Shown one piece after another: positions 1 to 37,878 of a stretch of DNA of 37,878 nt; positions within the stretch are counted from its first letter, which is position 1; each line of letters opens with the position of its first letter. The stretch comes from a virus. The notes below the pieces were generated by a model. It saw only the letters and a program-made list of their open reading frames with translations, was not told where the DNA came from and did no database searches. Position numbers and translations under genes: made by a program. The stretch is taken from positions 1 to 37,878 of IMG/VR virus record IMGVR_UViG_3300032265_000183, one strand, 5' to 3'.

Positions 1-123
1 CGATGCAGAGGGGTTTGAACCCGTCCTGCACGTCCACGACGAGATCGTGCTGGAGACCGCAGATCCTGTAGCAGCCGAGGAGGCCATGCAGCGCGCGATG
101 TGTACGCCGCCCGCATGGGCCGC
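1..123. repeat. Terminal direct repeat, left copy
   Basis: Bases 1-123 match 37756-37878 base for base. The copy lies inside the DNA polymerase gene, and the gene closes in frame across it. The most likely meaning is an assembly overlap from a circular or circularly permuted genome, as expected for headful packaging. A true 123-bp terminal repeat in the virion DNA is possible but less likely, since it would split the polymerase gene. Confidence 0.9.
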
Positions 124-178
124 AGGTCTGCCGCTGGGGATCGAGACGACGATGATGACACGCTACGGGAAGGGGTAG
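1..178 (+). CDS. DNA polymerase family A, C-terminal end (continues from the right end of the window)
   Basis: This is the 3' end of the polymerase gene that starts at 35963. The frame opens with the palm motif C (HVHDEIVLE), which carries a catalytic aspartate and glutamate, and stops at 176-178. Because bases 1-123 are identical to 37756-37878, the reading frame can be joined across the window ends into one 656-residue protein. The primase gene begins 3 bases after the stop, so the two are probably translated from one message. Taken alone the piece has no start and would look like a broken gene; it is a product of where the circular map was cut. Confidence 0.93.
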   Translation, partial: DAEGFEPVLHVHDEIVLETADPVAAEEAMQRAMCTPPAWAAGLPLGIETTMMTRYGKG

Positions 179-181
179 GAC

Positions 182-2518
182 ATGCAAGAACAACAATTCT
201 ACGATTACATTACGGGGCTCGCCCCGGCAGGCGAGACGGCGCTGCTGGTGCGCCAAAAGCCCGTCATGCGCGACGGCGAGCAGCAGACGTTCCTCGACGG
301 TTCGCTGAAGTACACCTGGCCCGCGTATATGCCCACCAAGCCGCGCAAAGAAGGTGAGGCGTGGTATCTCAACACCGGCTCATTCATGGCGTCACGGTTC
401 CTTGACGGCAAGCCCAGCGCCAGTGCCGCGAACTGCGACTACGTCCTGTGCATGATGCTGGACGACATCGGCACCAAGTCCAAGGTGCCGCCCCTGCCGC
501 CAACATGGATCATGGAGACCAGCGAGGGGTCGTTCCAGTGGGGCTACGGCTTCACCGATCAGCCGTCCAAGGGCGAGTTCAGCGCGGCCATCACCGCCAT
601 TGCGGAGGCGGGCTACACGGACCCCGGCGCGACCAATCCTGTACGTAACTTTCGCATTCCCGGTTCTGTCAATCTAAAGCCCGGTCGCGATCTCTTCCGT
701 TCACGTTTGGTTGAGTTCCACCCTGACCGTGAGTACACGCTGCCGCAGATCTGCGAGGCACTTGGCGTCACGCCAGCGGAGGCGGACACCGCGCGCGTCC
801 TGTCGTTCAAGCTGCGCGACACCGGCAAGGACACCGTGCTGGAGTGGCTGAACGACAAGGGTCTGGTGCTGTCGCACGTCAACCCCGAAGGCTGGATGGG
901 CATCGTGTGCCCCAACAACGTCGAGCACACGGACGGCCAGATCGGAGCCCGCTACAAGCCTCTGGACCGCTCGTTCTGTTGCTACCACGGCCATTGCGAG
1001 GGCTTCAGCACGCAGGCGTTTCTGTCGTGGGTGCACGACAACGGTGGCCCGCGCGTCTCGCCAGGTCTGCGCGACGAGTTGCTGGCCGCGCACATGCAGT
1101 CCACCTTGTCCAAGCTGTCGCCCACCGCCGCCTTTCCTGACGAGGCCGCGCGCGTCATCGCCGAGGTGGAGCGCAAGGAGGTCGGGCGGGTTGATAAGGC
1201 GGGCTGGTATGAACGGTTCGCCTACGTTGTGGAGGACGACGCCTACTTCGACATGGACGCCCGCACCGAGTTGAGCCGTCACAGTTTCAACGCCATTTTT
1301 CGCCATGTGTTCTGCAAATCCATTCACGTTACCGGCAAAACCGCGCGGCGCATCGAGGCCAGCGTCTGTTACGACGAGAACCGTAGCGCCGCTAACGCGC
1401 GCCTGTTGCGCGGCATCACCTACGCTGCGGGCGACGGCGTCCTCGTCTCGCGTGACGGCGACGTGTACGGCAACCGCTGGCGCGACGCCCGCCCTGACCT
1501 GAGCGGCGTGGCCGCTGGCGACGTGTCCCGATGGCTGGACCATTGTCGGGTGCTGGTGCCCGAAGAGGCCGAGTTGAACCACTGCTTTGACGTGATGGCG
1601 TTCAAGCTTCAGAATCCCCGCATCAAGATCAACCACGCCGTCCTGCACGGCGGCGATGAGGGTTCCGGCAAGGACACCATGTGGGCTCCGGCCATCTGGG
1701 CGGTCTGCGGGCCAGGTCTCAAGAACCGGGGTCTGGTGGACAACGACGGGCTTACCTCGCAATGGGGCTACGCGCTGGAGTCGGAGATTCTGATCCTCAA
1801 CGAGTTGAAGGAACCAGACGCCAAGGAGCGCCGCACTCTCGCCAACAAGCTGAAGCCCATCATCGCCGCTCCGCCTGAGACGCTGCCGATCAACCGCAAG
1901 GGCCTGCACCCCTACGACATGGTGAATCGTATGATGGTGCTGGCGTTCACGAACGATCCGGTTCCCATCTCGATCTCGTCGCAGGACCGCCGCTGGTTCT
2001 GCGTCTGGTCTGCGGCGGGTCGTATGCCCGCAGACGAGGCGCAGGCGATGTGGGCTTGGTATCGCTCCGGTGGGTTCGAAACCATCGCCCGGTGGTTGGC
2101 TGATCGCGACGTGTCCAAGTTCAACCCGTCTGCGCCGCCCATGTGGACTGAGTTCAAGGAGAACCTGATCGAGAACGGCATGAGCATTGCCGAAAGCTAC
2201 ATCGTGGACTTGATCCGTTCTAAGACCGGCGAGTTCGCTAAAGGCGTTGTCGCCGCGCCATTCTTCAAGCTGTGCCAGTTCCTGACGGTCAACGCGCCTG
2301 GCGGCGTCAAGATCCCGCAGGCGGCGCTCTTGCACGCCCTCAAGGAGGCCGGGTGGATAGACATGGGGCGCATTGGGTCGTTCGAGCACTCCAGTAAGCG
2401 CCACATTTACGCCGCGCCTGACCTAGCGCGGACGCAGACCAAGAGCTATCTGCGGAACCTGCTAGAGCCTGCGGGCAGCACAGACGGCAACGTGCGCGAT
2501 TTCCCCGGTCGGCGCTGA
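182..2518 (+). CDS. Primase-helicase (AEP/RepB-like primase fused to SF3/D5-like helicase)
   Basis: A 778-residue replication protein that should both prime and unwind DNA at the fork. The first 170 residues look like an archaeo-eukaryotic-type (RepB-like) primase: an acidic pair at D94/D95, the segment TSEGSFQW near 113-120, and NFRIPGS near 156-162. A likely zinc-binding cluster follows (C243, H249, C266/C267, H269, H271, C272). The C-terminal half carries a Walker A motif, GGDEGSGKDT, with K497, and a Walker B-like ILNE at 538-541, as in DUF5906/VapE/D5-type phage helicases. The start is 3 bases after the polymerase stop, preceded by a G-rich run (GGGAAGGGG). No separate loader was recognised. 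The two-domain reading is by motif recognition only. Confidence 0.88.
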   Translation: MQEQQFYDYITGLAPAGETALLVRQKPVMRDGEQQTFLDGSLKYTWPAYMPTKPRKEGEAWYLNTGSFMASRFLDGKPSASAANCDYVLCMMLDDIGTKSKVPPLPPTWIMETSEGSFQWGYGFTDQPSKGEFSAAITAIAEAGYTDPGATNPVRNFRIPGSVNLKPGRDLFRSRLVEFHPDREYTLPQICEALGVTPAEADTARVLSFKLRDTGKDTVLEWLNDKGLVLSHVNPEGWMGIVCPNNVEHTDGQIGARYKPLDRSFCCYHGHCEGFSTQAFLSWVHDNGGPRVSPGLRDELLAAHMQSTLSKLSPTAAFPDEAARVIAEVERKEVGRVDKAGWYERFAYVVEDDAYFDMDARTELSRHSFNAIFRHVFCKSIHVTGKTARRIEASVCYDENRSAANARLLRGITYAAGDGVLVSRDGDVYGNRWRDARPDLSGVAAGDVSRWLDHCRVLVPEEAELNHCFDVMAFKLQNPRIKINHAVLHGGDEGSGKDTMWAPAIWAVCGPGLKNRGLVDNDGLTSQWGYALESEILILNELKEPDAKERRTLANKLKPIIAAPPETLPINRKGLHPYDMVNRMMVLAFTNDPVPISISSQDRRWFCVWSAAGRMPADEAQAMWAWYRSGGFETIARWLADRDVSKFNPSAPPMWTEFKENLIENGMSIAESYIVDLIRSKTGEFAKGVVAAPFFKLCQFLTVNAPGGVKIPQAALLHALKEAGWIDMGRIGSFEHSSKRHIYAAPDLARTQTKSYLRNLLEPAGSTDGNVRDFPGRR

Positions 2519-2527
2519 CACGAAAGA

Positions 2528-2552
2528 CCCCCGGCGCGTTAGCGACCGGGGG
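2528..2552. terminator. Hairpin after the primase gene
   Basis: CCCCCGG at 2528-2534 pairs with CCGGGGG at 2546-2552. An inner CGC/GCG pairing around a GTTA loop adds three more pairs with one bulged A. It lies 9 bases after the primase stop in the gap between two convergent operons. There is no long T-run on the plus side, so it may need Rho or act as a two-way barrier. Confidence 0.6.
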
Positions 2553-2612
2553 CAAGTTGCGTTTCGAACAAACACTAGGACTAGGCTACTCAAACACCTC
2601 ACAATCTACGCC

Positions 2613-2648
2613 GGGGCGGGTGCCCCAGCGATCCGGTCTTCACCGGAT
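2613..2648. terminator. Two stacked hairpins at the end of the minus-strand operon
   Basis: GGGGC/GCCCC (2613-2626, loop GGGT) and a perfect 7-bp stem ATCCGGT/ACCGGAT (2631-2648, loop CTTC) sit over and just beyond the stop codon of the minus-strand gene ending at 2640. With the hairpin at 2528-2552 they fill the 121-base convergent gap. No T-run is seen, so termination strength is uncertain. Confidence 0.45.
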
Positions 2649-3014
2649 AGGTTTAGCGGCACGGGCCGCATGTTCATCATCATCGCGCAGCGCACGGGTC
2701 GCAATGGACCATGCGCTCTCAATTTCGCGCGGGGGCAGATCCTCGATCACGCGCAGATTAGCGCGCAAGTTCTCGATGCGATACTCCAGCGTTTCAACGG
2801 TGTCGTTTATGGCGCAAGCGGTCGCGCGGTCGTCAACGCCCAAGATGATCAACAGTTCTTCGATCTCGCGCTCCATTTCTTTATGGAACATACGTTGGCG
2901 CACGCCTTCGCAATAGTAAGCAAGCAGTGCCGCTTCATGGATCGCTTTGCCCGCGATTTGGATCTTCACATACGCGATTGCGTCATGCTCGTTTACGTAG
3001 ATCTGAAATGCCAT
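2640..3014 (-). CDS. Hypothetical early protein, 124 aa
   Basis: Last gene of the minus-strand early operon. The start is well set: AGGGGAG lies about 7 bases before the ATG at 3014. The protein has no signal peptide or membrane segment. It is mainly helical by eye, with a strongly charged stretch around residues 45-60 (KEMEREIEELL) and another acidic/basic helix near the C-terminus, suggesting a short coiled coil. I do not recognise a family. An open frame on the other strand (2670-3068) overlaps it but lacks a comparable ribosome site and faces the wrong way for this operon. Confidence 0.7.
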   Translation of the reverse strand: MAFQIYVNEHDAIAYVKIQIAGKAIHEAALLAYYCEGVRQRMFHKEMEREIEELLIILGVDDRATACAINDTVETLEYRIENLRANLRVIEDLPPREIESAWSIATRALRDDDEHAARAAKPIR

Positions 3015-3072
3015 TGTAGTCTCCCCTTAGTTGACGGTGGACCATCGCACGTCAGCGCGATGGCGTAAAGGA

Positions 3073-3276
3073 TTATTCTGCGGTCAACTTGCGCCCCATT
3101 GTCGGGTTGGGCCGCCCGCGCACGTCAGGATTAGGCCATACCCAGATCTCGCCCGTGTCGTCTTGGATGCAGACCCATAGCAGGTGGTGCTCGTCGCCGT
3201 TGTCGATCAGGAAGTGGCACAGCGCCCGCCTTAGCGGGGTCGTCAGTGGCATGGTGGGGTTCAGTTGCAGGATCAC
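3073..3276 (-). CDS. Small conserved-looking phage protein, 67 aa
   Basis: It starts with GTG at 3276, overlapping the stop of the upstream gene (GTGA, 3273-3276), with GGAGGG a few bases ahead. The middle, HLLWVCIQDDTGEIWVWPNP, is aromatic and acidic and then turns basic (RGRPNP). This pattern recurs in small phage early proteins I recall, but without an assigned function. It looks like a compact beta fold, with no membrane segment. The four-base overlap indicates translational coupling with the DUF6378-type gene. Confidence 0.75.
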   Translation of the reverse strand: MILQLNPTMPLTTPLRRALCHFLIDNGDEHHLLWVCIQDDTGEIWVWPNPDVRGRPNPTMGRKLTAE

Positions 3277-3626
3277 GGCCTGCCCTCCGTCAGGAACGCT
3301 GGCGCGTCCAGCGGCTCATCGCCGAGCCTGTCGGGCATGGACACCTCGCGGGTGACGGGCGCCTGCGCCTGCACCAAGTCGCGCAGCACCAGTTCGAAGT
3401 AGCCCGCGCCGTCCTGCCAATGGTCCTGATAGGACGGGTCGCCGCACAGGATGCGCGCCACCTTGTCAGCGACGACTTCCAGCGCTTGCGCCTGCGCCAC
3501 GTCAAGGCGGTTCCAATTGCGCGAGGTTCGCATGAGTTGCTTGATAGCCTGCGAGTAGCCCGCCACTTCGCGGAACAGCCCGTGGGTCTGTTCGCGGTCG
3601 GATAGGATCTGGTCTGTGAGGCTCAT
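3273..3626 (-). CDS. DUF6378-type phage protein
   Basis: A 117-residue soluble protein. The N-terminal REQTHGLFREV followed by a long helix, then ALEVVADKVARILCGDP and QDHWQDGAGYFEL, match the pattern I recall for DUF6378: an early phage protein with ERxxTHG, a KxARIxxGDP block and a DxxDxAGY-like block. The repeated conserved acids and the DHW..D..GY motif are reminiscent of all-alpha NTP pyrophosphatases, but that is inference only. It overlaps both neighbours by four bases (ATGA at its start, GTGA at its end), so it is translated as part of a chain with the DnaA-like gene upstream. Confidence 0.78.
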   Translation of the reverse strand: MSLTDQILSDREQTHGLFREVAGYSQAIKQLMRTSRNWNRLDVAQAQALEVVADKVARILCGDPSYQDHWQDGAGYFELVLRDLVQAQAPVTREVSMPDRLGDEPLDAPAFLTEGRP

Positions 3627-4009
3627 TTTTTACGGTCCTTCTTTGAATATAGGGCATTCATGATGGTGGTGTGGTCGCGTCCGCAAAAGATCCCGATCTT
3701 CATGAGCGACCACCCATGCTTGCGGAGCGCCTTGTAAACGTCCGCTCTGGCGCGTGTGTAGGGTAGGGTGCGGCTTGGACCCATGGCGTCGGTCCAGGTC
3801 ATGCCATGGGGCACGAGCGCCGCTTGAGCAATCCGCCTGGCGTCGGATAGGGTGTATTGAAAGGACGCCGGGGGCGGGTCGGGTTCCGGTTCCGGTTCGG
3901 GCGGCGGGGGCGGCGCGATGGCGACCGGGGCGCGCGGTGGTCCGCCGTTGAGCCGCGCGCGGACGGCCTTGTAGTGGTCCGACAGGGCTAGGAAGTAATC
4001 GACGCTCAT
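3623..4009 (-). CDS. DnaA domain-IV-like DNA-binding protein
   Basis: A 128-residue protein in three parts: a short N-terminal helix (1-20), a proline/glutamate-rich linker (residues 23-48, with runs of P and alternating E-P), and a C-terminal domain (about 52-125). The last domain contains GWSLMKIGIFCGRDHTTIM, which fits the DnaA C-terminal helix-turn-helix signature (sL.eIG..fgRDHtTv) with R111, D112, H113, T114 and T115. In DnaA this loop reads the 9-base DnaA box. No AAA+ ATPase part is present. It could occupy DnaA boxes on host or phage DNA, or regulate transcription. It overlaps both neighbours by ATGA junctions. Confidence 0.85.
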   Translation of the reverse strand: MSVDYFLALSDHYKAVRARLNGGPPRAPVAIAPPPPPEPEPEPDPPPASFQYTLSDARRIAQAALVPHGMTWTDAMGPSRTLPYTRARADVYKALRKHGWSLMKIGIFCGRDHTTIMNALYSKKDRKK

Positions 4010-4200
4010 GGGACCATCTCCATGAGCCAGCGCCGGGCGTCGCGTTCGTTCTTAGCGTAGCCCAAAGCGCCCAAGACGGTCACGCAGCGCCACGCGCGGG
4101 CATGGGTGCGCTTGTAGCGGACGGCGGCGTAGTGGCCTAACAAGCGCCCGTAGTAGGTCACCGTGCGCGTCGCGTCGGGGTGGGTTGTGGTTGTGATCAT
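4006..4200 (-). CDS. Hypothetical small basic protein, 64 aa
   Basis: I place the start at the ATG at 4200 because GGAGGG sits 7 bases upstream. A longer frame beginning at 4251 would run into the preceding gene. The protein is arginine-rich (RLLGHYAAVRYKRTHARAWR) and ends in an acidic-basic helix. It has no membrane segment or recognised domain; nucleic-acid contact is plausible from charge alone. The start is one base after the upstream stop, and the stop overlaps the start of the DnaA-like gene (ATGA, 4006-4009), so it belongs to the same translational chain. Confidence 0.68.
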   Translation of the reverse strand: MITTTTHPDATRTVTYYGRLLGHYAAVRYKRTHARAWRCVTVLGALGYAKNERDARRWLMEMVP

Positions 4201-4201
4201 G

Positions 4202-4450
4202 TCACGCCCTCCGGTTCTGAGCGCGCACTGCGCGCAGGATCTCGTGCCCATCGCTCGCCCACACGCCGGAGGCGCAGGGGCACGGGTGCGAGGGCGGGAC
4301 GCGCGCCAGTTCGCGGGCCTGCAGGGCGCGCACGGCGCTCAAGACGGCCTGACCGTATGCGCGCCGGTCGGCGTCAGGGTTGCGCCTGTAGCGGTCCAAG
4401 CCGGTGAGATGGGGATATTGCGGGCCGTCTTTGTGGCGATGCTTTGCCAT
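4202..4450 (-). CDS. Hypothetical early protein, 82 aa
   Basis: The ATG at 4450 is preceded by GGAGGTG at a good distance. A GTG two codons earlier is possible but would sit too close to that site. The protein is basic at the N-terminus (MAKHRHKDG), has a central helix (RRAYGQAVLSAVRALQAREL) and a C-P-C pair (SHPCPCASG) near residue 58. No family is recognised. The next gene starts one base after its stop, and a tiny membrane-protein gene ends 16 bases upstream of its start. Confidence 0.65.
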   Translation of the reverse strand: MAKHRHKDGPQYPHLTGLDRYRRNPDADRRAYGQAVLSAVRALQARELARVPPSHPCPCASGVWASDGHEILRAVRAQNRRA

Positions 4451-4466
4451 GGTCACACCTCCAGAT

Positions 4467-4547
4467 CTATATGAACGCCATTGCCAGAAGGGCGCCGACT
4501 ATTGCTAGGCTTACGATGGTCAGGGTTGCTTCGATTATCGCGATCAT
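4467..4547 (-). CDS. Very small single-span membrane protein, 26 aa
   Basis: ATG at 4547 to TAG at 4467. The product, MIAIIEATLTIVSLAIVGAL followed by LAMAFI, is almost wholly hydrophobic after one glutamate at position 6, so one transmembrane helix fits. A weak AAAGG lies upstream. It is followed by the ribosome site of the next gene, which suggests a deliberate spacing. A second protein of the same size and build lies at 5828-5911. Small early membrane proteins of this kind are common in phages; their targets are usually unknown. Confidence 0.55.
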   Translation of the reverse strand: MIAIIEATLTIVSLAIVGALLAMAFI

Positions 4548-4628
4548 GTGCAGGGCCTTTCAGTGGCGTGGGGTGCGGGGGGCGACGCGCCGGGTGGCGC
4601 GCCGTGGGGGCGATGGGGCGTATGGGCG

Positions 4629-4961
4629 TCACGCGCATGAGGCGGTTTGCTTCCATTCGCGGGGTGTGGGGTCGCGTTCCCATGAGGCCTTGGCGTGGTC
4701 GTCAAGTTGCGCCCACGACCGGCGGGGCGTGCCACCGTCATAGTAAGGATGACGGCGGATGTCTTCATGGTATGCCCATTCGCCCGGCGTGATGATGCCA
4801 AGGGCGAGATCCAAGGCGTCCCACGCCGCTTGTTTGGTTGACCATACGCCTTCCGTTTTGCGAATCAGATCGCGCCCGATGCGCTCGCGCGCGCTTGTGA
4901 GGCAATCAATATACCAATCGCCGCTTGAGCCTTGGTAAACGTAAAAGCCGGGGTTGTTCAT
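4629..4961 (-). CDS. Hypothetical early protein, 110 aa
   Basis: The start at 4961 is preceded by AAGGGAACGG. The protein opens with MNNPGFYVYQGSSGDWYIDC, a strand-turn-strand pattern, and continues with an amphipathic region and a tryptophan-rich, charged C-terminus (RRSWAQLDDHAKASWE). No membrane segment is seen and no family is recognised. The 82-base gap to the next gene (4548-4628) is G/C-rich and holds nothing clear beyond the weak ribosome site of the small membrane protein. Confidence 0.7.
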   Translation of the reverse strand: MNNPGFYVYQGSSGDWYIDCLTSARERIGRDLIRKTEGVWSTKQAAWDALDLALGIITPGEWAYHEDIRRHPYYDGGTPRRSWAQLDDHAKASWERDPTPREWKQTASCA

Positions 4962-5003
4962 GGTTCCGTTCCCTTCTATTGCACAAGATTTCTTTACAGT
5001 ATA

Positions 5004-5023
5004 GGGCTTGCATTGGCAAGCCC
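5004..5023. terminator. Perfect 8-bp hairpin between two early genes
   Basis: GGGCTTGC (5004-5011) pairs with GCAAGCCC (5016-5023) around a four-base loop. It begins 11 bases after the stop of the gene at 5035 and lies upstream of the gene starting at 4961. No T-run follows on the minus strand; instead a TATACT hexamer comes directly after the stem. It may be a weak terminator or processing site, or an operator next to a promoter for the downstream genes. Confidence 0.45.
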
Positions 5024-5034
5024 CATGACGCGGG

Positions 5035-5748
5035 TTAGCGGACCACGAAACCGCTTGTGTCGCGCTTGGCCTTGTTGCCCTTGGGGCTCAGGGCGACAAC
5101 CACCCCGCGCGGGTCCAAGTGACGCAAATCGTGCTCGTCGCCGTTGATGGTAGGATAGCCATTCCAAGTCTCAGGAAAGGCCTTGGCAAACACTACGGCG
5201 ACGTTGCCGCCCGCTTGCAGGATTTGAACGCATTGCGCCTCATTCACTTCCGAATGGGAAAACGTGAGGTGGTAGTTTGCAGGAAACTTGCCTTGTGCGT
5301 GGGCAAGCGCGCGCTTGAAGCTTTTCGTGTAGTCAGTGAATTGGATATCGGGAAACGTCTCCATCATGGTCGCGCCGCTTTCATCGCGAATCGACTCCCA
5401 TGCGATATCGGTAGAACCATTCGGGCGAATGCAGAGCTTAAGCGCGCCTTTTAGGGCTTGACGCATTGCGGCGCGAATCGCACGCCACATATCGCGCATG
5501 TAGGCTTTGCGCTGTTTCATAAAGCGGCGCGCCTTGGCAATGCGAGATTGAATGACGGAAGGATAATAGACGGCGGCGCCCGAATGCTCGCCAAGGCAAA
5601 GGTTAATGCAACCAAGGCTTGCGTTGCCGCACAAGTTGCCCACGCCAGCAAGGCGCGCGGGCGCCATGTAGTGAATGCCATTCAACCAACCAAACGACTG
5701 AGCTTTTGCCGCTTTGGGATTGTCGACTGAAAAGATACGGTTTTGCAT
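5035..5748 (-). CDS. Cysteine-motif phage protein (DUF7227-like)
   Basis: I take the ATG at 5748, because AAGGACG lies about 7 bases ahead; the longer frame from 5766 would place that site inside the gene. The 237-residue protein has a C-x6-C-x3-C cluster (NLCGNASLGCINLCLG, C40, C47, C51), then SVIQSRIAKARRFMKQRK, an IRPNGSTDIAWE block, a TDYTKS block, YHLTFSHSEVNE, and a C-terminal INGDEHDLRHLDP and KRDTSGF. I recall this pattern as a widespread phage family labelled DUF7227; the label cannot be checked here. The clustered cysteines suggest a metal or Fe-S site, but the spacing is not the classic radical-SAM one. Its role is unknown. Confidence 0.75.
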   Translation of the reverse strand: MQNRIFSVDNPKAAKAQSFGWLNGIHYMAPARLAGVGNLCGNASLGCINLCLGEHSGAAVYYPSVIQSRIAKARRFMKQRKAYMRDMWRAIRAAMRQALKGALKLCIRPNGSTDIAWESIRDESGATMMETFPDIQFTDYTKSFKRALAHAQGKFPANYHLTFSHSEVNEAQCVQILQAGGNVAVVFAKAFPETWNGYPTINGDEHDLRHLDPRGVVVALSPKGNKAKRDTSGFVVR

Positions 5749-5827
5749 TGTGTTCGTCCTTCGCATTTGGCGCTCTTTGCTGGCGCTCTGGAATAGGGGC
5801 GCCCGTGGGCGCCCGCATTTCAGAGCG

Positions 5828-5911
5828 TCAATCCAGAATGGCGGTCACGATGAAACCGGCGGTCAGAACGACGATGGTCAGAATGGCGGTGAAGATTTCC
5901 AGATTGTGCAT
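5828..5911 (-). CDS. Very small single-span membrane protein, 27 aa, first gene of the early operon
   Basis: ATG at 5911 to TGA at 5828, with GGAGC a few bases ahead. The product begins MHNLEIFTAILTIVVLTAGF and ends with a hydrophobic stretch closed by LD: one helix that could span the membrane. It is the promoter-proximal gene of the minus-strand early operon, so it should be made very early. It resembles the 26-residue product at 4467-4547 in size and layout (a glutamate near position 5-6, then A/T-L-T-I-V). Confidence 0.6.
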   Translation of the reverse strand: MHNLEIFTAILTIVVLTAGFIVTAILD

Positions 5912-5935
5912 TTGCTTGCTCCGTTTCGATGACTA

Positions 5936-5964
5936 ACCCTACTCTCGTCATTTAGGCTTGTAAA
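5936..5964 (-). promoter_or_regulatory. Sigma70-like promoter for the early minus-strand operon
   Basis: Reading leftward, TTTACA (-35, 5964-5959) is followed after exactly 17 bases by TAGGGT (-10, 5941-5936). Predicted initiation near 5929 gives a leader of about 18 bases that contains the GGAGC site of the first gene (ATG at 5911). The -10 is weak, but geometry and location fit well. Confidence 0.55.
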
Positions 5965-5976
5965 GCATTTTAATGC
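5965..5976. promoter_or_regulatory. Palindrome abutting the early promoter (possible operator)
   Basis: GCATT-TT-AATGC is an inverted repeat with 5-base arms that touches the upstream edge of the -35 box of the early promoter. A bound dimer here could activate or block that promoter. The site is short and no regulator is identified. Confidence 0.35.
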
Positions 5977-6080
5977 AAGATAGCGAAAAAAGTTTTTAGG
6001 CGTCTTTTTGGTAGCCTGTTAGTCGCGTGATTAGGCGTGGGGAAACGGTGTGGAAGCGCGGGAATTGCGGGGGGTTTGGC

Positions 6081-6160
6081 TTTTTAGGTCATGAGTATGA
6101 TATATGTTTAGAAGATTATAATTTACATATATATACTGTAGAATAGAATTGTAGGCCGCG
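6081..6160. other. AT-rich patch in the large intergenic region
   Basis: The stretch around 6091-6151 is dominated by A and T (runs such as TTATAATTTACATATATATAC) inside otherwise GC-rich DNA. It lies directly left of the repeat cluster that starts at 6188. It could be a DNA-unwinding element of an origin, or could hold promoters (TATAAT and TATACT hexamers are present without a good -35 partner). No gene is seen in it. Confidence 0.45.
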
Positions 6161-6187
6161 ACGTGCGCGCGCGTGTGAGCGACTTGG

Positions 6188-6277
6188 ATTGGCGCGCCAA
6201 TAACGCCAATCGGCCAATAAAACGCCTATCGGCCCCTATTCGCGCCCTGGCGCACACTGGCGATTGGCCGATTGGCG
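6188..6277. repeat. Palindrome and CGCCAATCGG motif cluster
   Basis: ATTGGCGCGCCAAT (6188-6201) is a perfect 14-bp palindrome. It is followed by AACGCCAATCGGCC (6202-6215), a variant copy AACGCCTATCGGCC (6221-6234) exactly 19 bases on, and two overlapping inverted copies (6261-6277). Two further direct copies occur at 6308-6317 and 6407-6417, the second inside a 17-base exact repeat (6301-6317 and 6400-6416). Several sites of one sequence in both orientations, in non-coding DNA, indicate a protein-binding region such as an origin, operator or packaging site. Confidence 0.7.
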
Positions 6278-6317
6278 TTTTGGGCCTCTAAAAAAAAGAG
6301 GCCAAAGACGCCAATCG
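6269..6317. repeat. Large imperfect dyad with 21-base arms
   Basis: The arm 6269-6289 pairs with 6297-6317 over 21 positions with two mismatches, leaving a loop of seven A residues. The inner 7 bp (GGCCTCT/AGAGGCC) are perfect. Both outer ends are copies of the CGCCAATCG motif. It could be a bidirectional terminator insulating the divergent operons, or a single-strand initiation hairpin for the primase. With the A-run in the loop and no T-run after the stem it is not a standard intrinsic terminator. Confidence 0.65.
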
Positions 6318-6420
6318 TTCAAAGCCCAATGCGAGCGTCATGCAAGCGCCAGGTGACGCCATGCGAGCGCAAGACGTCATATGCGACTGTCAGCGCATAG
6401 CCAAAGACGCCAATCGGCCC

Positions 6421-6500
6421 ATGTTATTGCTCTGATACTGTTGTTATTGCCTTGCTTGTGCTGCTATTGCTCAGGCCATGTAGCTATTGCCATGGTCAAG
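6421..6500 (+). repeat. Four-unit direct repeat with exact 20-bp period (iteron-like)
   Basis: TATTGC occurs at 6425, 6445, 6465 and 6485, always preceded by GT or GC, giving a core GYTATTGC every 20 bp. Position 14 of each unit is always G, and three of the four units end in TG. The period is not a multiple of three, so this is not a protein repeat, and it lies upstream of the likely small-terminase start. Arrays with about two helical turns per unit are typical of iteron origins and of terminase-binding sites. Confidence 0.75.
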
Positions 6501-6578
6501 TTGCTAGGGGGGGGTAGGGCCTGCCGCCGCCCGGTCACGGTCACGGAGGGATTGCAAACAATTTTTTTTAAATATAAA

Positions 6579-7142
6579 ATGTCTTACATGACATGGCACA
6601 CGCTCCCACACGACACGCGCAAGCTTCAGGCAACTGAGGCGCGGCTTGACGCAATCTATTGGGCGGCGCGTAATGGCTTGAAAGGCGACACGCTGGCGTT
6701 GGCGGCTGGGATGCGTCCGTCTGAGTATCGGCAACTCTGCGAGTTCGATCCGCTGACGGAAATGGCGGAACAGAAGGGACGCGCTGACGGCGAGATGGAA
6801 ATCTCTGGCATCTTGCATGACGCGGCGCGACAGGGCGACGCCAAAGCGGCGTTGGAGATCTTGAAGCACGCGCACGGGTGGACGGCCAAGACGGCGTTGG
6901 ACATCAACATCGATCAGACCATCTCGGTCAAGCACGCCTTGGAGATGGCCCAGCAGCGAGTGCTGGACGGGGCGTTTACTGTCGTGGAACAGCTAGAGGA
7001 CACAGATCGTGCAAACACCAATCTATTCGGCTCAGGACGAGATGGAGGTGATGGCGCGGTTGTGGACGCCCGCGCTGAAGAACGACCCGCTAAAGTTCGT
7101 GCTGTACGCGTTCCCGTGGGGGCAGAAAGGAACGCCTCTTGA
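6579..7142 (+). CDS. Terminase small subunit (putative)
   Basis: Position and content fit the DNA-recognition subunit that hands phage DNA to the large terminase. From the ATG at 6579 the product is 187 residues. A helical DNA-binding-like N-terminal half (LDAIYWAARNGLKGDTLALAAGM, in outline helix-turn-helix) is followed by an ILHDAARQGDAKAALEILKHAHGW block common in phage small terminases, and then an oligomerisation helix. The start is unsure: no good ribosome site precedes 6579. The leader is AT-rich (TATAAA directly before the ATG), and GGAGGG lies about 30 bases upstream. The last 134 bases overlap the large subunit gene in another frame, and that tail is likely weakly constrained. Confidence 0.75.
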   Translation: MSYMTWHTLPHDTRKLQATEARLDAIYWAARNGLKGDTLALAAGMRPSEYRQLCEFDPLTEMAEQKGRADGEMEISGILHDAARQGDAKAALEILKHAHGWTAKTALDINIDQTISVKHALEMAQQRVLDGAFTVVEQLEDTDRANTNLFGSGRDGGDGAVVDARAEERPAKVRAVRVPVGAERNAS

Positions 7143-8532
7143 GGATTTTGCTGGACCGCGCAAATGGCAGCGCGAGGTGCTGCATGAGCTGGCGCAGCAT
7201 ATAGAGCAGAACAATGGCAAGGTTGACTTCGACACGCTGCGGATGGCGACCAGTTCGGGGCGCGGCATTGGCAAGTCGGCGCTGGTGTCTTGGCTGGTGA
7301 TCTGGATGCTATCGACGCGCATCGGGTCCACCACCATTGTGTCGGCCAACTCGGAAGCGCAGCTCAGGTCGGTGACGTGGGCGGAAATAACCAAGTGGTT
7401 GTCCATGAGCTTGAACAGCCACTGGTTTGAGATCAGCGCCACCCGCGTGGCCCCGGCCAAGTGGCTGACGGAGATCGTGGAGAAGGATCTGAAGATGGGC
7501 ACGCGCTACTGGGGCGCGGAGGGGCGGCTGTGGAGCGCGGAGAATCCCGACGCCTACGCGGGGGTGCACAACTTCCAAGGCGTGATGCTGGTGTTCGACG
7601 AGGCCAGCGGCATCGAAGACAGCATCTGGTCGGTGGCGGCGGGGTTCTTTACGGAAAACACGCCCAATAGGTTCTGGATGGCGTTTAGCAACCCCCGGCG
7701 CAATAGCGGGTACTTCTACGAGTGCTTCAACGGCAAACGGGACTTCTGGCGCAACAAGATCGTGGACGCCAGATCGGTTGAAGGAACGGACAAGGCGGTG
7801 TACCAGCAGATCATTGACGAGTACGGGGCGGACAGCAACCAAGCCTACGTTGAGGTCTACGGTCAGTTTCCCAGTGCGTCGGACGATCAGTTCATCGGTA
7901 GCCACCTGGTTGACGAGGCAATGGACCGCATTAAGTGGAAGGATCAGTCGGCCCCCATCGTCATTGGCGTGGACCCGGCGCGGTTTGGGGCGGACTCAAC
8001 GGTCATCGCCGTGCGGCAGGGCCGGGACATCATCGCCATCAAGAAGTACCGGGGCGACGACACCATGGAGGTAGTCGGGCGGGTAATCGAGGCCATCGAG
8101 GAGTACAAGCCCGCGTTGGTCGTGGTGGACGAGGGCGGGCTGGGCGCGGGCGTCGTGGACCGGCTCAAGGAGCAGCGGTACAAAATCAGGGGCGTCAACT
8201 TTGGGTCCAAGAGTAAGAATCCGCTCATGTGGGGCAACAAGCGGGCGGAGATGTGGGGCGAGCTGCGGACGTGGCTCAAGACGGCCAGCCTGCCCAAGGA
8301 CCGCTACCTCAAGAGCGACCTGATCGGCCCCATGATGAAGCCGGACAGCAAGGGTACGATCTTTTTGGAAAGCAAGAAAGACATGAAAGCGCGGGGGTTG
8401 GCGTCACCCGACGCGGCGGACGCCATCGCTGTCACGTTTGCGTTTCCGGTGGCGCACCGGGAGTACGTTGACCGTGGGCCTAGAAGAGGGTACTCTGCGG
8501 GCGGAATTACAACCTCATGGATGGGATCGTAA
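7009..8532 (+). CDS. terL: Terminase large subunit (ATPase and nuclease)
   Basis: The packaging motor, 507 residues, close to P22 gp2 in size. Motifs in order: an adenine-binding region PRKWQREVL (50-58), Walker A SGRGIGKS (83-90, K89), Walker B MLVFDE (193-198, D197/E198), and an RNase H-like nuclease with D322 (GVDPARFG), D374 (VVVDEGG) and D468/D471 (SPDAADA). The start at 7009 is kept because the conserved-looking segment KFVLYAFPWG follows soon after, so the long overlap with the small subunit gene is real. With the P22-like portal and coat it suggests headful packaging, which also fits the circular map. Confidence 0.97.
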   Translation: MQTPIYSAQDEMEVMARLWTPALKNDPLKFVLYAFPWGQKGTPLEDFAGPRKWQREVLHELAQHIEQNNGKVDFDTLRMATSSGRGIGKSALVSWLVIWMLSTRIGSTTIVSANSEAQLRSVTWAEITKWLSMSLNSHWFEISATRVAPAKWLTEIVEKDLKMGTRYWGAEGRLWSAENPDAYAGVHNFQGVMLVFDEASGIEDSIWSVAAGFFTENTPNRFWMAFSNPRRNSGYFYECFNGKRDFWRNKIVDARSVEGTDKAVYQQIIDEYGADSNQAYVEVYGQFPSASDDQFIGSHLVDEAMDRIKWKDQSAPIVIGVDPARFGADSTVIAVRQGRDIIAIKKYRGDDTMEVVGRVIEAIEEYKPALVVVDEGGLGAGVVDRLKEQRYKIRGVNFGSKSKNPLMWGNKRAEMWGELRTWLKTASLPKDRYLKSDLIGPMMKPDSKGTIFLESKKDMKARGLASPDAADAIAVTFAFPVAHREYVDRGPRRGYSAGGITTSWMGS

Positions 8533-8534
8533 CC

Positions 8535-8945
8535 ATGGCTAATTCGCAATCTATCGGCATCGCCTACCTCGATCAGGACATCATTGGGGCGCAGTACCTC
8601 TTCTCTAGCGAGCAGATTGGTTACGGCACGGCGGCGCAGGGCGCGGTCACGCAGCTTACCGACAAGGGAACGGGCGTCACGCTCAACAAGTCGTCTGGTC
8701 AGATTACCATGAACAACGCGGCGCTGGCGGGCAATACCGCTGTGACGTTTACGTTGACCAACAGCCTGATCAGCGCCCGTGATGTGGTCATCATGAACGT
8801 ATCGGGCGGCGCTACGGCTGGCGCGTACACGTCCTATATTGCCAGCATCGGCGCCGGGTCTGCGGTGATGACACTGCGTAATCTGACCAGCGGTTCGTTG
8901 TCTGAGGCCGTCGTCATCAACTACGCCATCATCCACGGTCAGTAA
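8535..8945 (+). CDS. Small beta-rich virion protein (decoration or fibre-type), putative
   Basis: The ATG at 8535 follows the large-terminase stop by two bases; an earlier ATG at 8517 would overlap it. The 136-residue product has TQLTDKGTGVTLNKSSGQIT, then MNNAALAGNTAVTFTLTNS, ending in LRNLTSGSLSEAVVINYAII. This beta-strand-rich pattern recurs in many phage genomes near head genes, where it is usually annotated hypothetical. There is no membrane segment. The repeated T/S-V-T-L strands suggest a surface-exposed trimeric or jelly-roll domain. A decoration role is inference from location between terminase and portal. Confidence 0.7.
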   Translation: MANSQSIGIAYLDQDIIGAQYLFSSEQIGYGTAAQGAVTQLTDKGTGVTLNKSSGQITMNNAALAGNTAVTFTLTNSLISARDVVIMNVSGGATAGAYTSYIASIGAGSAVMTLRNLTSGSLSEAVVINYAIIHGQ

Positions 8946-8946
8946 C

Positions 8947-9090
8947 ATGCCGCTCAAGAAATCCCCTACGCCCAAGGCGTTCAAAGCCAACGTGGCGACC
9001 GAAGTGAAGGCTGGCAAGCCGCCTAAGCAGGCGGTTGCCATTGCCTACTCGGTCAAGCGAGCAGCAGCGAAGCCATCAAAGGGCAAGTGA
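8947..9090 (+). CDS. Small basic protein, 47 aa, next to portal
   Basis: ATG at 8947, one base after the previous stop, to TGA at 9090, one base before the portal ATG. The product has MPLKKSPTPKAFKANVATEV and then GKPPKQAVAIAYSVKR with a lysine-rich tail. The block GKPxKQAVAIAYS is one I recall from many short phage proteins in exactly this position (DUF6496-like). It is highly basic, so DNA or RNA contact is possible. It is short and easily missed, but the tight packing between two real genes supports it. Confidence 0.75.
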   Translation: MPLKKSPTPKAFKANVATEVKAGKPPKQAVAIAYSVKRAAAKPSKGK

Positions 9091-9091
9091 C

Positions 9092-11311
9092 ATGGACTAT
9101 TCAGGGGTAGCTGCGGCAGGACGCGTGTCAAGCGGGGGCGGGTCTCGTAAGAAAGACCCCGCCACCGTCATGGACACCATGCGTAGCCGTCTGACGATGG
9201 CTATTGCTGCCTATTCCGAAAGCCGCGAAGACGAATTGGACGATCTGCGGTTTTTTGCTGGATCGCCTGACAATCAGTGGCAGTGGCCTGCGGATGTGTT
9301 GGCTACCCGTGGTTCGGTGCAAGGGCAAACGATCAACGCCCGGCCTTGTCTGACCATTAACAAGCTGCCCCAGCACGTCAGACAGGTAACGAATGATCAG
9401 CGACAGAATCGGCCAAGTGGCAGGGTCATTCCTGTCGATGACAAGGCGGACGTGGAGGTTGCTGAGATCTATGATGGTATCGTGCGCCATATTGAATATA
9501 TGTCGGACGCGGACGTGGCTTACGATACTGCTTGCGAAAATCAAGTAACGTATGGCGAAGGTTACATCCGGTTGCTGACGGAGTACACCGGCGATGATAC
9601 GTTCGATCAGGACATCCGCATCGGGCGCATTCGCAACTCTTTTAGTGTCTATATGGACCCCACCATTCAAGATCCATGCGGATCTGACGCCAAATGGTGC
9701 TTTATCACGGAAGACCTTACAAAATCTGAGTACGAGCGCCTCTTTCCCGACGCCATGCCGATTTCGTCTATCCAGCAGCAAGGCGTGGGCGACGAAAACT
9801 TGTCCAACTGGCTAAACGAAGATGTGGTACGCATTGCGGAGTACTTTTACATCGAATACGAGCCTGCCAAGCTCAACTTGTACCCCGACAATCGCACCGC
9901 GTTTGAGGGAAGCCGCGAAGACGCCATGTTCAAAGCGTCTGGATTGGCTCCGCTCAAGAGCCGCCAAGTAGACCGCAAGCGCGTCAAGTGGTGCAAGACC
10001 AACGGTTACGAGATGCTGGAGGAAAACGATTGGGCGGGCCAGTGGATTCCGGTCATTCGCGTCGTTGGCAACGAATTTGAGGTTGATGGCCGTCTTTTTG
10101 TGTCTGGATTGGTGCGAAACGCCAAAGACGCGCAGCGGATGTACAACTATTGGGTATCCGCTGAAACCGAGATGCTGGCTTTGGCCCCCAAAGCGCCGTT
10201 TATCGGCTATGGAGGCCAGTTTGAAGGCTATGAGCAACAGTGGAAGACCGCAAACGTCAACAACTGGCCTTATCTTGAGGTCAATCCTGACGTTACGGAC
10301 GGCGCAGGCGCTGTCTTGCCGCTTCCGCAGCGTTCGCCGCCGCCTATGGCGCAAGTTGGCCTCATACAAGCCAAGGCGGGCGCTTCTGACGACATCAAAT
10401 CGACCACTGGTCAGTACGACAGTAGCCTCGGCGCGACCAGCAACGAACGGTCAGGCCGGGCTATTTTGGCTCGCGAAAAACAAGGCGATACAGGCACATA
10501 TCACTACGTTGACAACCTCGCCCGCGCCATCCGTTACACGACGCGCCAGATCGTAGACATGATCCCGAAGATCTACGACACCCAACGCATTGCCCGCATC
10601 ATCGGCATTGACGGCGAGACGGGCATGGCAAAAATTGACCCTACCCAGCAAGAGCCGGTCAAGAAGATCGTCAACCCTGAAAACCCCAACATTGTGATCG
10701 AAAAGATCTACAACCCCGGCGTTGGTAAGTATGATGTGTGCGTTACGACCGGGCCAAGCTACATGACCAAGCGTCAAGAAGCTCTTGACTCCATGTCGCA
10801 GCTTCTTCAGGGCAACCCGGCGCTTTGGGCGGTGGCTGGCGATCTGTTCATCAAGAACATGGATTGGCCTGGCGCGCAAGAAATGTCCAAGCGGTTTGCC
10901 AAGACCATCGACCCCAAGCTTTTGGAGACGGACGACAAGTCGCCCGCGCTTCAGGCTGCTGAACAACAGATGCAGGCAATGGGACAAGAGATGGAAATGA
11001 TGCACAAAATGCTTCAAAACGTCCATCAGTCCGTTGAAATGCAAGATCTTGAGCGCAAGAACTTTGAAGCGACAATCAAGGCGTTTGACGCCGAGACCAA
11101 GCGCATTTCGGCTGTGCAAGCGTCAATGTCTCCCGAACAGATCCAAGACATCGTCATGGGAACGGTTCACGGCATGATTACCAGCGGTGATTTGGCGGGT
11201 GAAATACCGGGTCAGGAATTGCCTGGTGAAAACGCCGAACAAGGAATGCCGCAGGGTATGCCTCCTGAGATGCCGCCCCAAGGAATGCCACCGCAGGGAA
11301 TGCCGCAATGA
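9092..11311 (+). CDS. Portal protein, P22-like
   Basis: The ring at the packaging vertex, through which DNA enters and leaves. The product from the ATG at 9092 is 739 residues (P22 portal: 725). The longer frame from 9035 would overlap the small gene before it. Family features include the N-terminal RSRLTMAIAAYSESREDELDD helix, INKLPQHVRQVTNDQRQNRP, the YDTACENQVTYGEGYIRL region and a helical barrel (about 590-700) rich in Q and M. The C-terminus ends in an unusual proline-methionine-glutamine repeat (QGMPPEMPPQGMPPQGMPQ). The next gene overlaps the stop by ATGA. Confidence 0.95.
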   Translation: MDYSGVAAAGRVSSGGGSRKKDPATVMDTMRSRLTMAIAAYSESREDELDDLRFFAGSPDNQWQWPADVLATRGSVQGQTINARPCLTINKLPQHVRQVTNDQRQNRPSGRVIPVDDKADVEVAEIYDGIVRHIEYMSDADVAYDTACENQVTYGEGYIRLLTEYTGDDTFDQDIRIGRIRNSFSVYMDPTIQDPCGSDAKWCFITEDLTKSEYERLFPDAMPISSIQQQGVGDENLSNWLNEDVVRIAEYFYIEYEPAKLNLYPDNRTAFEGSREDAMFKASGLAPLKSRQVDRKRVKWCKTNGYEMLEENDWAGQWIPVIRVVGNEFEVDGRLFVSGLVRNAKDAQRMYNYWVSAETEMLALAPKAPFIGYGGQFEGYEQQWKTANVNNWPYLEVNPDVTDGAGAVLPLPQRSPPPMAQVGLIQAKAGASDDIKSTTGQYDSSLGATSNERSGRAILAREKQGDTGTYHYVDNLARAIRYTTRQIVDMIPKIYDTQRIARIIGIDGETGMAKIDPTQQEPVKKIVNPENPNIVIEKIYNPGVGKYDVCVTTGPSYMTKRQEALDSMSQLLQGNPALWAVAGDLFIKNMDWPGAQEMSKRFAKTIDPKLLETDDKSPALQAAEQQMQAMGQEMEMMHKMLQNVHQSVEMQDLERKNFEATIKAFDAETKRISAVQASMSPEQIQDIVMGTVHGMITSGDLAGEIPGQELPGENAEQGMPQGMPPEMPPQGMPPQGMPQ

Positions 11312-11673
11312 CAAAAGCTTCTGATTTCGTAGGGTATCTGTTTCTTGCGCGAGATGTGGCTCATTCGGTTCATCTGAATACTCGCAGCTTTGCCAAACAC
11401 ATGGCGTTGCAAGGGTTTTATGAGGGCATTGTGGAATTGGCGGATAAATTTGCTGAAGCTTATCAAGGCCGTAATGGATTGATTGGCGGCATTACGCTTC
11501 AGACCGCCAAGAAAACAACCAACATAGTTGAGTTTTTAGAAAACCAACTTGAGGAAATTGAAGGGTGCCGGTACGACGTGGTGTCAGACAAAGACACGCC
11601 GCTTCAGAACATCATTGACGAGATCGTAGGGTTGTACCTGTCAACCCTGTACAAACTCAAGTTTTTGGCGTGA
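11308..11673 (+). CDS. DUF5856-like phage protein
   Basis: 121 residues, translationally coupled to the portal (ATGA at 11308-11311). The pattern FLARDVAHSVHLNTRSFAKH, then ALQGFYEGIVELADKFAE and a YQGRNGL turn, fits a helical family I recall as DUF5856, found beside portal genes of podoviruses. H, E and D residues spaced along the first two helices resemble a ferritin-like or four-helix bundle arrangement, but metal binding is inference. The C-terminus is a leucine-rich helix. The function is unknown; the location suggests a head or assembly role. Confidence 0.7.
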   Translation: MTKASDFVGYLFLARDVAHSVHLNTRSFAKHMALQGFYEGIVELADKFAEAYQGRNGLIGGITLQTAKKTTNIVEFLENQLEEIEGCRYDVVSDKDTPLQNIIDEIVGLYLSTLYKLKFLA

Positions 11674-11681
11674 GGTAGCAA

Positions 11682-12098
11682 ATGCCCACCGCATCCTACG
11701 TCAAATACACCGCCGCCATTGAACCCCTTCTTGAGGGTATCAATGCTGGAACTGATTCTTGGAAGATTGCGCTGGCGTTGACCGTCAATGCAGCGGATAC
11801 GACGTTTACGGCGGGCACCACGGATCTGGCTACGGCCGGGGGCTACACGGCAGGCGGCAACGCGGCCAGCATTACATCCGCTACGCAAACGGCAGGCACT
11901 TACAAACTGGTGCTGGCAAGCCCTTCCGTATGGACGGGATCTGGCGCTGGATTTACGTTTCGATATGCGATACTTTGGGATGCTACGACCAACACCCCGG
12001 TAGCGTATTGGGATTACGGGTCCAACGTAACCGTGGCGTCTGGCGATACCGTTACCGTAACCCTTGATGCTACGAATGGCGTGTTCCAAGCTACCTGA
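11682..12098 (+). CDS. Beta-rich structural protein, putative
   Basis: 138 residues, GAGGTAG before the ATG. It is a threonine/alanine-rich sequence with alternating strands (WKIALALTVNAADTTF, YKLVLASPSVWTGSG, VTVASGDTVTVTLDATNG), typical of phage virion beta proteins placed between portal and fibre genes. I recall similar proteins with the ATPVAYWDYGS-like segment but no named function. No signal peptide or membrane helix is seen. It could be a fibre connector or a decoration protein. Confidence 0.65.
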   Translation: MPTASYVKYTAAIEPLLEGINAGTDSWKIALALTVNAADTTFTAGTTDLATAGGYTAGGNAASITSATQTAGTYKLVLASPSVWTGSGAGFTFRYAILWDATTNTPVAYWDYGSNVTVASGDTVTVTLDATNGVFQAT

Positions 12099-12110
12099 TA
12101 GGATAGATGT

Positions 12111-13388
12111 ATGGCCTTCATAACCGCAGATCGTGTCAAGGACACATCGACCACGACCGGCACCGGCAACATCACGGTGTCTGGATCTGCGCCATTTGGC
12201 TATCGGACCTTCTCAACGGTTCTGAGCGTTGCGGACACTTTCTATTACGCCATTCAAGGTCAATCGACTGCCGAATGGGAAATTGGCGTTGGCACTTATG
12301 CCAGTACCAACCAGTTTGCTCGCACAACCGTGTTGGCGTCTTCTGCCAGTGGTAGCGCCGTGTCGTTCTCGTCCGGCACCAAAAACGTGTTCATTACGTT
12401 GGCGGCGGCTAGAACGCTTCAATTAAAATCTGGCGACACGCCTACGGCAGGGTCTATCCCTTATGGCGATGGCGCTACCCTTTCGTACAGTTCTGTGGGT
12501 ACGGCAGGGCAGGTACTTATATCCGGCGGTTCTGGTTCGCCTACATGGTCGTCTGCGGGTACGGGCTCCGTTACTAGTGTTGCCGTCAGCGGCGGCACAA
12601 CGGGCCTTACGACCAGTGGCGGACCTGTCACTACATCAGGCACCATAACCATTGCAGGTACGCTTGCTTATGGTAACGGAGGTACTGGTGGTACAGCAAC
12701 CCCCACCGCAGGCACCATTCCCTACGGCACAGGCACCGCGCTTGCATATTCGGCTGCGGGCACATCGGGCCAGGTGCTTACGTCTGGCGGCGCTGGGGCC
12801 CCTACTTGGACCACTGTGACGGGCACCGGTACCGTCACTAGCGTCAATGTTAGCGGCGGCACTACGGGCCTCACGTACAGCGGCGGGCCTATTACAGGGT
12901 CTGGCACCATTACAATGGCGGGCACGTTGGCTGTTGCTAACGGCGGCACAGGAATCACCAGTTTTGGAACCGGCGTTGCTACCGCGCTTGGGCAGAACGT
13001 GTCGGGTTCCGGCAGCATTGTTCTTGGCACGTCGCCCACGGTCAACAACCCAACCGTCACTAACTACGTTGAATCAGTGGTGGCTATTGGTACGGTAACA
13101 ACGACCAATACCATCGCCCTGACCAACGGCACGGTTCAAACGGCTACTCTGACGGCTTCCACGGCTTGCACGTTTACAATGCCTACGGCAACTGCGGGTA
13201 AATCTTTTGTGCTGCTGTTGAAACAAGCCGCTGCAACCGGCAACGGTACAGCTACGTTTACCAGCGTCAAATGGGGCACTGCTGGAGCGCCTACAATCAC
13301 TGCTACTGCGGGCAAAATGGACATCCTGACTTTCTTTGCTGACGGCACCAACTGGTACGGCAGCATAGCGCAGGGGTACACACCGTAA
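12111..13388 (+). CDS. Tail fibre protein with tandem repeats
   Basis: 425 residues with TAGGATAG before the ATG. Residues 1-102 form a beta domain (MAFITADRV ... KNVFITLAAA) that recurs at the start of the protein at 15385-16971, so it is likely the virion-attachment module. Residues about 110-283 hold two tandem copies of an 87-residue unit (TPTAGxIPYG ... GQVLxSGGxGxPTW ... GGTTGLT ... GTITxAGTLA), a pattern typical of trimeric phage fibre shafts. The C-terminal part (about 310-425) is a separate beta region ending in FFADGTNWYGS. The next gene starts in its stop (TAATG). Confidence 0.82.
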   Translation: MAFITADRVKDTSTTTGTGNITVSGSAPFGYRTFSTVLSVADTFYYAIQGQSTAEWEIGVGTYASTNQFARTTVLASSASGSAVSFSSGTKNVFITLAAARTLQLKSGDTPTAGSIPYGDGATLSYSSVGTAGQVLISGGSGSPTWSSAGTGSVTSVAVSGGTTGLTTSGGPVTTSGTITIAGTLAYGNGGTGGTATPTAGTIPYGTGTALAYSAAGTSGQVLTSGGAGAPTWTTVTGTGTVTSVNVSGGTTGLTYSGGPITGSGTITMAGTLAVANGGTGITSFGTGVATALGQNVSGSGSIVLGTSPTVNNPTVTNYVESVVAIGTVTTTNTIALTNGTVQTATLTASTACTFTMPTATAGKSFVLLLKQAAATGNGTATFTSVKWGTAGAPTITATAGKMDILTFFADGTNWYGSIAQGYTP

Positions 13389-14917
13389 TGTTTGCCTCCA
13401 AGGACGCTCTTTTTTCTGGCGCAACGGCAAGCTATTTTGTCAACAATTCGTTGCGGTTTCGTTCGTCTGCAAGCGCGTATCTAAACCGCACGTTTGCTAC
13501 GCCTACATCGTCCACAATCTACACGTTGTCTTTGTGGGTTAAACGGGGCACGTTAAGCACTACACAAAATTTGTTTGGCGCAAGCACCACAACCAGTTTG
13601 GGTTTTAACTCCGGCAATCAAATTGTTTTAATTTTGGCGGGGACCGCCGCCGTTACTACAACTGCCGTTTACCGAGATCCATCTTCTTGGTATCATATTG
13701 TTTACACACAAAACGGGTCTGCTCAAACCATATACGTAAATGGAACGTCTGTTGGCACTGGAACTACCGCCAACACAGTGTTTAACACTGCAATAGCGCA
13801 CCAAATTGCGGCGGCTAACACAACAAATTATTTTGATGGTTATTTGGCGGAAGTAAATTTTGTTGACGGCCAAGCCCTTATGCCTTCTGATTTTGGCGTC
13901 ACCGGGCCTAACAGCGTTTGGCAACCCGCTTCTTACGCAGGTACTTATGGCACCAACGGTTTTTATTTAAAATTTGCCAGTTTTGGCACTGCGGCGGCGC
14001 TTGGCAATGATTCATCTACAAACGGCAATACATGGACCGTAAACAACCTAAGCATTACCGCTGGCACGACTTACGACCCCATGCTGGACTCGCCGACGCT
14101 GACCAGCGCGACGGTGGCTAATTACCCGGTATTCAATCCGTTGGACACTAAAGGTTCACCTGCAATCGTAGACGGAAACTTAAAATTAACCGGCCCTTCA
14201 GCGGCGTGGGGCCTTTCCCGTACCGGCTTCGCAATGACCAGCGGGAAGTGGTATTGGGAAGTTACAATTATTTCCGCAACTACAGCGGCTAACGGCATTA
14301 CTCTTGGTATTGCAAATTCAAGCGTTCAAGCCGGTGGTGTTGGGCAGTCAAATCAGTGGGGCTACAACAATAATAACGGCGGCGGTCGGAAAAGCCTCAA
14401 CGGCACTGTTAGTGCTTATGGTGTTACCTATACTACCAATGATGTAGTTGGTGTCGCCTTTGACGCGGACAGCGGTTCCATTACGTTCTATGTCAATAAT
14501 TCTTCTCAAGGCGTCGCGGCTTCATCGGGCCTTCCAAACCCTGCGTTTCCCATTGCAAATGCTTACGGTTCAGATAGCATTGCGGTCAACTTTGGACAAC
14601 GCGCTTTTCTTTACACTCCACCTTCCGGTTACGTCGCATTGAACGCTTACAACATATCCGCAGGAACGGTTACAACTAGCGGGTCTTTTACGGGAAACGC
14701 GCTTGCTGATGGCCCATTTGTTTGGCTTAATGGCACCCCTACGGCCATGACAATCAATGGCAACGCCGTAACTTTTGGAACCCAAGCAGACAAACTTGCA
14801 AACGGGTTCAAGGTGCGTACAACTTCGACTTCGTATAATTCAACGGGGTCTAATACCTACAGCGTCTCCACAACAGGCGCTCAGTTCAAATACCAGATAG
14901 CGCAGGGAAATCCGTGA
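13388..14917 (+). CDS. LamG-like plus SPRY-like receptor-binding protein
   Basis: 509 residues. The N-terminal part (about 15-190) reads as a laminin-G/concanavalin-type lectin fold: SLRFRSSASAYLNRTF, YTLSLWVKRGTL, DPSSWYHIVYTQN, IYVNGTSVGTG, DGYLAEVNFVDG. The later part has SGKWYWEVTI, ITLGIANS, VGVAFDADSGSITFYVNN and VNFGQRAFLY, which match a SPRY/B30.2 domain. Both folds bind sugars or proteins, so surface receptor binding is likely. The stretch is visibly richer in A and T at third positions than the terminase or coat genes, which suggests modular acquisition. It overlaps the genes on both sides by a few bases. Confidence 0.82.
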   Translation: MFASKDALFSGATASYFVNNSLRFRSSASAYLNRTFATPTSSTIYTLSLWVKRGTLSTTQNLFGASTTTSLGFNSGNQIVLILAGTAAVTTTAVYRDPSSWYHIVYTQNGSAQTIYVNGTSVGTGTTANTVFNTAIAHQIAAANTTNYFDGYLAEVNFVDGQALMPSDFGVTGPNSVWQPASYAGTYGTNGFYLKFASFGTAAALGNDSSTNGNTWTVNNLSITAGTTYDPMLDSPTLTSATVANYPVFNPLDTKGSPAIVDGNLKLTGPSAAWGLSRTGFAMTSGKWYWEVTIISATTAANGITLGIANSSVQAGGVGQSNQWGYNNNNGGGRKSLNGTVSAYGVTYTTNDVVGVAFDADSGSITFYVNNSSQGVAASSGLPNPAFPIANAYGSDSIAVNFGQRAFLYTPPSGYVALNAYNISAGTVTTSGSFTGNALADGPFVWLNGTPTAMTINGNAVTFGTQADKLANGFKVRTTSTSYNSTGSNTYSVSTTGAQFKYQIAQGNP

Positions 14918-15381
14918 TGCGATACAAACTGCCAAATGGACAATTTGTTGGGGCGTACCAGGCTTTTGAGTACGAAGGTACGCAATACCCATCCAATTGG
15001 TTGGCTATCTCTACGCCTGACGCTCTTGCGGCGATGGGGGTTACGAGTGTTGAAGACCCTCCGCGCCCTGACGATCAATTTTATTGGGTAGGCGAAGACA
15101 ATTTTGCCATTCCCAAAGATCTTGCGGATCTCAAACCTCTGTGGGTCAACCGCGTCAATCGGTCTGCCTATGCGCTGCTTTTGTCGTCCGATTGGATGGT
15201 AACGCGCAAAATTGAAATTGGCACGGACATCCCCGCCGAATGGTCTGCGTACCGCGCGCAACTCCGTATTGACTGCGCCATGAACAAGGATTTAATTACC
15301 CAAGCTGCTGACATCGATGCGTTTATTGCGGTTGTCAACAACCTGAAATGGCCTGTTGAGCCTGGCACCACACAAGGTTAA
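14917..15381 (+). CDS. Tail fibre assembly-like or fibre-associated protein
   Basis: 154 residues from the ATG at 14917 (a GTG one codon earlier is possible); AGGGA precedes it. The N-terminal MRYKLPNGQFVGAYQAFEYE and later DWMVTRKIEIGTDIPAEWSA, then YRAQLR, resemble the tail-fibre-assembly/DUF4376-type C-terminal region (sDW.v.r..e.g..ip.ew..YR..LR), found beside fibre genes. It may act as a chaperone or a bound part of the fibre tip. The N-terminal half is less familiar. Its place directly after the lectin-type protein supports partnership with it. Confidence 0.68.
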   Translation: MRYKLPNGQFVGAYQAFEYEGTQYPSNWLAISTPDALAAMGVTSVEDPPRPDDQFYWVGEDNFAIPKDLADLKPLWVNRVNRSAYALLLSSDWMVTRKIEIGTDIPAEWSAYRAQLRIDCAMNKDLITQAADIDAFIAVVNNLKWPVEPGTTQG

Positions 15382-15384
15382 CCT

Positions 15385-16971
15385 ATGGCTTTTATAACCG
15401 CAGATCGTGTCCTTGATAGCTCCACGTCCACAGGCACGGGGGCTTTTGTTGTGTCTGGTACGCCTGCAGCAGGCTACAGGACATTTTCTGCGGTCATGTC
15501 AGTCGGCGACACTTGCTATTATTCAATCCAAGGGCAAACAACCAGCGAATGGGAAGTGGGTCTTGGCACCTACTCGTCTGCCAACACGCTGACCCGCACC
15601 ACGGTTTATAGCTCATCCAATTCTGGGTCTGCTGTTACGTTCTCTGCTGGCACCAAAAACGTTTTTATTACGATGGCGGCGTCCAAATCCCCCCAAATAG
15701 ACCCTTCTGGTAACGTGACGGCGTTAGGTACGCCTGCGTCCATAGCATTGACAAACGCCACCAGTTTGCCTCTTGCAACTGGTGTTACCGGCACGCTCTC
15801 TGCCAACAACGGCGGATCTGTAGCCTGGCAGTCTGTCCAAACAACCGGCTTCACGGCTGTCGCTGGCAATGCTTACCCCGTCAACACCACATCCGCTGCA
15901 ATCACTGTCACGCTCCCCGCCAGCCCGTCTGCAGGCAACATCGTGCAGTTGACGGACTATGCGGGGACGTGGGTTACTAACAATGTGACGGTTGCTCCAA
16001 ATGGCGCCAAAATCAATGGCGGAAGCGGCGGATTTTCTGCAACAACTGTCCGTGAAAGCATTGCGCTTGTTTACATTGACGCAACACAAGGATGGCTTGT
16101 TTATTCTGGCGTTAACGCCACCAATCCCGGCATATACAGCGCGTCATATCTTAATGTTGCTGGCGGCGGCGGCGCGTCAGGAGATCTTGGCGGCGGCGGC
16201 GGTGCAGGTGGCTTGCTCACAGGAACGTCTATTTTAACGGCTGGCACCACTTATACGATTACAGTCGGCGCTGGCGGCTCTGGAGGAACTGCAACTCGTG
16301 TATCCACCGGCATGACTGCTGGAAACAACTCAATTTTCAATTCAATTACCGCTATCGGCGGCGGCGTATCAACGGGCTATCCAAACGCCAACGTCAACAC
16401 AACTGCTGGATCGGGCGGGTCTGGTGGCGGCGGCGGATCCCCACAGGGTTTAACACAAACTTCTACAGGTGGGTCTGCAACATCGGGGCAAGGAAACATC
16501 GGCGGTAATGGCGCGTCTAATAATGTTTATTATGTGGGTGCGGGCGGTGGCGGAGCTAGTGCCGCAGGGCAAAACGCATCTGTCACTGCCCCCAATGGTT
16601 CGGCGGGCGGCGCAGGAACGGTGTCATCAATCACTGGCTCATCCGTAACATACGCGGGTGGGGGCGGCGGCGGTGCTTATTCTGGCGGTGGGGCAACAGT
16701 TCAGGGGGCCGGTGGCTCTGGCGGCGGTGGAACCGGAGGCATTGCTACCGGAACCCCTGCAACGGCTGGCACCGCGAATACGGGCGGTGGCGGCGGCGGA
16801 GGAGGTTACGGAACAGGCCCTTTGGCTGGCGGCGCTGGCGGCTCCGGCGTTGTCATCTTGTCTGTGCCCACTGCCAACTACACTGGAACCACAACCGGCT
16901 CACCCACCGTGACCACATCAGGTGCTAACACCATCATCAAGTTTACCGCATCTGGCTCATATACGGCCTAA
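15385..16971 (+). CDS. Tail fibre/adhesin with glycine-rich C-terminal domain
   Basis: 528 residues. Residues 1-102 are a clear paralogue of the start of the protein at 12111 (MAFITADRVLDSSTSTGTG ... KNVFITMAAS). A beta shaft follows (about 110-250). From about 255 on the sequence is dominated by poly-glycine tracts (GGGGASGD, GGGGAGGLL, GSGGGGGS, up to eight G in a row) and ends GGSGVVILSV and a short beta tail. This matches glycine-rich tip domains of phage fibres, where stacked polyglycine helices present variable loops to the receptor. Only a weak ribosome site (AAGGTT) is seen. Confidence 0.82.
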   Translation: MAFITADRVLDSSTSTGTGAFVVSGTPAAGYRTFSAVMSVGDTCYYSIQGQTTSEWEVGLGTYSSANTLTRTTVYSSSNSGSAVTFSAGTKNVFITMAASKSPQIDPSGNVTALGTPASIALTNATSLPLATGVTGTLSANNGGSVAWQSVQTTGFTAVAGNAYPVNTTSAAITVTLPASPSAGNIVQLTDYAGTWVTNNVTVAPNGAKINGGSGGFSATTVRESIALVYIDATQGWLVYSGVNATNPGIYSASYLNVAGGGGASGDLGGGGGAGGLLTGTSILTAGTTYTITVGAGGSGGTATRVSTGMTAGNNSIFNSITAIGGGVSTGYPNANVNTTAGSGGSGGGGGSPQGLTQTSTGGSATSGQGNIGGNGASNNVYYVGAGGGGASAAGQNASVTAPNGSAGGAGTVSSITGSSVTYAGGGGGGAYSGGGATVQGAGGSGGGGTGGIATGTPATAGTANTGGGGGGGGYGTGPLAGGAGGSGVVILSVPTANYTGTTTGSPTVTTSGANTIIKFTASGSYTA

Positions 16972-16981
16972 AGGAGGCACC

Positions 16982-17353
16982 ATGCCACACTACGCCAAGG
17001 TCTGCGACGGCAAGGTACTTCAAGTCATCGTCGCCGGTTCTGAGTTTTTCGACACGTTTGTAGACTCATCGCCCGGCTCGTGGATCCAGACCAGCTACAA
17101 TACCCGTGGCGGCGTCCACTACGGGCCAGACGGCCAGCCTGATGGTGGCGTGGCCCTGCGCGGCAACTACGCCGGGATCGGGTACACCTACGATCAGGCC
17201 AATGACGTGTTCTACGCGCCGCAGCCCTACGCAAGCTGGACACTGGATCAGACGACATGGCTGTGGAATGCGCCTGTGGCGCACCCTGACGACGGGCAGA
17301 TGTACACTTGGGACGAGGCTACGGTTGGGTGGAAACTTGTAACCGAAGGATAG
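16982..17353 (+). CDS. Small fibre-associated structural protein
   Basis: The ATG at 16982 has a very strong AAAGGAGG site. The 123-residue product begins MPHYAKVCDGKVLQVIV, continues SWIQTSYNTRGGVHY and LRGNYAGIGYTYD, then FYAPQPYASWTLD and DDGQMYTWDEAT. This is a pattern I know from many phages of all tail types, including cyanophages, next to fibre genes; its exact job is unclear. It is likely a small tail or fibre-base component. The strength of the ribosome site suggests high expression. Confidence 0.75.
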   Translation: MPHYAKVCDGKVLQVIVAGSEFFDTFVDSSPGSWIQTSYNTRGGVHYGPDGQPDGGVALRGNYAGIGYTYDQANDVFYAPQPYASWTLDQTTWLWNAPVAHPDDGQMYTWDEATVGWKLVTEG

Positions 17354-17362
17354 GTTAATTGA

Positions 17363-17728
17363 ATGGCTTTCGCTCTTACTGGATACGGCATTGCATCGTT
17401 ACCGATTGCAGCCGCACCGTTGGCGGGAAGCCCCCCGGTTCTTTCGGCTGCGTATACGCTTACCGCATCTAATGGATCTTATGCGCTTACCGGGCAGAGC
17501 ATAACTTTTAATCGGGGCATTTCGCTTACCGCTTCTAGTGGGGCATACGCGCTTACCGGACAGAGCATAACCATCACAAAGGGCTTCTTGCTTTCCGTCC
17601 AAAACGGTCTATACTCGTTAACCGGGCAGGCCGTAGACATCACGTATACCCCCTTCACCCCGCCGGTTACGGGACCGACGCAGTACTTTATAGAAATTCG
17701 GTCCTTCACGGAATCTAGGAGAATATGA
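17363..17728 (+). CDS. Protein with three 22-residue ALTGQ repeats
   Basis: 121 residues. After a hydrophobic start (FALTGYGIASLPIAAAPLAG) come three back-to-back units of exactly 22 residues at 31-52, 53-74 and 75-96, with consensus xxLTASxGxYALTGQSITxxxG. The DNA of the units (66-bp period from 17453) has diverged at many third positions, so the repeat is kept at protein level. ALTGQ-type repeats occur in phage virion proteins of unknown role and probably form a beta solenoid. AGGATAGG precedes the start. The next gene overlaps the stop. Confidence 0.7.
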   Translation: MAFALTGYGIASLPIAAAPLAGSPPVLSAAYTLTASNGSYALTGQSITFNRGISLTASSGAYALTGQSITITKGFLLSVQNGLYSLTGQAVDITYTPFTPPVTGPTQYFIEIRSFTESRRI

Positions 17729-18033
17729 TGTCGATTAACCTGAAAGCCATTACAACCAGGTTAGGCTATCAGCAGATCACCTCTCTCAGCTCTTCCACGG
17801 CGCTGACGGTGCCCGCCGTAGATCTCAACGGATTAAATTGCCGTCCTGTGATCGCCCTCATTACCCCCGAAGGTCAGGCTGTGCGCTGGCGCGACGATAA
17901 CGTTGCCCCCACTTCATCCGTTGGGATGCCCCTTCCTGTTGGCGTGACGCTTCAGTACGATGGCGATCTGACCATGATCCGGTTCATCGAGCAGGTAGCC
18001 GGAGCCAAGCTCAACATCAGCTATTACGCTTAA
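17725..18033 (+). CDS. Hypothetical small virion protein, about 102 aa
   Basis: ATG at 17725 (a second ATG at 17728 gives a start one codon shorter with better spacing from TAGGAGA). The start overlaps the previous stop. The product has ALTVPAVDLNGLNCRPVIAL, then ITPEGQAVRWRDDNVAPTSS and GVTLQYDGDLTMIRFIEQVAGAKLNISYY: a small beta sandwich like those in phage head or neck regions, where I have seen similar VRWRDDGxxPT blocks annotated hypothetical. A structural role is inferred from context only. Confidence 0.65.
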   Translation: MMSINLKAITTRLGYQQITSLSSSTALTVPAVDLNGLNCRPVIALITPEGQAVRWRDDNVAPTSSVGMPLPVGVTLQYDGDLTMIRFIEQVAGAKLNISYYA

Positions 18034-18043
18034 AGGTGCCCCC

Positions 18044-18532
18044 ATGAACGTCTCGCAGGATAGCGCCCCAATGGACTACATGGATTACTTCCTTAACCAA
18101 CTTCCCAAAAACTTGGCCACGATGGCCGCGTTGCGGGACGAGTTGGCCGTTCGTCAGGGCGCGCTGTCCGCCGCTCAGGACGCGGTTGCTGACCGGGCCA
18201 AGGCAGCGGAAGAGCTTTCCGCTGCTAAGGCTGTTGCCGCCGAGATGGTTGCCGGGGCCAAGGACGCTAGAGAGGCATTAATCGCGGATCAGGCGCAGCT
18301 AACGGCTAACCGCGCTGCGTTTGACGCTGCCAAAGCCGAATATGACGCGGATCTTGCTACCCGCGCGGATCTTCTGTCTCGTCAGGAAGCATCTTGCAAC
18401 GCTACCGAACTTCGTCAGGCAACGACGGCGGCGTCACTTGACGCGCGCGCTGCTGATCTGGCATCCGCTACGCAGGCCCTTGAGGCCCGTGTGAAAGCCT
18501 TCCAAGAGAAAGTGGCAGGTCTTTCAGCTTAA
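18044..18532 (+). CDS. Alanine-rich coiled-coil protein, 162 aa
   Basis: AAAGGTG precedes the ATG. From residue 30 to the end the sequence is a nearly unbroken alanine-rich, heptad-like helix (AALRDELAVRQGALSAAQDAV, AKAAEELSAAKAVAAEMVAGA and onwards). One cysteine lies near residue 118. Its position directly before the scaffold gene suggests a virion-internal or assembly-related rod, or a tail component. Low-complexity sequence prevents a family call. A small stem (CTGGC/GCCAG) lies between it and the next gene. Confidence 0.62.
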   Translation: MNVSQDSAPMDYMDYFLNQLPKNLATMAALRDELAVRQGALSAAQDAVADRAKAAEELSAAKAVAAEMVAGAKDAREALIADQAQLTANRAAFDAAKAEYDADLATRADLLSRQEASCNATELRQATTAASLDARAADLASATQALEARVKAFQEKVAGLSA

Positions 18533-18570
18533 CCGACTGGCCGGTAGCCAGGCACTCCTCGGAGTAACCC

Positions 18571-19335
18571 ATGAACGACGACAACATGCTTACCCCAGCG
18601 GACGCCCCGGCGCCCGCGTCAGAATTGGAAGCTACGGCGGCTCCTATTGCTGAAACTACAAGGCCGGAAGATCAAACGACTGAAACGCCCAAGTCTTTCA
18701 CACAAGAAGAATTGGACGCCATAGTCGGCAAGCGCCTCGCAAGAGAGCAGCGTAAATGGGAACGGGAACAGGCCCAACGGACTGTTCCTACTGCGCCTTC
18801 TGAACTACCGCCACCTGATCAGTTCGATTCGGTCGAAACCTATGCGAAAGCATACGCCGAACAGATGCTACGGGAACGGGAAGTTCAAAAGCAGCGGTCT
18901 GAATATGTAGAAGCCTACCACGACCGCGAAGAGGACGCGCGGGGCAAATACGATGACTTTGAACAGGTTGCGTACAACCCCAACCTCCGCATCACGACCG
19001 TGATGGCCGAGACGATCCAGACCTCTGATGTTGGTCCTGACGTAGCGTATTATCTAGGGTCCAACCCCAAAGAAGCAGACCGCATATCCCGTTTGTCGCC
19101 TATCTTGCAGGCCAAGGAGATCGGTAAGATTGAAGCTACCTTGGTTTCCAATCCGCCGGTCAAGAAATCTTCGAGTGCGCCCACGCCTATTTCACCTGTC
19201 ACTGCCCGCAGCAGCGGAACATCCACATACGACACCACTGACCCACGGTCCATCAAGTCGATGACCACGTCAGAATGGATCGCCGCTGAACGGGCGCGTC
19301 AGGTAAAAAAGCTGGAAGCTTCGAAATTCCGTTAA
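18571..19335 (+). CDS. Scaffolding protein (putative)
   Basis: 254 residues directly before the coat gene, the usual place for a scaffold. It has an acidic, P/A/E/T-rich start (residues 1-45), the block FTQEELDAIVGKRLAREQRKW (about 48-68), which is common at the N-terminal part of phage scaffolds and minor capsid proteins, a charged coiled coil (REQAQRT ... REREVQKQR), and a basic C-terminal tail (ERARQVKKLEASKFR) of the type that binds coat protein in P22. CGGAG lies before the start. Function rests on synteny and composition. Confidence 0.78.
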   Translation: MNDDNMLTPADAPAPASELEATAAPIAETTRPEDQTTETPKSFTQEELDAIVGKRLAREQRKWEREQAQRTVPTAPSELPPPDQFDSVETYAKAYAEQMLREREVQKQRSEYVEAYHDREEDARGKYDDFEQVAYNPNLRITTVMAETIQTSDVGPDVAYYLGSNPKEADRISRLSPILQAKEIGKIEATLVSNPPVKKSSSAPTPISPVTARSSGTSTYDTTDPRSIKSMTTSEWIAAERARQVKKLEASKFR

Positions 19336-19360
19336 CTCTCTACGCCTGAAAGGCTGACCA

Positions 19361-20575
19361 ATGGCTAATAGCATTCTCACAATCGACATGATCACCAGGA
19401 AGGCTCTGGAGATCCTCGAAAACAACCTGGTGCTTTCGCGTAACGTGAACCGCCAGTACGATGACAGCTTCGCCGTCGAAGGCGCGAAGATTGGTTCCAC
19501 GCTGCGTATCCGCCTTCCTGACCGCGCTCTCGTCACCAACGGCGCTGCGCTTCAGGTTCAGGACGACAATGAGCAGTACACGACCCTGACTGTTTCTACC
19601 CAGAAGCACATCGGCGTGAACTTCACCTCTGCCGAACTCACCATGCAGTTGGATGATTTCGCAGAGCGCGTTTTGAAGCCCCGCGTTAGCCAGCTTGCTG
19701 CCAGCGTGGACGCGGACGTGGCGAACGCTTACAAGAGCATCTACAGCTCGGTCGGCACCCCCGGCACGACCCCGGCCACTTCGCTTGTCCTGCTTCAGGC
19801 CCAGCAGAAGCTCAACGAGTACGCTGTCCCCATGGACCAGCGTTACGCCAGTGTGAACCCCGCTGCCAACGCCGGTCTGGTTGAAGGCATGAAGGGTTTC
19901 TTCAATCCCGTTAGCACGATCAGCCGTCAGTTCAAGACCGGCATGATGGGCGAAGGGGTTCTTGGCTATGACGAGATCAACATGTCTCAGTCCATCGTGC
20001 AGCACACGACCGGTTCGCGTTCCGCTACGGACACGATCCTTGTCAACGGCGCTGTCACCGCGCAGGGCGCGTCCACCATCAACATTGATGGCGGCACCGG
20101 CTCGGCCACCCTCAACGCGGGCGACGTGTTCACCATCGCTGGCGTGTATGCGGTCAACCCGCAGACCCGTCAGACCACCGGCAGCTTGCAGCAGTTTGTC
20201 GTCACCGCTACCGCCACCGCTTCCAGCGGCGCGTGGACCAACGTTGCGATCTCCCCCGCGATCTACACGTCCTCGCAGGCGCTGGCGACCGTGGACTCGT
20301 TCCCGGCTGACAACGCTGCTGTCACCGTTCTTGGTGCGGCTTCTACTGCCTACCCGCAGAACCTGATCTACAACAAGAACGCCATTACGCTTGGCACCGC
20401 TGATCTGCTCATGCCGCAGGGCGTGGACATGGCTTCTCGTCAGGTTCATAACGGCATTTCGATGCGTATTGTTCGTCAGTACGACATCAACAATGACCGT
20501 ATGCCTTGCCGTATCGACGTTCTGTACGGCTACTCCGTAATTCGCGCGCCTATGGCTGTGCGTATGTGGGGCTAA
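19361..20575 (+). CDS. Major capsid (coat) protein, P22-like
   Basis: 404 residues (P22 coat: 430), HK97-type fold. N-terminal MANSILTIDMITRKALEILE, then LVLSRNVNRQYDDSF, IRLPDRALV, and KHIGVNFTSAELTMQLDDFAERV agree with the P22 coat family. A threonine/alanine-rich segment around 220-330 corresponds to the region where P22 carries its insertion domain. The C-terminus ends in DRMPCRIDVLYGYSVIRAPM. Highly biased codons (mostly C-ending) fit very strong expression. A hairpin follows 9 bases after the stop. Confidence 0.93.
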   Translation: MANSILTIDMITRKALEILENNLVLSRNVNRQYDDSFAVEGAKIGSTLRIRLPDRALVTNGAALQVQDDNEQYTTLTVSTQKHIGVNFTSAELTMQLDDFAERVLKPRVSQLAASVDADVANAYKSIYSSVGTPGTTPATSLVLLQAQQKLNEYAVPMDQRYASVNPAANAGLVEGMKGFFNPVSTISRQFKTGMMGEGVLGYDEINMSQSIVQHTTGSRSATDTILVNGAVTAQGASTINIDGGTGSATLNAGDVFTIAGVYAVNPQTRQTTGSLQQFVVTATATASSGAWTNVAISPAIYTSSQALATVDSFPADNAAVTVLGAASTAYPQNLIYNKNAITLGTADLLMPQGVDMASRQVHNGISMRIVRQYDINNDRMPCRIDVLYGYSVIRAPMAVRMWG

Positions 20576-20584
20576 CCACTTCTC

Positions 20585-20604
20585 TCTGGGGCTGCGGCCC
20601 CAGA
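20585..20604 (+). terminator. Hairpin after the coat gene
   Basis: CTGGGGC (20586-20592) pairs with GCCCCAG (20597-20603) around TGCG, with one more T-A pair outside; ATTT and a pyrimidine run follow. It probably acts as a partial terminator or protects the coat message end. Confidence 0.62.
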
Positions 20605-20635
20605 TTTCCCCCTTTCAACTGTTTAGGAGAATATC

Positions 20636-21034
20636 ATGGCTCTTCCCAACTCCGGCGGCGGCTATCAGCTTGGTGATGGCAACGTCAACGAACCCATCAT
20701 TGGCGATCAGGGTGACATTACGTCCGGTCTGACTTCTGCGGTCACGCTGACCGCCGCGCAGATCGCAACGGGTATCATCTCGACCACCCCTGGCTCGGCT
20801 CTCAACTATACCCTGCCGCTTGCGGCGGACATGGACGCTCTGTTCACAAACGCGAAGACGAACAGCTCGTTCGATTTCTCGGTCATCAACCTGAGCAGCG
20901 CCAACATTGGCTCTCTCGCCACCAACACGGGTTGGACCCTTGTCGGTACGATGGGTGTCGCAGTGTCTAGCTCTTCGTTGTTCCGCGCTCGCAAGACCGG
21001 CGATGCGGCTTGGACGCTCTACCGCATCGGTTAA
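20636..21034 (+). CDS. Head decoration-type protein (putative)
   Basis: 132 residues, with TTAGGAGA before the ATG. The sequence has SGLTSAVTLTAAQIATGIIS, then YTLPLAADMDALFTNAKTNS, SFDFSVINLSS and GWTLVGTMGVAVSSSSLFRA, ending in WTLYRIG. This beta-rich pattern occurs in phages just after the coat gene, mostly as hypothetical. Placement between the coat gene and a strong terminator, with C-ending codons as in coat, suggests an abundant capsid surface protein. It has its own flanking hairpins, so its dosage may be set separately from downstream genes. Confidence 0.7.
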   Translation: MALPNSGGGYQLGDGNVNEPIIGDQGDITSGLTSAVTLTAAQIATGIISTTPGSALNYTLPLAADMDALFTNAKTNSSFDFSVINLSSANIGSLATNTGWTLVGTMGVAVSSSSLFRARKTGDAAWTLYRIG

Positions 21035-21040
21035 CATCTT

Positions 21041-21069
21041 GACGCCCCGTCGCAAGGCGGGGCGTCTTT
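21041..21069 (+). terminator. Intrinsic terminator
   Basis: GACGCCCCG (21041-21049) pairs perfectly with CGGGGCGTC (21058-21066) over 9 bp with an 8-base loop, followed by TTT. It lies 6 bases after the stop of the preceding gene. Readthrough or a further promoter is needed for the tail genes beyond. Confidence 0.8.
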
Positions 21070-21084
21070 CCAACGGGTATACCC

Positions 21085-21303
21085 ATGATCTATATGCGCC
21101 ATGCGATCCACGGCACCAAAGTTGCCACTATGGAAGCCGAAGCGATTTATGATGAAGAGAGCGGCTGGAAACGATATACTCCCGGCGAAGCCCCGTTCTC
21201 TGACACGTCAGAGCCGGTAAATGAACTTGCACCCCGGCGACGCGGTCGCAGGCCGCTGAATGAGGGAATAGCCAGCTATGACGACAGCCGGGGATCAGAT
21301 TAA
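21085..21303 (+). CDS. Hypothetical small protein upstream of gp4-like gene, 72 aa
   Basis: ATG at 21085. The product has MIYMRHAIHGTKVATMEAEA, then IYDEESGWKRYTPG and a basic RRRGRRP stretch. Short proteins of this build (a histidine/glycine start, a GWxRY middle, a basic tail) are common between coat and tail-factor genes in podoviruses; I know no function for them. The ribosome site is weak. The end overlaps the gp4-like gene by 26 bases. It could help head completion, but this is only location. Confidence 0.62.
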   Translation: MIYMRHAIHGTKVATMEAEAIYDEESGWKRYTPGEAPFSDTSEPVNELAPRRRGRRPLNEGIASYDDSRGSD

Positions 21304-21988
21304 CGGAGCCCTTCGCCTTCTGGGCGTTTTGGCCGAAGGTGAAACGCCGTCAGCGGGCACGTCGCAAGACGCGCTGTTTGCGCTCAATCAGATGATCGAC
21401 TCTTGGGGCACGGAAAAACTTTCGACGTTCACAACGCAAGAGCAGGTGTTTTCGTGGTTGCCGGGGCTCATTAGTCAGACGCTTGGCCCTTCCGGTGATT
21501 TCGTTGGCGACCGTCCGGTCTTGATGGACGACGCGACGTATTTCGTGGACGCCTCGACCGGCATCTCCTACGGCATCAAATTGATCAACCAACAGCAGTA
21601 CGATGGTATTGCGGTCAAAAGCGTGACCAGCACTTTTCCACAGGTAATGTGGATAAACACAAATTACCCCAACATCGACATGCACGTCTATCCGGTGCCC
21701 ACCAAGGTGCTGGAATGGCATTTCATATCGGCGGCGCAGTTGACGCAGCCCGCAACCATCGCTACGCCGTTGTACTTTCCGCCGGGCTACCTGCGAGCGT
21801 TCCGGTACAATCTGGCTTGCGAGATCGCTCCTGAGTTTGGCGTGGACCCATCTGCAACGGTCAGCCGGATTGCAATGTATTCCAAGCGTAACCTCAAGCG
21901 CATCAACAATCCCGATGACATCATGTCGATCCCCTACGCCATTGTCAGCACCCGCCAGCGGTTCAACATCTTTGCAGGTAACTTCTGA
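21278..21988 (+). CDS. Head-tail connector/tail accessory factor, P22 gp4-like
   Basis: 236 residues (P22 gp4: 166). The first third (TTAGDQINGALRLLGVLAEG, ALFALNQMIDSWGTEKL) is the helical family signature for the adaptor ring that docks under the portal and begins to close the channel after packaging. The rest holds a beta region (YPNIDMHVYPVPTKVLEW) and LYFPPGYLRAFRYNLACEIAPEFG, also typical of the longer gp4-like proteins. It is followed by the gp10-like gene with a TGATG overlap, matching the P22 order 4-10. Confidence 0.88.
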   Translation: MTTAGDQINGALRLLGVLAEGETPSAGTSQDALFALNQMIDSWGTEKLSTFTTQEQVFSWLPGLISQTLGPSGDFVGDRPVLMDDATYFVDASTGISYGIKLINQQQYDGIAVKSVTSTFPQVMWINTNYPNIDMHVYPVPTKVLEWHFISAAQLTQPATIATPLYFPPGYLRAFRYNLACEIAPEFGVDPSATVSRIAMYSKRNLKRINNPDDIMSIPYAIVSTRQRFNIFAGNF

Positions 21989-23520
21989 TGAAGAGCCCTA
22001 TCCTTGGCTCCGCGTATGTAGCCCGCAGCGTCAACGCTGCGGACAACCGCATGATCAACATGTTTCCAGAAGTTGTGCCGGAAGCAGGGAAAGAGCCCGC
22101 GTTCCTTCAACGCGCGCCAGGACTGAATTATCTTGCCACAATGGGCCAAGGCCCAGTGCGCGGGCTCTGGCAGTTTGGCAATTACGGCTACGCCGTGTCG
22201 GGCACATCACTCTACAAGATCGACAGCAATTTTAACGTTGTGTCCAAAGGCACCGTGTCGGGCACCGGTCAAGTGTCGATGGTAGACAACGGTACGCAGT
22301 TGTTCATTGCTGCGGGCGCTACCGGCTACATCTACAACGCCAGTACGGACGTGTTCGCGCAGATCACGGACGTTGATTTTGCAGGCGCGGTGACGGTCGG
22401 GTTTATCGACGGATATTTTGTCTACAACCAACCCAACAGCCAAAAATTCTGGGTTACGGCGTTGTACGATGGCACGTCTGTTGATCCGCTTGATTTTGCC
22501 AGCGCCGAAGGTTCGCCCGACAATTTAGTGTCTTTGATTGTGGACCACCGCGAAATCTGGTTGTTTGGGCAGAATTCTACCGAAGTCTGGTACGACGCCG
22601 GTCTACCGGATTTTCCTCTTGCGCGCATCCAAGGTGCGTTCATCGAAATCGGTTGCGCTGCGCCATTCTCCGTTGCCAAACTTGACAATGGCGTGTTTTG
22701 GCTCAGTTCGGACGCTCGCGGGCGCGGTATGATATACCGTTCCAACGGCTACGCTGGCGTTCGCATCTCGACGCACTCTGTTGAATGGCAGATCCAGCAG
22801 TACGCCGACATTACAGATGCGGTGGCGTATACTTACCAGCAGGACGGCCATTCGTTCTATGTGCTGAACTTTCCCAGCGCCGACATCACTTGGGTTTACG
22901 ACGTGGCAACCCAAGCTTGGCACCAGCGCGCCGGTTGGCTCAACAACCAATTTACCCGCCATCGCGGCAACTGCCAAATGGCGTTCAACGGCCAGATCGT
23001 CATTGGCGACTATCTGACCGGCCAGATCTACGCTTACGATCCTACGGTCTACACCGAGGCTGGGTCGGTCCAAAAGTGGCTACGCTCGTGGCGGGCGCTG
23101 CCTACCGGCACCAACAACCTGAAACGCACCACGCAACACAGTTTGCAATTAGATTGTGAGTCGGGCGTGGGTTTGGACGGCGCAACGCCTGCGACCACAA
23201 CCTATCTCAGCAGCATTTCGTCTGACGCCGCGTCTGCGGGCGCGATCAGCGGCGAATCGGAAGAAACTACAAACGAGATCATTGTGCAGGGTTCCGATCC
23301 ACAGGTCATGTTGCGCTGGTCGGACGACGGCGGGCACACTTGGTCTAACGAACAATGGCGGTCAATGGGCAAGCTTGGCGAGACCGGGCGGCGCGTCCTG
23401 TGGCGCAGGCTTGGCATGACCGTAAAACTTCGTGACCGCGTGTACGAAGTGTCTGGAACCGATCCGGTCAAGATTGCTATCATGGGCGCGGAACTGATCG
23501 TGAGCCCCACCAATGCCTGA
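21988..23520 (+). CDS. Packaged-DNA stabilisation protein, P22 gp10-like
   Basis: 510 residues (P22 gp10: 472), the hub that sits below the gp4 ring and plugs the head with the needle. The N-terminal SAYVARSVNAADNRMINMFPEV is a family hallmark. The body is a series of beta blades (GTSLYKIDSNFNVVSKG, MVDNGTQLFIAAG, FIDGYFVYNQPNSQKFWVTAL, REIWLFGQNSTEVWYDAG), as expected for a propeller. It starts in the stop of the gp4-like gene and its own stop overlaps the next gene by 8 bases, so the set is translated together. Confidence 0.88.
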   Translation: MKSPILGSAYVARSVNAADNRMINMFPEVVPEAGKEPAFLQRAPGLNYLATMGQGPVRGLWQFGNYGYAVSGTSLYKIDSNFNVVSKGTVSGTGQVSMVDNGTQLFIAAGATGYIYNASTDVFAQITDVDFAGAVTVGFIDGYFVYNQPNSQKFWVTALYDGTSVDPLDFASAEGSPDNLVSLIVDHREIWLFGQNSTEVWYDAGLPDFPLARIQGAFIEIGCAAPFSVAKLDNGVFWLSSDARGRGMIYRSNGYAGVRISTHSVEWQIQQYADITDAVAYTYQQDGHSFYVLNFPSADITWVYDVATQAWHQRAGWLNNQFTRHRGNCQMAFNGQIVIGDYLTGQIYAYDPTVYTEAGSVQKWLRSWRALPTGTNNLKRTTQHSLQLDCESGVGLDGATPATTTYLSSISSDAASAGAISGESEETTNEIIVQGSDPQVMLRWSDDGGHTWSNEQWRSMGKLGETGRRVLWRRLGMTVKLRDRVYEVSGTDPVKIAIMGAELIVSPTNA

Positions 23521-24091
23521 TAACATCACGCAGATACCGGCTCCGCGTGTTGCCATTTGGGACACAGTGACAAACTACGTCACGCGGGGTTGGTATCGGT
23601 ACTTCTATAACCTTTACGCCATTCTTGGCAGCGGATCGCTTCGCAGCGGCGCGTTCTACGACACCACCACGCAAACCGCCGCCGTTATCAATACGGCCTA
23701 CGCCATCACGCTTAACAACACCAGCTTGACCCAAGGCGTCAGCATAGGAACGCCAACGTCGCGGGTTTATGTAGACCGCACAGGCTCGTACAACATCCAG
23801 TTTTCGCTGCAACTGGTCAGCACAAGTGCGTCAACTAAAAACGTGTACATCTGGGCGGACGTAAACGGCACGTCAGTAGCGCAAAGTGCCACCAAATTAA
23901 CTTTGACCGGAAGTGGGACTGCGTTGGTTGCCGCGTGGAACTTTGTTATTCGCATGAGCGCAGGTGACTATTTCCGGCTAATGTGGTCTACTTCCGACAC
24001 AAACGTTCAAATAGCCGCTGCGGCAGCTGTTGCGCCTGTACCGGCCATCCCATCGGTCATCTTGACCGTAGCTGCAAATATAGGTGAATAA
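23513..24091 (+). CDS. Tail/neck beta-sandwich protein (putative)
   Basis: 192 residues. It begins MPDNITQIPAPRVAIWDTVT, then WYRYFYNLYAILGSG, followed by a jelly-roll-like region (SRVYVDRTGSYNIQFSLQLV, SASTKNVYIWADVNG, WNFVIRMSAGDYFRLMWS) resembling C1q/TNF-type folds used in phage fibre tips. The protein follows the gp10-like hub, where P22 has its needle gene (26), but no coiled-coil needle is visible, so identity is open. It overlaps the upstream gene, and the next gene starts in its stop. Confidence 0.68.
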   Translation: MPDNITQIPAPRVAIWDTVTNYVTRGWYRYFYNLYAILGSGSLRSGAFYDTTTQTAAVINTAYAITLNNTSLTQGVSIGTPTSRVYVDRTGSYNIQFSLQLVSTSASTKNVYIWADVNGTSVAQSATKLTLTGSGTALVAAWNFVIRMSAGDYFRLMWSTSDTNVQIAAAAAVAPVPAIPSVILTVAANIGE

Positions 24092-24993
24092 TGGCTGTTC
24101 TCACTCCATCTCCCAAGACAGCTTTTGTTGACGCAGCAGGCGAGCCGCTGGTTGGCGGGCAGTTGTACACTTACATTGCCGGTACGACGACGTTGCAGGC
24201 CACTTACACGGACGCGACAGCGGCGACGGCCAACACCAACCCGATCATCTTGGACTCGCGCGGCGAAGCCAACGTTTGGCTGGGCGGCGCTATCTACAAG
24301 TTTGTGCTGAAGGACGCGGATGGCGCTCTAATTTGGACGGTGGATTACATTTCGGCCCCCACGGCTGCGGTGTCGCCCGTGTTGTCGGGTAACGTCACCA
24401 TTGACTCCAACACCCCGTCCCCGGCGCTTAAGATCACCCAAACTGGTACGGGCGCGGCGCTCAAAGTGCAGGATTCTGCGGACCCTGACGTTACGCCATT
24501 CATTATCGACGCCACCGGCCAAGTTGGCATTGGCACGGCTACGCCCGTGTCTGCATTGGAGATTGCCAGCCCTGGCGTCTTTACCGGCGCGTGGGCCTAC
24601 CTGCCTACTGGCACGGCGATGATGTTCGTGCAGACTTCCGCGCCTACCGGCTGGACCAAGTCCACTACGCACGACAACAAGGCGCTGCGCGTGGTGTCGG
24701 GTACGGCAGGCAGCGGCGGCACGACGGCGTTTACGAGCGTCTTCACGTCCCGCACGATCACCACCGCCAACATGCCCAGCCACACCCATACGCTGACTGA
24801 CCCCGGTCATACGCATACCATTGGAACTACTAACATTGCTGGCGGCGGCGGTAGCGGGTCAATTGTCGGCGGTGGAACTAGCGCGACTACTAGTACGTCT
24901 ACAACCGGCATCACCATTGCCAACGCTGGTAGCGGCACGGCGATGGACTTTGCCGTCCAGTACGTCGATGTCATCATCGCGACCAAGGACTAA
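24091..24993 (+). CDS. Tail fibre/spike with head-binding-like N-terminus and collar-like C-terminus
   Basis: 300 residues. The N-terminal 90 residues (AVLTPSPKTAFVDAAGEPLV, GGQLYTYIAGTTT, NPIILDSRGEANVWL, YKFVLKDADG) fit the domain that fixes podovirus tailspikes to the tail. The middle holds GQVGIGTATPVSALEI, a fibre-knob segment. The end has MPSHTHTLTDPGHTHTIG: HxH motifs that in T4 long-fibre tips bind iron, and in tail-collar domains are common. This combination suggests a full-length, short receptor-binding fibre. It overlaps its upstream neighbour by one base. Confidence 0.82.
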   Translation: MAVLTPSPKTAFVDAAGEPLVGGQLYTYIAGTTTLQATYTDATAATANTNPIILDSRGEANVWLGGAIYKFVLKDADGALIWTVDYISAPTAAVSPVLSGNVTIDSNTPSPALKITQTGTGAALKVQDSADPDVTPFIIDATGQVGIGTATPVSALEIASPGVFTGAWAYLPTGTAMMFVQTSAPTGWTKSTTHDNKALRVVSGTAGSGGTTAFTSVFTSRTITTANMPSHTHTLTDPGHTHTIGTTNIAGGGGSGSIVGGGTSATTSTSTTGITIANAGSGTAMDFAVQYVDVIIATKD

Positions 24994-24995
24994 CG

Positions 24996-25265
24996 ATGCA
25001 GCTCAAGAACGGCTCATTCTGCCCGCTGATCAAGAAGGAGTGCGTCCAGCTCCAGTGCGCTTGGTTTACGCAGTTGCGTGGAACGCACCCGCAGACCGGC
25101 GCGGAGATTGACGAGTGGATGTGCGCCATCTCGGCCATGCCCATGTTGCAGATTGAAGTTGCCAAGGAGGCGCGGCAGGGCGCGGCGGCGACTGAGAGCT
25201 TCCGAAACGAGATGGTGCGGGCGCAGGCCGAGGTGCTGCCGTCCTTCGTCAAACAATTGTCCTGA
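24996..25265 (+). CDS. Small four-cysteine phage protein, 89 aa
   Basis: Starts two bases after the fibre stop. The N-terminal half has C-x6-C-x4-C (CPLIKKECVQLQC) and a fourth cysteine in DEWMCAIS, with QLRGTHPQTG between. This arrangement recurs in small phage proteins I recall in the same place, with no known role. Four spaced cysteines suit a zinc or Fe-S site. The C-terminal half is a plain helix (ARQGAAATESFRNEMVRAQA). An assembly or scaffold job is possible; function is unknown. Confidence 0.68.
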   Translation: MQLKNGSFCPLIKKECVQLQCAWFTQLRGTHPQTGAEIDEWMCAISAMPMLQIEVAKEARQGAAATESFRNEMVRAQAEVLPSFVKQLS

Positions 25266-25273
25266 GGTGACGT

Positions 25274-25777
25274 ATGCTGCCTGCTGAAGCCAACACGCTG
25301 GACAAAGTCGCGTATCGGGAAAAGATACTGGCGGCGCAGGCGCAGATGATGGGGTTAATCGCAGACGGCGCAACGCCGGACACGCTATCAGAATGTGTGT
25401 TGACGCACACGTACACGCCGGTTCATGAAGAATACGGGTGCGGCACCTACGCTCGCCAGATGTTTATCCCCAAGGGAACCGTGTTGATCGGCAAGATCCA
25501 CCGGCACCCTTGCCTGAACTTTGTCATGCAAGGGCGGATCGTGGTGACAACCGAAGACGGCCCTAAGCTCATTACGGCTCCGTGTTATTTTGTGTCCGAA
25601 GCAGGCATAAAACGGGCAGGGTACGCGGAAGAGGACACCATTTGGGTGACCGTCCATATGACCAAATTTACAGGCGAGGAAAAGCTTGATAGTATGGAGG
25701 ACGAGCTGATCGCGCCCACTTTTGAAGATATGGGCTTGGTTGCGTCCGTTGAGGCTCTGCAAAGGATCGCGTCATGA
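25274..25777 (+). CDS. Cupin-like phage protein
   Basis: 167 residues, GAGGTG before the ATG. The sequence has IPKGTVLIGKIHRHPCLNFV, MQGRIVVTTEDG and KLITAPCYFVSEAGIKRAGYA, EEDTIWVTVH: the strand order and the H-x-H near 'IHRHP' fit a single cupin barrel. In enzymes such folds often bind metal through H/H/E/H; here the pattern is partial. Proteins like this sit near tail and ejection genes in several podoviruses; their role is not known to me. It overlaps the next gene by four bases. Confidence 0.7.
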   Translation: MLPAEANTLDKVAYREKILAAQAQMMGLIADGATPDTLSECVLTHTYTPVHEEYGCGTYARQMFIPKGTVLIGKIHRHPCLNFVMQGRIVVTTEDGPKLITAPCYFVSEAGIKRAGYAEEDTIWVTVHMTKFTGEEKLDSMEDELIAPTFEDMGLVASVEALQRIAS

Positions 25778-26601
25778 CTTTTGGCATTTCAGCAACCGCT
25801 GCGCTCGCTGGAGCCACTGCCCTTGGCGGGGGGCTTGCGTATCTTGGGTCTCAAAACGCTGCTAACGCCCAGCGCGATGCCGCCGCACAGAGCGCGGCTA
25901 CGCAACAAGCTATTGCGGATCAGAGCATTGCTGCCCAGAAGGAAATGTATCAGCAAGGCCGCACGGACCTCGCACCTTACCGTGAAGGCGGCGTCACCGC
26001 GCAAAATCAACTTATGCAGATGCTGGGTATCGGCGGCGATCAAACCGCGCCGGGGTATGGACGTTACGCCAAAGACTTTAGCATGTCGGATTTTACGACT
26101 GACCCAGGCTACCAGTTCCGTCTTGAGCAGGGCATGAAGGCGCTGAACGCCAGTGCTGCCGCTAAGGGCATGGGCATGTCGGGCGCGAACATCAAGGGCG
26201 CTACCGAGTACGGCCAGAACATGGGGTCGCAAGAATACCAGAACGCTTTTAACCGCTATAATACCAACCGCGCAGCGCAACTTGATCCGTTGTTCAAACT
26301 TTACACTGGCGGTCAAGCGGCAGCAGCGGGTTCGGCTGCGGGCGCGGCTAATCTGGGCGCAAACCTTGGCAACACATACTCAAACCTTGGCACCAATCTT
26401 GGCACCGCCGCCACTAATGCGGGCGCGGCGACGGCAGGCGGATATGTCGCGGGCGGCAACGCAATCAATTCAACGATTGGCAATATCGGCAATCAATACA
26501 TGAACATGCAGAATCAAGCCAATCAAACGTCGTACCAGAACAGCCTTCTGGCTGCGCTCAATAACCAAAACATGAGCGCGACCGGCTACACAAAGTCTTA
26601 A
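25774..26601 (+). CDS. DNA ejection protein (internal virion protein), P22 gp7-like
   Basis: 275 residues. The N-terminal glycine/alanine-rich hydrophobic segment (ALAGATALGGGLAYLGSQNA) could insert in a membrane. The block TDPGYQFRLEQGMKALNASA, AAKGMGMSGANIKGATEYGQ, SQEYQNAFNRY is a strong signature for phage DNA-transfer proteins released from the head at infection. The C-terminal 100 residues are low-complexity N/G/A/L repeats (NLGTNLGTAATNAG). It is the first of three large proteins in a row that likely form the ejection set. Confidence 0.82.
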   Translation: MTFGISATAALAGATALGGGLAYLGSQNAANAQRDAAAQSAATQQAIADQSIAAQKEMYQQGRTDLAPYREGGVTAQNQLMQMLGIGGDQTAPGYGRYAKDFSMSDFTTDPGYQFRLEQGMKALNASAAAKGMGMSGANIKGATEYGQNMGSQEYQNAFNRYNTNRAAQLDPLFKLYTGGQAAAAGSAAGAANLGANLGNTYSNLGTNLGTAATNAGAATAGGYVAGGNAINSTIGNIGNQYMNMQNQANQTSYQNSLLAALNNQNMSATGYTKS

Positions 26602-26617
26602 AGGGAGCATTAGGCCC

Positions 26618-27985
26618 GTGGATTACAACATAGCCCTCCCGCAGTTTAACGCGCCCGCCGCGCAAGTCGGTGGCCCCGTAAACATGTTGACGGACGTGAT
26701 GAAGCTGAAAGGCCTTCAGCAGGACCAGCAACTCAATCAATTGAAATTCCAAGAATACCAACGGGCGCGCGCGGACGCCGCAACGGCGCGCGCGCAAGCG
26801 GCTGCGGATCTGGCTGAAAAAAATGCCAACAAGCAAGCGTTGGTTAACGCTATGCGAGCGGCGTCCGTAGGTGACACTGGACCGCAAACGCCTGATATGT
26901 CGGCAGCCGCCAACGCTTTGATTGGTCAAGGTAGACTTCCGGCTGCGTTGACCGCGCTTGGCGCGAGCGAAGCGTTCACCAAGGATTTAAAAGCCAAAAG
27001 CGATCTTGGCAAAGTTAACGCCGAAAACGTGGACAAGAATCTTAGCACGTTTCGCACATTTGCGGCTGGCGTCAATTCGCCGGAATCCGCCGCGATCTAC
27101 GCCAAAGCCATGTATGACCATCCGGTTCTTGGGCCGCTCATGCAGCAGACGGGTTACGACAAGGACGCCGCCGCCGCCAAAGCTATGCAGGATTACGCCG
27201 CCGATCCGCAGCGTTGGATGGCGTCGCACGTCGGTCTTACAGGCCAGCAAGTCGTTGACTCTCTGAAGCAGACCACCACCAATACGGATGTTGGCGGTCA
27301 GGTCGTACAGCAGCAGCGCGATGCGTTTGGTCGTCCTGTGGGCGAGCCTACGTCGCTTGCAAAGACGCTTACGCCTAAAGAAGCTGCCGCAGGTGGTTTG
27401 GCTGAAATTCCCAAACTTAAGCCCGGCGAGCGGTACAATCCTGAAACCAAAACGGTTGAAGCTATTCCTGGCAGCGACATTTTCATCGCGCAATCGCAAA
27501 AGCATGAAAAGGATGCAAAAGCAGTTCAAGGCGTGGCGAGAAAGACTGATGAGGCTGTTCAAACAATAGATGACATTCTAAGCCCCAAAAACACCGAAGC
27601 TTTTAATTCAAATTTTGGTGGATATTCGGCTTACGCTACTCGTCTTCAAAGTGGCGACGTAGCGCGCGTTCGCAATGCATTGACGACAATGGCGTCCAAC
27701 CTCAAAGCGGCAGGTTTGGAAGAATTTCGTTCTGGCGGGTCCATCGGCGCTATGACCGAAAAAGAATGGCCTATCGTGGAAAAACAAATCGCGTCCCTAT
27801 CGCCTGAAATGTCGGCAGAAGACGCGCGCGCTACCATCGCCGATGTAAAACGTCGTTTAAAACGTATGCGTGATGATGCACATGAATTGTACACCGACAC
27901 TTGGGGTCAAACTCAGTATGTTAAAAAGCCACAAGGAACGCCCGCCGGTGATGGTTTGGATTCTAACAATCCTCTTTTAAAGTAG
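26618..27985 (+). CDS. Internal virion/ejection protein, 455 aa
   Basis: The start is GTG at 26618 with AAGGGAG 10 bases upstream. The N-terminus (MDYNIALPQFNAPAAQVGGP) is followed by a long charged helix (LKGLQQDQQLNQLKFQEYQR, RADAATARAQAAADLAEKNA), as in ejection proteins that pack in a head core. A central part has QTTTNTDVGGQVVQQQRDAFG, a beta insert of the kind seen in such proteins, and the end is helical again. It corresponds by order to P22 gp20 or another ejection protein. No enzymatic motif is seen. Confidence 0.75.
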   Translation: MDYNIALPQFNAPAAQVGGPVNMLTDVMKLKGLQQDQQLNQLKFQEYQRARADAATARAQAAADLAEKNANKQALVNAMRAASVGDTGPQTPDMSAAANALIGQGRLPAALTALGASEAFTKDLKAKSDLGKVNAENVDKNLSTFRTFAAGVNSPESAAIYAKAMYDHPVLGPLMQQTGYDKDAAAAKAMQDYAADPQRWMASHVGLTGQQVVDSLKQTTTNTDVGGQVVQQQRDAFGRPVGEPTSLAKTLTPKEAAAGGLAEIPKLKPGERYNPETKTVEAIPGSDIFIAQSQKHEKDAKAVQGVARKTDEAVQTIDDILSPKNTEAFNSNFGGYSAYATRLQSGDVARVRNALTTMASNLKAAGLEEFRSGGSIGAMTEKEWPIVEKQIASLSPEMSAEDARATIADVKRRLKRMRDDAHELYTDTWGQTQYVKKPQGTPAGDGLDSNNPLLK

Positions 27986-27992
27986 GTGCGCG

Positions 27993-30500
27993 ATGGCTTC
28001 CGCAACTGAAATCCTTGATAGTCCTGATTACAAAAACGCTAACGCGGTTACCAAACAAGCTATTTTTGACAAGCACATAGCCTCAGATCCTGCGTACGCG
28101 GGGGCTAACCCCGTTACGCAGTCGGCTATACGTCAACGATTTGGTTTGGAACCCGCAAACGCCGCGTCGGAATCCGCGCCCGCATCCAGAGGCACTGTGG
28201 GTGCAACTGAACCCGCAGTCGCGCCTGCCCCTGCCGAACCCCCCATGACTGAAGCCAAACGGCAACAGATTGCTGCGCGGAAATATCTGGGCGAGACAAT
28301 ATCCAATGCGCCCGGCGATGCCGCGCATATGGCTAAAGGTTTGTATGACATTGCTACTGATCTGCCTGGCGCGGCCAAAGGCGCGTTCAATTTTGGGTAC
28401 GGCGTCGGAGCCAAGATTGCCGAACCGGCTGCGGAAGCGTACCTTAATTTTATGGGCCGTGGCCCGGCGCAAGGCATACCGTTGCCCGCCAACGCGCTGG
28501 CTGAAACGCGGGCGGCGCAAGCGCCGGTAGACGCGGCGCTTCAGGGCATCCAAAACAAATATGGCAGCATCGACAAGTTTGCTGAGACGTTTAAAAAACA
28601 GCCAATCAGCACTCTTGCGGACGTGTCTATGCTATTCGGCGGCGCAGGCGGTTTGGCTAAAGCTGGCGGTATGGCTGAGACCGGGCGCGTTTTGGGCGCG
28701 GTAGGCGATATTACCAATCCGCTTACGCCCATCGTGCAGGGCGCTGGCGCAGCGGCGCAGCCGGTTATGAAGGGCGCGCAAGGTGTCATTAACTATCTTA
28801 ATCCTCAAAAAACCGCCACGCTTGGCGCTGTCGGTGGTCAAGGCGAAACAATTGTCAACGCTTTACGCACCAATGAAAATGTGCCGGGTTCAATGCTGAC
28901 GGCTGGGCCTGCCGCCGCTGGCGTGGGCAGCCCTGAATTTGCGCGGTTTACTGAAGAATTGGCTGCAAAAGCCCCCAAGACTTATTCGGCCATCGAGACC
29001 CAAAATGCGGCTGCGCGCGCGGCTCAACTTGAACGCGCCACTGAAAGGACGACGCAGGGCGAGCAAGCAACGGCTGGCAAGCTGGCGAATGTTACGCAAT
29101 CGGAAACCGGTAAAACCCTGATTGACGCGGCAAAAGAAGCCAAAAAGAAGATTAAGGAAGAAGTTATTACGCCCGCGTACAACGCGGCGTTTAAAGCCGC
29201 TGGCGACAGCAAGATTGACATTTCCAACGTCGTCAACAAGGCGGAAGAAATTCTTGGCCAACCGCTTGGCGACATCAAGATTCCTGACATGCCTGACGTG
29301 GCGGCGAAACTTGTAAAACTAAAACCCCCGGCGGAAAAAGCACCGCCCATCCAAGGAATGATGATGGAGCGGCCCCCTGCGTTGGCTATGGGGACGCTTG
29401 AAGATGTTGATGCTATTCGTAAAGCAATCAACAAGGATGTGGCCGCAGCCAGCGCCGCCAACACTAACCCTGCGTCCGCCACCAAATTGCGCGATTTGGG
29501 GCAGCTTCATGATGCTATTGACGTCGCGATTGAAGCGGCAACAAAATCCGGCACGCTTTCTGCCGACGCTAAAAATCTTTACGACAAGGCGGTAGGCCTG
29601 TATCGTGGCCCCTATGTTGAGCGATTTAAGACCGGCTTAAACGCCGACATTACCGCGCAAACAATCAAAAACGAAGCAAAAATCAACCCCAGCGATGTGG
29701 TTTCAAAGTATCTTAGCGATCCGCGCGCTACCGATCAATTCCTCAAACTTTACGGGCGCAACACCAAGGCGCTTGAAACCGCAAAGGCAGGCATCGAGTC
29801 GATGTACCGCGACAGCGTTGTCAAAAACGGCGCGGTAGATCCTGCGGCTCACGCCAAGTTTATGACGGACTACGGGCAACAACTTGCAACGCTTGACCAA
29901 TCCACTCGCATGGGCATTGGGGCCAAATTGAATGCGATTGGCGAACGCGCAGGGCAACTTGCCGCGCGGCGTGGCGTTGAGGCCAAGTTGGGCGCAAAAA
30001 TTAACGCAGAACCGTTGCCGCCAGGTCCGCAAGCTGCGGCTATCCAACAGAAGATTGCTGACGCAACTCAAGGTTTATCGAAAACTGATCTTATTTCGTT
30101 GGCAAAACTGTCGGAAGATTTGGCGAAGGAAGCCCGACAAGCGCAGTTGGCGAAGACGCCCAATACACTGAAAGGTCAATTGCCTGAACCTATGAACGCG
30201 CAAGTTAACGTCATGCCCAGCAAGATTGCAACGGTTGTCAATTACGCATTTCGCAAATTGGCGAACAAGGTGTCTGACAAACAAGCCCGCGCATTGGCTG
30301 AAGTGTTTGCGGATCCCAACACCGCCGCTGACGCCATTCAAAAGGCGCTTGAATGGCAAGCGCGTAATGCTAAGATTGGCGCAACCGTTCGTAAGGTGGT
30401 TGGTGCGTATACCAAACCGCTTACCAACCCGGCAGTCTACAACGCGCTGTCCGCCGCTCAAAGTCAAAACGCCCTCGCTGACCGACAAGGACGCCGGTAA
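27993..30500 (+). CDS. Large ejection/internal virion protein, 835 aa
   Basis: The largest gene in the window. The N-terminus (ASATEILDSPDYKNANAVTK, QAIFDKHIASDPAYAGANP) is a short helical module I associate with phage internal proteins. A proline/alanine linker follows (about 60-90), then a glycine/alanine-rich stretch with amphipathic helices (AKGAFNFGYGVGAKIAEPAA, LFGGAGGLAKAGGMAETGRV) that could enter a membrane, and long helices to the end. No lytic transglycosylase motif is evident. It probably forms part of the trans-envelope channel. The holin gene starts within its stop (TAATG). Confidence 0.75.
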   Translation: MASATEILDSPDYKNANAVTKQAIFDKHIASDPAYAGANPVTQSAIRQRFGLEPANAASESAPASRGTVGATEPAVAPAPAEPPMTEAKRQQIAARKYLGETISNAPGDAAHMAKGLYDIATDLPGAAKGAFNFGYGVGAKIAEPAAEAYLNFMGRGPAQGIPLPANALAETRAAQAPVDAALQGIQNKYGSIDKFAETFKKQPISTLADVSMLFGGAGGLAKAGGMAETGRVLGAVGDITNPLTPIVQGAGAAAQPVMKGAQGVINYLNPQKTATLGAVGGQGETIVNALRTNENVPGSMLTAGPAAAGVGSPEFARFTEELAAKAPKTYSAIETQNAAARAAQLERATERTTQGEQATAGKLANVTQSETGKTLIDAAKEAKKKIKEEVITPAYNAAFKAAGDSKIDISNVVNKAEEILGQPLGDIKIPDMPDVAAKLVKLKPPAEKAPPIQGMMMERPPALAMGTLEDVDAIRKAINKDVAAASAANTNPASATKLRDLGQLHDAIDVAIEAATKSGTLSADAKNLYDKAVGLYRGPYVERFKTGLNADITAQTIKNEAKINPSDVVSKYLSDPRATDQFLKLYGRNTKALETAKAGIESMYRDSVVKNGAVDPAAHAKFMTDYGQQLATLDQSTRMGIGAKLNAIGERAGQLAARRGVEAKLGAKINAEPLPPGPQAAAIQQKIADATQGLSKTDLISLAKLSEDLAKEARQAQLAKTPNTLKGQLPEPMNAQVNVMPSKIATVVNYAFRKLANKVSDKQARALAEVFADPNTAADAIQKALEWQARNAKIGATVRKVVGAYTKPLTNPAVYNALSAAQSQNALADRQGRR

Positions 30501-30682
30501 TGCACGATACGAAGCTGGCCGTTGATGGTGCAATCGCTGCGGGGGCGTTGACGCTCCCATGGTGGGCGATGGAAATGGGCGCGTGGGCCGGGCTTGGCGT
30601 CACGTTGGCGACACTCGTGCTGCTTATCATACGCATACGCATTGCCGTTCGTGATTGGCGCGCGAGCGCATCGGAGCCCTGA
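30500..30682 (+). CDS. Holin-like membrane protein, 60 aa
   Basis: AAGGACG precedes the ATG. Two hydrophobic stretches (about 7-22, AVDGAIAAGALTLPWW, and 27-50, GAWAGLGVTLATLVLLII) and a basic, charged tail (RIRIAVRDWRASASEP) give the two-helix layout of class II holins, which open the inner membrane at lysis time. Position ahead of endolysin and spanins agrees. The call rests on topology and synteny, since holins share little sequence. Confidence 0.72.
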   Translation: MHDTKLAVDGAIAAGALTLPWWAMEMGAWAGLGVTLATLVLLIIRIRIAVRDWRASASEP

Positions 30683-31146
30683 TGGACCCGCTCACACTCT
30701 TAGCCGCAGCCAAGGCCAGCTACGAAGCCATCAAGGCAGGCATTGCCGTGGGCAAAGAGCTACAGTCGATGGCGACCGACATGGGCTCGCTGTTCGACAG
30801 CGTGGCCGCCATCACACGAACCGCTGCCGATCCCAAGGGCAGTTTGATGGCGGGCAAGTCCGCGCAGCAGATCGCGATGGAAGCCTACGCCGCCAAGGCT
30901 GAGGCCGATCAGATGATGGAAGAGTTGAAGAACCATTTCATCGGCGAGTTTGGCATCGCCGCGTGGGATCAAGTTCTATCCGCCACCACGCAGATCAAGA
31001 AAGATCAGAAGGCGGCGGCGCTTCAAGCTGAAAAGGAACAGGACGAGTTTATGCAGACCGTCATGACATGGGGGGCAGCAGCTCTTGCGATCTTTGTGGC
31101 TTTGGTTTGCGTTGTCCTCATTTCTATTGGTCTCGTTCACAGATAG
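30682..31146 (+). CDS. C-terminally anchored membrane protein in the lysis cassette, 154 aa
   Basis: I use the ATG at 30682, which overlaps the holin stop (TGATG) and has CGGAG upstream; a longer start at 30655 lies inside the holin. The body is alanine-rich and helical (LTLLAAAKASYEAIKAGIAV, KSAQQIAMEAYAAKAEADQM), then a charged coiled coil and one C-terminal membrane helix (WGAAALAIFVALVCVVLISI). It could be a lysis regulator or an inner-membrane partner of the endolysin; I know no function for the family. Confidence 0.68.
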   Translation: MDPLTLLAAAKASYEAIKAGIAVGKELQSMATDMGSLFDSVAAITRTAADPKGSLMAGKSAQQIAMEAYAAKAEADQMMEELKNHFIGEFGIAAWDQVLSATTQIKKDQKAAALQAEKEQDEFMQTVMTWGAAALAIFVALVCVVLISIGLVHR

Positions 31147-31156
31147 GGGTTACGCC

Positions 31157-31906
31157 ATGCACATGAGCCAAGGCGGTCTCGACAACCTGTTGAAGAAATT
31201 CGAAGGCTGCAAGCTGAAGGCGTACCGTTGCCCGGCAGGCGTCTGTACCATCGGCTACGGTCACACGTCTGCTGCGGGCGCTCCTATGGTCAACGACGGC
31301 ATGACCATCACGCAGGCGCAGGCCGAAGACATCCTCAAGCGCGACATCGTCAAGTACGAGATCGCCGTGATGGATTTGGTTAAGGTCAAACTGACCCAGA
31401 ACCAATTCGATGTCCTTACGGACTTCGCCTACAACGCGGGCGTCGGCAACCTCAAGTCGTCCACGATGCTGAAAAAGATAAACTCGGGCGATCTGGACGC
31501 AGTGCCTGCCGAGTTGATGAAGTGGACCAAGGGCGGCGGCAAGGTGCTGCCAGGGCTGGTGCGCCGCCGCCAGGCGGAGAGCGCGTGGTGGACTGCGAGC
31601 GCAAAGCCTGCGACCCCAGAACAGGTATTCGATCATGAACAGGAACAGCGCACCGATCCCGATCCTGTACCTGTACGAACAATGGCGGACAGCAAGCAGG
31701 GTAACGCGGCGCTACTTACGGCAGGGCTCGGAGGTTTGGGCGCGGCTAAGGAGATCGCTGCGCAAGCGCAAGACGCTTCTGATACAGCAAATCAGCTTGC
31801 TGGCCTATTTGCTAACCCTAATTTTCTTATCATGCTGGCCGTTGTGGGGCTCGCGGCGGCAATCTGGTTTTGGCGCAAAAAGCACATGGACGAACACGGT
31901 GTTTAG
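31157..31906 (+). CDS. Endolysin, GH24 lysozyme with C-terminal membrane segment
   Basis: A muramidase that cuts peptidoglycan. From the ATG at 31157 (TAGGGGT upstream) the product is 249 residues. Active-site pattern: E16 (KFEGCKL), C25 where T4 lysozyme has D20 (AYRCPAGV), and T31 (CTIGYGHT). This E-x8-C-x5-T variant is known in GH24 phage lysozymes and a cysteine is tolerated at this place in T4. The catalytic domain ends near 150. A long tail follows with a hydrophobic helix (LIMLAVVGLAAAIWFW) near 222-238. A TTG start at 31085 would add a signal-peptide-like leader, but in overlap with the preceding gene. Confidence 0.9.
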   Translation: MHMSQGGLDNLLKKFEGCKLKAYRCPAGVCTIGYGHTSAAGAPMVNDGMTITQAQAEDILKRDIVKYEIAVMDLVKVKLTQNQFDVLTDFAYNAGVGNLKSSTMLKKINSGDLDAVPAELMKWTKGGGKVLPGLVRRRQAESAWWTASAKPATPEQVFDHEQEQRTDPDPVPVRTMADSKQGNAALLTAGLGGLGAAKEIAAQAQDASDTANQLAGLFANPNFLIMLAVVGLAAAIWFWRKKHMDEHGV

Positions 31907-32129
31907 TCTGCTGTTCACGCCGGTCGGGCGTTACGCCGTCATGGCGTTCATTGCCATAGCCGTCCTGAGCGGTGTCTACTACAAGATCCGCAGGGACGCA
32001 GTGGCCGAGGTTGAGGCCGCTGCGACGGCAGACGTGCTACGGAGGACAGGCAATGCGATTCGTTTTGGCGATGCTGTTAACACTTCCCCTGACCGGGTGC
32101 GTGACCCTGACCAGTACCGTCGAGACTAA
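31899..32129 (+). CDS. Inner-membrane spanin (i-spanin, Rz-like)
   Basis: GTG at 31899 overlaps the endolysin stop. The 76-residue product has one N-terminal membrane helix (GRYAVMAFIAIAVLSGVYY), then a periplasmic charged helix (RRDAVAEVEAAATADVLRRT) and the tail SPDRVRDPDQYRRD. This layout fits i-spanins that pair with an outer-membrane lipoprotein to fuse the two membranes at lysis. The frame stays open leftwards to 31635 inside the endolysin gene, but those residues are a shadow. The partner gene begins inside it. Confidence 0.78.
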   Translation: MFSLLFTPVGRYAVMAFIAIAVLSGVYYKIRRDAVAEVEAAATADVLRRTGNAIRFGDAVNTSPDRVRDPDQYRRD

Positions 32130-32244
32130 CAGCGCGGTCTGCACCGTCTGGAAGGACGTGTCGTGGTCGTCCAAGGACACCACGGGCACCATCATTGAGG
32201 TCAAGCAGAACAACGCCCGCCGCGAAGGCTGGTGCGCTAAGTGA
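32053..32244 (+). CDS. Outer-membrane spanin (o-spanin, Rz1-like lipoprotein)
   Basis: ATG at 32053 with GGAGG 7 bases upstream. The 63-residue product has a signal peptide with lipobox (LTLPLTGC; lipid-bearing C16), then TSTVETNSAVC, WKDVSWSSKDTT, GTIIEVKQNNARREGWC, a motif (WxxxxxSxxDTxxTxxxixxNN...WC) often seen in phage Rz1-like lipoproteins. It overlaps the i-spanin gene by 77 bases in another frame, the classic nested Rz/Rz1 arrangement. The frame to the left (31972-32052) is not needed. Confidence 0.83.
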   Translation: MRFVLAMLLTLPLTGCVTLTSTVETNSAVCTVWKDVSWSSKDTTGTIIEVKQNNARREGWCAK

Positions 32245-32440
32245 GCGCCATCACCTTTGGAAACACCACGTCCCCAAGGATCTCCATGCGCTCCCGCGCC
32301 GCCCGCAGCATCGTGTAGCGTTGGTGCAGGCGGATCAGCACCGACTGCCGTTGCTCGCCCACGCGCTCCTCGTCCAGCATCTGCTTGATGGTAGCCTCGT
32401 CCAGATCAGGCAACACCTTGTTGATCTCGCGCCAGTTCAT
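32237..32440 (-). CDS. Hypothetical small helical protein, 67 aa
   Basis: Last gene of the minus-strand helicase unit. Its ATG overlaps the helicase stop (ATGA, 32437-32440), with TTGAGGAA in range as a ribosome site. The protein is helical and charged (LDEATIKQMLDEERVGEQRQ, SVLIRLHQRYTMLRAARERM), with no membrane segment. It overlaps the o-spanin gene tail-to-tail by 8 bases. No function is recognised; coupling suggests a link to the helicase. Confidence 0.68.
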   Translation of the reverse strand: MNWREINKVLPDLDEATIKQMLDEERVGEQRQSVLIRLHQRYTMLRAARERMEILGDVVFPKVMALT

Positions 32441-33777
32441 GTCTTCAGTTCCTCAAGTGCTATGTCTGAGATCGCCCGCTTGTCCTGAAGCGCGCCCCAG
32501 ATCCGTTCGTCTATAGTTTTATTACAGATCAGCAGATAACACCAGACATCCCGCGTCTGGCCGCCCCGGTGGATGCGCCCCACCGTCTGTTCAAACAGTT
32601 CCAGCGACCACGGCAGCGACAGGAAGATCATGTTGCAGCCGCCAAACTGTAGGTTCAGGCCGTGCCCGGCAGACTTGGGATGGATCAACAGCATCTCGAT
32701 TTCGCCCGCGTTCCACCGCTGGATGGCGTTGAAGTCATCAATCGTCCGCGCCAGCGGATACCGGCGCAGCAACTCGGCAAGCTCTTCCTTGTAGTTGTAG
32801 ACGATGATCGTGTTGGCGTGCTGGTTCTCGTTCAGGATCTCATCCAACAAATCGAACTTGTGCGTTGAAAACCAGATGGCCTTTTGTTTCTGGAGAAATT
32901 TGCCGGGCTCAAGTGACGCTTCCGTCTTGGTGTCGTAGACAAATCCAGACGCCATTTGCTGAAGCTTGTTCGTCACGGCGGCGGCGTTCGCCGCAATGAT
33001 CCGATCCTCGCCGTACTCCAGCACGAAATCGCGCTTCATCTTCTCGTATGGTTTGCGGTCGGCCATGTCGCAGCGCATTTCCACAACATTTAACTGCGGC
33101 AGTTTGTCGCTGTACTCGCCTGGCTCCAGCACGAAGGTAGCCGGACGGATGGCGTCCATGACCTGCTCCAGCGCGCCCTTGCGCGGCTGCCAGTCGCCGA
33201 AGTCGCGGTTGACGCATACAAAGTACTTTTGGAGGAACGCGCCCTTGGCCCGGCCCAGCAGCGTCTGGTCGATCACCTTGCATTGGCCGAACACGTCTTC
33301 GAGTCCGTTGGACGTGAACGAGCCGGTCAAACCCCACCGGAACGGGATCTTGTCGAGGTGCGCCAACAGCGCCTTGAAACGTTTGCCGCTGGGGTTCTTG
33401 AGCCGCGTTAGCTCGTCAAAGACGATGCCGTCAAAGCCCGACAGATCCGGCAGGGACTGGATGTTGTCGTAGTTGGTAACGACGATAGGCGCGGCGCTGT
33501 CAAACGCCACTTGACGCTGCGCTGGCGTCCCGGTGGCGATGGCGATGTCAAAATCTGGAGCCCACTTGCGTTGCTCGACCGGCCACACGTCCGTGCAGAC
33601 GCGCTTAGGGGCCAGCACCAGCCAACGCTTGACATGCCCCTCCGCGATCAGCTCGGTCATGGCCGTCAACGTGATAGCCGTCTTGCCTGCGCCCACAGGC
33701 GCAAGGATCATTGCGCGGTCGCGTTCGAACAAGAAGTCGGCGGCTTGTTCTTGGTAAGGTCGTAACGTGAGGCCCAT
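32437..33777 (-). CDS. SNF2-family DNA helicase/ATPase
   Basis: From the ATG at 33777 (AAGGGGTGG upstream) the product is 446 residues. The open frame extends further upstream but would lie inside the nuclease gene. Motifs in order: Q-like LRPYQEQA, I APVGAGKT, Ia VLAPKRV, II VFDELT, III LTGSF, V IHPKSAGHGLNLQ, VI QTVGRIHRGGQ. This is the compact phage form of the SWI2/SNF2 superfamily, which acts as DNA translocase or helicase in replication or recombination. It overlaps the VRR-NUC gene by 70 bases, so the pair is translated together. Confidence 0.93.
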   Translation of the reverse strand: MGLTLRPYQEQAADFLFERDRAMILAPVGAGKTAITLTAMTELIAEGHVKRWLVLAPKRVCTDVWPVEQRKWAPDFDIAIATGTPAQRQVAFDSAAPIVVTNYDNIQSLPDLSGFDGIVFDELTRLKNPSGKRFKALLAHLDKIPFRWGLTGSFTSNGLEDVFGQCKVIDQTLLGRAKGAFLQKYFVCVNRDFGDWQPRKGALEQVMDAIRPATFVLEPGEYSDKLPQLNVVEMRCDMADRKPYEKMKRDFVLEYGEDRIIAANAAAVTNKLQQMASGFVYDTKTEASLEPGKFLQKQKAIWFSTHKFDLLDEILNENQHANTIIVYNYKEELAELLRRYPLARTIDDFNAIQRWNAGEIEMLLIHPKSAGHGLNLQFGGCNMIFLSLPWSLELFEQTVGRIHRGGQTRDVWCYLLICNKTIDERIWGALQDKRAISDIALEELKT

Positions 33778-34031
33778 TCGTCCACCCCTTCTTTGGACCA
33801 GAGGCAGGCGTATCGCTGCCCCAGCCGCCGCATGTCCATTGCAAACAACTCTTGAAGTGGCGACAGACGCCCACCTTTTGTCTTGAGTTCTACAAACCAC
33901 GTCTCGCCGTTCGGCATCCACGCGATCCGATCCGCCACCCCAGCTTGGTTTGGCGATTTAAACTTGTAGGTAAGCCCCTGCCGTAGCATGACCGCCCACA
34001 CGAAATATCGTTCGATCTCGCTTTCTCTCAT
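33708..34031 (-). CDS. VRR-NUC domain nuclease
   Basis: 107 residues. The core motif is seen as GVADRIAW (D34), then ETWFVELKTKGG (E48, K50) and SPLQ (Q60), the PD-(D/E)xK variant of VRR-NUC proteins, which cut branched DNA and often sit next to SNF2-type helicases. Upstream an AT-rich stretch with seven T bases directly precedes the ATG and no ribosome site is visible, so the message may be leaderless. It starts the divergent minus-strand unit opposite the DUF2800-type gene. Confidence 0.92.
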   Translation of the reverse strand: MRESEIERYFVWAVMLRQGLTYKFKSPNQAGVADRIAWMPNGETWFVELKTKGGRLSPLQELFAMDMRRLGQRYACLWSKEGVDEWASRYDLTKNKPPTSCSNATAQ

Positions 34032-34102
34032 AAAAAAATGTATTGCATGTTCGTAAAAGAAAGTCTAGTGTCCGTCAGTCAACAGTCCACTGAGGTAATC
34101 TA
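34032..34102. promoter_or_regulatory. Divergent promoter region of the replication blocks
   Basis: 71 bases separate the VRR-NUC start (minus strand) from the DUF2800-type start (plus strand). The region is AT-rich on its left. A plus-strand TTGCAT at 34043-34048 has a weak TAGTGT partner 17 bases on. TGAGGT at 34091 is the ribosome site of the plus-strand gene. No clear minus-strand hexamers are visible; promoters may be phage-specific. Confidence 0.4.
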
Positions 34103-35233
34103 ATGGCTCAACATTCCAGCATTGTCGGCGGGTCCACCGCCAAGCGCGTCATCAACTGCCCTGGCTCCGTGGCGCTCGTCGCCCAGATGCCGCCCAAGCC
34201 CTCCAACGTCTACGCCGACACCGGCACTCTGCTCCACAACGTCATTGCTGACGTGCTGGACGGCAAGGCTACTGCACAGGACTTCCTCGGCGCGGTCCAT
34301 GCGGACGTGACGCTCGATCAGGATCTGATCGACAACAAGTTGCTGCCCGCGCTGGCGGCGCTGAACGAGATCGACCCCGACAGGCAAATGGAGTTCGAGA
34401 CCGAAGTGGTCGTCGGGTTCGGCGATCTGCTGCCCGGCGTGTTCGGATCGTCAGACATCGTGGGCCGCATCCGCGACACGGCGTACATCGTGGACTGGAA
34501 GTTTGGCGATGGCGTGGCCATCGATGTCGAAGAGAATCCCCAGCTTATGTTCTACGCCGCTGCGGCCATGCGGACCCCCGCCGCCCAGTGGGCGTTCGAA
34601 GGTGCGACCAAGGTCGAGCTGGTCATCGTGCAGCCGCCCTACGTCAAGCGTTGGGAGACGACCCCGCGCCGCATCCAACTGTTCGAGAAGGAACTAATGC
34701 AAGCCGTGAAGGTCGCCCAGCGTCCTGACGCGCCGCTGGCGCAGGGCGATTGGTGCCGCTGGTGTGCTGGCAAGGCGATCTGCCCCATCATGACCGGCGC
34801 TGCTGACCGGGCGCTGGTCGCCGCGCTGAAGAGCGTCGATGTTTCTGACATGTCCGATTATTTGAAGATGGCCGACCAGCTGGAAGGCTGGATCAAGGAG
34901 GTGCGGGCGCTGGCGATGCAGACGTTGGAAGCTGGTTTGCCGGTGCCTGGCTACAAACTTGTCCCCAAGCGCGCGATGCGCCAGTGGATGGATGAAGGAA
35001 AAGCCCTTGACGCCATGTGCGAACTGGGGCTCGATGTAAAAGAATTGACAGAGACGAAGTTGCTGAGTCCTGCACAAGCCGAGAAGGTGCTGAAGAAGCA
35101 CAAGCTTGCGCTGCCTGCGGATCACGTCGTCTCTGTCTCATCGGGTAACACGCTGGCGTCAGAGGATGATCCTCGCCCAGCGGTGTTGCAGATCGGCGCA
35201 CAGTTGTCCGCCGCTCTTGGTAAACTCATCTAA
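34103..35233 (+). CDS. RecB/Cas4-like nuclease (DUF2800 type)
   Basis: 376 residues. PD-(D/E)xK nuclease motifs of the RecB family are visible: a GTLLH box (H45), D118 (GSSDIVGR), D131-x-K133 (IVDWKFGDG) and Q147-x3-Y151 (PQLMFYAA). Four cysteines, C19 plus C218, C221 and C227 (CRWCAGKAIC), fit the Fe-S clamp known from Cas4 and AddB. It leads the plus-strand replication block. It probably resects DNA ends for recombination-linked replication. In related phages DUF2800 lies beside DUF2815, polymerase A, a VapE-type primase and VRR-NUC, the same set as here. Confidence 0.9.
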   Translation: MAQHSSIVGGSTAKRVINCPGSVALVAQMPPKPSNVYADTGTLLHNVIADVLDGKATAQDFLGAVHADVTLDQDLIDNKLLPALAALNEIDPDRQMEFETEVVVGFGDLLPGVFGSSDIVGRIRDTAYIVDWKFGDGVAIDVEENPQLMFYAAAAMRTPAAQWAFEGATKVELVIVQPPYVKRWETTPRRIQLFEKELMQAVKVAQRPDAPLAQGDWCRWCAGKAICPIMTGAADRALVAALKSVDVSDMSDYLKMADQLEGWIKEVRALAMQTLEAGLPVPGYKLVPKRAMRQWMDEGKALDAMCELGLDVKELTETKLLSPAQAEKVLKKHKLALPADHVVSVSSGNTLASEDDPRPAVLQIGAQLSAALGKLI

Positions 35234-35245
35234 GGAGAAATGGTA

Positions 35246-35899
35246 ATGTCAAATCTTACAGTATTCGGTGGTGCTAACCTTCCTTCTGTCTCGTCTCTCG
35301 CCTCTAGCTTGCGTTCGATCAGCGCAGGCGTCCCTGACGGCGCGGGTTCTGTCATCATCAAGATGGACAAGACCGGCCATTGGGTATTTGGTGCAGACCA
35401 GACCGAGATCGAGGAGGACTCGACTTGGGCGATCAATCCGTTCAGCTTTGTCCACGGCTTTATTGCTTGGGGCGAAGGTGAGGTTCTCGGCGAGAAGATG
35501 GTGCCGGTGTCACAGCCACTGCCTGAACTTGATGTTGCGCCGCCTGCCGCCAAGCGCGGCTGGGAGGTGCAGGTTGGTCTGTCCCTGAAGTGCATGTTCG
35601 GCGAGGACAAGGATCTGGAAGGCCGTTACACGGTCACATCCGTGGGCGGTAAGAAGGCGGTGCAGCAACTTGCGCTCGCCATTGCCGCCCAGGTCGATAA
35701 GGACCAGACCAAGCCGGTCCCCGTGGTGCGCCTGAAGAAGGAACACTACGTCCACAAGTCCTACGGACGCATCTATACCCCCGTCTTCGAAGTTATTGAG
35801 TGGGTCGGGATGGATGGTGCGCCTGCGGAACCCGAGGCGGCGGAAGCCCCCACGGACGACACCCCTTCTGAGTCGCGTCGCCGTCGTCGCAGCGCGTAA
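35246..35899 (+). CDS. Conserved phage protein, possible ssDNA-binding protein
   Basis: 217 residues from the ATG at 35246 (AAGGAG 8 bases ahead; an ATG two codons earlier is too close to it). It has SVIIKMDKTGHWVFGADQTE, DSTWAINPFSFVHGFIAWGE, then WEVQVGLSLKCMFG and HKSYGRIYTPVFEVIEW: a compact beta fold. The C-terminus is acidic then arginine-rich (SESRRRRRSA), unlike the acidic tip of bacterial SSB. It takes the place that DUF2815 fills in similar modules, so binding to ssDNA is a guess by synteny. I recall the family only as hypothetical. Confidence 0.75.
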   Translation: MSNLTVFGGANLPSVSSLASSLRSISAGVPDGAGSVIIKMDKTGHWVFGADQTEIEEDSTWAINPFSFVHGFIAWGEGEVLGEKMVPVSQPLPELDVAPPAAKRGWEVQVGLSLKCMFGEDKDLEGRYTVTSVGGKKAVQQLALAIAAQVDKDQTKPVPVVRLKKEHYVHKSYGRIYTPVFEVIEWVGMDGAPAEPEAAEAPTDDTPSESRRRRRSA

Positions 35900-35912
35900 G
35901 GAGGAGTGAAAG

Positions 35913-35946
35913 CGGGCGCCAGTGGTCCTCCCCCCGCTGGCGCCCG
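35913..35946 (+). other. Strong hairpin between a ribosome site and the polymerase start
   Basis: CGGGCGCCAG (35913-35922) pairs perfectly with CTGGCGCCCG (35937-35946), extended by three more pairs including one G-T, loop of 8. AAGGAGG lies just before it (35898-35904) and the polymerase ATG follows 17 bases after. It may control translation or processing of the polymerase message. Confidence 0.55.
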
Positions 35947-35962
35947 TGAGTATCTACAGCCC

Positions 35963-37878
35963 ATGAAAACTCTCTGGCTTGATTTCGAGACGCGGAGCAA
36001 GTGCGACTTGCCTTCGCGGGGCGTGTACAACTACGCCCAAGACATAAGCACTGAGGTGCTGTGCATGTCCTACGCCTTCGATGACGACGAGGTGGTGACT
36101 TGGGTGCCCGGTCAGCCATTCCCCGCCACTGTCGCAGACCATACCGGCCAGATCCGCGCGCACAACGCTGCGTTTGAGCGTTTGATATTCTGGTTCGTGT
36201 TGTGCCCCGATCACAAGATCCCTGAGCCCAAGCTGGCGCAGTTCTACTGCACGGCAGCGCAAGCCCGCGCCAACTGCGCGCCCGGCTCGCTGGAGGACGT
36301 GGGACGCTTTGCTGGCGCATCCATGAAGAAGGACCACCGGGGCTCGCAATTGATCCGTCTGCTGTCCGTCCCGCAGGCTGACGGGTTCTTCAGGCAGGAC
36401 CAGACGCTAATGTCCGAGATGGTGGCCTACTGCGAGCAGGACGTGCGCGCCATGCGCGCGATTAGCAAAGGTATGCGTGACTTGTCCGCTGACGAGCTGG
36501 CCGACTACCACGTCAACGAGCGCGTCAACGATCGGGGCGTCCGTGTCGATGTCGAGCTATGCAACGCTGCCGTGCGTTACGCCACCACCGAATTGGACGA
36601 AATCCAGCAGATTGTCCGTGAGGTGACGGAGGGCGCGATCACCAGCGTCCGCAGCCCCAAGATGCGCCAGTGGGTGCTGGACCGTGTTGGGCCGCAGGCG
36701 CTGGAGTTGATGACGGTCTTCAAGGACGGCGAGGCAAAGTATTCTATAGACAAGTCCGTGCGCGGTAACCTTTTAATTTTGGCTGGAGAAAACCCCGATG
36801 AAGTGCCGCCCGATGTCGCTGAGGTCATACAATGTGCGGACGACCTATGGGCTTCGTCGGTCGCGAAGTTCCAACGCGCCGCTAATCTCGCTGATCGAGA
36901 TGATGGACGAGTGCGTGGGGCGTTTGTCTTTTCTGGGGGTTCAGCAACGGGCCGTGCTTCGAGCTTTGGACTGCAAGTCCACAACTTCCCCCGCAAGTGC
37001 GCGAAAGAACCTCAACTAGTCCGCGACGCGATGGTGCTGGGCGGCGAGATCGTCCCCCAGTACGGCAAGCGCGTCACTGACGTGCTGAAGCAGATGCTGC
37101 GCCCGGCGCTGCTGGCCGAGCCCGGCAACGCGCTGGTGGTGGCCGATTGGTCCTCCATCGAGGCGCGCGTCAACCCGTGGCTGTCTGGCCGGGGCGACGA
37201 CAAACTGGACATCTTCCGAAATGGCGGCGACGTTTACAAGGTGAACGCATCGGCAACATTCCGTGTGCCTGTCGCCGAGGTGACGGGCGACCAACGCCAG
37301 GTTGGCAAGGTGCAGGAACTGGCCTGCGGTTTTGCTGGTGGCGTGGGCGCGTTCGCTGCGATGGGCAGGATCTACGGTCTGTTGCTGCCTGAGCCGGAAG
37401 CCCGGCGCATGGTGGACGGATGGCGTCGCGCTAACCCGTGGGCCATGCCGTTCTGGGAAAGTCTGGAGCGGTGCTACACCGCCGCCATGCGGCACAAGGG
37501 CAAGGAGTTTACCGCCGGGCGCATAACTTACTTGTTCGACGGCGTCCACCTCTGGTACGCTCTGCCGTCTGGGCGCATCCTTTGCTACCCATACGCTCGA
37601 TTGGAGGAAGACGGCGTCACTTACGCTAAGGCGGCATGGAAGCCCGCTGCTGACGCCAAGGAATGGCCCCGCGCCCGCCTGTGGCGTGGTCTGGCCTGCG
37701 AGAACGTCACGCAGGCGACAGCCAACGACATCCTGCGCTACGCTCTTCGTTCGCTCGATGCAGAGGGGTTTGAACCCGTCCTGCACGTCCACGACGAGAT
37801 CGTGCTGGAGACCGCAGATCCTGTAGCAGCCGAGGAGGCCATGCAGCGCGCGATGTGTACGCCGCCCGCATGGGCCGC
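35963..37878 (+). CDS. DNA polymerase family A with 3'-5' exonuclease (runs off the right end)
   Basis: The replicative enzyme. The full protein is 656 residues when joined to 1-178. Exonuclease motifs: D7/E9 (LDFETRS), HNAAFE (67-72; glutamate in place of the usual aspartate) and Y156-x3-D160 (YCEQD). Polymerase motifs: A with D395 (ADWSSIEARV), B in QRQVGKVQELACGF, C with D611/E612 (HVHDEIVLE). The ATG at 35963 is chosen because the exonuclease motif follows at once. An in-frame GTG at 35906 would add 19 residues but sits one base from AAGGAGG. The primase gene follows across the junction. Confidence 0.95.
   Translation, partial: MKTLWLDFETRSKCDLPSRGVYNYAQDISTEVLCMSYAFDDDEVVTWVPGQPFPATVADHTGQIRAHNAAFERLIFWFVLCPDHKIPEPKLAQFYCTAAQARANCAPGSLEDVGRFAGASMKKDHRGSQLIRLLSVPQADGFFRQDQTLMSEMVAYCEQDVRAMRAISKGMRDLSADELADYHVNERVNDRGVRVDVELCNAAVRYATTELDEIQQIVREVTEGAITSVRSPKMRQWVLDRVGPQALELMTVFKDGEAKYSIDKSVRGNLLILAGENPDEVPPDVAEVIQCADDLWASSVAKFQRAANLADRDDGRVRGAFVFSGGSATGRASSFGLQVHNFPRKCAKEPQLVRDAMVLGGEIVPQYGKRVTDVLKQMLRPALLAEPGNALVVADWSSIEARVNPWLSGRGDDKLDIFRNGGDVYKVNASATFRVPVAEVTGDQRQVGKVQELACGFAGGVGAFAAMGRIYGLLLPEPEARRMVDGWRRANPWAMPFWESLERCYTAAMRHKGKEFTAGRITYLFDGVHLWYALPSGRILCYPYARLEEDGVTYAKAAWKPAADAKEWPRARLWRGLACENVTQATANDILRYALRSLDAEGFEPVLHVHDEIVLETADPVAAEEAMQRAMCTPPAWA
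37756..37878. repeat. Terminal direct repeat, right copy
   Basis: Identical to bases 1-123. It lies within the polymerase gene, including the codons of motif C, and marks the overlap where the circular map closes. Confidence 0.9.

Follow-up and report, generated by a model that had tools for sequence, protein, structure and literature searches.

What does a row of four short repeats, set exactly 20 bp apart just upstream of the small terminase gene, do for the podovirus that carries it? In this study we focus on the window, i.e. the whole stretch of 37,878 bases that was analysed, a circular assembly whose first and last 123 bases are identical. It carries podovirus genes (P22-type portal, family A DNA polymerase, DUF5906 primase), and its nearest annotated records are MW202483 and Dishui Lake phage DSL-LC05, for whose phages the family 'Luchaoviridae' has been proposed (PMC10611076). 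Such podoviruses are common in freshwater metagenomes, and candidate stretches that encode relatives of the large terminase subunit (TerL) number at least 600. We found neither a mapped origin nor a mapped packaging site for this podovirus group, and the literature searched on epsilon15-group packaging, which did not include the main epsilon15 genome paper, gave nothing decisive. Elsewhere in the window, two fibre-like genes (12111-13388 and 15385-16971) encode similar N-termini (MAFITADRV...), which suggests a duplication. The genes that matter for the locus are the following.

182-2518: large primase-helicase-type protein (PHROG DNA primase, DUF5906)
3623-4009, minus strand: protein with a DnaA domain IV-like helix-turn-helix
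6579-7142, plus strand: small terminase subunit (TerS), assigned by position, with no Pfam or PHROG hit; the start may be 6588 (MTWHTLP)
7009-8532, plus strand: large terminase subunit, epsilon15/phiV10-like (36-39% identity)

A 20-bp array before a GC-rich and T-rich core

The array lies in a noncoding region (5767-6578) between leftward genes and a rightward late operon led by terS, and is arranged with its neighbours as follows.

6096-6135, no strand: most AT-rich 40-bp window of the whole sequence (88%), with divergent promoter-like sites
6196-6422, no strand: upstream box region, with GCCAAT/CGCCAATCGG boxes in both orientations and 23-nt direct and inverted repeats
6423-6442, plus strand: array unit 4, farthest from the core, GTTATTGCTCTGATACTGTT
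6443-6462, plus strand: array unit 3, GTTATTGCCTTGCTTGTGCT
6463-6482, plus strand: array unit 2, GCTATTGCTCAGGCCATGTA
6483-6502, plus strand: array unit 1, nearest the core, GCTATTGCCATGGTCAAGTT
6503-6506, plus strand: truncated fifth repeat, GCTA, leading into the G-run (read from the sequence)
6507-6570, plus strand: family-wide core, G8-TA-GGGCC, CGGTCACGGTCACGGAGGG, GCAAACAATTTTTTTT (from comparison with relatives)
6552-6580, plus strand: candidate sigma70-like terS promoter, TTGCAA-17 nt-TAAAAT (consensus match only)

Direct pattern counts confirmed what a sequence-only reading of the locus had reported: on the plus strand, TATTGC starts at 6425, 6445, 6465 and 6485, and the longer GYTATTGC at 6423, 6443, 6463 and 6483, with a period of exactly 20 bp. 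The pattern TATTGC-N14-TATTGC occurs three times in the window against 0.01 expected from dinucleotide shuffles. When all hexamers were considered at every fixed lag from 7 to 60 bp, this array was the only set of four in a row in the 37,878 bases. An iteron-type origin is expected to have several direct repeats, each some 17-22 bp long and all in constant register, and the array fits this pattern.

The core, of about 65 bp, extends 0-75 bp downstream of the array and consists of a G-run, GGGCC and a T-rich patch. In the window the run comprises eight G (6507-6514), and it starts 22 bp from the last TATTGC hexamer, as in most carriers of the array. The AT-rich patch and the dyad noted from the letters alone are both real: the second most AT-rich 40-bp window of the sequence is 6555-6594, and inverted repeats pair 6196-6218 with 6263-6285 and 6250-6289 with 6297-6336. 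The two AT-richest windows flank the upstream boxes and the array on both sides, and so match the adjoining AT-rich unwinding region expected of an iteron origin. As a separate observation, the boxes in the slot at 6196-6422 switch wholesale among near relatives (GCCTAA, CCAATCGG, GGACAAT, CTACCAG, TGTGCAATC), and the DnaA-like protein does not track these changes.

Array and core in related phages

The comparison set comprised about 200 loci, gathered through TerL relatives and DNA patterns. A core before terS is common to nearly all of those that reach far enough upstream, and usually comprises at least five G, a gap of about two bases, GGGCC and, further on, CACGAACAATTTTTTATTTTTT or a near match to it, with 47-54 bp in most relatives from the start of the G-run to the T-rich patch of the CACGAACAATTTTTTATTTTTT type. 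A search for a conserved RNA fold in the core gave no consensus fold and only sub-threshold Rfam matches, and DNA similarity searches of other sequenced phages with the core returned only short, chance-level matches.

At least two hexamers 20 bp apart were found in 29 of the 36 distinct upstream regions with the core subtype of the window; ten of these loci had been picked up by the array pattern, which biases the sample, and without them the count is 19 of 26. The sequence-only reading, which had staked its case on the 20-bp spacing being shared by related phages, is therefore upheld by these 29 regions and contradicted by seven close relatives. Across the 36 regions, neighbouring hexamers lie 20 bp apart in 61 cases, 40 bp in seven and 43 bp in four, with other distances scattered and 19 or 21 bp never seen. 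In 58 units from relatives, only the hexamer core, G12 and G18 (counted from GYTATTGC) are fixed, the constancy of the ATTGC part being set by the choice of units by ATTGC; the G at position 14 and the TG at the unit end described earlier come close to G12 and G18 under another count. The rest of the unit differs, with a sequence particular to each unit position across the 58 units. Moreover, in three loci (L001, L161 and L189) one in-register unit is inverted and reads GCAACTTGACCAGCACAATG or similar, the other strand being CATTGTGCTGGTCAAGTTGC, a relative of unit 1. Because the unit sequences differ while the hexamer stays, the array is old and under constraint rather than a fresh duplication. 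On this comparative evidence it is an evolved module, real, constrained and exactly phased. The two-unit pattern has no host copy in 84,980 bacterial and archaeal genomes.

The seven close relatives that lack the 20-bp array have a TerS nearly identical to that of the carriers, and their left-arm genes, where comparable, are nearly the same as well. In six of them (L002, L004, L186, L190, L196 and L202) microsatellites and a different short motif replace the array, and in the seventh, L164, a single unit follows a microsatellite; the microsatellite alleles of the slot are (CCCTGC)n and (CCCGG)n. Over about 3.7 kb, L164 and L190 match base for base except in a stretch of about 45 bp that starts with the last unit and reaches on into the core; beyond this they differ only in an isolated base and in a few places at the ends of the contigs. 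These two loci come from different samples, and their ~45-bp sequences are unrelated. The difference may reflect a cassette exchanged recently or a chimeric assembly; mean HSP identity on such near-identical pairs is too coarse a measure to reveal swaps. Since close relatives do without it, the array would be an enhancer-like, replaceable part.

Where both TerL and primase could be read, the TerL of carriers is either 94-100% or 67-69% identical to that of the window; the lower class comes from loci L220-L229, which carry the array and whose readable TerL is 67-69% identical (L227: 94%). In readable cases the primase of carriers is at least 85% identical to that of the window, against 45-70% in phages of other clades. 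The array thus follows the phage backbone and not the terminase. Over the whole set, the stretch before the core changes completely between clades and is usually repetitive: short-lag repeats reached significance within the last 150 bp of 76 upstream slots out of 109, whereas the controls, stretches taken from inside terS, gave 7 out of 105.

Evidence bearing on a possible replication origin

The noncoding region that separates the divergent early genes from the late operon most likely contains the replication origin of the phage, as judged from its layout and its relatives. Within it, we propose that the array is one allele of protein-binding sites in an origin-like control region of a P22-portal podovirus, a reading to which we give a probability of about 0.45. 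A protein or protein complex would bind the TATTGC hexamers cooperatively on one face of the helix, and this binding would help to open AT-rich DNA or to load phage replication proteins. In favour of this proposal, the hexamers stand in one exact 20-bp register close to a GC-rich and then T-rich core, and the same slot holds clade-specific box arrays in other lineages, some of them canonical DnaA boxes.

Indeed, sister lineages have slots with 2-14 TTRTCCACA boxes, followed by GC-rich sequence and then the T-rich core, and at least two such boxes occur in the slot of 12 of 112 representative relatives. With the slot taken as the 600 bp before the core, there are 75 boxes in 66.6 kb of slots and 10 in the other 975 kb of these loci, i.e. 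a density about 110-fold higher in the slots, part of which is repeat expansion because in some clades TTGTCCACA lies within 9-10-bp tandem repeats. In three loci (L110, L129 and L134) the terS belongs to another family and lies upstream, and the noncoding stretch and core come directly before terL; about 300 bp before terL, the sequences shown contain TTATCCACA/TTGTCCACA boxes, a G-run core and then terL. Slot and core therefore remain joined even with terS on the other side. In the cultured freshwater podophage P26218 of Rhodoferax (L218) the core is absent, and GCTACAA/TTGTAGC box arrays are visible by eye at 33200-33650 and 36150-36315, upstream of the gene in the terS position and near the record end.

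Several observations weigh against the origin. The slot of the window itself contains no DnaA box, let alone the cluster of a DnaA-box origin, and GC skew keeps its sign across 6.5 kb. The core is near terL wherever terL could be placed, even with unrelated replication genes, although an origin need not be. Nor did an initiator that co-varies with the array emerge. The DnaA-like protein, put forward earlier as a candidate binder, hardly differs between carriers and non-carriers, yet in several other carriers (L220-L229) its identity is only 31-39%; its helix-turn-helix stays constant across array alleles and box types, which speaks against it as the binder. The primase, also put forward, fares no better, as its C-terminus does not separate carriers from non-carriers. 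No further initiator was recognised among the proteins scanned. The origin suggested from the sequence alone is thus backed circumstantially, by the DnaA boxes of sister lineages, the AT-rich brackets and the unity of slot and core, and loses ground on the missing DnaA box and co-varying initiator.

Comparison with known origins points both ways. The phage locus resembles plasmid iteron origins (RSF1010 oriV, RK2 oriV) in having direct repeats of about 20 bp that point the same way, with first GC-rich and then AT-rich sequence behind them, as in the layout of RSF1010. Unlike in these plasmid iteron origins, the phage units keep only the hexamer and two Gs, some of them are inverted, close relatives do without the array, and among the proteins scanned no Rep protein was recognised. 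The alpha protein of phage P4 is of the primase-helicase type and binds iterons; the window phage likewise encodes a large protein of this type (182-2518), but its C-terminus does not co-vary with the presence of the array. The slots of sister lineages are like DnaA-box origins of the bacterial oriC type, whereas that of the window is not, TATTGC not being a DnaA box.

Packaging, promoter control and other explanations

An alternative that we consider unlikely is packaging, with the conserved core as a pac or cos site and the array as the terminase-binding part beside it. Terminase sites are usually near terS, and the array, like the lambda cosB R sites and the P22/SPP1 pac sites, lies just upstream of it, a proximity that the sequence-only reading had taken to favour packaging. 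Furthermore, wherever terL could be placed in a relative, the core is found no more than about 2 kb upstream of it. The core keeps this place even next to a TerS of another family and a different replication module, some core-bearing loci encoding an Sf6_terminase (Pfam) TerS, a Prim-Pol/DUF3987 protein and another that matches a PolB-type exonuclease, and it remains beside terL where terS lies on its other side. The core alone thus shows the linkage to terminase genes expected of a terminase site, across rearrangements in which TerS families, replication modules and gene order vary. By this comparison, it is the core and not the array that is tied to TerL, and the core itself may serve in packaging.

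The array, however, is not conserved with TerS or TerL as the sites of lambda, P22 and SPP1 would lead one to expect: it is missing in the seven regions with near-identical TerS, six of which have other sequence in its place, and present with a TerL only 67-69% identical. This contradicts the array as the terminase-binding site, and the earlier suggestion of terminase recognition is not borne out. A packaging role for the array is weak, and the terminase appears not to need it. In addition, the window assembly closes into a circle that runs through the site, with its 123-bp end overlap elsewhere. Contig ends, a weak proxy for virion ends, are in slight excess near the core and share no common base, which rules out deriving a precise cos end from them; epsilon15-like records start at or just before terS with no shared element, and likewise fail to define physical ends.

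Control of late transcription, in which the array would serve as an upstream activator or repressor array for the promoter of terS, the first gene of the late operon, is also improbable. The promoter-like TTGCAA-17-TAAAAT directly follows the core, similar -10/-35 motifs are seen by eye near the terS ATG in other clades, and helically phased sites upstream of a promoter are typical of activators. Yet the array stands 50-130 bp upstream and is dispensable in some relatives, no co-varying phage regulator was found, and the core persists where an annotated homing-endonuclease gene separates it from terS (L081, MW202483) and where an insertion of unknown content fills that gap (L141).

A still more doubtful option is a combined origin and packaging locus in this large and little-studied group of freshwater phages, where a terL-tied core would be coupled to a rapidly changing array of initiator sites whose alleles are swapped. 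That the slot simply gathers short tandem repeats by slippage and recombination, leaving the array functionless, fits its microsatellite alleles and the restriction of the L164/L190 difference almost entirely to the slot, but is quite improbable given that slippage yields near-identical units, not units sharing a hexamer and two Gs, and given the spacing that never drifts to 19 or 21 and the in-register inverted units.

For the proposed origin-like control region, as for its rivals, the comparison separates a strongly conserved ~65-bp core beside the terminase genes from a variable array slot, two elements that reading the raw sequence merges. The putative natural allele swap between L164 and L190, together with the precise coordinates, provides material for testing origin, promoter and packaging functions. 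If the combined locus were true, related phages would keep the core and exchange the array, much like plasmid incompatibility groups.
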